DNA of 50,937 nt, from the NCBI GenBank assembly GCA_013821985.1, contig PNJQ01000020.1, positions 1-50,937 of the forward strand. Direction: 5' to 3'. Positions 1-50,937 of this stretch are shown piece by piece. Each line of letters begins with the position of its first letter. Position 1 is the stretch's first letter. A program made the translations under genes and the position numbers. The notes under the pieces are model-generated. The model was not told where the DNA came from, did no database searches, and saw nothing but the letters and a program-made list of their open reading frames with translations. The DNA comes from Opitutus sp. Its GTDB lineage: Bacteria; Verrucomicrobiota; Verrucomicrobiia; Opitutales; Opitutaceae.

Positions 1-58
1 TCATCTTCCGCCTTCGGCGGATGATCGTTTGCTTCCCGCAAACTGACTAAAACTTTCC

Positions 59-90
59 GGGGCGGAGCCCAAGCGGCTCCGCCCCTTTTT
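59..90 (+). terminator. Rho-independent terminator of a gene left of the window
   Basis: An 11-bp perfect GC-rich stem (59-69 paired with 75-85) with a 5-nt loop is followed directly by five T residues (86-90). It would end a plus-strand transcript from outside the window; two smaller hairpins (7-21 and 27-43) sit just before it. The last codons of the upstream gene cannot be identified. The rest of 91-260 shows no recognised element and probably holds the helicase promoter and leader. Confidence 0.85.
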
Positions 91-260
91 ATTTACTCGG
101 GCGAATCATTAATCCGCTAGTTCGCTAGTCGTCGCCGTTCTCTTTTATCCGCGTCTGCGATTTTCCAAATCGCGCACGCCCTGCGCCGCCGCCGCTCCTT
201 CGCGGTGCCGCGCCCTCCATTTAGCGTCGATTAGTGCGCCGTAGTGGTTCCTCCGTTCCC

Positions 261-1592
261 ATGCCCTTTAAAGCTCTCAATCTGTCCGAGCCCGTTCTCC
301 GCGGCGTCCAAGCCGCCGGTTACACCGACCCGACTCCCATCCAGCTGCGCGCGATTCCCGTCGTGCTCGGCGGCGGCGATCTCATCGGTTCCGCCCAGAC
401 CGGCACCGGCAAAACGGCCGCGTTCGCGCTGCCCGTTCTCACCCGCCTCGGCAAACACGCCGCCAAACCGCGCGTGCTCGTCCTCGAGCCGACGCGCGAA
501 CTCGCCGCGCAAGTCGAGACCGCCTTCCGCGATTTCGCCCGCTTCACCGATCTCCGCACCGTCGCCGTCTTCGGCGGCGTCGGCTACGGCAGCCAGCGCA
601 GCGAACTCCGCAAAGGCGTCGATGTGATCGTCGCGACGCCCGGCCGCCTCATGGATTACGTCCAGGACGGCTCGATCAATCTCCGCGACATCCAAATTCT
701 CATCCTCGACGAGGTGGATCGCATGCTCGACATGGGCTTCCTCCCCGTCGTGAAAGACATCATCGGCCGCTGCCCGCGTGAGCGCCAGACGCTCTTCTTC
801 TCGGCCACCGTGCCGCCGGAGATTGCCGCCGTCGCGTCCTTCGCCCTGCGCAATCCGACCAAGGTCGAGATCGGCGTCAGCCGCTCGGTCAACAACTCCA
901 TCAACCACGCGCTCTACCCGGTCGCGTTCGGCCAGAAGTTCGACCTGTTGCTCGCGCTGCTCGAAAAGACCGAGTTCGACAGCGTGCTCGTCTTTTCGCG
1001 CACCAAGCACGGCGCCGACAAAATCGCTCGCCGCCTCAAGGCCGCCAATCACTCCGTCGCTGTCCTGCACGCCAACCGCTCGCAGAACCAGCGCATCGAA
1101 GCGCTCGCCGGCTTCAAGTCCGGCAAATACGAGGTGATGGTCGCGACCGACATCGCCGCCCGCGGCATCGACGTCGCCGGCGTCACACACGTCATCAATT
1201 ACGACGTCCCGGAAAATCCCGAGGACTACGTCCACCGCATCGGCCGCACCGGCCGCGCGCAGGCTGTTGGTGACGCGTTCACGCTCGTCACGCCGGAAAA
1301 CGCCGACGACATCCGCGACATCCAGCGCTTCATCGGCCAAAAGATACCGGAACTTCGTCTCGAAGGTTTTGATTACCTGCCCTTCGGCGTCGCCCAACCC
1401 AAACAGCCCCGCGGCCAACGTGGCGGGGGTGGCGGCGGCGGCGGTCACCGTGGCGGTAATCGCAGCGGCGGAGGCGGCGGTGGTGGTCGCAGCGGCGGTT
1501 TTCGCAGTGGTCATGGCGGTGGTGGCGGCGGAAATCCGAACCGCGATAACAACGGCGGCAAAGTCGGTTTCAGCTTCCGCGGTCGCCGCTGA
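261..1592 (+). CDS. rhlE: DEAD-box ATP-dependent RNA helicase, RhlE type
   Basis: RNA-dependent ATPase that unwinds RNA duplexes, with likely roles in ribosome assembly, RNA decay or cold adaptation. The 443-aa product has the superfamily 2 motifs in order: Q motif (about 20-28), motif I AQTGTGKT (45-52), PTRELAAQ (77-84), TPGRL (126-130), motif II (150-153), SAT (181-183), then ARGID and HRIGRTGR in the second RecA-like domain. Motif II reads DEVD rather than DEAD. The last roughly 55 residues are a Gly/Arg-rich low-complexity tail that probably binds RNA. ATG at 261 is preferred over the in-frame GTG at 234 because the family homology starts immediately there. A strong terminator follows, so it is probably monocistronic. 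The assignment within the RhlE group is by motif and tail, not alignment. Confidence 0.94.
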   Translation: MPFKALNLSEPVLRGVQAAGYTDPTPIQLRAIPVVLGGGDLIGSAQTGTGKTAAFALPVLTRLGKHAAKPRVLVLEPTRELAAQVETAFRDFARFTDLRTVAVFGGVGYGSQRSELRKGVDVIVATPGRLMDYVQDGSINLRDIQILILDEVDRMLDMGFLPVVKDIIGRCPRERQTLFFSATVPPEIAAVASFALRNPTKVEIGVSRSVNNSINHALYPVAFGQKFDLLLALLEKTEFDSVLVFSRTKHGADKIARRLKAANHSVAVLHANRSQNQRIEALAGFKSGKYEVMVATDIAARGIDVAGVTHVINYDVPENPEDYVHRIGRTGRAQAVGDAFTLVTPENADDIRDIQRFIGQKIPELRLEGFDYLPFGVAQPKQPRGQRGGGGGGGGHRGGNRSGGGGGGGRSGGFRSGHGGGGGGNPNRDNNGGKVGFSFRGRR

Positions 1593-1625
1593 GCGACGCG
1601 CGCAATCGTTTCCCGCAAATTCTTC

Positions 1626-1654
1626 AAAGGCGCACCGCGGTGCGCCTTTTTCTT
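1626..1654 (+). terminator. Rho-independent terminator of the helicase gene
   Basis: A perfect 22-bp palindrome (1627-1648) is followed by a T-rich run to 1654, starting 35 nt after the helicase stop codon. Confidence 0.88.
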
Positions 1655-1761
1655 TCTTGGATCGATAGGTGATCGCCGCCGTCCCGGCGGGGACAAGCCG
1701 TGCGGGCAGTTGCAACGTCCACGCCGCGGCTAAACGCGCCGCGATCGCGCGATTTCTTAAG

Positions 1762-1827
1762 CCACGGATTGCACGGATAACACGGATAGTCTTTGTGACG
1801 TCCTTCCCATCCGTGGCCTCCGTGGTT
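1762..1827. repeat. Long imperfect inverted repeat (CCACGGATT / CCGTGG type)
   Basis: The left side starts with CCACGGATT and carries CACGGATAA-like copies. The right side contains TCCGTGG and CTCCGTGGTT. Together they form a long imperfect hairpin of about 66 bp. Related elements lie at 12008-12079 and 49041-49109. It overlaps the candidate GTG starts of the following gene, so translation upstream of about 1813 is probably not real coding sequence. Confidence 0.6.
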
Positions 1828-2436
1828 CAAAGAAAAATTCCCGTCTCCGCCGTCCAAAAACACCTCGCGCAACTCTCCGCGTGCACGGCGTGCCCACGCA
1901 TGCACAAACCAGTTGTCGTCGGCCGGCCGGTGGTCTCGCGCGTCTTGCTCGTGGGACAGGCGCCGGGCGACAAGGAGCCGGTGTTCGGCCGGCCGTTCGC
2001 GTGGACCGCCGGCAAGACGCTTTTCAAGTGGTTCCACGGAGCGCTCGGCTGGAGCGAGGACGAGACGCGCGACCGCCTTTACTTCGCCGCCGTCTGTCGG
2101 TGCTTTCCCGGGAAAAAGGAATCCGGCGGCGACCGCGTGCCGGATGACGACGAAATTGCCGCGTGTTCGCGCTGGCTCGCGGCGGAAATGGCGCTGTTGC
2201 AGCCCGCGCTCGTGCTGCCGGTCGGCAAGCTCGCCATCTCGCAATTCATGCCGACCGCACCGCTGAACGATCTGATCGGGAAAAAATATCGGATCGAATT
2301 CCGTGGCCACGCGCTCGACTGCATTCCGTTGCCGCACCCGTCCGGCGCGTCGCCGTGGCACCGCATGGAGCCGGGCAAGACACTCCTCCGGCAGGCGCTG
2401 GCGCTCGTCGCGCGGCACCCGGCGATTCTCGGCTGA
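1822..2436 (+). CDS. Uracil-DNA glycosylase, family 4/5-like (Fe-S type)
   Basis: Base-excision repair enzyme that removes uracil from DNA. With a GTG start at 1822 the product is about 204 aa. It shows CTACPRM near the N-terminus (Cys21, Cys24), GQAPG (45-49), a central VCRCFPGK segment, EIAAC, and an HPSGASPW motif near the C-terminus. The spacing of the four cysteines matches the [4Fe-4S] ligands known for family 4 UDGs. The reading frame is open back to 1669, but that extension translates a palindromic repeat and a GC-rich hairpin copy, so a start at 1813 or 1822 is preferred. The exact start is uncertain. No operon partner is evident; the next gene starts 58 nt downstream. Confidence 0.82.
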   Translation: MVQRKIPVSAVQKHLAQLSACTACPRMHKPVVVGRPVVSRVLLVGQAPGDKEPVFGRPFAWTAGKTLFKWFHGALGWSEDETRDRLYFAAVCRCFPGKKESGGDRVPDDDEIAACSRWLAAEMALLQPALVLPVGKLAISQFMPTAPLNDLIGKKYRIEFRGHALDCIPLPHPSGASPWHRMEPGKTLLRQALALVARHPAILG

Positions 2437-2494
2437 CGCCGGGTTTTCGGTTGCCTCGCCGATTTTGCGCCGCTGTGTTGCGCGCATCTTTTTG

Positions 2495-3571
2495 ATGAAG
2501 CTCGTCGTTCCTCTTATTGTCCTCTGGTTGTCGTGCGTCGCTGCCGCGTTCGCTCAAAAAAGCACGGGCTCGTTTACGGGAGCGGTCGCCATCGACGCCG
2601 CGACCGGACAGGTGCTCGCGGAAGAGAGCGCCGACACACAGAATCCGCCCGCGAGCATGACGAAGCTCATGACCTTCGCCGTCCTGCATGACGCGCTCGC
2701 CGCCGGCACGCTGACGCTCCAGACGCCGGTGCAAATCGACGTGGCGGATTCGAGAATGGGCGGAACGCAGGTTTTTCTCGACCCGCGCGAAACGTTCACC
2801 GTGGAGGAACTGCTTTACGCGATGATGATTCAGTCCGCCAACGACGCCGCGCATGCACTCGCGCGCGCGGCCGCAGGCTCCGTGCCGGCCTTCGTCGAGC
2901 GGATGAACGCCAAGGCGCATGCGCTGGGCATGAACGCCACGACCTTTCGGACGCCGCACGGCCTCCCGCCGCCGAGCCGCCGCGTCTCCGAAGGCGATCT
3001 TTCAACGTCGCGCGACTTCGCGCTGCTCTGCCGGCACCTGATCCGACAGACCGACGTGCTCAAATACACGGCGATCCGCGAGCGGCCCTTCGGACCGGCG
3101 CGGACGCAGGGACTGTTGCAGATGCGCAATCACAACAATCTCCTCGGCAAAGTCGCCGGCGTGGACGGTCTTAAAACCGGTTACACCGCCGCGGCCGGTT
3201 ACTGCCTCAGCGCGACCGCCGAGCGCAACGGACGCCGCGTCATCGCAGTCGTCATGGGCGCACTCGGGCCGGGCCGCACGGTGGACAAAGGCCGGTTCCG
3301 GGACCTGAAGGCCATCGAGTTTCTCGATCGTGGCTTCGCCGCGCTCGCCCAATCGCCGGCTTCTGAGGTGGGAGGGGCTTTACGCCCCGACAGTGCGGCG
3401 GCGAATCCAACCTCGGGGCGTAAAGCCCCTTCCCCCATTTCCGCGACGGACGCACTGCCGACGGTGAAAACCGAATCAACGGCGCCTCCTGCCGCTGCGG
3501 CCTCGACCTCGACCGACCTGACCGTCACCTTTCGCGTCACTCCTCCCGCGTCCACGCCCAAGAAAAAATGA
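2495..3571 (+). CDS. dacA: D-alanyl-D-alanine carboxypeptidase (peptidase S11, PBP5/6 type)
   Basis: Penicillin-binding protein that trims the terminal D-Ala from peptidoglycan pentapeptides outside the cytoplasmic membrane. The 358-aa product begins with a signal peptide (1-21). It carries the three active-site motifs: SMTK (Ser54-Lys57), SAN (114-116) and KTG (227-229). The catalytic domain ends around residue 280. The C-terminal tail (about 290-358) is Pro/Ala/Thr-rich; residues about 292-314 are encoded by a palindromic repeat (see the repeat at 3367-3436). No clear C-terminal amphipathic anchor helix is seen. Its stop codon overlaps the start of the FKBP gene (ATGA), indicating translational coupling. 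Confidence 0.94.
   Translation: MKLVVPLIVLWLSCVAAAFAQKSTGSFTGAVAIDAATGQVLAEESADTQNPPASMTKLMTFAVLHDALAAGTLTLQTPVQIDVADSRMGGTQVFLDPRETFTVEELLYAMMIQSANDAAHALARAAAGSVPAFVERMNAKAHALGMNATTFRTPHGLPPPSRRVSEGDLSTSRDFALLCRHLIRQTDVLKYTAIRERPFGPARTQGLLQMRNHNNLLGKVAGVDGLKTGYTAAAGYCLSATAERNGRRVIAVVMGALGPGRTVDKGRFRDLKAIEFLDRGFAALAQSPASEVGGALRPDSAAANPTSGRKAPSPISATDALPTVKTESTAPPAAAASTSTDLTVTFRVTPPASTPKKK
3367..3436. repeat. Paired inverted REP-like element inside the dacA coding region
   Basis: The left arm (3370-3390) and right arm (3413-3435) are inverted copies with one extra base, and each arm is itself palindromic around a TTTA/TAAA centre. The 25 nt at 3367-3391 recur identically at 15533-15557 inside another gene. 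The reading frame stays open through both arms. Confidence 0.8.
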
Positions 3572-4062
3572 GTCCCTCCTTCCGCCGCTTCGCGTTTTTG
3601 TTCGTTGTCTTTTTCTGCGCCGCCGCCGCGCCGCTGCACGCCCAGCGTGAGCGCCTCCCGCCCGAGGATCTCGAAATCGTCGAGCAGCGTTGGCCGAACG
3701 CCAAGAAAACTTCCACCGGACTGCGCTACATCGTCCTTAAGGAAGGCGATCAAAACGGTCCGACGCCCGAGGCCGGCATGCGCGCCGCTGTGCTCTACAA
3801 GGGCATGCTGCTCGACGGAACCGTGTTCGATCAATCACTGGACCCCGAAAAACCCTTTCGTCCCCGCATCGGCCGCGACGAGCTGATCCAAGCTTGGGAC
3901 CAGGCGCTGATGCGCATGCGCAAGGGCGAGAAATGGCTTCTCATCGTTCCCTACGAGCTCGGCTACGGCACGCGCGGCAATCCGCCCAAGATCCCCAAGC
4001 GCGCCACACTTGTCTTCGAAATGGAGCTGCTCGATTTCGGCCGGAATTTGCCGCTCGAGTAA
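3568..4062 (+). CDS. FKBP-type peptidyl-prolyl cis-trans isomerase, exported
   Basis: Catalyses proline isomerisation during folding of exported proteins. The 164-aa product has an N-terminal signal peptide (about 1-25, ending HAQ). A linker is followed by a single FKBP domain (about 50-160) with the family segments LYKGMLLDGTVFDQS and a GEKWLLIVPYELGYG-like stretch. It overlaps dacA by 4 nt, so both envelope proteins are probably made from one mRNA. It ends 11 bp from the convergent SGNH hydrolase gene, and no terminator fits in that gap. Confidence 0.92.
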   Translation: MSPSFRRFAFLFVVFFCAAAAPLHAQRERLPPEDLEIVEQRWPNAKKTSTGLRYIVLKEGDQNGPTPEAGMRAAVLYKGMLLDGTVFDQSLDPEKPFRPRIGRDELIQAWDQALMRMRKGEKWLLIVPYELGYGTRGNPPKIPKRATLVFEMELLDFGRNLPLE

Positions 4063-4073
4063 GTCACGGCGTG

Positions 4074-4796
4074 TCAGCGCAGGAGCGCCTCAAGCGTCGG
4101 CTGCATCGCGTTGGCCCAAGCGCGCAAGCCCGCCGGACTCGGGTGCAGGCGATCGGGTAACAGCTCGGTGCGGATCTCGCCGTTCGGCGCGACGAACGCA
4201 TGGCCGACGTCGAGAAAGTGGACGTTTTTTCCGTCGGCGAGGCGCGGCAACGTGGCATTGGCGCCGTTGATCACGGCCATCCGCGCCTCCCAGTTTTCGT
4301 CCTCGCCTTGTTTGTTTTTGCGCGGACCGCGTGGAAATATTCCGAGCAGCAGGATCTTCGACTCCGGTAATTTCGCACGCACCAGTCCGACAATTTTTTC
4401 GATCCCACCGACGATTTGCGACGCCGGGTGCGAGGCGGAATTGTTCGTGCCGATCAGGATGACGACCACGCGCGGCGCGAGGCCGTCGAGTTCGCCGTGT
4501 TCAATCCGCCAGAGAAGATTCTGGGTCTGGTCGCGACTCAGGCCGAAGTTCGCCGCGTGGTGCGCGCCGTAGCGCGCTTCCCACAGCTCAGGCGCCGTGC
4601 TCCAACGCGCGGTGATCGAGTCGCCGAGGAACAGCAAGCCGACCGGCCCGGATTTCGCGCGGGCGAGAAACGAAGCGTGCGCGTTGCGGAATTCCTCCGT
4701 GTCCTGCGGCAGCGCCGTGGACGCGTCAGGTGAGGGAACTTGGGCGGGCAGCATCACGGTGGCGCAAAAGATCAGCGGCAGGAAACGGCGCAACAT
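4074..4796 (-). CDS. SGNH/GDSL-family hydrolase, exported
   Basis: Likely esterase, acetylhydrolase or lipase-like enzyme of the SGNH fold, related to platelet-activating-factor acetylhydrolases. The 240-aa product has a short N-terminal hydrophobic signal (about 1-18). Block I is LFLGDSITARW with the nucleophile Ser60, the block II Gly lies in NFGLSRDQ, block III is GTNN, and block V is DRLHPS with the catalytic Asp and His. The substrate cannot be read from sequence; carbohydrate acetyl esterases share this pattern. It lies 9 bp downstream of the rarD-like gene on the same strand and is probably co-transcribed with it. Confidence 0.88.
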   Translation of the reverse strand: MLRRFLPLIFCATVMLPAQVPSPDASTALPQDTEEFRNAHASFLARAKSGPVGLLFLGDSITARWSTAPELWEARYGAHHAANFGLSRDQTQNLLWRIEHGELDGLAPRVVVILIGTNNSASHPASQIVGGIEKIVGLVRAKLPESKILLLGIFPRGPRKNKQGEDENWEARMAVINGANATLPRLADGKNVHFLDVGHAFVAPNGEIRTELLPDRLHPSPAGLRAWANAMQPTLEALLR

Positions 4797-4805
4797 GGGC
4801 GCAGG

Positions 4806-5711
4806 CTAACCGAGCATGCTTTTGCGGTGCACCCAAAAACTGTCCGCCGAGTAACACGCCAGACCCGTCCAAATCAGTCCGAACGCGACGACGCGCGCCC
4901 CGTCGAACGCCTCGTGATAGACCAGCCAGCCGAGCAGGAACGCAAGGGACGGCCCGATGTATTGCAGCAGCCCGAGCGTCGTGAGTCGGATGCGGCGCGC
5001 GCCGTAGGCGAACCACACGAGCGGAATCGCGGTGATCCAGCCCGAGCAGAAGATCAGCACATGGTCGCGCATACTCACGTGGCCGAGCGCGCCTTGGTGA
5101 TGCGCCGCGAGCCAGATCAGATAGCCGGCCGTGAGCGGAAGAAACAACAGCGTCTCCACCGTCAGTCCATCGAGCGCGCCCATTGGCGATTTTTTCCGGA
5201 TCAGCCCGTAGCCGCTCCACGTCACGGCGATGATGAACGAAACCCACGGCACGTGATCGACGCGCGCGAGCAGCCAGGCGACACCCGCGGCGGCGAGCGC
5301 GATCGCCACCCATTGCAGCGGACGCGGGCGCTCGTGGAAAAATATAAAACCCGCGGCGACGTTGATCAGCGGCACGAGAAAATAGCCAAGGCTCGAGTCG
5401 AGAATGTGTCCGTTGTTCACCGCCCAGATGAACGTCAGCCAATTTAGCATCAACAGCAGCCCCGTCGCGGCATTGTAGCCGAGGACGCGTTTGGAGCGGA
5501 ACGCCTGCGCGATCACGCCGAGCTGGTTTTGCCACTTGAGCACGCCGAGCAGGAAAACCAGCGACCACACCGCGCGATGCATGATCAGCTCGACGGGGCT
5601 GATGTGCCCGAGCCATTTCCAGTAAACCGGGATGAGCCCCCAAAATGTGAACGCGCCGACCGCAGCGAGGGTGCCGCGACGAGCTTCGGGATGGACGGGT
5701 GCGAGGGACAA
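4806..5711 (-). CDS. rarD: RarD-like EamA/DMT-family transporter
   Basis: Integral membrane permease of the drug/metabolite transporter superfamily. The 301-aa length and the N-terminal pattern (TFWGLIPVYWKWLGHISPVELIMHR) fit the RarD subgroup, known from E. coli as chloramphenicol-sensitivity protein. About ten hydrophobic helices are visible. Its real substrate is unknown. It is followed closely by the SGNH hydrolase gene. Confidence 0.88.
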   Translation of the reverse strand: MSLAPVHPEARRGTLAAVGAFTFWGLIPVYWKWLGHISPVELIMHRAVWSLVFLLGVLKWQNQLGVIAQAFRSKRVLGYNAATGLLLMLNWLTFIWAVNNGHILDSSLGYFLVPLINVAAGFIFFHERPRPLQWVAIALAAAGVAWLLARVDHVPWVSFIIAVTWSGYGLIRKKSPMGALDGLTVETLLFLPLTAGYLIWLAAHHQGALGHVSMRDHVLIFCSGWITAIPLVWFAYGARRIRLTTLGLLQYIGPSLAFLLGWLVYHEAFDGARVVAFGLIWTGLACYSADSFWVHRKSMLG

Positions 5712-5838
5712 GGAGGCGAACTCTGCCCCACGCCCGGCACCGCGTCAACGGGCCGCGCAATTGCCGCCGTGGATTCGCGCCAACTGATTTCAATCGTCCG
5801 CATCGCGAGCCATTCGCGCGCCGAGTTTGCCTGAGGCG

Positions 5839-5861
5839 GTCGCCGCCGTCCCGGCGGCGAC
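5839..5861. repeat. GC-rich hairpin in the 5712-5959 intergenic stretch
   Basis: A 10-bp perfect stem (5839-5848 with 5852-5861) has a 3-nt loop. A related sequence occurs near 1671-1692, so it is probably another dispersed palindrome. The rest of the stretch between the rarD-like gene and the terminator at 5960 shows no convincing gene. Confidence 0.6.
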
Positions 5862-5959
5862 AGGAGCGCGTCTCAGCGGTCGCGAACGTCCCACCGCGCC
5901 GTCGGGGACGCCGGCGCCCACCTTGCTTCCGCGCGGGCCGGCCGTGCTCGGCGTCGCGC

Positions 5960-5997
5960 AAAAAAGAAGGCGGACGGCGATCGCTCGCCGCCCGCCT
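5960..5997 (-). terminator. Rho-independent terminator, minus strand
   Basis: Read on the minus strand, a 13-bp stem (5985-5997 with 5968-5980, one mismatched pair) with a 4-nt loop is followed by TCTTTTTTG. It lies 21 nt past the stop codon of the small secreted protein gene. Confidence 0.82.
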
Positions 5998-6018
5998 CGC
6001 TCGCCCTGCACGGCGAGT

Positions 6019-6432
6019 TTACCGCTGGTTCGCGGCAAGCTGTTGGAGCGACGGCACGAGGCGTTTTTCGAGCAGCGCGGTGACCGTGGCGCGATCGGCG
6101 AGGACGAGGGCGGTGACACGCGAGTTTTCGAAGCGCACCACGAGGCTGCCGGTGAATTCGCGCCCATCGGTCGCCGCGGCGCGGTAGTGCGAGTAGAGCC
6201 AGCTGCCATCGGGCAAGATGCGCGTCGGCGCACCGAGCCGCAGTTGCACATTGATGCGGCCGTCGCCCACGCCGATCGAGTCACCGTTGGCGTGGACGCG
6301 CGCTTCGACGCGGTTGATCAGGACGAATCCGCCGGGGAGCGCCGAGCGATCGGCGGCCGAGGCGACGAGCGGGAGTGAGCAACTCAGCGCGAGGAGCGTC
6401 AGGACGGAGCGGAGGGTGAGGGAGTTTTTCAT
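6019..6432 (-). CDS. Small exported protein, SmpA/BamE-like domain
   Basis: The 137-aa product has a clear signal peptide (about 1-27, ending ASAA) followed by a small domain. The segment VQLRLGAPTRILPDGSWLY and the later SLVVRFENSRVTALVL resemble the pattern of SmpA/BamE-like domains (LG.PT...W.Y, then a beta-strand with F and V). Unlike BamE there is no lipobox cysteine, so it would be soluble in the periplasm. Family assignment is by pattern only. It is transcribed divergently from the sensor kinase gene, and the shared 201-bp upstream region holds the periodic repeat array. It has its own terminator. Confidence 0.75.
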   Translation of the reverse strand: MKNSLTLRSVLTLLALSCSLPLVASAADRSALPGGFVLINRVEARVHANGDSIGVGDGRINVQLRLGAPTRILPDGSWLYSHYRAAATDGREFTGSLVVRFENSRVTALVLADRATVTALLEKRLVPSLQQLAANQR

Positions 6433-6514
6433 GGGACGATTGGGTTGAGTGAGAGAAGATTTTCTTTCGACGCCCGCACTCTGCCCGGGGCGCCGCGGCA
6501 AATCGAAATCCGCC

Positions 6515-6589
6515 GGGTGAACCGCTCGCCCGCCGGGCGAATTCCGCTCGCACGCGGGTGAACGGCTCGTCCGGTCCGTGAACAGCTCG
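6515..6589. promoter_or_regulatory. Four direct repeats at 20-21 bp spacing, candidate LytTR operator
   Basis: Imperfect repeats of the form GTGAACNGCTCG begin at 6515, 6535, 6556 and 6576 (the second is degenerate), giving steps of 20, 21 and 20 bp. On the minus strand each good copy reads CGAGCNGTTCAC. LytTR-type regulators are known to bind direct repeats containing a GTT core about two helical turns apart, which fits this layout. The array lies between the divergent secreted-protein gene and the sensor kinase/LytTR operon. Binding is inferred. Confidence 0.6.
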
Positions 6590-6633
6590 GGAAACGCGTG
6601 GACGCTCGCGTCCGCTCCTCCTATCACCTTCGC

Positions 6634-8394
6634 ATGCGCTCGTGCTTTCTCGTCCTTCTGCTCGTGATTTTCGCGAGCGCTGGGCGGGCGAGCGTTGCGG
6701 CGCAGCCGGACTTGCGGATCCGCCACGGTGACGATCCGCGCTGGGCCGCGCCCGACTGGGATGACGCCGATTGGCAACGTATGGCAGCGTCGGAATTCCC
6801 TGCGCGGGCGGGCGTGTTCTGGGTGCGTATTCGTTACCAGCGGCTGGACGAACCTCCGGACGGTCCGACCCTGCCGGATCGATACTCGTATCTCTGGCCG
6901 GCGAGTTGGGAAGGCGGCGCGGTGGACGCGCTGTTTCTCTCGTCGGTTTATAGCTTCGAGCTGTTTCTCGACGGCGTCCCGTTGGCGCGTGGTGGAGTTG
7001 TCGGGCGCGACCGCGACTCGGAGCGCGTCGGGCCGCTCGACCACCTCGTGCTCGTGCCGGAAAAGTTGCGCGGTCCGGGCGAGCACGTGCTCGCGCTGCG
7101 CATGTCGACTTACCACTACAATTTTCCAGCCGACACTTTCAGTGCGGGCGTCCAGCCGGTGAATCACGCGCAGTGGGTGCGGCGCGAGGCTCTGCAGCCG
7201 GTCGCACCGCTCATCGCCGCCGCGACCTCGGTCCTGATGGCGATCACGGCGTTCGTGTTGTTCGGGTCGGTCGAACGCCGGCGGCTGCTCGCGCTCGTGA
7301 TCGCGGTGAACCTCGTGTTGGCGACATTCTACGCGTTGATCGCGGCCCGCTGGCTCGTGGCCTATCCCTACGATTGGCATTACCCTCGCCTTGTCTTTAT
7401 CACCCTGCTGTTGGCGATGGCGGGACTTTTGCTGATCTGGCTCCTGCTGGAGCAATTCGGCGCGCCAAGAAAAATACTCTGGCTCGCGACGTTCGCGGCG
7501 CTCGTTTTCGCGGCGTGGCAAACGTCGTCGATCTACGAAATCAAGGCGCTGTGGATCTGCCGGGCGCTGCTGGTTGTGGCGCTCGCGCTCGCCGCCTGGG
7601 CCTGCTGGCGCCGGCGGCCAGGCGCGTGGTTCGCGCTCGCGGGCGTCGGCATCGCGCTCCTCATTGTCCGCACCGATCGCCGGGCATTTCTCGACCCGAC
7701 TTTTTTCCTCACGATCGAGGGACTAGTGCTGCTCGTCTTTGCGGGCGTGGGGGCGCAACTGCAGCGCGAGCGCCGGCGCGCGCGTGATGCGCAGCTGACC
7801 GCCGCGCGCATGGAGATCGAACTGCTGAAGAAAAATCTCCAGCCGCATTTTCTGCTCAACACGCTTACCGCCGTTTCCGAGGTGATCGAGGCCGACCCAG
7901 CCGGCGCGGTGCGCTTCATCGACGACCTCGCGGCGGAGTTCCGCTCGCTCGCCGCGATGTCCGGCGAGCGCCTCGTGCCGTTGCAGCGCGAACTCGACCT
8001 GTGCCGCGCGCACTTGAAAGTCATCACCCGCCGGACCGGCCGCGCGATCGGTCTCGCGGTCGAAGGCGTGCGCGAGGACGCGTTGGTGCCGCCGGCGATC
8101 TTTCTGACGCTGATCGAAAACGGGCTGGTTCATCAACGCACCGAGGCCGGCGCGGAGTTCCGCCTCCGCGCGCACGTAACGGACGAGGCGGCACGCTACG
8201 AATTCTTTTCGCCCGGCCACAAACGCACGGACGATCGCCCGTCCGGCGGCACGGGCTTGCGCTATGTGCAGGCGCGGCTCGAGGAGAGCTTCCGCGGACG
8301 GTGGACGTTCTCACACGGCGCAGTGCCGGGCGGCTGGGAGACGGTGGTCGGTTGGCGCGTGCCGCGACCCGGCTGCGGGGAGGATGCGCCGTGA
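6634..8394 (+). CDS. Sensor histidine kinase, LytS/His_kinase type, seven-TM receptor
   Basis: Membrane sensor that phosphorylates the adjacent LytTR regulator. The 586-aa product has a signal peptide (1-24) and an extracytoplasmic N-domain (about 25-185) with a jelly-roll or galactose-binding-like look. About seven hydrophobic segments follow (roughly 195-385). The cytoplasmic His_kinase domain has the phospho-acceptor in LQPHFLLNT (His405), and a reduced HATPase region includes LIENGLVH. The arrangement resembles 7TMR-DISM receptors fused to LytS kinases. ATG 6634 is preferred over GTG 6598 because it starts the signal peptide. The stop codon overlaps the regulator's GTG start, so the pair is translationally coupled. 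The ligand is unknown. Confidence 0.88.
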   Translation: MRSCFLVLLLVIFASAGRASVAAQPDLRIRHGDDPRWAAPDWDDADWQRMAASEFPARAGVFWVRIRYQRLDEPPDGPTLPDRYSYLWPASWEGGAVDALFLSSVYSFELFLDGVPLARGGVVGRDRDSERVGPLDHLVLVPEKLRGPGEHVLALRMSTYHYNFPADTFSAGVQPVNHAQWVRREALQPVAPLIAAATSVLMAITAFVLFGSVERRRLLALVIAVNLVLATFYALIAARWLVAYPYDWHYPRLVFITLLLAMAGLLLIWLLLEQFGAPRKILWLATFAALVFAAWQTSSIYEIKALWICRALLVVALALAAWACWRRRPGAWFALAGVGIALLIVRTDRRAFLDPTFFLTIEGLVLLVFAGVGAQLQRERRRARDAQLTAARMEIELLKKNLQPHFLLNTLTAVSEVIEADPAGAVRFIDDLAAEFRSLAAMSGERLVPLQRELDLCRAHLKVITRRTGRAIGLAVEGVREDALVPPAIFLTLIENGLVHQRTEAGAEFRLRAHVTDEAARYEFFSPGHKRTDDRPSGGTGLRYVQARLEESFRGRWTFSHGAVPGGWETVVGWRVPRPGCGEDAP

Positions 8395-9089
8395 AGCTCG
8401 TGCTCATCGAGGACGAGCCGCTGGTCGCCCAACGCCTCGAGCGTTTCTGTCGCGAGATTCTGGGTGCGGAGCTGGAGAAGCTGCACGTCGCCTCCAGCTT
8501 CGACGCAGCCGCGGGATGGCTGGCGGAGCATCCGGTGGACGTAACGTTGCTCGACTTGAATCTCGAAGGGCGCGACGGCATGGAACTGCTCCGGCGCAGC
8601 GTGGCAGGCGCGTTCCACACGGTGATCGTGTCGGCGAACACCGATCGTGCGCTCGAGGCGTTTCAATATGGCGTGCTCGATTTCGTGCCGAAGCCCTTTA
8701 CGCGCGAGCGGCTCGCCCAGGCGTTCGACCGCGCTCGCGGCGCGCTGACGCGCGGTGGCGGCACCGCCAAAAATCTCGCGGTGCGCAAGGCCGGTCGCGT
8801 GGAGTTGATCGCCGTTGACGACGTGCTCTTCGTGCAGGGCGCCGGCAATTATTCCGAACTCGTGCTCGCCAGTGGGCGCCGCGAACTGCACGACAAGACG
8901 CTGGAGAAACTTGCGGCGATCCTGCCGCCGGATTTCGAGCGCCTGCACAAGAGCTACCTCGTGCGCCTCAGCGCCCTCAAGGCGTTGCACGCGAGCGAAG
9001 GCAGTCACTACGAAGCGGAATTGAAGAATGGCACGCGACTCCCGATCGGCCGCACGCGCTACAAGGAACTACGGGCCAAGTTGGTGTAG
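8391..9089 (+). CDS. LytTR-family response regulator
   Basis: The 232-aa product has a receiver domain (1-120) with an acidic pocket at IEDEP, phospho-acceptor Asp55 in LLDLNLEG and Lys in PKPF. It is followed by a LytTR DNA-binding domain (about 130-232, with ERLHKSYLVRLSAL and the GRTRYKELR end). It starts with GTG, overlapping the kinase stop by 4 nt. It likely activates or represses genes through direct-repeat sites such as those at 6515-6589, possibly its own operon and the divergent secreted protein. Confidence 0.92.
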   Translation: MKLVLIEDEPLVAQRLERFCREILGAELEKLHVASSFDAAAGWLAEHPVDVTLLDLNLEGRDGMELLRRSVAGAFHTVIVSANTDRALEAFQYGVLDFVPKPFTRERLAQAFDRARGALTRGGGTAKNLAVRKAGRVELIAVDDVLFVQGAGNYSELVLASGRRELHDKTLEKLAAILPPDFERLHKSYLVRLSALKALHASEGSHYEAELKNGTRLPIGRTRYKELRAKLV

Positions 9090-9160
9090 CGGGCATGTCG
9101 CGAGAACGGCGGGCACCGATAGGCGGGGGCGGCTGAATCCGATCCTACCTTAGCGCTGGC

Positions 9161-9655
9161 TCACTTTGCCGCAGGCACCGTCGTCGATTGATAAGACGCG
9201 AGCTGCCAGCGACCGTCTTTCACGACATAGACCGCGGTGATGAACAACGTCGGCTTCGCCGTGCGACCGTCCGGAAGCGCCACCTCGATTTGCGTCGTGC
9301 CGTTCAGCAGCGCCGTCTCGGTGCCGTAGAGTCGCACTTGCGGTGGAGCGATGTAGCGGATGACCGCGTATTTCATCGCGCCGCTCTTCAGTGCGTCGAG
9401 AAATTCCGCTTTCGTTTGCGTCGATCCATTCGAGTGCGCGTAGAGGCAGTCTGCGGTGAGCATGTCGTCGAGCGCGCCAACATCCGGCGCGAGCATCGCG
9501 TAAACGCGGGCCTCGTCGGCGCGGAGCACGGCGGCCTTGAGTCCGTCCGCGAGCGTCGCGCGCTGGGCGACGGCGCTTCCTGCCACACCAAAAGCGAAGA
9601 TGAGCGCGAAGAGTTGTGGCGCGCGGCGTGACGCGAGTTGGGCGACGGCATTCAT
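9161..9655 (-). CDS. Exported SnoaL/DUF4440-like (NTF2-fold) protein
   Basis: The 164-aa product has a signal peptide (about 1-30, ending AVAQR) followed by an NTF2-like fold domain. The pattern includes MLTADCLYAHSNG, TKAEFLDALKSG and KDGRWQLASYQST, typical of DUF4440 proteins. Members are small cone-shaped domains with diverse or unknown activities; no catalytic role can be assigned. The start overlaps the stop of the upstream thioesterase gene by 4 nt, so they are coupled. Confidence 0.85.
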   Translation of the reverse strand: MNAVAQLASRRAPQLFALIFAFGVAGSAVAQRATLADGLKAAVLRADEARVYAMLAPDVGALDDMLTADCLYAHSNGSTQTKAEFLDALKSGAMKYAVIRYIAPPQVRLYGTETALLNGTTQIEVALPDGRTAKPTLFITAVYVVKDGRWQLASYQSTTVPAAK

Positions 9656-10059
9656 GCGCGATGCACCGGGTGCGGCCGGCCTTTGTCGTCGATCGCGACG
9701 TAGGTAAAGTTGCCCTCGGTGACCTTGAGCAGCGTGCCGTCCTTGCCGCGCTGCACCCAGGCCTCGACGTCGATCTTCATCGAGGTGCGGCCGACTTTCA
9801 GAAGCGTGGCGTGGCAGTTCACGATGTCGCCGACGTAAACGGGATTCAAAAAAACCATGCCATCGACCGCCACGGTCGTCACGCGGCTGCGGGAAATGTT
9901 TTTTGCGACGATTGCTGCGCCCAAGTCCATTTGCGACATGAGCCAGCCGCCGAAGATATCGCCATTCGCGTTCGTGTCCGCCGGCATGGCGATCGTGCGA
10001 ATGACGAGTTCGCCGTGCGGCTCGGTCGAGGAGGGGATCGGTGCGGTCGGGTCGGGCAT
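9652..10059 (-). CDS. Acyl-CoA thioesterase, YciA/hotdog family
   Basis: Cytoplasmic hotdog-fold enzyme hydrolysing acyl-CoA esters. The 135-aa product from ATG 10059 shows the family core NANGDIFGGWLMSQMDLGAA, with the catalytic Asp in the loop before the hotdog helix, and then TVAVDGMVFLNPVYVGDIV. An in-frame ATG at 10077 would add six residues. Its stop codon overlaps the start of the NTF2-like gene. Chain-length preference is unknown. Confidence 0.9.
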   Translation of the reverse strand: MPDPTAPIPSSTEPHGELVIRTIAMPADTNANGDIFGGWLMSQMDLGAAIVAKNISRSRVTTVAVDGMVFLNPVYVGDIVNCHATLLKVGRTSMKIDVEAWVQRGKDGTLLKVTEGNFTYVAIDDKGRPHPVHRA

Positions 10060-10108
10060 GACGCAGCGAAGATGCACGCCTCACGCGGCCCCGCAAGCCC
10101 GCCGTCCT

Positions 10109-11023
10109 TCACCGCCGGTCGTAGCGCAGCAGGCGCATCGTTCCCTCGGAGCAGACGAAGATCGACCGTCCGTCGCGCGCGAAGGCCACGGCTTCCGCCT
10201 GCAACAGGCCGTGGCCACCGAGCACGACCGGCTCGCGTGCAAGCGCGGTCGGCCAACTCTCACCGGTCGCGCGCGGAAAATACAGCGTATCGCCGTAGGT
10301 CAAAACGACCGCGCCCGAGCCGTCGGCGGCGAAATCCATCGCGCATGGGCTGGCGCGGTAGAGGCCGGTCGGGATCTTGAGGACGCGTTGCACTTGGTTC
10401 GGCTTGGGAAAGTGCGGCGCTTCGCCGACCTTGCGCGCGACGACCGGACGTGCCGCCGCTGCCAACGGCACCCGATAGAGTCGCGGCACCGCGTCGCGCT
10501 TCGAGAGAAGATAGACGGCGCGTTCTCGTGCGTCCACCGCCACGGACTCGCAGTCGCGCGGGCCGTCCTCATAGCTGACTTGCAGGGAGAAGGTCGGTCG
10601 CAGCGTGAGCTCCTGATCGGGCGAAAGCAGGGTGGGATCGGGTTCCTCAATGAAATGCAACTGCACGAACGGGCGCTGCGCGTTGTTGTCGCCGACATCG
10701 GCCACGCAGAGCCACGCGCGGCCCTCCAGCGTGAACGAGGCGACGTCCTCCCAGTCGATGTTTTCCGCGCCCGCGACGAGGATCCGTCCGCGGCGCGCGC
10801 CGTGTTCGTCGAGAGCGTGAAGCTCGGGCGCGCGACCGCTGTCCTCGTGGATCCACAGGAGGTTCGCGGCGCGGCGCGAAACCGCCAGTCCGCTCGCTTC
10901 CTGATTCCGCGGTTCCGCCATGGTCCCCGCGTCGAAAGGTCCCGCAAACGGACCGCCGTGATCGGGTGTGCGGCAGGCGGGCAGGAGGAGCAAAACCGTC
11001 GCGGCGGCGAGCGACTTTGCCAT
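10109..11023 (-). CDS. Lipoprotein with beta-propeller-like repeats, unknown function
   Basis: The 304-aa product starts with a lipoprotein signal (MAKSLAAATVLLLLPAC, acylation at Cys17). The body contains short WD-like segments such as NLLWIHEDSGRAPEL, DWEDVASF, ADVGDNNAQR and DCESVAVDARERAVYLLS. This is typical of beta-propeller proteins that are often loosely annotated as SdiA-regulated or esterase-like. No catalytic residues are evident. A longer start at 11113 would run into the divergent deoC gene and bury the lipobox, so ATG 11023 is preferred. Only 37 bp separate it from the deoC start. Confidence 0.8.
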   Translation of the reverse strand: MAKSLAAATVLLLLPACRTPDHGGPFAGPFDAGTMAEPRNQEASGLAVSRRAANLLWIHEDSGRAPELHALDEHGARRGRILVAGAENIDWEDVASFTLEGRAWLCVADVGDNNAQRPFVQLHFIEEPDPTLLSPDQELTLRPTFSLQVSYEDGPRDCESVAVDARERAVYLLSKRDAVPRLYRVPLAAAARPVVARKVGEAPHFPKPNQVQRVLKIPTGLYRASPCAMDFAADGSGAVVLTYGDTLYFPRATGESWPTALAREPVVLGGHGLLQAEAVAFARDGRSIFVCSEGTMRLLRYDRR

Positions 11024-11060
11024 TGTTTTCAGAGGGGAAGCACCGGATAGTCCGCGCATC

Positions 11061-11999
11061 ATGGCTCTCTCAGGCAATGCCGCGTTCCGGCGCTTGTTCA
11101 ATGAAATCGGCACGGTGGATCAGGTGGGAATTGAAGAGCGCGTCGCGAAGTTCACGACGCGGAGCATCAAGAAGGCGTCGAAGGTCAAGGGACTCAAGCT
11201 CGCGGTCTCGATGGTGGATCTGACCACCCTCGAGGGCAAGGACACGCCCGGGAAGGTCACGTCGCTTTGCCAAAAAGCGCTCAGCCCCCACGACGGACTC
11301 GATTGCCCACAGGTCGCCGCCGTTTGCGTCTATCCGGCAATGGTGAAGCACGCGCGGCGCGCGCTCGGACAGGACACCGCCGTGCGCATCGCGTCGGTCG
11401 CGACGGCGTTTCCCTCCGGCCAGGCGCCGCTCAAGACCCGCCTCGCCGAAGTCCGCGCCGCCGTCGATGACGGTGCCGACGAGATCGACATGGTGATCAA
11501 TCGCGGCGCATTTCTCGCGGGAGATTTTCCACTCGTGCAGGATGAGATCGCCGCGGTCGTCGCCGCTTGCGGCGGCGCGACGCTGAAGGTGATCCTCGAA
11601 GTCAGCGAACTCGAGACCTACGACAACATCCGCGCCGCGTCCTTCCTCGCCATGCGCGCAATCCGTGCGAACGACTTCATCAAGACCAGCACCGGCAAGA
11701 CCTCGCTCAACGCCACGCTCGGCAACAATCAGGTGATGATCGAGGCGATCCGCGATTTTTACCTCGAGACCGGCACGCCAATCGCGATGAAGCCCGCCGG
11801 GGGTATCCGCACGGCGAAGCAAGCACTGCAGTTCCTCATCGCGGTGAAGGAGACGCTCGGCGACGAGTGGCTCAACAACACGCGTTACCGCTTCGGGGCG
11901 TCGTCGTTGCTCAACGACCTCCTCCGCCAGCTCGAAAAAGAAAAAACCGGCGCCTACCAGGCGCCTTACTACTTCAGCGAAGCCGCCGAATCCTACTGA
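11061..11999 (+). CDS. deoC: Deoxyribose-phosphate aldolase
   Basis: Cleaves 2-deoxyribose-5-phosphate to glyceraldehyde-3-phosphate and acetaldehyde in deoxynucleoside breakdown. The 312-aa product is of the longer, eukaryote-like class. The Schiff-base Lys208 lies in FIKTSTGKT, the proton-relay Asp143 in EIDMVIN, and the second conserved Lys244 in MKPAGGIRT. It heads a same-strand run with an aldehyde dehydrogenase, a zinc-ribbon protein, a POT transporter, an ALDH-like half protein and a membrane protein. The aldehyde dehydrogenase could oxidise the acetaldehyde that DeoC releases. Confidence 0.95.
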   Translation: MALSGNAAFRRLFNEIGTVDQVGIEERVAKFTTRSIKKASKVKGLKLAVSMVDLTTLEGKDTPGKVTSLCQKALSPHDGLDCPQVAAVCVYPAMVKHARRALGQDTAVRIASVATAFPSGQAPLKTRLAEVRAAVDDGADEIDMVINRGAFLAGDFPLVQDEIAAVVAACGGATLKVILEVSELETYDNIRAASFLAMRAIRANDFIKTSTGKTSLNATLGNNQVMIEAIRDFYLETGTPIAMKPAGGIRTAKQALQFLIAVKETLGDEWLNNTRYRFGASSLLNDLLRQLEKEKTGAYQAPYYFSEAAESY

Positions 12000-12007
12000 A
12001 CCCTCTC

Positions 12008-12079
12008 AACGCGGAGCTCGCGAAGAGCGCGGAGAATAGTCCGCCTTCCGTCCTCCGCGAACTCAGCGCCCTCCGCGTT
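12008..12079. repeat. Long imperfect inverted repeat (AACGCGGAG / CTCCGCGTT type)
   Basis: AACGCGGAG at 12008-12016 pairs perfectly with CTCCGCGTT at 12071-12079, and inner GCGGAG/CTCCGC copies add partial pairing. The element fills almost the entire deoC-ALDH gap. It resembles the elements at 1762 and 49041 in size and layout. Confidence 0.6.
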
Positions 12080-12094
12080 TAATTCCCTTCCGCC

Positions 12095-13609
12095 ATGCCT
12101 TCCGTGACCGAGAAAAAATCCGTCCGCCCTTCGAACCGCTCGCAGGGGCGTCCGCTGCCCGAGCTCATCTTCGGCGATCTCTGGGATTTCGATCCCGCGC
12201 CCGAATCGGCCGATCCGAAGCTCAAGGCTCGCTACGAGCTCTTCATCGGCGGGCAATTCGTCGCGCCGAAGAGCGGAAAATATTTCGATACGATCAATCC
12301 CGCCAACGAGCAGAAGCTCGCCGCAATTCCGCACGCGAACGCCGCCGATGTCGATGCCGCCTACGCCGCCGCGCAGAAAGCCTTCGACACGACGTGGGGG
12401 AAGATGCCCGGCCGCGAGCGGGCGAAATACATCTACCGCATCGCGCGCCTGCTGCAGGATCGCGCGCGCGAGTTCGCCGTCGCCGAGACGCTGAACGGCG
12501 GCAAGCCGATCAAGGAGTCACGCGATTTCGACGTGCCGATGGCCGCCGCGCATTTCTTCTATCACGCCGGCTGGGCTGACAAACTCGACTACGTGGCGCC
12601 CGGCCGGAAGGTCGCGCCCCTCGGCGTCGTCGGGCAGGTTATCCCGTGGAATTTCCCGCTGCTGATGCTCGCGTGGAAACTCGCGCCAGCGCTCGCGATG
12701 GGCAATTGCATCGTGATCAAACCCGCTGAGACGACGTCGATCACCGCGTTGAAGCTCGCGGAGATTCTCCAAGACGCGGGCTTGCCCGCAGGCGTGGTGA
12801 ATATCGTCACCGGCTTCGGCGACACCGGCGCGGCGGTCATGGGCCACGCGACGGCCGCGAAGGTGGCGTTCACCGGCTCGACCGAAGTCGGCAAGATCAT
12901 CATGCGCTCGCTCGCGGGCACGGACAAAAAGATGACGATGGAACTCGGCGGCAAGGCCGCGAACATCGTGTTCGACGACGCGCCGATCGACCAAGCCGTC
13001 GAGGGCGTCGTCAACGGCATCTTTTTCAACCAAGGCCACGTGTGCTGCGCCGGTTCGCGCCTGCTCGTGCACGAGCCGATCGCCGCGGAGTTTCTCGCAA
13101 AATTGAAAACCCGCCTGCGCACGCTGCGCGTCGGCGATCCGATGGACAAGAACACCGACGTCGGTGCGATCAACTCGCGCGAGCAACTCACGCGGATCGA
13201 AAAACTCGTCGCCGCGGGCGTGAAGGAAGGTGCCGAACTCTACCAGCCGCCGTGCCGGCTGCCCGCGAAGGGATTCTATTTCAAGCCGACGCTCTTCTCC
13301 GGCGTTTCGATGAGCCACCGCATCGCCCGTGAGGAAATCTTCGGGCCCGTGCTGAGCATTTTGACGTTCCGCACGCTCGACGAAGCGGTGGAGAAGGCGA
13401 ACAACACCGCCTACGGCCTCAGCGCTGGCGTGTGGACCGACAAGGGCTCGCGCATCCTCAAGATGAGCACCGAACTCAAGGCCGGTGTCGTCTGGGCAAA
13501 CACCTACAACAAGTTCGATCCCACCTCGCCCTTCGGCGGCTACAAGGAGTCCGGCTTCGGCCGCGAAGGCGGGCGGCAGGGCCTGCTCGACTACTGCAAA
13601 CTCGTTTGA
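12095..13609 (+). CDS. NAD(P)-dependent aldehyde dehydrogenase
   Basis: Oxidises an aldehyde to the carboxylic acid. The 504-aa product has the full ALDH fold: PWNFP (184-188), FTGSTEVG (259-266), catalytic Glu283 in MELGGK and catalytic Cys317 in GHVCCAG, then EEIFGPV and the C-terminal SPFGGYKESGFGREGG. Placement after deoC suggests acetaldehyde as substrate, by inference only. Its last base is the first base of the next gene's ATG (TGATG overlap), indicating coupling. Confidence 0.94.
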   Translation: MPSVTEKKSVRPSNRSQGRPLPELIFGDLWDFDPAPESADPKLKARYELFIGGQFVAPKSGKYFDTINPANEQKLAAIPHANAADVDAAYAAAQKAFDTTWGKMPGRERAKYIYRIARLLQDRAREFAVAETLNGGKPIKESRDFDVPMAAAHFFYHAGWADKLDYVAPGRKVAPLGVVGQVIPWNFPLLMLAWKLAPALAMGNCIVIKPAETTSITALKLAEILQDAGLPAGVVNIVTGFGDTGAAVMGHATAAKVAFTGSTEVGKIIMRSLAGTDKKMTMELGGKAANIVFDDAPIDQAVEGVVNGIFFNQGHVCCAGSRLLVHEPIAAEFLAKLKTRLRTLRVGDPMDKNTDVGAINSREQLTRIEKLVAAGVKEGAELYQPPCRLPAKGFYFKPTLFSGVSMSHRIAREEIFGPVLSILTFRTLDEAVEKANNTAYGLSAGVWTDKGSRILKMSTELKAGVVWANTYNKFDPTSPFGGYKESGFGREGGRQGLLDYCKLV

Positions 13610-13881
13610 TGCCGCGTGCTTTCGTCCCTCCCGCTGAGTGCCCCGTCTGCGGTGCGTCCGTGCCGCGCAACGCCCGAGCCTGCCCGGAATGCGGCGCAGA
13701 CGAGCGCTCGGGCTGGAACGAAGACGACGCGCGCTATGACGGGCTCGATCTGCCGGACACAGCGTTTGATGACGGGCGTCAGCATGCACCCATTCCGCGG
13801 GCCCGACGCGACCGCGTTTGGCTGTTCGCGGCGGTTATCGTCACCCTCGCCGTGATTCTCGCCTTCGTGTTTCGCCGCTGA
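13609..13881 (+). CDS. Zinc-ribbon protein with C-terminal membrane anchor
   Basis: The 90-aa product has two CxxC pairs (CPVCGASVPRNARACPECGA, residues about 11-30) forming a zinc ribbon. An acidic linker and one hydrophobic segment (about 70-87) ending in RR follow. Function is unknown; such small zinc-ribbon tail-anchored proteins are common in this group. It sits inside the deoC operon, overlapping the ALDH stop by one base and lying 8 bp before the transporter gene. Confidence 0.85.
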   Translation: MPRAFVPPAECPVCGASVPRNARACPECGADERSGWNEDDARYDGLDLPDTAFDDGRQHAPIPRARRDRVWLFAAVIVTLAVILAFVFRR

Positions 13882-13889
13882 TTTTCCCC

Positions 13890-15236
13890 ATGTCCGCTCC
13901 CTATCGCACCACCCCCGCCGACACTGAAAAAATGCCGCCCGGCATTCCCTACATCGTCGGCAACGAAGCTGCCGAGCGGTTCAATTTCTACGGGCTGAAG
14001 GCGATTCTCGTCATCTACATGACGAAGTTTCTGATGGACCGGTCCGGCGAGCTCGCGCCGATGAGCAAGGAGGAGGCGACGGGCTGGTATCACCTCTTCG
14101 TCGGCTCGAATTATTTCTTCCCGGCGATGGGCGCGCTCCTCGCCGACGCGTTGCTCGGCAAATACCGGACAATTCTCTGGCTCTCGATCCTCTACAGCAT
14201 CGGCTGCATTGCGCTCGCGGTGGATCACACGCGGTTCGGCCTGGGCGTCGGTCTCGTGCTGATCGCGCTCGGGGCGGGCGGCATCAAGCCCTGCGTTTCG
14301 TCCAACGTCGGTGATCAATTTGGCCCGAAGAACCAGCACCTGCTCTCGAAGGCCTTCGGTTGGTTTTACTGGGCGGTGAACTTCGGGGCGTTCTTCTCGA
14401 TCATGCTCACACCGTGGCTGCTCGACACGCACGGCCCGGGACTGGCGTTCGGTGTGCCGGCGGCGCTGATGCTGCTCGCGACTTTCATCTTCTGGTCGGG
14501 CCGCCGCTCCTTCGTGCATGTGCCTCCGGCGGGATTGCGGACGTTCATTACGCGCACCTTCAACAAGGAAACCGGCCTCACGCTCGGGCGCCTCGCGTTC
14601 ATCTTCGCGTTCATGGCCGTGTTCTGGGCGCTCTGGGACCAATGTGGGAGCACGTGGACTCTGCAGGCCGAAAACATGAACCGCGTCGTGTTCGGCATGG
14701 AGATCCGCTCGGCCCAGGTGCAGGCGGTGAACTCGATCTTCACACTCACGTTCATCCCAATCTTTGGTTACCTGATCTACCCGATGATGGATCGTGTCTG
14801 GAAGCTGACGCCGTTGCGGAAGATCGGCATCGGCATCTTCACCATCGGTCTCTCGTTTCTCGTCAGCGCGTGGATCGAGTCGCAGCTCAACTCCGGCGTG
14901 AAGCTCAGTGTGCTCTGGCAATTGCCGGCTTACGTCCTGCTCACCGCCGGCGAGGTCATGGCGTCGATCACCGCGCTCGAGTTCGCCTACACGCAGGCAC
15001 CGAAGCACCTCAAGGCCGTCGTGCAGGCCGTCTATCTGCTCTCCGTGACCGCGGGCAACTGGTTCACCGCCGGCGTGCAGTGGTTCATCTCCAATCCGGA
15101 CGGCACCGCGAAATTGAGCGGCGCGTCTTATTTTGTGTTCTTCGCCGCGCTCGCGATGGTCGCCGCCTTGGTGTTCTCCTTCGTCGCGCGCAATTATCGG
15201 CAGCAGGATAACCTGCAGACCGAATCCACCGCCTGA
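13890..15236 (+). CDS. POT/PTR-family proton-coupled transporter (MFS)
   Basis: The 448-aa polytopic membrane protein carries the POT signature NEAAERFNFYG (residues about 26-36, the ExxER motif for proton coupling). A GIKPCVSSNVGDQFGP-like stretch typical of peptide/nitrate transporters follows, with about twelve hydrophobic helices. Family members import di- and tripeptides with protons; some carry other solutes. Its place in the deoC operon raises the possibility of a different cargo such as nucleosides, but this is speculation. Confidence 0.9.
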   Translation: MSAPYRTTPADTEKMPPGIPYIVGNEAAERFNFYGLKAILVIYMTKFLMDRSGELAPMSKEEATGWYHLFVGSNYFFPAMGALLADALLGKYRTILWLSILYSIGCIALAVDHTRFGLGVGLVLIALGAGGIKPCVSSNVGDQFGPKNQHLLSKAFGWFYWAVNFGAFFSIMLTPWLLDTHGPGLAFGVPAALMLLATFIFWSGRRSFVHVPPAGLRTFITRTFNKETGLTLGRLAFIFAFMAVFWALWDQCGSTWTLQAENMNRVVFGMEIRSAQVQAVNSIFTLTFIPIFGYLIYPMMDRVWKLTPLRKIGIGIFTIGLSFLVSAWIESQLNSGVKLSVLWQLPAYVLLTAGEVMASITALEFAYTQAPKHLKAVVQAVYLLSVTAGNWFTAGVQWFISNPDGTAKLSGASYFVFFAALAMVAALVFSFVARNYRQQDNLQTESTA

Positions 15237-15254
15237 TCGCTGACTTCCTTCGCC

Positions 15255-16133
15255 ATGACTCGTCTGCCTGTCACCAAAACGCCCAAGTGTTATGTCGGAG
15301 GCGCGTTCATCCGCTCCGAGAGCGGTCGCGTGTTTCCGCTCAACGATGCCACCGGCGCCTTCTTTGCCAACATCCCGCAATGCACGCGCAAGGATCTGCG
15401 CAACGCCATCGAAGCCGCTGCCAAGGCCGGCCCCGGCTGGGCCAAGCGCACGCCCTACAATCGCGGCCAGATCATCTATCGCCTCGCCGAAATGATCGAA
15501 GCGCGCAAAGCGGACATGGCCGACGCGCTCCGGGTGGGAGGGGCTTTACGCCCCGACGGCAAGCGCGGCATCGAGCGCGAAATCACCGCCGCGATCGATC
15601 GCCTCATTTACTACGCCGGTTGGGCCGACAAATACGAACAGGTCCTGGGCAACGTGAACCCCGTCGCTTCGCCTCATTTCAACTTCACCGTCACCGAACC
15701 GATGGGCATTGTCGGCGTCGTCGCGCCCGACGAGTCGCCGCTGCTCGCGCTCGTGTCACTCATTGCGCCGATCATCACGAGCGGCAACACGGTCGTGGCG
15801 CTCGCGTCCACGACGCAGCCTTACGCGAGCATTGTGCTCGGCGAAATGCTTGCGACGAGCGACCTGCCCGGTGGCGTGGTGAATCTGCTCACCGGTTTCC
15901 GCAAGGAAATGGTGCCGACCTTCGCCACGCACACGCATCTGCGCGCGCTGGCTGGAGTGGCGAACGCCGACGACCGCAAGACGCTGAAGCTCGGCGCAGC
16001 CGAAAGCGTGAAACGCGTGAAACTGCAGAAGGCCGAGGAGCCAATCGACTGGTTCTCCGACCGCGCGCAAAGTCTCTACGAGCTGCGCGATTTCGTGGAG
16101 TTCAAGACCACGTGGCATCCGATCGGCGCATGA
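15255..16133 (+). CDS. Half-length aldehyde dehydrogenase-like protein, lacks catalytic domain
   Basis: The 292-aa product aligns by eye with the N-terminal NAD-binding half of ALDHs (YVGGAFIRSESGRVFPL, YYAGWADK, GIVGVVAPDESPLL, LPGGVVNLLTGF). It stops before the catalytic Cys/Glu region and instead ends in about 55 unrelated residues. PWNFP is replaced by APDES. It is therefore unlikely to be an active dehydrogenase by itself. The ending is orderly and its stop overlaps the next gene's ATG, which argues for a maintained gene rather than decay. It may pair with the full-length ALDH two genes upstream. A REP copy encodes residues 94-101. Confidence 0.85.
   Translation: MTRLPVTKTPKCYVGGAFIRSESGRVFPLNDATGAFFANIPQCTRKDLRNAIEAAAKAGPGWAKRTPYNRGQIIYRLAEMIEARKADMADALRVGGALRPDGKRGIEREITAAIDRLIYYAGWADKYEQVLGNVNPVASPHFNFTVTEPMGIVGVVAPDESPLLALVSLIAPIITSGNTVVALASTTQPYASIVLGEMLATSDLPGGVVNLLTGFRKEMVPTFATHTHLRALAGVANADDRKTLKLGAAESVKRVKLQKAEEPIDWFSDRAQSLYELRDFVEFKTTWHPIGA
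15533..15557. repeat. Single REP-like palindrome inside the half-ALDH gene
   Basis: These 25 nt are identical to 3367-3391 in dacA. They contain the inverted pair GGGGC...GCCCC around TTTAC. The frame is the same as in dacA, giving the peptide VGGALRPD in both proteins. Confidence 0.8.
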
Positions 16134-16549
16134 ACTCGCCCGTGCCAGTTGACGCCGCAACGGTTCGCGTTCGCGTGATGGTCTGGTGGACGGTTTGGGT
16201 CGCGCTCTTGCTCAGCCTGACGGTTGTCTACGCGGTGCTCGGGCGCGGGCCGGCCGCACCGCCGGCCGCCAACCCGTTCGCGAACCTCATCGGCCTCGTG
16301 CCGCTGTTTGTGAGCATCATTCTCCGCTGGCTCGTGTTGCCGCGTTACACGGATGGCGCGAGGGCTTTCACAATCTTCATCCTCGGTCTCTCGCTGGCCG
16401 AGAGTTGCGGCCTGATGGGGATTTTCAGCGGCGGACCGTATCGCGACGATTTGTTCGTGCTCGGCATGCTCGGCATCATGCAGTTCGTGCCCTTCTACGC
16501 CCGTCGTCTCTCCGAGCCGAAGCCAACGGGTTTCGCCCCGAACAACTGA
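16130..16549 (+). CDS. Four-helix integral membrane protein, unknown
   Basis: The 139-aa product has four hydrophobic segments (about 16-39, 49-67, 78-100, 105-123) and a short polar C-terminus. It is not recognised as a named family. It overlaps the half-ALDH stop by 4 nt (ATGA), so it is the last member of the deoC operon and is translationally coupled. A large inverted REP pair follows its stop. Confidence 0.8.
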   Translation: MNSPVPVDAATVRVRVMVWWTVWVALLLSLTVVYAVLGRGPAAPPAANPFANLIGLVPLFVSIILRWLVLPRYTDGARAFTIFILGLSLAESCGLMGIFSGGPYRDDLFVLGMLGIMQFVPFYARRLSEPKPTGFAPNN

Positions 16550-16572
16550 GCGCGGTGCGGCGTGTTCGTTGT

Positions 16573-16644
16573 AGGAGCCTGCTTGCAGGCGATACGAAGC
16601 TGCGGAGCGGTGCGGACGTGCGGATCGCCTGCAAGCAGGCTCCT
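16573..16644. repeat. Inverted REP pair (REPIN) after the deoC operon
   Basis: The 21-bp arms at 16573-16593 and 16624-16644 are perfect inverted copies. Each arm contains an internal palindrome GCCTGCTTGCAGGC. A diverged single copy occurs at 36592-36613. The hairpin may also protect or end the deoC operon transcript. Apart from this and the small minus-strand ORF, 16550-17056 shows nothing recognisable. Confidence 0.85.
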
Positions 16645-16668
16645 CCAAAAGGCAATGACGCGCCGCGC

Positions 16669-16893
16669 TCAGCAGCACTGCGGCTTGCGCCGATGCGCGC
16701 GGACGAGTTCCTGCGCCGTGCTCAGGTGTCGCGGCACGATTGTCACGTGATCGACCGGAATCGGAGCGACCATGCGCGCGAGGCGGTCGAGCCAGCTTTC
16801 GCGCGATGGTAATGAGTCGGGGCCGATGGCCGACGTTTCGGCGAAGCGCGTGGCGTTCACCTTGTCGGTTTCGAGATCGCAGAATGATTGCAT
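16669..16893 (-). CDS. Possible small protein, unknown (74 aa)
   Basis: Unrecognised 74-aa product ending in Cys-Cys. Codon third positions are strongly G/C, as in the neighbouring genes, and amino-acid composition is protein-like, which supports coding. No membrane segment or motif is seen. It follows the TfoX-like gene on the same strand after 163 nt. Homology is needed to confirm it. Confidence 0.42.
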   Translation of the reverse strand: MQSFCDLETDKVNATRFAETSAIGPDSLPSRESWLDRLARMVAPIPVDHVTIVPRHLSTAQELVRAHRRKPQCC

Positions 16894-17056
16894 GCTCTAC
16901 GCGTAGCCATCGCCAGCACACTTTCCAGTGGCGCGGCTCGATTTTCCGGCTGTGCTGGTTCACTGATGGAACGCGTGTGCCGCCGCCCGACAGCGTCGGC
17001 TCGTTTCACGCGTCAACTGTGCGGAAGATGGTCGCCGCGTCGTTGGTTGCCGGCGG

Positions 17057-17395
17057 TCAGTGCTTCGTTCTGCTGCTTGCGCGTTTCATTTGCGCAAACT
17101 CCGCGCGCAGCCACTGCTTCGTCTTGGGAGAAATTTCATTCCAATGCGTGCCAGTCAGCGCGCCTTCGAGCGCGTAGGCCATGAGCACGTTCACCGGATG
17201 TCCGGCCGAGCGCAGACGGCGACAAGTCTCGATCGGTCCGAGCGCGGCCAATTCTTCGCGTGTGTTCAGCCCGACGTCGGCGAGCCAAGCAGTCGATTTC
17301 GGCCCGAGATTGAGCAAGGTGCCGAGCCCGGTGCGCGCTCCGCGTCGGCGGTCGCGCGGCTCGCGAAATACTTTGATTGGTTTCACGCGGCCCAC
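17057..17395 (-). CDS. TfoX C-terminal domain protein
   Basis: The 112-aa product from GTG 17395 (or 109 aa from GTG 17386) contains a TfoX_C-type helical domain: NLGPKSTAWLADVGLNTREEL, then GHPVNVLMAYALEGALTG. In TfoX/Sxy this domain accompanies the competence-regulating N-domain. Stand-alone copies are common and of unknown role, and the helix-hairpin-helix-like start suggests nucleic acid binding. It begins 2 nt after the VOC protein stop, so it is the third gene of a desaturase-VOC-TfoX run. Confidence 0.82.
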   Translation of the reverse strand: MGRVKPIKVFREPRDRRRGARTGLGTLLNLGPKSTAWLADVGLNTREELAALGPIETCRRLRSAGHPVNVLMAYALEGALTGTHWNEISPKTKQWLRAEFAQMKRASSRTKH

Positions 17396-17397
17396 CG

Positions 17398-17787
17398 TCA
17401 GACCGTCAGCTCGAGGCGGTTGCCGTCGGGATCGAGCACGACGCTTTCGTAGTAACCATCGCCGGTGCGACGGGGTGCCGAAAGCACGCGCAGGCCGTCG
17501 CGGCGGAATCGTTCTGTGAGTTGATCGACTGCCGCTTCGCTGCCGAGCGCCACGGCGAAATGGGCGAGGCCGATCGATTCGGTTTCGGGCGCGGGCGGGG
17601 GCCGAGCAATGTCCGCGCGGTGCATCAACTCCAGGCGCGCTCCCGTGGCGAAGCTCAGGAAATACGACTGAAAGCGCGTGTGCGGATTCCGGTAGAGCTC
17701 GCCGGCGTGAGCCGCGAAATACGTTTCGTAGAATCGCCGCGCGCGCTCCAGATCGTCCGTCCAAAGCGCGACGTGTTCGAGGCGCAT
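17398..17787 (-). CDS. VOC-family (glyoxalase/bleomycin-resistance fold) protein
   Basis: The 129-aa product has two beta-alpha-beta-beta-beta modules: MRLEHVALWTDDLERARRFY at the start and GLAHFAVALGS in the middle, ending YYESVVLDPDGNRLEL. Candidate metal ligands are His5, Glu53 (LELMH), His75 and the final Glu. Substrate is unknown. It lies 15 bp downstream of the desaturase gene and is probably co-transcribed. Confidence 0.87.
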   Translation of the reverse strand: MRLEHVALWTDDLERARRFYETYFAAHAGELYRNPHTRFQSYFLSFATGARLELMHRADIARPPPAPETESIGLAHFAVALGSEAAVDQLTERFRRDGLRVLSAPRRTGDGYYESVVLDPDGNRLELTV

Positions 17788-17802
17788 GGTGCGCGCAGAC
17801 GC

Positions 17803-18936
17803 TTACTCGTTCACGCGCACCGGCACCGGTTGGCTCATGCGGCGCAGCCAGCGGTAGTGCGAGACGAGTCCGGCCCACAGCGTCTTGTGCTCGTTGTAGC
17901 GCACGCCGAATTCGCGGCAAGTGGACTCGACGATCTTGGAAATTTCCGGGTAGTGCACGTGGCAGACTTTCGGGAAGAGGTGGTGCTCCACCTGGAAATT
18001 CAGGCCGCCGAGAAACCAGCACATCAGCTTGCTGTTGCGGGCGAAGTCCACGGTCGTGTGGATTTGGTGGACCATCCAGTTGTCTTCCATGCGATTCGTC
18101 GCCTCGTCGGGCATCGGGAAGTCCGCTTCCTCGACGCAGTGCGCGAGTTGGAAAACGATGCTGAGCACGACGCCGGAGACGCCGGTCGCGAGCGTGTAGA
18201 ACAGCAGCACCTTCCACCACTCGTGGAAGAACATCGGCAACACGAACGCCAGCGTGAAGAACACCATCTTGCCACCGATGAAGATCGCCAGCTCCTTGCC
18301 GCGCGGACGGGGGAACGGATGCCCGCCGATCTCGCGCGTGACCAAATCGCGGAAGTCTCCGTAAAGGTGCCAGCGGATCGTCATGAAACCGTAGAGCGGC
18401 CAGAGATAGAAATGCTGAAAACGGTGAAAGAAATAGTGCGGTTGATGCGGCGTGACGCGCGCGAACGCCCCGAGGTCCACGTCCGCATCGTGATCCGTGA
18501 TGTTCACGTAGATGTGGTGCGACGCGACGTGCTTCCAATGCCACATGTAGGAACTCGCGCCAATGAGGTCCATCGTCATGGCCGTGAGCTTGTTCAGCCA
18601 CGGACGGTCGGAGTAGGCGAGGTGGCTGCCGTCGTGCTGGATGTTGAAGCCAATCAGGCCGGCCGCGGCGCCGAGGATGACCGCGGCGGTGACGGCGTGC
18701 CAGGAGTTCGCCGCGAAAAACACCAGCGCGATGTAGCTGGCGAAGAAGACGCCGAGGATAACCGTCGTCTTCACATACATCGAAGGATTGTCGCGCGGCT
18801 TGCGGCCGGTGCGGGCGAAGAATTCATCGACGCGACGGCGCAACACGTTCTGGAAACTGTCGTTCGGAGCGAACTTGGGACGGATGTGAGCCGTCTCGGC
18901 GGCAGGAGCGGCGGGCAGCGGAATAGGATCGTTCAT
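17803..18936 (-). CDS. Membrane fatty-acid desaturase (acyl-lipid/acyl-CoA type)
   Basis: Di-iron membrane enzyme that introduces a double bond into fatty acyl chains using oxygen and reduced electron carriers. The 377-aa product carries all three histidine boxes: HDGSH (101-105), HVASHH (136-141) and QVEHH (315-319). The Q at the start of box 3 is typical of front-end and linoleoyl-CoA-type desaturases, but the cytochrome b5 domain common in those is absent. Four main hydrophobic segments flank the boxes. It is first in a minus-strand run with VOC and TfoX-like genes. Regiospecificity cannot be told. Confidence 0.93.
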   Translation of the reverse strand: MNDPIPLPAAPAAETAHIRPKFAPNDSFQNVLRRRVDEFFARTGRKPRDNPSMYVKTTVILGVFFASYIALVFFAANSWHAVTAAVILGAAAGLIGFNIQHDGSHLAYSDRPWLNKLTAMTMDLIGASSYMWHWKHVASHHIYVNITDHDADVDLGAFARVTPHQPHYFFHRFQHFYLWPLYGFMTIRWHLYGDFRDLVTREIGGHPFPRPRGKELAIFIGGKMVFFTLAFVLPMFFHEWWKVLLFYTLATGVSGVVLSIVFQLAHCVEEADFPMPDEATNRMEDNWMVHQIHTTVDFARNSKLMCWFLGGLNFQVEHHLFPKVCHVHYPEISKIVESTCREFGVRYNEHKTLWAGLVSHYRWLRRMSQPVPVRVNE

Positions 18937-19022
18937 ACAGTGGCGGAAATTCGGCGGCCAAGGGGCGGGCAGCAGTCAGCCAACACGGTGCGGGGCAAAG
19001 GCGGCTTGGCAAGCCCGCGGGC

Positions 19023-19532
19023 CTATTTTTTTGGCCCCTCTTTCCCCTCACCGCGTATCGAGCCGGTCTCGGCGAGCCGCTCGAGAAAAATCCAGCAACG
19101 CTTTGCCTGCACTTCCGCGCTTTTCGCCTGAAAAATATAGCGAACCACCTGACGGCGGACGGCAACGCTGTGCGCGAGCCAACGCCGGGCGAGTTCGGGC
19201 CGCGCGTGGAAAACCTTTTGCATTTCCGCCGGCAGGTCCGGCTCGCGCGACGCCGTGTCCGGCTCGAGCGTGAACTCGATTTCGTCGCCCGCATCGACGT
19301 GCGCTGCGCGCAACAGCTCGACCTTGAACGCGAGCTTGAGCTTGCCGGGCTTGCCCGGGAGCAACGTGACGCGGTCGAGATCGTCGTTGAAACGCAGCAC
19401 GGCGTTCCAGCCCGCGCCGCCTCCTCTGATGTCTGCGGGCGGCAATTTGAGTTTGGCAATGACGTGGCGTGGCAGATCCACCCAACGAACCATGGCGACG
19501 CGATAAAGTTTGGCGCGCAGGGCGAGTCGCAT
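19023..19532 (-). CDS. DUF1905/YdeI-OmdA-like protein
   Basis: The 169-aa product has an N-terminal DUF1905-like beta-barrel (about 14-95: VIAKLKLPPADIRGG, WNAVLRFND, HVDAGDEIEFTLEPD). A C-terminal helical OmdA/YdeI-like segment follows (PDLPAEMQKVFHARPELARRWLAHS). Such proteins have been linked to bacteriocin or peptide tolerance, but the biochemical role is unclear. An internal ATG at 19493 would remove 13 residues. Confidence 0.8.
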   Translation of the reverse strand: MRLALRAKLYRVAMVRWVDLPRHVIAKLKLPPADIRGGGAGWNAVLRFNDDLDRVTLLPGKPGKLKLAFKVELLRAAHVDAGDEIEFTLEPDTASREPDLPAEMQKVFHARPELARRWLAHSVAVRRQVVRYIFQAKSAEVQAKRCWIFLERLAETGSIRGEGKEGPKK

Positions 19533-19625
19533 GCGAACGCGACGCTGCGAGATTTAGCCTTCGCCGGCAAGGGAAGCGTTGCCGCGTCCGCGCGATCGCG
19601 TCATCATGGCCCAACCTCTCCTCGC

Positions 19626-20036
19626 ATGACAACTCCCGCCCCCGGTTCCGTTTCCTGGTTTGATTTGACGATACCGAATGCCGACGAGGTGCGCGATTTC
19701 TACAGCGCGGTCGTTGGTTGGACGCCTTCACCAGTCGAGATGGAGGGCTACTCGGACTATTGCATGATGCCGACTGGCGCGGACGCGCCGGCAGCCGGCA
19801 TCTGTCACCAACGCGGCCCGAATGCGAATTTGCCTGCCCAATGGCTGATCTACATCACGGTCGCGGATCTCCGCGCCAGTTTGCGCGTGTGCCTGGAAAA
19901 AGGCGGACGCGTCATCTCGCCGGAGCGTGACATGGGCGGTGCGCGCATGGCGGTGATCCAGGATCCGGCCGGCGCAGTCGCGGCACTTTACCAGCCGCCG
20001 CCGGCCGGCACCCCGGCGAATTGTGCGACGCCGTAG
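19626..20036 (+). CDS. VOC-family protein
   Basis: The 136-aa product has the SWFDLTIPNADEVRDFYSAVVGWTP pattern of extradiol-dioxygenase-like VOC proteins. WLIYITVADL is followed by GGRVISPERDMGGARMAVIQDPAGAVAALYQP. Members bind small ligands or metals and the role here is unknown. The gene stands alone; the following 122 bp to the ribokinase stop contain nothing recognisable. Confidence 0.86.
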   Translation: MTTPAPGSVSWFDLTIPNADEVRDFYSAVVGWTPSPVEMEGYSDYCMMPTGADAPAAGICHQRGPNANLPAQWLIYITVADLRASLRVCLEKGGRVISPERDMGGARMAVIQDPAGAVAALYQPPPAGTPANCATP

Positions 20037-20158
20037 CGCGTTCGCTCCAGAAGCAGCGGCCCTCGGCATTCGGTCGGAGGATCTGCCGGCGCGCGGAATC
20101 CCGCCACAGACTGTCGCGACAGAGGCAAAAAATCCAGGCCCCCGCCGCCGCCCGCGAC

Positions 20159-21181
20159 TCACGCGTGCGCACGCTCGCGCATGAAGCGCGCGATCTCACG
20201 CGTGTTCGGCATCGCGTCGGCCGTGCCGGGTTGCATGACGGCCAGTGCGGCGACAGCGTTGGCAAAATTCGCTGCCTCGACGACGTTGCGTTTGAATTTC
20301 ACGAGTCCTGCCGCGAAGCCGCCGACGAATGCATCGCCCGCCCCCGTGGTGTCGATAACCTCGACGGGGTGCGCGTTCATGCGCAGATAAGCATCAGGTT
20401 GCGAAACGAAACACCCGCGCGCCCCAAGCGTGAGGATCACGATCGGCACCTGCAGGCAGCGGCAGAGGCGGTGCAACGCGTCGGCCTTCAGCGCGTGCAA
20501 CACCGACCCGTTGAACTCGCCGTGCTCGCGATAGGGCGCCGACCGCAACAGCGTGACGCACCCGGCGTGCATTTTCACCAGCGAGACGAATTCGGATTCG
20601 TTCGGAATGAGCACTTCGGTGTGCCGCAGCAACGCGCAGTCAAAGTCGGCCCGCATCGGCGCGGGATTCAGCACGGAGACGGCACCGGCTTGGCGCGCGA
20701 CCTTCAACACGTGCGCCACCGTGCGATAATCGGATTCACCCTGGCAGACGACGACGTGCGCGGACTCGAACGAGTCGAGCGGCACGTCCTGTTTGTGCAG
20801 CGCCAGATTCGCGCCGGGCGCGATGACGATGTGATTCTGGCCGGCCTCGTTGATCGTGATGCAGGCGGTGCCGGTGGCGTGTTTCGGCTTTTCGATCAGC
20901 GTCGTGCGCAGACCGACGGCGCTTGCGAATTTCTTCGCGCCCTGACCAAACGCATCCTTGCCCACGGCGCCGATGAAGTGAGTCGGCGCACCCGCGCGGG
21001 TCGCGGCCACCGCCTGATTGAACCCCTTGCCGCCGGGACCCGGGCGGAATTCCGCCATGACGGTCTCGCCCGGTTGCGGGAAACGACGCGCGTAGAAGGC
21101 CAGGTCCTGCATGAAGCTGCCGACGACTACGACGCGGGGTAACACAGCGCTGACGCTAGGTAATGCGCCAATCCAATGCAC
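20159..21181 (-). CDS. rbsK: Ribokinase-like PfkB-family sugar kinase
   Basis: Phosphorylates ribose or a related pentose with ATP. The 340-aa product has the PfkB signature 1 region (RPGPGGKGFNQAVAATRAGA), an NPAP segment, a LIPNESE segment, and signature 2 DTTGAGDAFVGG with the catalytic Asp. Its start is 61 bp from the divergent S9 peptidase. Because DeoC in this window needs deoxyribose-5-phosphate, a deoxyribokinase role is possible but unproven. The internal region about residues 195-235 looks longer than usual. Confidence 0.88.
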   Translation of the reverse strand: MHWIGALPSVSAVLPRVVVVGSFMQDLAFYARRFPQPGETVMAEFRPGPGGKGFNQAVAATRAGAPTHFIGAVGKDAFGQGAKKFASAVGLRTTLIEKPKHATGTACITINEAGQNHIVIAPGANLALHKQDVPLDSFESAHVVVCQGESDYRTVAHVLKVARQAGAVSVLNPAPMRADFDCALLRHTEVLIPNESEFVSLVKMHAGCVTLLRSAPYREHGEFNGSVLHALKADALHRLCRCLQVPIVILTLGARGCFVSQPDAYLRMNAHPVEVIDTTGAGDAFVGGFAAGLVKFKRNVVEAANFANAVAALAVMQPGTADAMPNTREIARFMRERAHA

Positions 21182-21242
21182 TGAAAAATTGTCGCGGCGA
21201 AATTTTTACCGACTCCTCGCGAAGTTCCCGTCAATTTGAGTC

Positions 21243-23162
21243 ATGGGAAAAGGACTTGGCTGGTTGGCGGCCGTCGCGGGCTGTGCGTTGCAGATGCTGG
21301 CGGCTCCGCCGCCGGAGTTGCCGGTCGAGACCTTCTTCCGGAATCCGACTTTCGCGCAGCTGAGCTTCTCGCCCGACGGCAAGTCGATCGCACTCCTGCA
21401 ATCGGTCGAGAACCGGATGAACATCGTCGTGCTCAATCTCGAGAAAATGGAGAAGATTCTCCTCACGCGATTCACGGCGCAGAACGTCACCGCCTACCAA
21501 TGGGTCGGGAACGACCACCTGGCGTTCTTCATGGACGACGACGGCAACGAGTTCTTCGGCATGTTCGTGGTGAAGCGCGACGGCACCGGCTACAAGGAAT
21601 TGTCCGGCACCTTCGAGGCGCAGCGCGCGCGCGGCCGCATCGCGATCGCCGGGATGACCTTCCTCTCGCGTCTGGAAGGCGACGACGAACAGATCCTCGT
21701 GCTGCGCAACTCGCGGCTGCCGCAATTCGCCGACGTCCATCGCGTAAACCTGCGCACCGGCCGCAATTTCACGCATACGCTCAACCCCGGCAATGTCACC
21801 GGGTGGCTCGTGGACCGGCGTGGCGTGGTGCGCATCGCGATCGCGATGGAAAAGAATCGCGTCGAGGTGCGCCATCGTCCGACCAACGAGGCACCCTGGG
21901 AAGTGATCCACGCGCGCAGCGCGAACGAACCGCCCTGGGAGCCGCTCGGCTTCGACGGCGACGGGCGAACGCTGTTTATCGCGACCAGCGAGGGCCGCAC
22001 GACCAGCGCCGTCTATCGGTTCGACACGCAGACCGGCCGGCGCGAAGCGGAGCCGGTGTGTGCGGACGCCACCTTTGACGCCGGCTCGCTGATCTACAGC
22101 CGTTCCCTCGGCCGGGTCATCGGCGTCAGTTATCAGGCCGAAAAGCCCGTCACTCGGTGGCTCGATGCGCAGTTCGCCGTCTATCAGCGCATCGTCGATT
22201 CCGCTTTGCCGGACACGGTGAATCAAATCCGCGAGGCGACGCCCGACGGGAAGGCGTTGCTGGTCCACGCGACGAGCGATCGCGAACCGGGGGTGTATTG
22301 CGTAATGGATCTCGCGCAGAGGAAGATCAACGAGATCGCCGTCACGCGCGACTGGATCAATCCCGCGGAGATGGCCGCGATGCGCCCGGTGAAGTTCGCC
22401 GCGCGCGACGGATTGCCGCTCCACGGCTACCTGACGCTGCCCGCCGGCCGCGAGCCGCGCGACCTGCCCTGCGTGCTCCTCGTGCACGGCGGACCTTACG
22501 GCATTCGTGACGCGTGGGGCTTCGACAACGACGCGCAATTCCTCGCCAACCGCGGCTTCGCTGTCCTGCAGGTCAATTACCGCGGCTCGGGCGGCTACGG
22601 CCCGGCGTTCGAGGCGGCCGGTTACCGGAAGTGGGGCCTCGAGATGCAGGACGATCTCACCGACGCCGTGAAGTGGGTCGTCGCCGAGGGCATCGCCGAT
22701 CCGCGCCGCGTGGCGATCATGGGCGCGAGCTACGGCGGCTACGCGGTGATGGCCGGACTGGCTTTCACGCCTGAACTTTATTGCGCCGGGGTGAACATTG
22801 CCGGCGCCGCCAGCATGAAACAGTTTCTCGAGGACCGCCGGCATGCGCCGGAATTCATGGAGGCAATACTCGCCGAACGTTGGGGGCATTTGAAACGCGA
22901 CAAGGAACGCCTCGAACGCACGGCGCCGGAGAATTACGCAGCGCAGGTGCGCGCGCCGGTGTTCATGGCCTATGGGCGCAACGATCCGCGCGTGCAGATC
23001 GAACACGGCTGGCGGCTTGAGAACGCGTGGAAGAAAGCCGGCAAGCCCTACGAAATGTTCATCAAGGACGACGAAGGCCACGGTTTCCGCAAGGAAGGCA
23101 ACGCGATCGAGCTCTACCGGAAAATCGACGACTTTCTCCGGCGGCACGTGCCGGCGCGGTAA
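21243..23162 (+). CDS. S9-family (prolyl oligopeptidase-like) serine peptidase, exported
   Basis: The 639-aa product has an N-terminal signal (about 1-20), a seven-bladed propeller-like region (about 25-380) beginning with FRNPTFAQLSFSPDGKSIA, and an alpha/beta-hydrolase domain. The catalytic Ser lies in GASYGGYAVM, the Asp in YGRNDPRVQ and the His in DDEGHGF. Such enzymes cleave short peptides or acyl-peptides outside the cytoplasm. It precedes the second LytS/LytTR system by 91 bp on the same strand, so shared transcription is possible. Confidence 0.92.
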   Translation: MGKGLGWLAAVAGCALQMLAAPPPELPVETFFRNPTFAQLSFSPDGKSIALLQSVENRMNIVVLNLEKMEKILLTRFTAQNVTAYQWVGNDHLAFFMDDDGNEFFGMFVVKRDGTGYKELSGTFEAQRARGRIAIAGMTFLSRLEGDDEQILVLRNSRLPQFADVHRVNLRTGRNFTHTLNPGNVTGWLVDRRGVVRIAIAMEKNRVEVRHRPTNEAPWEVIHARSANEPPWEPLGFDGDGRTLFIATSEGRTTSAVYRFDTQTGRREAEPVCADATFDAGSLIYSRSLGRVIGVSYQAEKPVTRWLDAQFAVYQRIVDSALPDTVNQIREATPDGKALLVHATSDREPGVYCVMDLAQRKINEIAVTRDWINPAEMAAMRPVKFAARDGLPLHGYLTLPAGREPRDLPCVLLVHGGPYGIRDAWGFDNDAQFLANRGFAVLQVNYRGSGGYGPAFEAAGYRKWGLEMQDDLTDAVKWVVAEGIADPRRVAIMGASYGGYAVMAGLAFTPELYCAGVNIAGAASMKQFLEDRRHAPEFMEAILAERWGHLKRDKERLERTAPENYAAQVRAPVFMAYGRNDPRVQIEHGWRLENAWKKAGKPYEMFIKDDEGHGFRKEGNAIELYRKIDDFLRRHVPAR

Positions 23163-23253
23163 CGCGCGCCTCGTCCGGCCGCTCATCAACGCCCGCCGAC
23201 CGTCCGTCCTGTTGGCCATGGCGGCGAGACGCCGGCGGTCGTAGTTTGGCCGC

Positions 23254-24453
23254 ATGTCGTCCTCCGCCTCGTCGCTCCGCTACGCAGACAAACTTGCGCC
23301 GGAGGCAGCGGCCGTGGTTCGCTCCGCGACGTTGCGGCACCGCCTAGCCAGCTCCTTCACCTACCTCTCGACCGGCGAGCGGCTCTACTGGGTGTGTCAG
23401 TTCGTCAGCTGGTTGTTTTTCTACTTGGTGAATTTGACGATCGTCTCCGCGTTCGCGGAGATGAAGCCGGCGGTCGCGGTTTGGCTGGCGGCCTTCATGC
23501 TCGTGGGACTCGAGATGACGCAGCGCTTCCGGCTGCACGTCCGCCGCGCCAACTGGCTTCAGTTGCCGCTGCCCAGGCTCATCGGCCGCGTGGTGGTTGC
23601 GGTGTTCTTCATGGCGATGGTCCACACGGCGTTCACCGTGCTGAGTTCGATGGCGTTTCTCGGCGGAGTGGCGCCGGGGAGGTCGGTCACGATCGTGCAG
23701 ATTTTCGGCATCGTCCTGACCAACCTGTTCAACATGAGCATCGTTTTCGGCGTGTGGGCGGGACTCTATTTTGCCGTCCAAACCGTCCGACGCCAGCGCC
23801 ACTCGGAGATGGAGCGCCTGCGCCTCGAGACGAGCCTGAAGGAAGCCGAACTCCGCGCGCTGAAATCGCAGGTGAACCCGCATTTCCTCTTCAATTCCCT
23901 GAACAGCCTGCGCGCGCTCATCGAAGAGGACGCGCCGCGCGCCCGCGAGTCCGTCACGCGCCTCGCCAACATGCTACGCTACTCGCTCCAGTCCGGGCAG
24001 CTCGAGACCGTGCCGTTCGAAGACGAGTTGCGCATCGTGGAGGACTACCTCGCCTTGGAACAAATCCGCCACGAAAACCGCCTCCGCGTCCGTTGGGAAA
24101 TTTCCGACGAGGTCCGCGCGCGCTTCCTGCCGCCGATGCTGCTCCAGACACTCGTAGAGAACGCCGTGAAATACGGCATCTCGCAGCGCCGCGGCGGGGG
24201 CGAACTCGTCGTGGCGGCCCGCATCGATTCGGGCAATCTGCTCATCCGCGTCTCCAACCCGGGCGATCTCACCCATCCGGCTGCAGCCTCCGCCGCCGCC
24301 AAGGCCGGCTCATCCACCGGAGTCGGCCTGCGCAACGCCTCCGAGCGCCTCAAATTGCTCTTCGGTGAAAAGGCCCGCCTCGCGCTCCGTTCGGAATCGC
24401 CCGGCTGGGTCACGGCCGAAGTGGTCATCCCGCTCGCCTCACCCGCCCCATGA
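23254..24453 (+). CDS. LytS-type sensor histidine kinase (NatK-like position)
   Basis: The 399-aa product has about four transmembrane helices (roughly 45-170), a coiled-coil linker, then a His_kinase domain with the phospho-acceptor in QVNPHFLFNSL (His210). A compact HATPase domain follows (LVENAVKYGI, TGVGLRNASERL). No periplasmic sensor domain of note is present, so it may sense the membrane or a membrane partner. It overlaps the LytTR regulator start by 4 nt. The downstream NatA/NatB-like ABC genes suggest a kinase-regulator-transporter unit like Bacillus natKR-natAB. Confidence 0.92.
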   Translation: MSSSASSLRYADKLAPEAAAVVRSATLRHRLASSFTYLSTGERLYWVCQFVSWLFFYLVNLTIVSAFAEMKPAVAVWLAAFMLVGLEMTQRFRLHVRRANWLQLPLPRLIGRVVVAVFFMAMVHTAFTVLSSMAFLGGVAPGRSVTIVQIFGIVLTNLFNMSIVFGVWAGLYFAVQTVRRQRHSEMERLRLETSLKEAELRALKSQVNPHFLFNSLNSLRALIEEDAPRARESVTRLANMLRYSLQSGQLETVPFEDELRIVEDYLALEQIRHENRLRVRWEISDEVRARFLPPMLLQTLVENAVKYGISQRRGGGELVVAARIDSGNLLIRVSNPGDLTHPAAASAAAKAGSSTGVGLRNASERLKLLFGEKARLALRSESPGWVTAEVVIPLASPAP

Positions 24454-25178
24454 AAGCCCTGCTGATCGACGACGAGCGCCTCGCGCGCAATGAACTCCGC
24501 CGCCTCCTCGCAGTCCACAAGGATATCGAGATCGCTGGCGAGGCGGTGGATGTCGATGACGCGCTTGAAAAAGTCGCCACGCTCAAGCCCGACCTCCTGT
24601 TCCTCGATGTGCAGATGCCGGGCGCCGACGGCTTCTCGCTCCTCGAACGCCTCGAGATGCCGATGCCGCTCGTCATTTTCACGACGGCCTACGACGAGTT
24701 CGCCGTGAAGGCCTTTGAGTTCAACGCGCTGGATTACCTGCTCAAGCCGGTCGATCCGACGCGTCTCGGCGCCTCGCTCGAAAAACTCCGCATGCGCGCG
24801 TCCGCCTCTGCGGAGGGCGGCGACAACATCGCGCGCACGCGCCTCTCGCTCGAGGACAAGGTCTTCGTCCGCGAGGGCGACCAGTGCTGGTTCGTGCCGG
24901 TGAAGAACATCCGGCTGCTCGAATCCGAGGGCAACTACACGCGCGTGCATTTCGACGACAACAAGCCGCAGCTTTTCCGCTCGCTCACCGCGATGGAGGA
25001 ACGGCTCGATCCGAAGCATTTCTTCCGCGCCAACCGCAAGCAGGTGATCAACCTGGCGTGGGTGGACGGCATCGAGCCGTGGTTCAGCGGCGGCCTGCTC
25101 GTGCGCCTGAAGGGCGGCCTGAAGGTCGAGCTCTCGCGCCGGCAGGCGCAGGACTTCCGCGACCGGATGAGCCTCTGA
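24450..25178 (+). CDS. LytTR-family response regulator (NatR-like position)
   Basis: The 242-aa product has a receiver (1-118) with LLIDDER, phospho-acceptor Asp53 in LFLDVQMPG and Lys in LLKPVDP. A LytTR DNA-binding domain follows (about 135-242, KVFVREGDQCWFV to FFRANRKQVINLAWV). It is coupled to the kinase by an ATGA overlap. Its likely targets are its own operon and the ABC genes downstream. No clear repeat pair was found in the short 23163-23253 upstream region. Confidence 0.93.
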   Translation: MKALLIDDERLARNELRRLLAVHKDIEIAGEAVDVDDALEKVATLKPDLLFLDVQMPGADGFSLLERLEMPMPLVIFTTAYDEFAVKAFEFNALDYLLKPVDPTRLGASLEKLRMRASASAEGGDNIARTRLSLEDKVFVREGDQCWFVPVKNIRLLESEGNYTRVHFDDNKPQLFRSLTAMEERLDPKHFFRANRKQVINLAWVDGIEPWFSGGLLVRLKGGLKVELSRRQAQDFRDRMSL

Positions 25179-25186
25179 TTTTTCCC

Positions 25187-25339
25187 ATGAAATACTGTTC
25201 CCTGTTCACCCAGATATTAACGCCGCTCGCTCTCGGCGCGGCGTTCACCGCGTCCAACGGTCCGGGCGTCGGATTCACGCTCGGGATTTCCGTCGCGCTC
25301 GCGCAGCAGGTGTATCGCCGCACTGCCCGCGAGTCCTGA
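25187..25339 (+). CDS. Small membrane peptide (50 aa) between LytTR and ABC genes
   Basis: Unrecognised. The 50-aa product has one long or two short hydrophobic stretches (about 5-22 and 27-40) and a basic C-terminus (RRTARES). It starts 8 nt after the regulator stop and ends 48 nt before the ATPase gene, so it sits inside the operon. It could be a membrane partner of the kinase or transporter, or a signal peptide-like product. No export or cleavage motif is certain. Confidence 0.62.
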   Translation: MKYCSLFTQILTPLALGAAFTASNGPGVGFTLGISVALAQQVYRRTARES

Positions 25340-25387
25340 CCGCGGTATCTCTTCCGCCCTGCACACACACCACGAACCCCACTGCTC

Positions 25388-26140
25388 ATGATCGAAGCGC
25401 GCAATCTCACGAAGACGTTTACCGATAAGAAACGCGGCGTCATCACCGCGACGGAGAACGTCTCGTTCACCTGCCAGCCCGGCCGCATCTACGGCCTGCT
25501 CGGCGCCAACGGCGCCGGCAAGACCACGACGCTGCGCCTGCTCGCCACGCTGCTCAAGCCCACGAGCGGCACCGCCACCGTGGCCGGACACGACATCGGC
25601 ACGGCGCCCGAACAGGTCCGCGCCAACGTCGGCTTCCTCGCCGCGTCGACCGCGCTCTACGGCCGGTTGACCGCGCGCGAGATGATCGCGTATTTCGGCC
25701 GGCTCAACGGCATGAGCGACGACGCCATCCGCGCCCGCATCCGCCTGCTCGCCGACGAGCTGGGGATGCACGAGTTCCTCGACCGCCGTTGCGAGAAGTT
25801 CTCCACCGGCATGAAGCAGAAGACGTCGATCGCCCGCACGCTCGTGCACGACCCCGCCGTGATGATCTTCGACGAACCGACGCTCGGCCTCGACGTCATG
25901 ACCGCGCGCTCGATCGTCCGCTTCGTGCGCGACTGCCGCAACCGCGGGAAGACCGTGATCTACTCCACGCATGTGATGAGCGAGGTGGAGAAGCTCTGCG
26001 ACACCATCGGCATCATCCACAACGGCCGGCTGGTCGCCGAGGGCACGCTCGAGGGCTTGCGCGCCAAGTTCGGCGAGCAGGACATGGAAGAAGTCTTCGT
26101 CAAAGCCGTCGGCGGCGAAGCCGAAGCCAACGCCGCCTGA
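25388..26140 (+). CDS. ABC transporter ATP-binding protein, NatA-like
   Basis: The 250-aa ATPase has Walker [10 protein letters not shown] (39-47), a signature of the form FSTGMKQK in place of LSGGQ, Walker [14 protein letters not shown] and the switch His in [14 protein letters not shown]. The variant signature and STHVM pattern match the NatA/CcmA export group of ABC-2 systems. It powers the permease encoded 12 bp downstream. Likely function is efflux of Na+ or another solute, by analogy to NatAB. Confidence 0.93.
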
Positions 26141-26152
26141 GGAGACCACGCC

Positions 26153-27397
26153 ATGAACTGGAACAACATCCTGACGGTTTACTTCAAAGAGCTGCGCGAC
26201 TCGCTCCGCGACCGTCGCACACTCATGTCGATGATCGTCGTCCCGACGCTCGTCATGCCGATCCTCGTCTTCGGCGTCGGCACCATCATGTCGAAGGTGA
26301 TCAAGAAGGCGCGCGACGAGGCCACCACGATGGTCATCGTCGGCGGCGCGGACTCGCCCGCGGTCGTCGCGGCGCTGAAGGCCGACAAGCGCTTCAAAGT
26401 CGTCGCGAACGACGGCAATTATCGCGCGGCGATCTCGGATAAAAAAATCCGAGTCGCCGTCGACATCCCCGAGGGCTTCGAGGCCGCGCTGAAAGCCGGT
26501 GCCCCGAAGGTCGTGACGCTTTTCCATTACGAGGGCGAACTGAAGTCCGGCATCGGCGTCTCCGCGGTGGATCGCTTCTTCCGCGATCTCCGCGACAAGA
26601 CCGTCGAGGCGCGACTGGCCGAGCGCAGCCTGCCGGTCGATCTGGTGAATCCCTTCGAAGTGAAGCGCGAAAACGTCGCCCCGCCGGAAAAGGTCGGCGG
26701 CAACCTCGTCGGCGGCTTCATTCCCTACATCATCATCATCCTTTGCTTCACCGGCGCGATGTATCCTGCGATGGATCTCACGGCCGGAGAAAAGGAGCGC
26801 GGCACGATGGAGACGCTGCTCTGCAGTCCGGTGGCGCGAATCAACATCGTGCTCGGCAAATTCCTCATGGTGCTCACCGCGTCGATTGCAACGATGTGTC
26901 TCTCGCTCGTCTCGATGGTCGTGAGTGTGATGCTCGGCGGCAGCATCTTCACCGGCGAACGCACGACGGCGGCGATGCAAACCGCGACCGCCGCGCGCGG
27001 CGGAGATCCGGCAGCTTTTATGCCGATGATCGATCCGACCGGCATCTTCGGCGTGTTCGCGATGGTCGCGCCCGTGGCGGTGTTATTCGCGGCGCTGTTG
27101 CTCGCGATCTCACTTTTCGCCAAGAGCTACAAGGAAGCGCAAAGCTACGTCTCGCCGTTACTGATTCTAGTGTTCGCCCCGGCGATGCTGGGCTTGATGC
27201 CAGGAATCGAACTTAACACGACGACCTCATTGATTCCGATTCTCAACCTCTCGCTGGTCTGCAAGGAAATGCTCTCCGGCGTCTGGCACTGGCAATACAT
27301 CGGGCTCATCTTCGCGTCGTCCTGCCTCTACGCCGCCGTCGCGCTCGCGTTCGCCGTCTGGCAGTTCAAGCGCGAGGACGTGATGTTCCGCGCATAA
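26153..27397 (+). CDS. ABC-2 type permease, NatB-like
   Basis: The 414-aa membrane protein has one N-terminal helix (about 22-44), a large extracytoplasmic segment (about 45-180), then about five helices. The core includes YPAMDLTAGEKERGTMETLLCSPV, the conserved ABC-2 permease motif. It follows NatA-like with a GGAG ribosome-binding site at 26141. A perfect REP pair closes the operon at 27396. The extruded substrate is unknown. Confidence 0.92.
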   Translation: MNWNNILTVYFKELRDSLRDRRTLMSMIVVPTLVMPILVFGVGTIMSKVIKKARDEATTMVIVGGADSPAVVAALKADKRFKVVANDGNYRAAISDKKIRVAVDIPEGFEAALKAGAPKVVTLFHYEGELKSGIGVSAVDRFFRDLRDKTVEARLAERSLPVDLVNPFEVKRENVAPPEKVGGNLVGGFIPYIIIILCFTGAMYPAMDLTAGEKERGTMETLLCSPVARINIVLGKFLMVLTASIATMCLSLVSMVVSVMLGGSIFTGERTTAAMQTATAARGGDPAAFMPMIDPTGIFGVFAMVAPVAVLFAALLLAISLFAKSYKEAQSYVSPLLILVFAPAMLGLMPGIELNTTTSLIPILNLSLVCKEMLSGVWHWQYIGLIFASSCLYAAVALAFAVWQFKREDVMFRA

Positions 27398-27497
27398 AGT
27401 AGGGCCGGCTTCAGCCGGCCCAAAAAAATTCCGCTCGCGAGCAAACACTCGCGAACAACGTCCGACTTGGGCCGGCTGAAGCCGGCCCTACTTTTTT
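27396..27497. repeat. Inverted REP pair (REPIN) and probable terminator
   Basis: The 27-bp arms 27396-27422 and 27468-27494 are perfect inverted copies. Each arm has an inner palindrome GGCCGGCTTCAGCCGGCC. The right arm runs into a T tract (27492-27497), so the element can also act as a Rho-independent terminator for the ABC operon. The left arm overlaps the permease stop codon. Confidence 0.88.
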
Positions 27498-27624
27498 GCC
27501 GCACTCGCCCTGCGAACCGTTGGTCAAAACCGGCGCGCGCCGGTAAACCCCGCGTAAATGCCGGGCGGAGCCGTAGGCAGAGCGAAACATCTGCGCTAAG
27601 GTGGCGTCGTCACCTGTGACAACC

Positions 27625-28095
27625 ATGAGCACCCCCGAACAAACGACCGATCATCTGCGCTACGAAATCGCGCAGCTCGAGAAGATGCGGCAGCAGATTT
27701 TCTCCGACATGGAAGCCCTGCGCACGCAGGAGCAGAACCTCCGCCTCTACGAGGCGCGCCTGCGCGGCCCGCAATCGCCGGCGGCGACGACGCAGGCGCC
27801 GTTCGCCGGCCAGCGCGAGTTCGACGCCGAGCGCGACAAGCTCGCCCGCCTCCGCGGCCTCCTCGAGGCCGAGCGCCGCTCGCTCGTCGACGAGCGCCTC
27901 GCGGTCCGCGACGAGAAGGTGGCGCTCGCCCAGAAGACCGAGGAGCTCAAGCAGCGCGAAGCCTGGCTTGAGGTCCGCGAGCGCGACTTCAAGGTCAAGA
28001 CCTTCGCCGCGCCGCCGAAAAGCAAAGGAAGCGCGAATCCGTTCCAGGCCGCGAAGAATTTCCTGAGCCTCGGCTCCAAGCGCGCGGTGGGCTGA
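27625..28095 (+). CDS. Coiled-coil protein, unknown (156 aa)
   Basis: The 156-aa product is largely heptad-patterned: 9-50 and 65-130 are rich in Glu, Arg, Leu and Gln (HLRYEIAQLEKMRQQIF, DKLARLRGLLEAERRS). A short basic tail with FQAAKNFLSLGSKR follows. No enzymatic or membrane feature is seen. It might be a structural or adaptor protein. A terminator follows at 28121. Confidence 0.8.
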   Translation: MSTPEQTTDHLRYEIAQLEKMRQQIFSDMEALRTQEQNLRLYEARLRGPQSPAATTQAPFAGQREFDAERDKLARLRGLLEAERRSLVDERLAVRDEKVALAQKTEELKQREAWLEVRERDFKVKTFAAPPKSKGSANPFQAAKNFLSLGSKRAVG

Positions 28096-28120
28096 GCGGA
28101 ATTGTGTGCGGTTCATAGCG

Positions 28121-28161
28121 CGAGCCCGGACCTTTGTGGGTGGTCCGGGCTCGTCATTTTT
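28121..28161 (+). terminator. Rho-independent terminator
   Basis: A 12-bp perfect stem (28121-28132 with 28142-28153) is followed by a T-rich stretch (CATTTTTC), 25 nt after the coiled-coil gene stop. Confidence 0.8.
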
Positions 28162-28202
28162 CTGGTGCTCGCGCCGGTGAATGGAAGAGCGCTGCGGGCC
28201 AG

Positions 28203-28306
28203 GGTGGACGCGCAGGTCCCTCTGCGCGGCGCAGGAGTTGCAGAGCGCGTCGGGTGCGCGGACGGAACCGTGCGCGCTGGCGGGCAGAGGGACCTGTCCG
28301 CCCACC
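28203..28306. repeat. Inverted REP pair with AGGTCCCTCTGC arms
   Basis: Arms 28203-28225 and 28284-28306 are inverted copies matching at about 20 of 23 positions, including a perfect 12-bp block (28214-28225 with 28284-28295). The element lies between the terminator at 28121 and the convergent ABC-F gene. No gene is seen in 28096-28372. Confidence 0.75.
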
Positions 28307-28372
28307 TTGACGCTCCGTAGAAAAAAGGTCGGGCGCTGGCACTGGGGGCGCCTCGAACGTCAGGGCAAACGC

Positions 28373-30268
28373 TCAGTCGCTCTGCTTTTCCGCTTCCGTC
28401 AGCTTCGTCGCCATCGCTTCCCACTCGGCCGTGGCGGCGTGGAGCAGGTCCACGGTGCTGCTGAGTTCGCGGTTCAAATGCTGGGCGCGGCCGGCCTGCG
28501 TGTAGGTCTCGGGCTTCTCCAACTCGGCCGTGAGTTCGTTCTGCTTCGCCTCGAGTTCGCTGACGCGCTGCTCGAGCCTGCCCACCTCCGTGCGCAGTTT
28601 TTTCAGTTCGCCGGCAGAGAGTTTCTTTTCCTGGGGACGCGGTGCCCCCGCCGCGTTCGACCGCTCCGAGGGCGTCGCGGCTCCAGGTGAAACCTGCTTC
28701 GGCCGCGCATCCGTGAAGCCCGCCGTCAGCGCCGCGCGCGCGTTCGAGGCCTTCGATTTCTCGAGGTAATAATCGTAGTCGCCGGCATACGGCGTCAGCC
28801 GGCCGCTGTGGACGTGCAGCACGTTCTTCGCGAGCTGTCGGATGAAATAGACGTCGTGGCTGATGAAGATGAACGTGCCGTCGTATTGCCGGAGGGCGTT
28901 GACGAGCGCGTCGATCGACGGGATGTCGAGGTGCGTCGTGGGTTCGTCCATCAGCAGCAGGTTCGGCGGGTTCACGAGCAGGCGCGCGAGCGCGAGGCGC
29001 GATTTCTCGCCGCCGGAGAGCACGGCCACCTTCTTGAAGACGTCGTCCTTGCGGAAGAGGAAGCCGCCGAGCACCGCGCGGGCCTGCTGCTCGGTGAGCT
29101 GGTTTTCCGCCGTGCGCAGCTCCATCACGTTCTCGAGCACGGTGAGGTCGAGCTTCAGGTTTTCGCTGCGGTTCTGCGCGAAGTAGCCGGGGATGACGTT
29201 GCTGCCGAGCTCGCGCTTGCCGCCTTGGATCGGGATTACGTCCGCGAGAATCTTGAGCAGTGTGGATTTGCCCGCGCCGTTCGGGCCGACGAGCACGATT
29301 TTCTGGCCGCGTTCCGCCTCGAAGTTCAAATCGCGATACACGACGTGATCGCCGTAGGCCTGTTGGACGTTTTCGAGCGTCACAACCTTGAGTCCCGAGC
29401 GCGGCGGCTGCGGAAAACGGAAATTGATGCGTTTGAGATCCTCCCACGGCTCCTCGACGGCGACGTCCTTGAGGCGTTCGATCTGCTTCTCCTTCGACTT
29501 CGCGCGCGAGGCCATCGAGGCCTTGGCGCCGAAGCGATCGACGAATTTCTGCAGGTGCGCGATTTCGCGCTGCTGGTTCTTGAAGAGCGCAGCCTGCTGT
29601 TCCTTCCGCGCATCCTTCTCGTTCAGGTAATCGTCGTAGTTGCCCGTGTATTTATTGAGCGTGCCCCCGCGCAGCTCGAGGATGCCGGTGCAAAGCGTGT
29701 TCAGGAATTCGCGATCGTGCGACACGATGAGCAGCCCGCCCGGGTAGCGCGTGAGATAATCCTGGAACCAGAGCAGCGCCTCGAGATCGAGGTGGTTCGT
29801 CGGCTCGTCGAGCAACAGCAGCGCCGGCTCGCTCACCAGCAGCCGCGCGAGGTGCGCGCGCATCACCCAGCCGCCGGAAAAGGACTTCGCCTGCTTGTCG
29901 TGGTCTTCCTCGCGGAAGCCGAGACCAGCCAGAATCTTTTTCGCCCGCGGCTCGAGCGTCCAGTCGATGTCGTAGTCGTCGTCGTTCTCCGGCACGAGCT
30001 TCTTGCCGCTCGTGGCGATCTGAATGATCGATTCGTCGCCCACGGGCGCACTTTCCTGCGGCAGAAAGCCGAAGTCCGCGCCGCGTTCCCACTCGATGAT
30101 GCCCTCATCCGGCTGCTCCTCGCAGAGGATGAGGTTGAACAAGGTGGATTTGCCCGCGCCGTTCGGGCCGACGAGGCCATAACGATCCGTGCGCGCAACG
30201 AACAGCGACACCTCGGAGAACAGTTCTCGGGTGCCGTAGGACTTCGCGACATCGGCCAGGGTCAGCAT
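28373..30268 (-). CDS. ABC-F family ATPase (Uup/EttA-like)
   Basis: Cytosolic protein with two ABC ATPase domains and no membrane part; relatives act on the ribosome in translation quality control or antibiotic protection. The 631-aa product has two Walker A motifs (GPNGAGKST), two SGG-type signatures (SFSGGWVMR, LSGGEKSR) and two Walker B motifs with DEPTNHLD and DEPTTHLD. The inter-domain linker contains the ABC-F helix (MASRAKSKEKQIERL). A C-terminal coiled coil (about 560-631) follows, as in Uup. ATG 30268 is preferred over an upstream start. The exact subfamily is unsure. Confidence 0.94.
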   Translation of the reverse strand: MLTLADVAKSYGTRELFSEVSLFVARTDRYGLVGPNGAGKSTLFNLILCEEQPDEGIIEWERGADFGFLPQESAPVGDESIIQIATSGKKLVPENDDDYDIDWTLEPRAKKILAGLGFREEDHDKQAKSFSGGWVMRAHLARLLVSEPALLLLDEPTNHLDLEALLWFQDYLTRYPGGLLIVSHDREFLNTLCTGILELRGGTLNKYTGNYDDYLNEKDARKEQQAALFKNQQREIAHLQKFVDRFGAKASMASRAKSKEKQIERLKDVAVEEPWEDLKRINFRFPQPPRSGLKVVTLENVQQAYGDHVVYRDLNFEAERGQKIVLVGPNGAGKSTLLKILADVIPIQGGKRELGSNVIPGYFAQNRSENLKLDLTVLENVMELRTAENQLTEQQARAVLGGFLFRKDDVFKKVAVLSGGEKSRLALARLLVNPPNLLLMDEPTTHLDIPSIDALVNALRQYDGTFIFISHDVYFIRQLAKNVLHVHSGRLTPYAGDYDYYLEKSKASNARAALTAGFTDARPKQVSPGAATPSERSNAAGAPRPQEKKLSAGELKKLRTEVGRLEQRVSELEAKQNELTAELEKPETYTQAGRAQHLNRELSSTVDLLHAATAEWEAMATKLTEAEKQSD

Positions 30269-30390
30269 GGAAAACCCGCGAGTCAGCCCACCGCCCCCGC
30301 CCTCGTCAATGACTCGTTTTGCACGGCGCATCTTCGCGGGTCCGACCCGACAATCAGGCGGCGCACCGAGGCGGCGACCGCCGGCGGATC

Positions 30391-30407
30391 GTAACGTAAT
30401 CCGTTAC
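30391..30407. promoter_or_regulatory. Small palindrome upstream of the ABC-F gene
   Basis: GTAACG (30391-30396) and CGTTAC (30402-30407) form a 6-bp inverted repeat with a 5-nt centre in otherwise GC-rich DNA, 123 bp before the ABC-F ATG. It may be an operator. The rest of 30269-30433 has nothing recognisable. Confidence 0.35.
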
Positions 30408-30433
30408 AAGTCAGCGCGTGCGACTCGCTTCCC

Positions 30434-31330
30434 TCAACGCACCAGCGTCAGCGCCACGGCGCCGGCCACCGCCAGCGCTCCACCGACGAGCGAGCGCTTC
30501 GACGGCCGTTCGCCTTCGATCCAGTAGGCGAGGGGAATCACCGCCAGCGGCGCGCATGCGGTGATCGGCAGCACGAGTCCGCTCGGCGCGGAGGCGAGCG
30601 CGATCTGAAACGTGCCCATCCCGAGCACCGGGCCGGCGAGCGCGTGCACCAAGATCCAGCCGTGCGCACGCAAGGGGGGAGCGGGTGGGCGGGGCAAACC
30701 CTGGCGTGCCTCGAGCCACGCCTTGATGGCGAACCACGCGATCGTGATGAAAATGCCGCCGAGAATTCGCTGGTAAGCCGCGGTGAGTCCGTCGATGTGC
30801 TCGCCCGCCGCCGCGGTTAACTCGAAGCCGCGCCGGCTCAACACGGCGCCGAAACCCTGGCCCGCCGCCGCGATCAGCCCGAGCAGAATACCGATCGGCC
30901 GCACGCGGACTTTGGGCGGCGAGGTTTTCGTCGGCACCAGCGCCACGACGATGCCTGCGAGCACGAGACCGATGCACGCGAACTGCGCGCCCGTCAGCCG
31001 CGTATCGAGCCACAGCCACTCAATGCCGATCGCGATCGGCACGCTGAGGCACTGGTTCATCGTCGTCGTGAGCCGCGCCCCCAGAAACGGCAACGCGGCG
31101 AAGAACGCCAGGTCGCCGATGCCCATCCCCGCGAGGCCGCTGAGCAAAAACGTGCCGACCGCCGGTCCACGGTGGCCTTGGCCGAAAATATACGCCCACG
31201 CGCCGAGAAACAACAGACCGAGCGTGAGCCGCCCGAGGTTCGCGCGCGCCGGTCCCACCGCCTGCTGACTCTTCTGTGCCAGCACGGACGAAGCGGCAAA
31301 CAGCAGGGTGGTGACGAACGCGTAAAGCAT
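30434..31330 (-). CDS. EamA/DMT-family transporter
   Basis: The 298-aa integral membrane protein has about ten hydrophobic helices arranged as two EamA repeats (about 1-130 and 145-298). The repeats include FAALPFLGARLTTTMNQCLSVPIA and FQIALASAPSGLVLPITACAPLAVIPLAYW. It probably exports metabolites or amino acids, with the substrate unknown. The divergent 164-bp region to the YyaL-like gene contains a perfect palindrome and a -10 consensus directed at this gene. Confidence 0.88.
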   Translation of the reverse strand: MLYAFVTTLLFAASSVLAQKSQQAVGPARANLGRLTLGLLFLGAWAYIFGQGHRGPAVGTFLLSGLAGMGIGDLAFFAALPFLGARLTTTMNQCLSVPIAIGIEWLWLDTRLTGAQFACIGLVLAGIVVALVPTKTSPPKVRVRPIGILLGLIAAAGQGFGAVLSRRGFELTAAAGEHIDGLTAAYQRILGGIFITIAWFAIKAWLEARQGLPRPPAPPLRAHGWILVHALAGPVLGMGTFQIALASAPSGLVLPITACAPLAVIPLAYWIEGERPSKRSLVGGALAVAGAVALTLVR

Positions 31331-31389
31331 CGGGAAAGCTCACGTTGTCTTGCGTGCGCCCGGGCTGACGAGCGCGAAGTGCCACGGCG

Positions 31390-31416
31390 AACTTGTCATC
31401 TATTATATGACAAGTT
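31390..31416 (-). promoter_or_regulatory. Perfect 10-bp inverted repeat over a TATAAT box
   Basis: AACTTGTCAT (31390-31399) and ATGACAAGTT (31407-31416) are perfect inverted copies around a 7-nt AT-rich centre. On the minus strand, 31402-31407 read TATAAT, a consensus -10, 72 nt from the EamA transporter start codon. No good -35 was found. A repressor dimer bound here would block that promoter. The regulator is not encoded beside it. Confidence 0.6.
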
Positions 31417-31494
31417 TGCGGGGACACCGCGGCGCGTGGCGGAGGACGGAAATCACGCAGTTGCGTTCGCTTTGCGCGCGGATTGTTTGGCGCG

Positions 31495-33711
31495 ATGCCG
31501 AACCGCCTCGCCACCGAGAAATCGCCCTACCTGCGCCAGCACGCCGAGAATCCCGTCGCGTGGTTTCCGTGGGGCGACGAAGCGTTCGCAAAGGCGCGCG
31601 CCGAGCAGAAGCCGGTCTTCCTTAGCATCGGCTACTCGACCTGTCATTGGTGCCACGTGATGGCACACGAATCGTTCGAGAACGCCGCCGTCGCGCAGGT
31701 GCTCAATGCCGATTACATCTCGATCAAGGTCGATCGCGAGGAGCGCCCCGACCTCGACCGGCTCTACATGACCTACGTGCAACAAACCACGGGCCACGGC
31801 GGCTGGCCAATGAGCGTGTGGCTCACGCCCGAAGGGAAACCCTTTCACGGCGGCACGTATTTTCCGCCCGATGACCGGCACGGCCGGCCCGGTTTTGTCA
31901 CGATTCTTCGCGCCATCACGCAGCACTGGGCCAACGAGCGCGCGAAGATCGAAGCCGGCGCCGAGGAAATCGTGCAGGCGCTCCGTCGCTACGCCACCGA
32001 GGGCCCGGCCCGCGAAGTGAAAGACGGCGCGGCTGAGCCGCCGTTGCACGAGGCCGCGGGCGCGGCGTTCGACAAGTGCTTCCAATATTTCTACGAGGCA
32101 CACGATCCGGTGCGCGGCGGTTTCGGCGGCGCGCCGAAATTTCCGCGTGCGGCCACGCTGAATTTTCTCTTTCGCGTCGCCGCGCTCCAAGGCGCGCAGT
32201 CCGAAGCGGGGGCTGAGGCGGTGAAAATGGCCGCGGGCACGCTGCAACGCATGGCCGAGGGCGGTATTCACGATCACCTCGGCGGTGGCTTTCACCGTTA
32301 CTCAGTCGATGACCGCTGGCACGTGCCGCACTTCGAGAAGATGCTCTACGATCAGGCGCAAATCGCGCTGAACTACCTCGAGGCGCGACAGGCGACGGGA
32401 GTGGAGGTTTACGCGTGGGTGGCGCGCGGCATCTTCGACTACGTGGCGCGCGACCTCACGCATCCGCGCGGCGGCTTCTATTCGGCGGAAGACGCCGATT
32501 CCAGCGTGCCGATGGCCGGGCCGCAGGGGAATAGGGCAGGCGGCCCGCCGGCCAGCGGCGGCGCTACACCCAAACCGGAGCACGCCGAGGGCGCGTTCTA
32601 CGTTTGGACCAAAGACGAGATCGACGCCGTGCTCGGTGCCGACGCGGAGTTTTTCAACGCGCACTTCGGTGTCCGCGCGGGCGGCAACGTCCACGAGGAT
32701 CCGCAAGGCGAGTTCAAGGGCAAGAACGTGCTCATGCAGCAACGCCCGCTCGCGCGCACCGCGCAGGATTTCAAACTCGAGCTGCCGGCCGCTGCGGAAA
32801 AATTGCTCACCTGCTTGGAGAAACTTCGCGTGATTCGCGCCCAGCGTCCGCGTCCGCCTCTCGACGACAAGATCATCACCGCGTGGAACGGCCTGATGAT
32901 TTCCGCCTTGGCGAAAGGTCATCAGGTGCTCGAGGGCGCGGCGCGTCCGGACGACTCGCCCTACCTGCAGGCGGCGACGCGGGCAGCGGAGTTTTTGCGC
33001 GCAGAACTGTGGGATGAAGAATCCACGACGCTCTACCGCTCGTGGCGCGAAGGGCGCAGCGACATCCCGGGATTCGCGGAGGACTACGCCTTTCTCATCC
33101 AAGGACTGCTCGATCTTTACGAAGCCGGCTTCGAGGTGCGCTGGTTGCAATGGGCGGAGCAACTTCAGGCCCGGATGGACGCGCTTTTTTGGGACGACTC
33201 GCGTGGCGGGTATTTCAACTCCCGCGCGGACGATGCGAGTGTCGTCGTGCGGTTGAAGGAGGACTACGACGGCGCGGAGCCGGCGCCGAACTCCGTCGCG
33301 ACGATGAATCTGGTGCGTCTCGACTGGATGCTCGGCTTGTCCGGCGCGCGCGACAAGGCGCTCGCGACGGTCGGGGCGTTTCGCACGCAATGGTCGAGCC
33401 ACCCGCACGCGCTGCCGCAGATGTTGTGCGCGCTGGAACTCGCGCTCGAGCCGCCACGCACGGTCGTGCTCGCGGGCGACGCGTCCACCGTCGAATTCCG
33501 CGCGCTCACCGCTGCGTTGCACGCGCAACTTGGACACCGCCGCGCGCTGCTGCATGCCGATGGTGGGGTGGCGCAGCGCTGGCTGGCAGAGCGGCGGGCT
33601 TACCTGGCCGCGCTGGCTCCGCAAGGCGGGCCGGCTACGGCGTTTGTCTGCGAGGAGTTTGCCTGCCGGGAGCCCGTGAACACGCCCGCCGCGCTGCGCG
33701 CGTTGCTCTGA
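31495..33711 (+). CDS. yyaL: Thioredoxin-domain protein YyaL (SSP411/spermatogenesis-associated 20-like)
   Basis: The 738-aa product has an N-terminal thioredoxin-like domain with STCHWCHVM (Cys50, Cys53) and an (alpha/alpha)6-barrel-like domain resembling glycosyl hydrolase/epimerase folds. The conserved N-terminal segment [19 protein letters not shown] and the C-terminal CEEFACREP fit the family. The molecular role is unknown, with redox or sugar-related activity proposed. ATG 31495 is chosen over TTG 31483. Residues about 343-358 look like a repeat-derived insertion between EDADSSVPM and [13 protein letters not shown]. Confidence 0.93.
32521..32570. repeat. REP-like GC-rich insertion inside the yyaL coding region
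   Basis: This stretch contains the palindrome GGCGGCCCGCC and ends in GGCGCTACACC, a layout like the other GTAG...CTACA elements (compare 49141-49219). It encodes an in-frame Gly/Pro/Ala/Ser-rich loop between two conserved family segments. The assignment as a REP is tentative. Confidence 0.45.
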
Positions 33712-33733
33712 AGCACGGTGGATTTTCCGCCGC

Positions 33734-34216
33734 TTACTTGTCCTCGGCGGCGCGCAGGACGGGCGCCTCGTCCGCGCTGTCCGCCGCGGGGAGCAGGTCG
33801 CAAATGGAACGCAAAATCGCAAGGAGCTCGGGACGCCGGGCGGCCAGCTCGAGCAGCCGGATGTCGCCCTCCCGGAGGCCGGCGCGACGCACGGTTTCCG
33901 TCAAGCTGGCGGTGGCGCGATTCGTGGAGCGCTGGTAGGTGGCAATCTTTTGCCGCGCCAGGCCGAGCCGTGCCGGATCCGCGAGATCGAGTCCGCTGAG
34001 CGACTCGAGCCAGAGCAGTGCGAGGCTCGCCAGTTCCGGCGAGTCGGAAGCATAACCCATTTTGGTGACGAGCCGCGCCAGAGTGGCGAATTTCACCGGC
34101 CGGCCGCCTTCGACGTTCACGACGGTGTTGCGATGCACCCGCGCCAGCCGGGCCAACGCCTCGTGGCTGAGGCCTTTCTGCTCCCGCAGTTGCCGGAAAA
34201 ACGCCGTGTATTGCAT
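33734..34216 (-). CDS. XRE-family helix-turn-helix regulator
   Basis: The 160-aa product has an N-terminal HTH_3-type domain (about 4-60: LREQKGLSHEALARLARVHRNTVVNVEGG). A C-terminal region (about 65-160) is helix-rich and of unknown fold. It probably controls its own gene: the upstream region has an inverted repeat CACAC...GTGTG at 34297-34311. It converges with the yyaL-like gene. Confidence 0.88.
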   Translation of the reverse strand: MQYTAFFRQLREQKGLSHEALARLARVHRNTVVNVEGGRPVKFATLARLVTKMGYASDSPELASLALLWLESLSGLDLADPARLGLARQKIATYQRSTNRATASLTETVRRAGLREGDIRLLELAARRPELLAILRSICDLLPAADSADEAPVLRAAEDK

Positions 34217-34409
34217 CCGCTGGCTGGATGCCGGGAGCGGTGCGGGATGTCAACGCGACCGCAGGCAGCATCGCCGAGGTTGACAAAATTAAGGCGCACA
34301 CAAATGGTGTGTTCCAGCAATGCCAGCTAACCACCGCCTGGGCCGGACGGGGGCAGGGGCGCGTGAGTCGGTCCGGCGCGTTCATGCCCAGCGGCTGCTT
34401 GTGGTTTTG
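34217..34409. other. Intergenic region with candidate promoter and operator
   Basis: The region between the XRE gene and the small ORF at 34410 has a TTGACA hexamer on the plus strand (34280-34285) and another on the minus strand (34248-34253). A 5-bp inverted repeat lies at 34297-34311 in a lower-GC patch. No -10 of quality was found for either. No gene is evident here. Confidence 0.35.
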
Positions 34410-34550
34410 ATGAGCGTCTGCATGCGCTTGCGCCGGCTGCAACGCGGAGAGAGCCGCGCCGCGTGCCTCGACGTGCGCCGCTGGCTGGCGGACGTGCGGA
34501 AGAGAGAGGCGCTGCGACCGGCCGCCCCACGGAAGCGAGGTGCACGATGA
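34410..34550 (+). CDS. Possible small basic protein (46 aa) coupled to the receiver gene
   Basis: An Arg-rich 46-aa product with high G/C at third codon positions. Its stop overlaps the ATG of the receiver gene (ATGA at 34547-34550). That overlap is the main support; no homology or motif is recognised. It may be a leader peptide for translational coupling or chance. Confidence 0.33.
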   Translation: MSVCMRLRRLQRGESRAACLDVRRWLADVRKREALRPAAPRKRGAR

Positions 34551-34984
34551 TCGACGCCATCACCGCGGAGAAACTGAGCGGCATCCGCCTGCTGATCGTG
34601 GACGACAACTCGGCACTCGCCGCCCTCCTCGTCGATGCGTTTCGCCTCGCCGGGTGCGACGTCGATGCCGCAGGCGACGTCGGCGCGACGCTGCAACTCG
34701 CGACGCGGCATCGTTGGTCGGCTGCGGTGCTCGATATCGATTTGCCGGACGGCAACGGCTTGGAGTTGCTGCAGACGCTGCGCGCCGGCGGCCCCCCGGG
34801 CGGACTGCCGGCGGTGTTCATCACGGGCCGGCCCGACGCCGCGCGGGTGCGTCAGGTTGCGGCGCTGGGTCACGCGCTGTTGCTCCCGAAGCCATTCGAC
34901 CGGCGCGAAATCACCGCCGCCGTCGCCTTGCTGCTGACCCGGGCAGCGGCGGCGAATCGCGCCGGTAAGATCGGGCCCGCCTGA
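34547..34984 (+). CDS. Stand-alone response regulator receiver
   Basis: The 145-aa product is a single receiver domain (about 13-135): LLIVDDNSA acidic pocket, phospho-acceptor Asp in AVLDIDLPDG (first Asp), and Lys in LLLPKPFDRREI. No output domain is present. It starts after a GAGG ribosome-binding site (34537-34540). No kinase is adjacent; the orphan receiver may signal through protein contacts. The XRE gene is divergent. Its stop codon abuts the stop codon of the convergent phosphodiesterase gene (TGATCA). Confidence 0.9.
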   Translation: MIDAITAEKLSGIRLLIVDDNSALAALLVDAFRLAGCDVDAAGDVGATLQLATRHRWSAAVLDIDLPDGNGLELLQTLRAGGPPGGLPAVFITGRPDAARVRQVAALGHALLLPKPFDRREITAAVALLLTRAAAANRAGKIGPA

Positions 34985-36217
34985 TCAGCGCCGCAGCGCC
35001 GCGCGGGCCAGACGATCGTCGCCCTCGTTCGGTGCGGCCTGGATGCCGAGCAGCGCGCACAGCAATTCATAAACGTGGAGGTTGCTGACCTCGGCGATTG
35101 CGTGGCGCGATTTGAACGCGGGCCCGTGGGCGAGGAAAAGCGCGCCCATGTTCGGCAGCTCCGGGTCCCAGCCGTGCGAGCCACGCGGGTAATTGAGGCG
35201 CAACCTAGGCCAGCCCATCTTGCTCTCGATCATCCACTCGTCGTCGGCCAGGAGCACGACGGGCGGAATGCGCTCGCTGCTGCGGTAGTGCAAATGCGCC
35301 GGCACCTCCTCGCGCAGATAAACCTGCACGTGCGGCGGCGCCTTGGTGCGGATGCTGGCGACGAGTTCCGCGGGCGTCACGGTGCCGGGTTTCGGCCGCA
35401 CACCGCCATTGGGGCCGAGCGACTCGATCTGCACCTGCGAAACGTTCATCAAGTCTTCGACGAAGACCACGCGCTCCGGCGAGGTTTCGGACATGCCGTG
35501 GTCGGCTACCACGACGAGATTCGTGCGCGAGCGAAGGCCGCGTTGTTCGAGTCCGGCCAGGAGACGAGCGACGGCGTCGTCGGCCTCCCGCACCGCCGCG
35601 GCCGTCTCGGGTGCGCGCGGCCCGAAGGTATGTCCCACGGTGTCCACCAGGTCGAAGTAGAGCGTGAAGAATTTCGGTCGCTCGCCCACGGGCATGTCGA
35701 GCCACGCCAGCAGGCCATCGACGCGTTGCGCACAAGTGAGTTTTTTCTCAAAGGGCTTGAACAGCGTCGGGCGCCGGCCCTGCAGCTCGGCCTCCGAGCC
35801 CGGCCAGAAGTAGCAGGCGCTGCGCACGCCCTGTTTCTCGGCCGTGATCCAGATCGGCTCGCCGCGCTCCCACCAGAACGTCTCGGACTTGGTCATGTTG
35901 AACATCTCGCTCCGCGCGGGATCCCAAAACCAGTTCGCCACGATGCCGTGTGTTTCCGGCCGCAGGCCGGTGACGAGCGTGTAATGATTCGGAAAGGTCT
36001 TCGACGGAAACGACGGGTTCATCCGGCGTGCGTGGACGCCCTCGCGCGCGAGCTGCCGCAGCGCCGGGGAAGGGTGCAGGTCGAGGTAGTCCCAGCGGTA
36101 ACCGTCGATCGACAGCAGAATCACGATCTCGTCTTCGCCGGCCCCACGGGACGGCAGGCCGGTGCAGGATGAAACCAACCCGACAACGACCAGCAGCGCA
36201 GAAGCAACGAACCGCAT
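34985..36217 (-). CDS. Nucleotide pyrophosphatase/phosphodiesterase-like lipoprotein (alkaline phosphatase superfamily)
   Basis: The 410-aa product starts with a lipoprotein signal peptide (acylated Cys18 in GLVSSC). The catalytic domain is of the NPP/ENPP type: first-metal Asp38 in SIDGYRWDYL, nucleophile Thr74 in SFPSKTFPNH, DLVDTVGHTFGP, VVADHGMS and GSHGWDPELPNMGALF. It is probably attached to a membrane and hydrolyses phosphodiester or pyrophosphate bonds of nucleotides. ATG 36217 is preferred to an upstream start at 36280 because it begins the signal sequence. It converges with the receiver gene with no spacer. Confidence 0.92.
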   Translation of the reverse strand: MRFVASALLVVVGLVSSCTGLPSRGAGEDEIVILLSIDGYRWDYLDLHPSPALRQLAREGVHARRMNPSFPSKTFPNHYTLVTGLRPETHGIVANWFWDPARSEMFNMTKSETFWWERGEPIWITAEKQGVRSACYFWPGSEAELQGRRPTLFKPFEKKLTCAQRVDGLLAWLDMPVGERPKFFTLYFDLVDTVGHTFGPRAPETAAAVREADDAVARLLAGLEQRGLRSRTNLVVVADHGMSETSPERVVFVEDLMNVSQVQIESLGPNGGVRPKPGTVTPAELVASIRTKAPPHVQVYLREEVPAHLHYRSSERIPPVVLLADDEWMIESKMGWPRLRLNYPRGSHGWDPELPNMGALFLAHGPAFKSRHAIAEVSNLHVYELLCALLGIQAAPNEGDDRLARAALRR

Positions 36218-36282
36218 GGCGCCGGACTCTAGGATTGGCGCGAGACGCAGCAATGCGCATTGTGCCGGCGACCCGCTCACCG

Positions 36283-36501
36283 ATGAATCCTGCCGATACC
36301 GAACGACTCACCCGACTCGAGGAGCGCTACGCTCATCTGCAACGACACCAAGCGGAGCAGGACAAGGTGATGCTCGAACTCGCCGAGGAACTCGCACGCG
36401 TGAAGCAGGAATTGGCGGTGCTGCGGGCGCAATCTTCACCCGGACCGAGCGCGTCCCGCAGCGAAGACGTGCTCCCGGACGAGCGTCCGCCGCACTATTG
36501 A
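36283..36501 (+). CDS. slyX: SlyX family protein
   Basis: The 72-aa product is a small coiled-coil protein (about 7-50: RLTRLEERYAHLQRHQAEQDKVM) ending in DERPPHY, the characteristic PPHY C-terminus of SlyX. Function is unknown in general. It is divergent from the phosphodiesterase gene (65 bp apart). Confidence 0.85.
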   Translation: MNPADTERLTRLEERYAHLQRHQAEQDKVMLELAEELARVKQELAVLRAQSSPGPSASRSEDVLPDERPPHY

Positions 36502-36591
36502 GCGCGCGCGATTTCACTTCGCCAGGGCGAACGCCGGACACGTGAGGCCCAGGCACGCGAAGCTTTGGGCCAGCGCGCCCGCTGCTGTTTT

Positions 36592-36613
36592 GGAGGAGCC
36601 TGCTTGCCGGTGA
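36592..36613. repeat. Single diverged REP copy
   Basis: The sequence GGAGGAGCCTGCTTGC matches the start of the 16573-16644 element and then diverges. It lies in the SlyX-coiled-coil intergenic region, where no gene is seen (36502-36681). Confidence 0.6.
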
Positions 36614-36681
36614 ATGAACCCAGGTGACGGCTGCGGCTCGTCGCCGATCGAGGCTCGGAGTTCCCGCGCCCCGATGGTGCC

Positions 36682-38121
36682 TCAAAACATCGCCGTCACT
36701 TCGGTGTGGCGGCCGGCTTCGAGGACGAGTTCGCCGGTGAGGGCGGCCGTCTCATCGTTCTTATAGAGTTTGCAGCGCACCGGGCCGGCGGCGTCGTGCG
36801 TGGACCAGCCCCATTTGCCGATCGAGACGAACTGCATCGGAATGCCTTGGTCCCACGACAGGCCGGGACCGTCGCCGCGAATGAACAGCTTGTTGCCAAT
36901 GCCGATGTAGGCGGTCGCGAGCAGGCGGGTGGCGCCGTCGGAGGAAGTCGATGACTCAGCCGGACCGGCGGCGGGCGATTCGGACGATTCGTCATCGGCG
37001 GGCGCCGGAGGTTGGACTGTGGTCGCACTCTCGCTGGGGGTCATGGATGCCGGAGGCGCCGCGGGAGCAGACTCGGGTTCGGCTGCATGCGCGGTGCCGT
37101 TGGTCGCGCTGTCGGACACGCCGGACATCGCCGCGAGCGTCTCCTCGGGCTTCGGCTTGCGTGGGGCGCGCGGCTTCCTCGACTTCGGTGGCTCGACGTC
37201 AGCCGCGCCGGAATTGGCAGCGGGCGCAGCGGTCTCGATCGCAACGGACGACTCGGGAACAGAGGGGGATTCGCTTGCCGCCGGCGACGGCTCGTCGGTC
37301 CCAGGCCGGCCGCTCTCGTCGGCGGAGGCGGCGCCTTGCGGTTTGTCCTGTGGCGCTGGTCGGTGAGCGGCGACATCGGTGCCTTTCGCTTCCGGCACCA
37401 CGGGAGGCGGTGCGGCGACGGCGGCGGGCGCGGCGCGCAGGCCACTGGCGGCACTTTTTAGCGCGGCGATTTTGGCGTCGAGCTCGCGCAGGGCAGCGGC
37501 GACCTGTGCGTCGAATTTCGCGGCGGCGTCGGTGGAGCCGGCCTGCAGCTTGGCGAGCGCGGCTTCGGCGGCGGTGAGCTGTTTGCGCGTGGCGACTTCG
37601 AGCGCGGTCCAGTCGGCGGCGGCTTTGGAAATTTTTTCGGCGACGGCCTTGAGCTGATCGCCGTTGGCGGCGCGGAGTTGCTCAAGTTCGGTTTCGAGGG
37701 CCTCCCGGTCGCTCTCCTCGCGCGCGGCGAGGGTCTCGTTGAATTCCGCCAGCTTCTCCTGCATGCGATAAGGGAGCGTCTCGGCATCGCGGGCGGATTT
37801 GTGCACGGCCTCCTCGACCGCCTTGATGTGCGCGGCGGCGCGCGCGAGGCTCTCGCCGCCGGCATGGAGGCGCGCGGCCTGTTCGTTCATGCGCTCGCGT
37901 TCGCGCTGGACGAATTCCGCGCTATCCGCGGCGTAGTCGATGAGGAACGGCACAAGGCCAATGACCGCGGCGAGGGCGGCACAGAGGACCGCGCTCACGA
38001 ACGGCAGTGGCGCGTAAGGGTCCTTGGCAAACGAGACGATGAGAAACGCGATGAGCAGCAGGCCGGCGTCAATCGCGAGGAAGATCCACTTCGGGAGGCG
38101 GGGAGCGGGTTCGAGATTCAT
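36682..38121 (-). CDS. Two-TM coiled-coil protein with C-terminal CBM-like domain
   Basis: The 479-aa product has two N-terminal membrane helices (about 11-32 and 40-62) and a long Ala/Glu/Lys-rich coiled coil (about 65-230). A Pro/Ala/Ser-rich linker (about 235-400) follows, then a compact C-terminal domain (about 405-479): LFIRGDGPGLSWDQGIPM, SIGKWGW, CKLYKNDE and HTEVTAMF. The latter resembles the strand pattern of starch/glycogen-binding CBM20/48-type domains, but this is by eye only. It could be a membrane scaffold. No known family name is assigned. Confidence 0.8.
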   Translation of the reverse strand: MNLEPAPRLPKWIFLAIDAGLLLIAFLIVSFAKDPYAPLPFVSAVLCAALAAVIGLVPFLIDYAADSAEFVQRERERMNEQAARLHAGGESLARAAAHIKAVEEAVHKSARDAETLPYRMQEKLAEFNETLAAREESDREALETELEQLRAANGDQLKAVAEKISKAAADWTALEVATRKQLTAAEAALAKLQAGSTDAAAKFDAQVAAALRELDAKIAALKSAASGLRAAPAAVAAPPPVVPEAKGTDVAAHRPAPQDKPQGAASADESGRPGTDEPSPAASESPSVPESSVAIETAAPAANSGAADVEPPKSRKPRAPRKPKPEETLAAMSGVSDSATNGTAHAAEPESAPAAPPASMTPSESATTVQPPAPADDESSESPAAGPAESSTSSDGATRLLATAYIGIGNKLFIRGDGPGLSWDQGIPMQFVSIGKWGWSTHDAAGPVRCKLYKNDETAALTGELVLEAGRHTEVTAMF

Positions 38122-38246
38122 GGGGCGGGTCGCGCGCTGGGCTCGTTTTCCCTCGGAGAGCTCCACTTCTCAAGGCTAATTCCGCGGGAGAGGGGCTGGA
38201 TTGCGCCTTGTGCGACCCGAAGTTCGGCGCATCTTCGCGGGCAGCG

Positions 38247-38510
38247 ATGAATTTTCCCCACTTCGTGCGGATCGATCGGGAAGGAAGGAGCGGCGACAAG
38301 CACTACGTCGTCCACACGCACAACCCGCAGTTCACGGTCGAACTCTCGCCCGACCGCGATGCGCCGGACAAAGTCGGCGGCGGCGTGCTCAAGCGCGTGT
38401 GTGTCCCCAATTCCTGGGCGGGCGACTACGGCAAATATTCCAAACTGCTGACGAAGGCGCAGGAGTTTTTCGCCCAGTCCGCTCCGGACGGTTCGCCCCG
38501 CCGGGCGTGA
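38247..38510 (+). CDS. Small conserved-looking protein, unknown (87 aa)
   Basis: The 87-aa product MNFPHFVRIDREGRSG... has alternating hydrophobic and charged residues consistent with a small alpha/beta fold (KHYVVHTHNPQFTVEL, RVCVPNSWAGDYGKYSKLL). No membrane segment or motif is identified. It is divergent from the coiled-coil gene. ATG 38247 is used; an upstream in-frame start would add 13 residues. Confidence 0.68.
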   Translation: MNFPHFVRIDREGRSGDKHYVVHTHNPQFTVELSPDRDAPDKVGGGVLKRVCVPNSWAGDYGKYSKLLTKAQEFFAQSAPDGSPRRA

Positions 38511-38565
38511 GTGGCGCCGTCTGATTGTGCCGGCGGGAGGAGCTCCGTTGCGGTCGTTTATGCGC

Positions 38566-38937
38566 TCATCGCAGCGCGCGCCAGATCGCGCCGAGGAGCG
38601 ACAGCAGCATGCCGATGCGGATGGAGCCTTCGAACGTGAGGATGACAAGCGTCCACTTCAGGCTCGAGCTTGCGCGGAGCGCGTAGGCGACGGAGCTGAC
38701 CGCGAGCAGCACGAAGCCTTGCGCGCGGCCAACCGGGTGGAGCAGCAGCGTCACCATCCAGAGATAATACACCACGAGCCCGCCGCCCCAAGCCGCCGCC
38801 ATCCAGTTCGGCATTGGCAGCTCGCGCGGATTTGCGTTGGCGCGGATGTGACGGACGCCGAGGTAACGCTCGCCGAGGACGAGCTGCCACAGCTCGAACG
38901 CAAGAAACAGCGGTGCGAGCAACACGAACGGGTTCAC
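38566..38937 (-). CDS. Small membrane protein, unknown (123 aa)
   Basis: The 123-aa product has about four hydrophobic segments (3-20, 47-66, 73-88, 93-115) and a polar loop RYLGVRHIRANANPRELPMP between the first two. No family is recognised. It is divergent from the sigma factor gene with 79 bp between starts. Confidence 0.75.
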   Translation of the reverse strand: MNPFVLLAPLFLAFELWQLVLGERYLGVRHIRANANPRELPMPNWMAAAWGGGLVVYYLWMVTLLLHPVGRAQGFVLLAVSSVAYALRASSSLKWTLVILTFEGSIRIGMLLSLLGAIWRALR

Positions 38938-39016
38938 GCGGCCAGCATCGGCGGGCCGTGGCGGGGCGCCAGAGTTTTTTCGCGGAGCGCGTGCGCGTCA
39001 TGGGGGATTTTGCCGC

Positions 39017-39628
39017 TTGAGCGCGCCGCACCCGGCCGCATCGTCGCCGGGCGTGGGTGACATCACGCTAATCCTCGGCCGGGTGCGCGAAGGCGACGCG
39101 GCGGCGGCGAACGAGTTGATGGACCGCGTCTATGCCGAGTTGCGCCAGCTCGCCGCGGCGAAGCTCGCGCGCGAACGCGCCGGGCAGACGCTGCAACCCA
39201 CCGCGCTCGTCCACGAGGCCTGGCTGCGTCTCGGCGGCGACGAGCAGCCCGCATGGCAAAACCGGCGTCATTTTCTCGCCGCCGCCGCCGAGGCGATGCG
39301 CCGCATCCTCATCGACCGTGCGCGGCAACGCCAAGCGGTGCGCCACGGCGCCGGGCTCGAGCGGCTGGAACTTGAATCGGCGGACATTCCGCAGGCGCTG
39401 CCCGACGACCGCCTCGTCGCGCTGAGCGAGGCGCTCGACCGCCTGGCCGAGGTCGCGCCGGAAAAAGCGGAGTTGGTGAAGCTCCGCTATTTCACCGGGC
39501 TCACGCTCGAGCAGGTGGCCGACACGCAGGGCATTTCGCACGCGATGGCAAAGCGCTGGTGGACGTTCGCGCGCGCCTGGTTGCTGCACGAAATGCAGGA
39601 ATCCTCGCGCATCGGCGAAAAAGCCTGA
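39017..39628 (+). CDS. ECF-type RNA polymerase sigma factor (PF07638-like, kinase-associated)
   Basis: Alternative sigma factor of about 203 aa. Region 2 is at about 18-85 (ANELMDRVYAELRQLAAAKL, LQPTALVHEAWLRL, HFLAAAAEAMRRILIDRARQRQ). Region 4 is at about 135-190 (PEKAELVKLRYFTGLTLEQVADTQGISHAMAKRWWTFARAW). This matches the PF07638 group that is usually encoded beside Ser/Thr kinases, as here. TTG 39017 overlaps the stop of a 6-codon upstream ORF; GTG 39053 is an alternative start. The start is uncertain. No anti-sigma gene is nearby. Confidence 0.9.
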   Translation: MSAPHPAASSPGVGDITLILGRVREGDAAAANELMDRVYAELRQLAAAKLARERAGQTLQPTALVHEAWLRLGGDEQPAWQNRRHFLAAAAEAMRRILIDRARQRQAVRHGAGLERLELESADIPQALPDDRLVALSEALDRLAEVAPEKAELVKLRYFTGLTLEQVADTQGISHAMAKRWWTFARAWLLHEMQESSRIGEKA

Positions 39629-39665
39629 GCCGTTGCCCCACCGGATTACGCCTGAATCTCTGCCG

Positions 39666-42578
39666 ATGCACCGCTCCGTCGAACGCGAGGAAGCCCTCTT
39701 CAACGCCGCGCTCGCGTTGCCGCCGTCGGGACGTTTGGCATTTCTGCAACGCGAAGCAGCGGGTGACCCGGGGCTCGTCGCGCGGGTGGAAAGGCTGCTG
39801 GAGTTTCTGCCGCAGACGGACGGATTCCTCGAGGCCACGGCGGGCGACGCCATCGCCGTCGCTCTCGGCCGGCCGTCCCCCGCGCAGGCGGCGGAAGTCG
39901 AGAATCTCGTCGGCGAACAGGTTGGCGCGTTCACCGTGCTCGCGCGCCTCGGCGAAGGCGGGGTTGGCGTCGTCTATCGCGCCGAGCAGGCGGAGCCGCT
40001 GCGGCGCGAAGTCGCCCTGAAAGTCATCAAGCCCGGCATGGACACGCGCGAGGTGCTCGCGCGCTTTGACGCCGAGCGGCAGGCGCTGGCGCTGATGGAT
40101 CATCCGGGCATCGCGCGCGTGTTCGAGGCGGGCGCGACGCGGCAGGGCCGGCCGTATTTCGCGATGGAACTCGTGGCGGGCGTGCCGCTGACGCGCTATT
40201 GCGACGAGCACACGCTGCCGCTCGCGGCGCGGCTGGAGTTGTTCAAGCAAGTCTGTGACGCCGTGCAGCACGCCCACCAGAAGGGCGTCATTCACCGCGA
40301 TCTGAAACCGTCCAACATCCTCGTTGCGACAGTGGACGGCGCGCCGCGGCCCAAGATCATCGACTTCGGCATCGCCAAGGCCGTCGTCGGCCGCGCCCGG
40401 GCGTCGCCTGCGGTCACCGCGGTCACGCAACTCGTCGGCACCCCGGGCTACATGAGCCCCGAACAGGTCGCGGGCGACGCCGATCTCGATACGCGCAGCG
40501 ACATCTACAGCCTGGGCGTGGTGCTGCACGAACTGCTCGTCGGCCGCACGCCGCATGAGACCAGCACGGTCGGCAGTGTGGATGAACTGCGCCGGCGCAT
40601 CCGGGATGTCGAGGCCACGCGCCCGTCCGCAGCGTTCGCGCGGCTGAGCGCCGAGGACCGCGCCACGATCGCGGCGGGGCGCGCCGTTTCGGCAACGCGA
40701 CTCGCGGCCGAGCTCCGCGGAGATCTCGATTGGATGGTGCTGCGCTGCCTCGAGAAGGACCGCGCGCGCCGCTACGCCACCGCCAACGGACTCGCGAGCG
40801 ACCTCGTGCGCCACCAGCGTTCCGAGCCGGTCATGGCCGCCGCGCCGAGCCGGATTTATCGCTTTAAAAAATCCCTGCAACGCAACCGCGCCGCCTACGC
40901 CTCAGGCGCCCTGGTCTTTGCCGCTCTCATCGCCGCCGCCGCCGTCAGTCGCACGCAAGCCGTGCGCGCCACCGCGGCCGAGCGGCTCGCCGCCCAGCGC
41001 GCCACCGCCGAGGCCGCCGCGCGTTCGCGGGCGGAGCAGGCTGAGCGCGTCGCGGCCAACGAAGCCGCCGCGAGCCGCGCGCTGTCGGATTTTCTCCGGC
41101 AGGACCTGCTCGCGCAGGCCTCGCCTGACAACCAGCGCGACCGCGACTTGAAACTGCGCACGGTCCTCGACCGCGCGGCCGGTCGGATCGAAGGCCGCTT
41201 CGCGCAGCAGCCACTCGTTGAAGCGACGATTCGCGAAACGCTTGCGGCGACTTATATTGCGCTCGGCGAGTTCGCCGCGGCCGAGCAACACCTGGCGGCC
41301 GCGCGCGAGTTGCACCGGCGCGAGGGCGGCGACGACAGCGAGGGCGCGTTGCGCGCTGCGGGACAGCTCGTGCAGGCGTGGCGGCTGCAGAGCAAACTCG
41401 CGGCGGCCTCCGAACTCGCGACGGACACGCTCGCGCGTCTCGAGCGGAAGTTCGGCCCGGAGCACGCCCTGAGCGTGCAGGTGCGCAATGCGCTGCAGGC
41501 CGTCCTGCTCGGGCAAGGCAAGTTCGCCGTGGCGGAGCCGCTCCTGCGCCAGTCGCTCGATGTCAGCCGTCGCACGCTCGGCCCGGAGAACAACGGCACG
41601 TTGATGGTGATGTCGAACCTGGCGCTGGCCCTGACGGAGCTGGGTCGTCTGCCGGAGGCGATCGCGCTGAGCGAGGAGACGATCGCGATCAAGACGCGCG
41701 TGCTCGGCGCGGAGCACCCCCAGACGTTGCCGACGCTGATCAATCTCGCCGCCATCTACTGCCAGGCGGGTCGCATGGCCGAAGCCATTGCTCTCGGAAA
41801 GAAAGTGCTCGCCGTGCGCGAGCGCGTGCTGGGTGCCGAGCATCCGCAGACGCTCAGCGCGTCCGACATCCTCGCCAACATCCACGTGCGCGCGGGAAAT
41901 TCCGAAGAGGCTGGCGCCTTGTTCGATCGCACGCTTCCGCTCGAGCGCCGGATCCTTGGCGAGGACCACGCTGCCACGCTGGCCGCGTCCGTGGCCCGGG
42001 CGGACATATTTCTCGCGCAGGATTTGCCCGCCGCGGCCGAGCCGCTGGCCGCCGGCGCGCTCGAGCGGCTGCGGGCACGTTTTGGTCCGGAGCACGTGCA
42101 AACACTTGACGCGCTCCTGGTGTTCGCGCGCGTCCGCACGGCGCAGCAGCGTTGGACCGACGCCGAGGAACTGTTCGCGCGGGCGCAAGCGATCGCCGCA
42201 CGGACGCTCGGGCCGGAAACGCCGCGGCCGGCCGCCATTCGGTTCTTCCTCGGCCGGTTGCGGCTCGCCCAGGGCCGCGCGGCCGAGGCGCTGCCGCTGC
42301 TGCGCGCGACCGTCGAGCATCGCCGTCGCGCCGTGGGCGACAGCCACCCCGAAACGCTCGCGGCCCAGCTCGCCGTCGGCGAAGCGCTCTTGCGCCTCGA
42401 GGAACGTGCGGAGGCCGAGGCGACGCTGCTCGCGTGTCACGCCGGTCTGACGCGGGCGGCGGCGGCGGCGCCGGAGAATATCGCGCTGCCGCGCTCGGCG
42501 GAGCAGGCGCGCCGATTGCTGACCGAGCTTTACACGGCCGCAAACCGGCCCGACGAGGCGGCCCGCTGGGCGCGCTGA
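39666..42578 (+). CDS. Serine/threonine protein kinase with TPR repeats, membrane-anchored
   Basis: The 970-aa product has a Hanks-type kinase domain (about 88-390): glycine loop GEGGVGVVY, catalytic Lys119 in ALKVIK, HRDLKPSN (Asp212), IDFGIAK (Asp233), GTPGYMSPEQ. One membrane helix (about 409-428) follows, then an extracytoplasmic or periplasmic TPR array (about 480-960) of roughly 42-residue units with LGAEHPQTL motifs. These are NPHP-type TPRs. It is probably a receptor kinase acting with the ECF sigma factor located 37 bp upstream. ATG 39666 is used; the frame opens earlier at a TTG. Confidence 0.92.
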   Translation: MHRSVEREEALFNAALALPPSGRLAFLQREAAGDPGLVARVERLLEFLPQTDGFLEATAGDAIAVALGRPSPAQAAEVENLVGEQVGAFTVLARLGEGGVGVVYRAEQAEPLRREVALKVIKPGMDTREVLARFDAERQALALMDHPGIARVFEAGATRQGRPYFAMELVAGVPLTRYCDEHTLPLAARLELFKQVCDAVQHAHQKGVIHRDLKPSNILVATVDGAPRPKIIDFGIAKAVVGRARASPAVTAVTQLVGTPGYMSPEQVAGDADLDTRSDIYSLGVVLHELLVGRTPHETSTVGSVDELRRRIRDVEATRPSAAFARLSAEDRATIAAGRAVSATRLAAELRGDLDWMVLRCLEKDRARRYATANGLASDLVRHQRSEPVMAAAPSRIYRFKKSLQRNRAAYASGALVFAALIAAAAVSRTQAVRATAAERLAAQRATAEAAARSRAEQAERVAANEAAASRALSDFLRQDLLAQASPDNQRDRDLKLRTVLDRAAGRIEGRFAQQPLVEATIRETLAATYIALGEFAAAEQHLAAARELHRREGGDDSEGALRAAGQLVQAWRLQSKLAAASELATDTLARLERKFGPEHALSVQVRNALQAVLLGQGKFAVAEPLLRQSLDVSRRTLGPENNGTLMVMSNLALALTELGRLPEAIALSEETIAIKTRVLGAEHPQTLPTLINLAAIYCQAGRMAEAIALGKKVLAVRERVLGAEHPQTLSASDILANIHVRAGNSEEAGALFDRTLPLERRILGEDHAATLAASVARADIFLAQDLPAAAEPLAAGALERLRARFGPEHVQTLDALLVFARVRTAQQRWTDAEELFARAQAIAARTLGPETPRPAAIRFFLGRLRLAQGRAAEALPLLRATVEHRRRAVGDSHPETLAAQLAVGEALLRLEERAEAEATLLACHAGLTRAAAAAPENIALPRSAEQARRLLTELYTAANRPDEAARWAR

Positions 42579-42913
42579 AATTATTACACTTTCAGTGGGA
42601 CGTTCGGCGCGCGAATTGCGCATGTGGTGGTCGAACGTCCATGTGCCAGCCGCGTCCCATCATTTCGCTCCGCCCGGTGACTCCGCCGGATGCAATCGAC
42701 GTCGGCGCGCTCGGGCTCGTCGCCTGGCGCGACGGGGCACCACTTTTTTCCTCGGCTTAACACGCTCAACAGGTCGATGACCGAGGTTACAATCGCGGGT
42801 GGGGAAGCTACGTGCCCCACCCGCTTTCTTTTTGCCCGGCAAAGGAGGAACAAACCCGGCGCGTTGCCGGACCAATTCCCGGTCACGGGCGCGTGCGGCA
42901 ACCGTGCGACGAA
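42579..42913. other. Intergenic region between kinase and universal stress protein
   Basis: A 9-bp inverted repeat (42598-42606 with 42632-42640) follows the kinase stop. A 39-codon ORF (42641-42760) is open but has no support beyond codon composition. The strong hairpin at 42795-42830 lies further on. No other structure is recognised. Confidence 0.4.
42795..42830 (+). terminator. Hairpin with T-rich tail (terminator or attenuator)
   Basis: A 10-bp perfect stem (42795-42804 with 42815-42824) and 10-nt loop are followed by TTTCTTTTT. It is 216 nt after the kinase stop and 84 nt before the universal stress protein ATG. It could therefore end the kinase transcript or attenuate a leader of the following gene. 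Confidence 0.7.
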
Positions 42914-43420
42914 ATGAAGAATTCCACGAAACCCGCCCGCAACGGCGACGAGGTGATCGGACGCGTGAAGCGCAGTTACCCGCGCCTGCACCGCATCCTC
43001 GTTCCTCTCGATTTCTCCGGCCGCTCGCGCCAGGCGCTGAAAATGGCCGCGCCGCTCGCCGCCAAGTTCGGTGCGCGCATCTCGCTCATCCACGTCATGT
43101 CAGGCAAGGGCGTCACGCCGGAGAAAGGCGACGTCTCGCTGCCCGGCAACAGCCCGCGCCGGACGGCGGCCCACAAACGCCTGCGCGAAACCGCGCTGCA
43201 GTTCATTACCGAGGACCAGCTCGACCAGACCATCGTGCGCGCCGGCAATCCCGCGGACGAAATCCTCGCCACCGCGCACCAGCTCCACGCCGATCTCCTC
43301 GCGATCACGACGGAAGGGAAGGACAGTTTTAATCGCTTTTTCGGCGGCGGCACGGCCGCCAAAGTCCTGCGCGACGCGCCTTGCCCGGTCCTCGCGGTGC
43401 GCAAAACGGCGTCGGGCTAA
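42914..43420 (+). CDS. Universal stress protein family (UspA)
   Basis: The 168-aa product has the Rossmann-like Usp fold: RILVPLDFSGRSRQALKMA at the N-terminus, RISLIHVMSGKGV, GNPADEILATAHQLHADLLAITTEG and GGTAAKVLRDAPCPVLAVR. The C-terminal G-2x-G-9x-G(S/T)-like ATP motif is only partly kept (GGGTAAKV), so nucleotide binding is uncertain. It is a cytosolic stress protein. A hairpin-containing leader precedes it. Confidence 0.9.
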   Translation: MKNSTKPARNGDEVIGRVKRSYPRLHRILVPLDFSGRSRQALKMAAPLAAKFGARISLIHVMSGKGVTPEKGDVSLPGNSPRRTAAHKRLRETALQFITEDQLDQTIVRAGNPADEILATAHQLHADLLAITTEGKDSFNRFFGGGTAAKVLRDAPCPVLAVRKTASG

Positions 43421-43530
43421 TCCGGCGGTTGGCCGCGGCCGGGAAATCGCGGTGGCGAATCCGACGGTTTTGGACAAGGTTCGCGCTGGCGGCGTCGCAG
43501 CCGTCACGCACCTCAATCCACGGAGGTCCC

Positions 43531-43989
43531 ATGATTCACTTTGACGGTCATCTCGTGTTCACCGCGCTCGGCGCGGGCCTGCTCGGCGGCGCGGTCATGG
43601 AGTTGGTCATGTGGTTGGTGGCCCGGGCGGGGCTGGCACGAGGCGACATGCTGCTCGCGCTCGGCGGCCTCATCACCCGGAGGCGGACGAAGGCGCACCG
43701 CGTCGGCTTGCTCGTGCATGCGGTCGCGGCTTTGTTTTTCGGTCTGGCTTACACCTTGGGCCTCGTGACGTTCGGCGTGACGGTGTTACCGGACAGCTTC
43801 ATTCTCGGGCTGGCGGTCGGCACCTTCCATGGCATCGTGGTCAGTCTCATGCTGGTGTGGGTCGTGGCGGACCATCATCCGCTGGAGGAATTTCAGGAAG
43901 CCGACCTGCTTGTCGGCCTGACTCACGTGGCCGGACATGCGGCTTACGGGGCGGTCGTCGGTCTCGTGGTCGGCTTGGCCTCAGTCTGA
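43531..43989 (+). CDS. Four-TM membrane protein, unknown (152 aa)
   Basis: The 152-aa product has four hydrophobic segments (about 10-32, 60-80, 88-110, 130-152) with His-containing loops (HFDGH, VADHHPLEEF, THVAGHAAYG). The histidines could bind metal, but this is a guess. A GGAGG ribosome-binding site (43522-43526) supports the start. It follows the universal stress gene by 110 bp and may be co-expressed. Confidence 0.78.
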   Translation: MIHFDGHLVFTALGAGLLGGAVMELVMWLVARAGLARGDMLLALGGLITRRRTKAHRVGLLVHAVAALFFGLAYTLGLVTFGVTVLPDSFILGLAVGTFHGIVVSLMLVWVVADHHPLEEFQEADLLVGLTHVAGHAAYGAVVGLVVGLASV

Positions 43990-44157
43990 CGGACCGGTCG
44001 CGTCGGGGTCCGGGGGTGGGCCTGCGATCAACGGGGCTTCGGCTGCGCCGGCGCGCGCTCCGTCGCGGATGGGGGACCTTTCGTCGCAGATGCGCACGAT
44101 TCTGCAACCGGCGCGGGGGGCGGCGTGTGTTTCGCGCAACCACCAACCCCTGTTCCC

Positions 44158-46587
44158 ATGCTGACCGACCTCCGCTTGTCGCTGCGGACTCTCGCGAAGA
44201 GTCCGACCTTTGCCATTGTCGCCATCTTCACGCTCACGCTCGGCATCGGCGTAAACACCGCGATGTTCTCCATCGTCAACGGCGCCGTGTATCGGGGCCT
44301 GCCGTTCCCGGAGTCGCACCGCGTGGCGCACATCGAGAACACCAACCTCAAGGAGGGCATCAACAGCATGGGCGTCTCCACGCTGGACTTTCTCGACTAC
44401 CGCGCGGCGCAAAAATCCTTCGAGGACATCGCCGCGTTTCAGGAAGGGACGTTTAATCTCAGCGGGCCGGGCGGCGATCCCGAGCGCGTCACCGGCTGCC
44501 GGATCACGTGGAGCGGCATGTCGATGTTGCAGACTCCGCCGCACCTCGGGCGCTGGTTCCAAGCCAGCGACGGTGAACCGAACGCCGCACCCGTCGTCGT
44601 GCTCGGTCACACCGTGTGGCAAAATCGCTTCAAGGCCGACCCGGCGATCATCGGCACGCAAGTGAAGGTCAACGGCGTGTCGGCCACGGTTGTCGGCATC
44701 GGTCCGAAGGGTTTTCGTTTTCCCGAAGAGGCCGATGCATGGATGCCGCTGCGCACCATGCCGGCGGACGAAGGACGCGATAACCGTTACTGGGAAATCA
44801 TGGGCCGCCTTAAACCGGGCGTCGCGATGGAGCAGGCGCGCGCCGAAATGCAGGGCATCGTGCGCCAGCTCGAGACGGCTCACGCCGCCACGAATCAGAA
44901 CGTCGGGGTGACGGTGAAGAAGCTGCGCGACGAATTCGTCGGTGAGGGGACGCTCGCGATGCTCAACGTCATGCTCGGTTCCGTGTTTCTCGTCATGCTC
45001 ATCGCGTGTGCGAATGTCGCGAATCTGCTCCTCGCTCGCGCCGCCGTGCGCCAGAAGGAAATCGCGGTGCGCGCCGCGCTTGGCTCGAGCCGCCGCCGTG
45101 TCATCCAGCTGCTGATGGGCGAATCGCTCGTCATTGCGTTTTTTGGCGCCGCACTCGGCCTCGGCACCGCCTACGGGCTGATGGCGGTGTTTAATCACTA
45201 CATGGCCGCAGCGTCGGAGCCGCCGCCCTACTGGATGGTGTTCAAGATCGACCAGGTCTCCATCGTCTATGTCGTGGCGCTCGCGCTGTTCTCGTGCGTC
45301 ATGGCCGGACTCTGGCCCGCGTGGCGCGCCTCCCGCGGCGATCTCATGACCGTGCTGAAGGACGGCGGGCGCGGCTCGACGGGTTTTTCGCTGAGCAAAT
45401 TCACGCGCGTGATGGTCATCGGCGAAGTGGTGCTTTCGTGCATCCTGCTCGTGCTCTCCGGTCTGGCGGTGCGCTCGGTCATCAAAATGCAGTCCGCGGA
45501 AATGGGCTTCCGCACCGCCGGCGTTTTCACCAACCGCATCGGTTTGCCCGAAGCGGAGTTCAAGAGCGTTGACGCGCAGAAGGAGTTTTATCGCGAACTC
45601 CTCGCGCGCCTCGCCGCGCGTCCGGAAATCGCGTCCGTCGCCCTGTCCTCCGGCCAGCCGACGTGGAACAATCGCTCGCAGATCGTCCTTGAGGGCCAGC
45701 CGCTCACGAAGGAAACCCCGCGGCGCTTCGCCACGGAAATCGGAATTTCCGGCGGCTACTTCGACACGCTCGGCATCAAGCTGCTGCAAGGTCGCTCGTT
45801 CGACGAGCGCGACACCGCCACTTCGCTGCCGGTTGCCGTCATCAGTTCGAAGTTCGCGGAGCGTCACTGGCCGGGCGAGAATCCCCTCGGCAAGCGCTTC
45901 GCCTACGGCGACGGTTCGAGGCCCGGAGAAATCAAGTGGCTCACCGTCATCGGCGTCGTCAGCCCAACGCTGCAGGGAGAGTTCCAGGACTTCATGACCA
46001 ACATCCCGCAGGCCTACATACCGTTCACGCAGCGGCGCGAGGCGCGGTTCAACACCATCTTCACGCGCGCCCGCGCGGGCGACGCTTCGAACCTCGCGCC
46101 GGTCATCCGCACCACCGTCCGCACGCTCAACGACGATCTGCCGATCTACTGGCCGCAGACGCTCGAGCGCATGGTGGAAGGTGCGAAGTTCTTCAAAAAA
46201 CTTTTCGCATGGATCTTCGGCATCTTCGGCGCGGTGGCGCTGCTCCTTTCCGCCGTCGGCCTCTATGGCGTTATGGCTTACAGCGTCAGCCAGCGCACGA
46301 CCGAGATCGGCGTCCGCATGGCGCTCGGCGCCACCTCGGGCGACGTGCTGAAAATGATCCTGCGCGAAGGCGGTCTGCGCCTTGCCATCGGCCTCGTCAT
46401 CGGGCTCACCCTGGCGTTCTTTGCCGCGAAGCTGCAGACGAATTCGCTCTACGGCATCAAGCCGTCGGACGTTACGACCTACGTTGCGACGTTCGTGACG
46501 CTTGGCGTCGCTGGCGTGTTCGCCTGTTTGATCCCGGCGCTCCGCGCGTTGCGGGTGAATCCGGTCGAAGCGCTCCGCAGCGAATAA
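44158..46587 (+). CDS. MacB/FtsX-like ABC permease, ADOP type (first of pair)
   Basis: The 809-aa membrane protein has a MacB-PCD-like N-terminal unit (helix about 21-43, then periplasmic domain to about 265) and two FtsX-type four-helix modules (about 270-420 and 690-809). Motifs include the NPVEALRSE C-terminus and ARAAVRQKEIAVRAALG. It matches the duplicated orphan permeases described for Acidobacteria (ADOP) in having no ATPase gene beside it. It could move lipoproteins, lipids or peptides. ATG 44158 is chosen; the sister gene starts 24 bp after its stop. Confidence 0.9.
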   Translation: MLTDLRLSLRTLAKSPTFAIVAIFTLTLGIGVNTAMFSIVNGAVYRGLPFPESHRVAHIENTNLKEGINSMGVSTLDFLDYRAAQKSFEDIAAFQEGTFNLSGPGGDPERVTGCRITWSGMSMLQTPPHLGRWFQASDGEPNAAPVVVLGHTVWQNRFKADPAIIGTQVKVNGVSATVVGIGPKGFRFPEEADAWMPLRTMPADEGRDNRYWEIMGRLKPGVAMEQARAEMQGIVRQLETAHAATNQNVGVTVKKLRDEFVGEGTLAMLNVMLGSVFLVMLIACANVANLLLARAAVRQKEIAVRAALGSSRRRVIQLLMGESLVIAFFGAALGLGTAYGLMAVFNHYMAAASEPPPYWMVFKIDQVSIVYVVALALFSCVMAGLWPAWRASRGDLMTVLKDGGRGSTGFSLSKFTRVMVIGEVVLSCILLVLSGLAVRSVIKMQSAEMGFRTAGVFTNRIGLPEAEFKSVDAQKEFYRELLARLAARPEIASVALSSGQPTWNNRSQIVLEGQPLTKETPRRFATEIGISGGYFDTLGIKLLQGRSFDERDTATSLPVAVISSKFAERHWPGENPLGKRFAYGDGSRPGEIKWLTVIGVVSPTLQGEFQDFMTNIPQAYIPFTQRREARFNTIFTRARAGDASNLAPVIRTTVRTLNDDLPIYWPQTLERMVEGAKFFKKLFAWIFGIFGAVALLLSAVGLYGVMAYSVSQRTTEIGVRMALGATSGDVLKMILREGGLRLAIGLVIGLTLAFFAAKLQTNSLYGIKPSDVTTYVATFVTLGVAGVFACLIPALRALRVNPVEALRSE

Positions 46588-46611
46588 CCGAACTCCAACT
46601 CTGCGCCGCCC

Positions 46612-49032
46612 ATGCTTTCCGATCTGCTGTTTGCGTTCCGCAGCCTCCGGAAAAATCCCGGTTTCGCCGCCATCGTCGTCGTGACGCTCGCGCTCGGCCT
46701 CGGCATCAACGCTGCGATGTATTCGATCGCGAGCGGCATCGTGTGGCGCGCCCTGCCGTTGCCGCAAGGCGAGCGACTCGTGGCGCTGTTTTCGCACTCG
46801 CCCGAGAATCCGCCCGAAAGCCGCACGCGATTGTCGTGGGCGGAATTCGAGGACTATCGCGCGCAGCAGAAATCGCTCGAGATCGCTTCCGCCTATTACG
46901 ACGTCACCGTGACGCTCAGCACCGACACGCTCAACCCTGAGCGGCTCGACGGCACCTACCTCACGGCTGACGGCGTCGCGTTGCTCGGTGCGCCCGTCGT
47001 GCTCGGTCGCTGGTTCACGGCGGCGGAGGACCAGCCTGGTGCCGCGCCGGTGGTGGTGCTCGGACACGAAGTCTGGGAGAAATTCTTCCAGGCGGATCCC
47101 GCGGTGCTCGGACGTGCGGTGAAGGTGAACGGCGTGGCCGCGACGGTCATCGGCGTTGCCCCGCGCGGCTTCAAGTTTCCTGAAGTTAACCAGCTCTGGC
47201 TGCCCTTCCGCGGTCGCGCGGCCGGTGAGGCGCGGAGCGAGCGCAATTACGTCGTGTTTGGCCGGCTCGCCGGCGGAGTGACTCTCGCGCAGGCGGAAGC
47301 CGAAGCAGCGACGATCGCGCGCCGGCTCGAGGCGGAGCACCCCGACACGAACAAGGCCGTTGGCTTTCGCGTGATGGGTTACCGGCAATTTCAGGTCAGC
47401 ACAGACGACGCCGTGCTCGTGCGTGTGATGCTCGCCGCGGTCGGCCTCGTTCTGCTAATTGCGTGTGCCAACGTCGCCAACCTCCTCCTTGCACGCAGTG
47501 CCGCGCGCGACAAGGAGCTCGCTGTCCGCGCCGCGCTCGGCGCGGGCCGCGGACGCGTGCTGCGCCTGCTGCTGGCGGAGACGCTGGTCTTGTGTGCGAG
47601 CGGGGCGGTGGGCGGCGTCGCGATTGCGGAAGGCGCGTTGGTGATTTTCCGGCATTACATCGGGCGGCTGACGCTCCCGTATTTCTTCACGTTCGAACTC
47701 GACGGTCCCGCACTCGGCCATCTCGGGGCGCTCACCGTCGGCACGGCGCTCATCGCGGGACTTTATCCCGCGTGGCGCGCGTCGCGGCCGGATTTGAACA
47801 CGGCATTGAAGGACGCTTCGCGGGGCTCGACGGGATCGCGCGGCCGGCTGGCGCGCGTGCTCGTGTTCGGCGAAGTTGTGTTCTCGTGCCTGTTGCTTGT
47901 CCTCTCGGCGCTGACGATCCGCACGGTAATGCAGATGCAGAGTCTCCCTCTTGGTTACTCGACGGAAGGCATCTACACCGGCCGCGTCGCCCTGCCGGAA
48001 AAGGAATACGCGACGCCCGAGCAGCAGATGACGTTCGTGCAACAGCTCACCGACCACCTGCGCGCCCGGAGCGAGATCGCAGGCGTCGCCGCCTCCGATC
48101 TCACGCCGCAATGGACGAACCGCAGCGCCATCAGCCTCGAGGGCCGCGCCCCCGAGCCGGAGGGCCGGCCGGCGTTGCTGGCGGACGTGCGCTCCGTGAC
48201 GGAAAATTATTTCGATGTGCTGCGCGTGCCGGTGCTGCAGGGTCGCGGCATCACCGCGGCCGATGACGCCGCGGCACCGGCGGTCGCGGTCGTCAGCGCG
48301 ACATTTGCCGCCAACTATTTTCCCGGCCAGGACCCGCTCGGCCGCAAGTTCCGGATCGGTCGCGGCGCGCCGGATGGAAAAGAAAAATGGATCACGGTCG
48401 TCGGTCTCGTGCCCGACTCGATGCGCGGACGCTTCGAGCGGCGCAACGAACCGCAGGTCTATCTCTCGCTCGCGCAGAGTGGGGCGCAGCCACGAATTTC
48501 GTTTTTGGTCCAAGGGCATTCCGGCGACGCGACGCTGCTCGCGCCGGTGTTGCGCGCCGCGGTGCGCGAACTCAACGCGGACCTGCCGGTCTATTTCGGC
48601 AAGACGATGGACGAGCTCATCACCGAGGTGCGTTTCAACAAGCAGCTCCTCGCAGGCATTTTCACGGTCTTCGGGGGCATCGCGCTCGTGCTCGCCGCGG
48701 TCGGACTCTACGGCGTGATCAGCTACTCGGTCGCGCAACGCACGCAGGAGATCGGCGTGCGCGTCGCGCTCGGTGCCACCCGGGGCAACGTGCTCGCGCT
48801 CGTGTTGCGGCAGGGCGGCTGGCAACTCGTGCTCGGCCTCGCGGCCGGGCTGACGCTCGCATTCTTCGCCTCGGGCGTGCTCGGCTCCGTGCTCTACGGC
48901 GTGAGCCCGCGTGACGCGGCGGCTTTCGGCGGCACGGCCGCCGCGCTGCTGCTGGCCGGTGCCTGCGCCATGCTGATGCCGACGCTGCGGGCGTTGCGCG
49001 TGAATCCCGTCGTTGCGCTGCGCAACGAGTGA
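46612..49032 (+). CDS. MacB/FtsX-like ABC permease, ADOP type (second of pair)
   Basis: The 806-aa product parallels the preceding permease: DLLFAFRSLRKNPGFAAIVVVTLALGLGIN at the start, a periplasmic MacB-like domain, ARSAARDKELAVRAALGAGRGR before the first FtsX module, and LRALRVNPVVALRNE at the end. The two genes are clearly paralogous by eye. They probably form one complex and one operon. No ATP-binding partner is within the window. Confidence 0.9.
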   Translation: MLSDLLFAFRSLRKNPGFAAIVVVTLALGLGINAAMYSIASGIVWRALPLPQGERLVALFSHSPENPPESRTRLSWAEFEDYRAQQKSLEIASAYYDVTVTLSTDTLNPERLDGTYLTADGVALLGAPVVLGRWFTAAEDQPGAAPVVVLGHEVWEKFFQADPAVLGRAVKVNGVAATVIGVAPRGFKFPEVNQLWLPFRGRAAGEARSERNYVVFGRLAGGVTLAQAEAEAATIARRLEAEHPDTNKAVGFRVMGYRQFQVSTDDAVLVRVMLAAVGLVLLIACANVANLLLARSAARDKELAVRAALGAGRGRVLRLLLAETLVLCASGAVGGVAIAEGALVIFRHYIGRLTLPYFFTFELDGPALGHLGALTVGTALIAGLYPAWRASRPDLNTALKDASRGSTGSRGRLARVLVFGEVVFSCLLLVLSALTIRTVMQMQSLPLGYSTEGIYTGRVALPEKEYATPEQQMTFVQQLTDHLRARSEIAGVAASDLTPQWTNRSAISLEGRAPEPEGRPALLADVRSVTENYFDVLRVPVLQGRGITAADDAAAPAVAVVSATFAANYFPGQDPLGRKFRIGRGAPDGKEKWITVVGLVPDSMRGRFERRNEPQVYLSLAQSGAQPRISFLVQGHSGDATLLAPVLRAAVRELNADLPVYFGKTMDELITEVRFNKQLLAGIFTVFGGIALVLAAVGLYGVISYSVAQRTQEIGVRVALGATRGNVLALVLRQGGWQLVLGLAAGLTLAFFASGVLGSVLYGVSPRDAAAFGGTAAALLLAGACAMLMPTLRALRVNPVVALRNE

Positions 49033-49040
49033 GATTTTTA

Positions 49041-49109
49041 ACCGCGGATTTGAGGGATAACACGCATCCCGCAGTGGAACGATTCGTGCAATCCGCGTAA
49101 TCCGTGGTC
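49041..49109. repeat. Long imperfect inverted repeat (CCGCGGATT / AATCCGCG type)
   Basis: CCGCGGATT at 49042-49050 pairs with AATCCGCG at 49091-49098 and the adjacent AATCCGTGG at 49099-49107. It resembles the elements at 1762-1827 and 12008-12079. It directly follows the second permease gene. Confidence 0.55.
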
Positions 49110-49140
49110 CACTCAGGCTCGAGAGCACTTTCCGTTTTTC

Positions 49141-49219
49141 TGTAGCCGGGCGCGCTGAGCCCGGGTTGGCGTTTCTTCGCTCGGCGACCGTCCTTCCGGG
49201 GTCAGCGACCCCGGCTACA
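49141..49219. repeat. Inverted REP pair with TGTAGCCGGG / CCCCGGCTACA arms
   Basis: The left copy (49141-49165) and right copy (49196-49219) are approximate inverted copies; each holds an inner palindrome around GCTGAG/TCAGCG. The rest of 49033-49288 has no gene. Confidence 0.75.
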
Positions 49220-49288
49220 CCTTTGTGGAAAATGCTGTAGCGTTTGCGGCGCGAACGGAATCCGCGCCCTACCCAATCGCATTGCACG

Positions 49289-50425
49289 TCAGCCCAGCGC
49301 TTGGGTGAGGTCGGCGCGGAGGTCTTCGACGTGTTCGAGGCCGACGGAGAAGCGGAGGAGGCCCGGGGGTGTCACGGAGTCGGGGCCTTCGACGGGGCGG
49401 CGGTGTTCGATCAGGCTTTCGACCCCGCCGAGCGACGTCGCCTGCGTGATGAGCTTTACGCGGCACGCGACAGCTTTCGCGGCGTCATGGCCGCCGCGGA
49501 CTTCGAACGAGAGCATGCCCCCGAACGCGGACATCTGTTGCGCGGCGACGACGTGGTGGGGATGCGAGGAGAGCCCGGGATAATAGACGCGTTCGATTTT
49601 CGAATGCCCAGACAGCCACGCGGCGAGTTGCGCGGCGCTGGCGGATTGCGCGCGAACGCGCAGCGGCAGTGTGGCGAGACTGCGCAACAGCAACCAACAG
49701 TCAAAGGGCGCGGGAACGGCACCGCCGAGGTTTTGCCACGTGCGCAGGCGTGCGACGAGATCGGCGGGGGCATCGCCGCCGGCGATCAACACGCCGCCGA
49801 GAAGATCGCTGTGACCGCCGAGGTATTTGGTGGTCGAGTGCATCACGAGGTGCGCGCCGAGCGTGAGCGGCTGCGTGAGCACCGGCGTAGCCCAGGTGTT
49901 ATCGACCGCGACAATTGCTCCCGCGGCCCGCGCGAGTTGGGCCACGGCGGCAATGTCAGAGATTTTCAGGCGCGGATTCGAGGGTGTTTCGAGCCAGATG
50001 AGGCGCGCGGGTTTTTGCAGCGCGGTGGTGACGGCGGCGAGGTCGCTCGTGTCGATGAACTCGGCCACGAGTCCCCAGCGGCCAAATTCGTTTTTCGCGA
50101 GGTAACGCGTGCCGTGATAAAGATCGTCGGGGAGGATGACGCGGTCGCCGGGTGAAAGTGTCGCGAAGATGGCCGCGGACGCGGCCTGGCCCGAGGAAAA
50201 CGCGAAAGCGTGGGCGCCGCCTTCGAGCGCGGTCAGCGCGGCCTCGACGGAGGCGCGGTTGGGATTCGAGGTGCGGGAATAGACATGGCCGTGCGGGAGC
50301 TGGCCGTGGTCGTCGCGCGCGAACGTGGAGCTGAACACCAGGTTCGGTGTCACGGCGCCGCTGGAGGGATCCGGCGCGCGACCGGCGTGGACGGCGACCG
50401 TTTCGGGGTGAGAGGAGTTCAGCAT
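49289..50425 (-). CDS. metB: Cystathionine gamma-synthase-like PLP enzyme
   Basis: PLP-dependent trans-sulfuration enzyme of the Cys/Met metabolism family, joining cysteine to an activated homoserine (or acting as a lyase). The 378-aa product has YSRTSNPNR (50-58), the PLP-phosphate-binding SSGQAA, the Asp-containing VDNTWATP and the internal aldimine Lys200 in MHSTTKYLGGHSD. The synthase versus lyase split cannot be decided by eye. It overlaps the marR gene by 7 nt, so MarR probably controls it in one transcript. Confidence 0.92.
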   Translation of the reverse strand: MLNSSHPETVAVHAGRAPDPSSGAVTPNLVFSSTFARDDHGQLPHGHVYSRTSNPNRASVEAALTALEGGAHAFAFSSGQAASAAIFATLSPGDRVILPDDLYHGTRYLAKNEFGRWGLVAEFIDTSDLAAVTTALQKPARLIWLETPSNPRLKISDIAAVAQLARAAGAIVAVDNTWATPVLTQPLTLGAHLVMHSTTKYLGGHSDLLGGVLIAGGDAPADLVARLRTWQNLGGAVPAPFDCWLLLRSLATLPLRVRAQSASAAQLAAWLSGHSKIERVYYPGLSSHPHHVVAAQQMSAFGGMLSFEVRGGHDAAKAVACRVKLITQATSLGGVESLIEHRRPVEGPDSVTPPGLLRFSVGLEHVEDLRADLTQALG

Positions 50426-50904
50426 TTGGAATTTTTCTTGTTCGGACGGCACTCCACGAGGCAGGTCGCGAGCGCGTCGCGCAGGTGGATGAGCGCGCGT
50501 TCCACGTTGGCGCGCTCGGCGGCGGGGACGCAGCCGAGCAGGTTCACGGCGTGGTCGTTCAGCGAGTGCTCGAGCGCGGCGTGCTCCTTGCGGCCCTTGG
50601 CGGTGAGTTCGATGAGCCAGCTGCGACCGTCCTCGGGGTGATCGACGCGCGTGATGAGGCCGCGCTTTTCCAACCGCACAACGAGGCGGCTGGCCCAGGT
50701 TTTCTCCAGGCTCATCTTGTCGGCGAAATCCTGCACCGTGAGTGGCGCCTCGGCGGCGCCGATGAGGAGGAGCGCCTGACATTCCCTGGCGGTCGCTTCG
50801 GAGCAGCATTCGGTCATCGAGCGCTGCGCCGTGAGAAACAGCCGGACAACGTCGCGCAGGAGAGCGTTGGCGTTTTGGGCGGAGTGGGCGGCGACGCGCG
50901 ACAT
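50419..50904 (-). CDS. MarR-family transcriptional regulator
   Basis: The 161-aa product has a winged helix (about 35-110: EAPLTVQDFADKMSLEKTWASRLVVRLEKRGLI, then the wing with RVDHPEDGRSWLIELTAKG) and flanking dimerisation helices. Cys33, Cys34 and Cys42 (ECCSEATARECQ) are close together, which is unusual and may allow redox or metal sensing. It is upstream of, and overlaps, the metB-like gene. Its start codon abuts a heptanucleotide tandem repeat at the window edge. Confidence 0.88.
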   Translation of the reverse strand: MSRVAAHSAQNANALLRDVVRLFLTAQRSMTECCSEATARECQALLLIGAAEAPLTVQDFADKMSLEKTWASRLVVRLEKRGLITRVDHPEDGRSWLIELTAKGRKEHAALEHSLNDHAVNLLGCVPAAERANVERALIHLRDALATCLVECRPNKKNSKC

Positions 50905-50937
50905 GGCGGAAGGCGGAAGGCGGAAGGCGGAAGGCGG
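50905..50937. repeat. Tandem heptanucleotide repeat touching the marR start codon
   Basis: At least 4.7 copies of GGCGGAA (minus strand TTCCGCC) run off the window edge, ending directly at the marR ATG. The unit length is not a multiple of three, so copy number changes would alter spacing to the ribosome-binding site or any upstream-read frame. Confidence 0.85.

What the first reader, a model, noticed from the sequence alone, without database searches (positions are those of the whole stretch)
6515..6589. Four direct repeats at exact two-turn spacing before a sensor kinase/LytTR operon
Copies of GTGAACNGCTCG (second one degenerate) start at 6515, 6535, 6556 and 6576: steps of 20, 21 and 20 bp, putting all on one DNA face. 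LytTR regulators are known to bind such GTT-core direct repeats. The array lies between this operon and a divergent secreted protein, suggesting autoregulation plus a second target. Four copies rather than the usual two suggest cooperative binding.
Basis: partly seen in the sequence, partly recalled or inferred. Interest (0 to 1): 0.7.

Follow-up and report, generated by a model that had tools for sequence, protein, structure and literature searches.

The report
Two-way LytTR operator at sensor operon
Four evenly spaced DNA repeats between a sensor-kinase/regulator operon and a divergent secreted-protein gene are very probably binding sites through which the regulator controls its own promoter and perhaps the neighbouring one; the kind of switch is known, but this doubled, two-way version is conserved across related bacteria.

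Summary
The repeats are real: they start at 6517, 6537, 6558 and 6578 (2 bp right of the stated positions), steps 20/21/20, copy 2 degenerate. The same four-site array at exactly 20/21/20 precedes the same kinase gene in 11 of 22 anchored Opitutaceae loci; two more carry four-site variants. A two-site version (same core, 20-bp step) precedes homologous kinase/LytTR operons in 7 of 9 Bacteroidota loci read. The strict pair AACNGCTCG-N11-AACNGCTCG occurs 9 times in 252 Opitutaceae genomes, each time just upstream of this kinase.

Best reading: sites 3-4 are the LytTR activator site of the operon promoter (TNGAC -35 box; start codon 35-36 nt after it in 15 of 22 loci, so perhaps leaderless). Sites 1-2 serve the divergent gene: five invariant columns form TCG/17 bp/NANNNT. 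All 13 four-site loci have that gene (BamE-like, secreted); 7 of 8 readable loci with fewer sites lack it. Orphan kinases keep arrays without an adjacent regulator, suggesting control in trans.

LytTR autoregulatory direct repeats are known, so this is a new variant of a known kind. Binding and direction of control are inferred, not shown.

The parts
6517..6528 (+). site S1, GTGAACCGCTCG (distal pair)
   Evidence: sequence; mean commonest-base frequency 0.89 over 11 exact four-site loci
6537..6550 (+). site S2, degenerate, GCGAATTCCGCTCG (distal pair)
   Evidence: weakest of the four sites (0.76) over the 11 loci
6558..6569 (+). site S3, GTGAACGGCTCG (proximal pair)
   Evidence: frequency 0.985 over the 11 loci
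6578..6589 (+). site S4, GTGAACAGCTCG (proximal pair)
   Evidence: frequency 0.90 over the 11 loci
6599..6604 (+). putative operon -35 box TGGACG, 9 bp beyond S4
   Evidence: T, G, A, C columns invariant in 13 of 13 four-site loci
6622..6627 (+). putative operon -10 box TATCAC, 17-bp spacer; start codon 6634 is 35 nt after the -35 T
   Evidence: NANNNT found in 18 of 22 loci but the window is one of the 4 misses
6501..6506 (-). putative divergent -35 box TCGATT, 10 bp beyond S1
   Evidence: TCG invariant in 13 of 13 four-site loci
6478..6483 (-). putative divergent -10 box CAGAGT, 17-bp spacer; predicted transcript start about 6471
   Evidence: A and T columns invariant in 13 of 13 loci; transcript start is inference
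6019..6432 (-). divergent 137-aa protein with a signal-peptide-like N-terminus, BamE-like fold
   Evidence: fold
6634..8394 (+). LytS-type sensor histidine kinase, 586 aa
   Evidence: Pfam His_kinase 7.9e-13
8391..9089 (+). receiver-LytTR response regulator, 232 aa
   Evidence: Pfam LytTR 3.8e-17, Response_reg 4.2e-16

Best explanation
The array is a bidirectional operator for the LytTR response regulator encoded at 8391-9089. An activated regulator dimer on S3-S4 sits just upstream of the -35 box and activates a weak promoter whose transcript starts at or near the kinase start codon: positive autoregulation. A second dimer on S1-S2 controls, most likely activates, the divergent promoter of the BamE-like secreted protein. 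Shown: the repeats, their conservation and spacing, their link to this kinase family in the genomes searched, fixed promoter-like boxes on both sides, and co-occurrence of the distal pair with the divergent gene. Inferred: that the LytTR protein is the binder, that binding activates, that the mRNA is leaderless, and that each pair serves one promoter.
For: Array at 20/21/20 in 11 of 22 anchored Opitutaceae loci plus two four-site variants. Two sites 20 bp apart upstream of the kinase in 7 of 9 Bacteroidota loci read. Strict pair: 9 hits in 252 genomes, 9 of 9 just upstream of the kinase, 0 in the 225 genomes without a kinase match at E 1e-30, 0 control hits. Invariant columns outside the sites in 13 four-site loci: TNGAC on the operon side (plus the G after S4), TCG-(21 nt)-A-(3 nt)-T on the divergent side. 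Divergent gene present in 13 of 13 four-site loci and 1 of 8 readable others. Geometry matches published LytTR sites: 9-11 nt repeats separated by 11-13 nt (PMC4847170, passages), mostly 10 bp upstream of -35 in autoregulated LRS operons (PMC6193735, passages). Several kinase genes without an adjacent family regulator keep the array while the genome has a family regulator elsewhere.
Against: No binding or expression data. Only 9 of 27 kinase-bearing genomes have the strict pair; the rest have variants or none seen. G273c has kinase and regulator but no array was seen upstream. Homologues from other phyla show no pair in 6 of 6 loci read by eye. G162 has the divergent gene with only the proximal pair. 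The window's own -10 lacks the final T. Both pairs face the same way, so the distal pair is reversed relative to its promoter. Loci share ancestry and are not independent. The box on the operon side helped set some anchors outside the four-site set.
Confidence: 0.8

Rival explanations
1. All four sites form one cooperative array serving the operon promoter only; the divergent gene is a bystander.
For: The 21-bp step between the pairs is exact in 11 loci, keeping helical phase; CoxC needs all three of its repeats for efficient binding (PMC11347149, passages).
Against: Two-site and three-site loci exist; the distal pair co-occurs with the divergent gene (13 of 13 against 1 of 8); S1 keeps its distance to TCG even in G025 where the pairs are about 62 bp apart.
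Confidence: 0.2
2. The LytTR protein represses one or both promoters from these sites.
For: The LytTR protein CoxC represses through three direct repeats overlapping its -35 box (PMC11347149, passages).
Against: Here the sites end 9 bp before the operon -35 and 10 bp before the divergent one and overlap neither; both boxes look weak, as at activator-dependent promoters (inference).
Confidence: 0.15
3. Another DNA-binding protein, not the LytTR regulator, recognises the repeats.
For: Several sites are near-palindromic with flanks (CGAGCCAACGGCTCG, seen), which could suit a dimeric repressor; array-bearing orphan kinases lack an adjacent regulator.
Against: The flanking arms are not kept in the window; the same pair precedes homologous kinase/LytTR operons in two phyla; the five orphan loci lie in four genomes that each have a family regulator elsewhere, partial in G112.
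Confidence: 0.08

Closest known systems
LytTR Regulatory System operon promoters (HdrR/BrsR type; PMC6193735, passages read)
   Same: Direct repeats 11-13 bp apart, mostly 10 bp upstream of -35, in the regulator's own operon promoter; positive autoregulation
   Different: LRS pair a LytTR regulator with a membrane inhibitor; here a histidine kinase and receiver-LytTR regulator, four sites, two divergent promoters
AgrA at agr P2/P3 (PMC4227749, passages read)
   Same: A LytTR response regulator acting on two promoters of one intergenic region through direct repeats
   Different: Here all four sites are in one orientation in a phased 61-bp array; the divergent target is a BamE-like protein
RcoM1 and CoxC operators (PMC11347149, passages read)
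   Same: LytTR proteins using more than two evenly spaced direct repeats
   Different: One-component sensors, three repeats; CoxC represses
YpdA/YpdB and yhjX (PMC4847170, passages read)
   Same: LytS/LytTR pair, direct repeats, sequential cooperative binding of two sites
   Different: Target gene is the transporter yhjX promoter, two sites; no array of four described in the passages read

Membership tests
LytTR-type direct-repeat operator | Direct repeats of 9-11 nt separated by 11-13 nt (period about 20-24) | tested here: met
   period 20/21/20; core repeat AACNGCTCG with 11-12 nt between (definition from PMC4847170)
LytTR-type direct-repeat operator | Sites lie just upstream of the -35 box | tested here: met
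   9 bp to the inferred operon -35, 10 bp to the divergent one; boxes are inferred from conservation
LytTR-type direct-repeat operator | A LytTR-domain protein is linked to the sites | tested here: met
   regulator at 8391-9089; family regulator adjacent in most anchored loci, elsewhere in the genome for orphan kinases
LytTR-type direct-repeat operator | Physical binding by the LytTR protein | not testable with these tools
   needs footprint or gel shift
LytTR Regulatory System (regulator plus membrane inhibitor) | Stand-alone LytTR regulator co-transcribed with an inhibitory membrane protein | tested here: not met
   regulator has a receiver domain and the partner is a His_kinase protein
LytS/LytTR two-component system | His_kinase (PF06580) protein next to receiver-LytTR protein | tested here: met
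BamE (divergent protein) | BamE fold | tested here: inconclusive
   first 15 Foldseek hits are BamE but best E is 6e-3; model mean pLDDT 70
BamE (divergent protein) | Pfam BamE match above the gathering score | tested here: not met
   no family for the window copy; 2 of 14 members weak, best E 0.083

The most novel reading that the evidence does not exclude
A nearly self-contained sensory circuit shared by Verrucomicrobiota and Bacteroidota: the regulator's detectable targets are only sensor-kinase promoters (its own and orphan kinase paralogues in trans) and, in Opitutaceae, one divergent BamE-like envelope protein, whose control arose by doubling an ancestral two-site operator into a phased four-site bidirectional one. 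Its output would be sensor abundance and one envelope protein rather than a wide regulon.
Probability: 0.35. Interest if true: 0.6.

Novelty: new variant of a known kind. Interest (0 to 1): 0.45.

Why it matters
It gives a defined candidate operator, regulator and target set for a LytTR family in a group where my full-text searches found nothing on it: LytTR with Opitut returned 0 papers, LytTR with Verrucomicrobi 9 whose listings look incidental (none opened). The repeated joint presence or absence of two sites and one neighbouring gene is a natural experiment on how a two-site LytTR operator becomes bidirectional. Orphan kinases that keep the operator without an adjacent regulator make control in trans directly testable. 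The divergent BamE-like protein becomes a candidate output of the sensor.

Tried and rejected
Chance repeat: rejected by shuffles and by conservation. Wider regulon: with 2 mismatches at period 20 in 10 genomes there were 104 hits (54 forward, 50 reverse) against 78 for the reversed-pattern control; by my count 15 of the 104 lie in arrays beside this kinase, two of those places beside paralogous kinases of G060 (= G194); I did not look at the context of the others. A looser pattern with period 20 or 21 hit 105 of 252 genomes and was too noisy; its match list was cut. RNA element: not pursued, since the sites lie upstream of the predicted promoter. Homologues from Fibrobacteres, Aminicenantes, Krumholzibacteriia and Gemmatimonadales: no pair seen by eye in 6 of 6 loci (L073, L075, L077, L080-L082); L074 and the partial L071 were not read. 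Divergent-type proteins at 16 unlinked loci (L181-L196): no family kinase, no strong site pair in the flanks held, one weak regulator-model match (L192, E 5e-4); further weaker matches had no locus and were not examined.

Rows not used: of 34 kinase matches listed, 22 were anchored. Left out: the second kinase of G103 (no intergenic region), G105 (contig end), G273c (no array seen), G215 (one good site), G190, G191, G020, G217, G219, G221 and two of G222 (distant; several matches start inside the protein, so the true upstream was not reached, and one of G222 was not fetched). Anchors were set by hand from the automatic scores. For the nine loci outside the four-site set the TNGAC box helped choose the anchor, so counts over 22 loci are partly circular for that box; among the 13, G025's anchor and the S1 offsets of G166 and G025 were set by hand from site matches. 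The G112 kinase row in the tree stops at an in-frame TAG.

Full report
OBSERVATION. The intergenic region 6433-6633 holds GTGAACCGCTCG at 6517, GCGAATTCCGCTCG at 6537, GTGAACGGCTCG at 6558 and GTGAACAGCTCG at 6578. Shuffling that region reached the observed four-copy score in 0 of 300 trials. Elsewhere in the 50.9-kb window one place scores slightly higher (52 at 1452, in the glycine-rich tail of a helicase ORF) and one scores 48 (37825), so the score alone would not single the array out.

SURROUNDINGS. To the right lie a LytS-type histidine kinase (6634-8394, Pfam His_kinase 7.9e-13) and, overlapping it by 4 bp, a receiver-LytTR response regulator (8391-9089). To the left, divergently, lies a 137-aa protein whose N-terminus looks like a signal peptide (6019-6432, by eye). 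Downstream and convergent are a DUF4440 protein and a 4HBT thioesterase-family protein.

RELATIVES. A kinase search gave matches at E 1e-30 or better in 27 of 252 Opitutaceae genomes and in 0 of the 12 other genomes of the window's genus, so the system is patchy. I anchored 22 of the 34 listed kinase matches. Eleven have four sites at exactly 20/21/20 (window, G172, G168, G109, G273a, G272a, G194b, G097, G110, G103, G035). G166 has 20/22/20 in the automatic fit; G025 has two pairs about 62 bp apart instead of 41. Six have two or three good sites (G162, G112, G194a, G194c, G272b, G177); three are weak (G273b, G024, G230). Among those not anchored, G273c showed no array and G215 one good site. 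In the 11 exact loci the commonest-base frequency is 0.89, 0.76, 0.985 and 0.90 in the four sites, against 0.55, 0.65 and 0.64 in the spacers between them; the second site is the weakest, as in the window.

OTHER PHYLA. Only 3 of 244 genomes searched in that family have the kinase at E 1e-40. The two Flavobacterium loci have one clear and one doubtful site. Six homologues from other phyla show none by eye.

SPECIFICITY. The strict pair AACNGCTCG-N11-AACNGCTCG occurs 9 times in 252 Opitutaceae genomes, with 0 reversed-pattern control hits; 9 of 9 lie just upstream of this kinase and none falls in the 225 genomes without a kinase match. The other 18 kinase-bearing genomes lack the strict form and have variants or nothing seen. 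With period 20 or 21, 7 of 10 ortholog-bearing genomes had one hit each, 7 of 7 at the kinase. With two mismatches, 104 hits stand against 78 controls; 15 of the 104 are in arrays beside this kinase, including two paralogous kinases of G060 (= G194). In the Aquimarina and Chitinophaga genomes the exact looser pair is found once each, at the kinase. Weak extra targets cannot be excluded.

PROMOTERS. In the 13 four-site loci the invariant columns in the 75 nt beyond S4 are the G right after it and T, G, A, C at +21, +23, +24, +25. In the 75 nt beyond S1 on the other strand there are five: TCG, then an A and a T at the second and sixth positions of a -10 hexamer with a 17-bp spacer. On the operon side NANNNT lies 16-18 bp beyond the -35 hexamer in 18 of 22 loci, against a mean of 1.8 and maximum of 5 at shifted positions; the window (TATCAC) is one of the four misses. 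A start codon in the kinase frame (ATG or GTG, in some loci one of several) lies 35 or 36 nt after the -35 T in 15 of 22 loci, which would place the transcript start on the start codon; a leaderless mRNA is inferred.

THE DIVERGENT GENE AND THE DISTAL PAIR. A homologous divergent gene is present at 13 of 13 four-site loci. Of eight loci with fewer sites and readable flanks only G162 has it; it was not found at G194a, G194c, G112, G177, G273b, G024, G230; G272b ends too soon to tell. Fisher p is 7e-5, but the loci are not independent. On the kinase tree the four-site label needs 5 changes, at least 4 forced by well-supported branches, so joint loss probably happened more than once. In G025, where the pairs are further apart, S1 still keeps its distance to TCG. 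This favours two modules over one cooperative array.

ORPHAN KINASES. G194b, G194c, G112, G272b and G273b show no family regulator in the downstream stretches read, yet each of those four genomes encodes one elsewhere (in G112 only residues 70-231 match). G273b's own sites are weak. In G194b the kinase is followed directly by convergent DUF4440 and 4HBT genes, the same pair that follows the regulator in the window, as if the regulator had dropped out. G194b keeps a four-site array, so control in trans is likely there.

DIVERGENT PROTEIN. Pfam gives nothing for the window copy and weak BamE for 2 of 14 members. The AlphaFold model has mean pLDDT 70 with a core near 90, and its first 15 Foldseek hits are BamE at E 6e-3 or worse. 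I call it BamE-like, not BamE. Relatives of it occur elsewhere: 28 of 252 genomes match, and 14 listed matches lie at the kinase loci.

COMPARISON. Published LytTR sites are 9-11 nt repeats separated by 11-13 nt without a common consensus (PMC4847170, passages). LRS operons have such repeats mostly 10 bp upstream of -35 and are positively autoregulated (PMC6193735, passages). AgrA acts on two promoters of one intergenic region (PMC4227749, passages). RcoM1 and CoxC use three repeats (PMC11347149, passages). The window's array works like a LytTR autoregulatory operator, doubled to serve two promoters. A search for LytTR with 'four direct repeats' found 0 papers, LytTR with Opitut 0, LytTR with Verrucomicrobi 9 whose listings look incidental.

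LIMITS. No binding, expression or 5'-end data exist here. The window's assembly is 79% complete. Direction of regulation is inferred from position, and the signal sensed is unknown.

Noticed in passing
window 23254-25178 (+): A second LytS-type kinase (His_kinase 6.4e-27) and receiver-LytTR regulator pair in the same window; it has no hit of the strict site pair, which occurs once in this assembly.
   Followed up: partly
L153 430-1466; window 9164-10077 (-): DUF4440 and 4HBT thioesterase genes lie convergent to the kinase operon both in the window and beside the orphan kinase G194b, where the regulator gene is missing between them.
   Followed up: partly
L068 (G103), about 2230-6690: Two kinase genes of the family in tandem before one regulator, with a single four-site array in front of the first.
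   Followed up: partly
window about 1424-1592 (+): Glycine-rich tandem coding repeat in the tail of a DEAD-box-like helicase ORF; it gives the highest 21-bp repeat score of the window.
   Followed up: no
L181-L196: Distant relatives of the divergent BamE-like protein occur elsewhere in other Opitutaceae, several per genome in some, away from this kinase; function unknown.
   Followed up: partly
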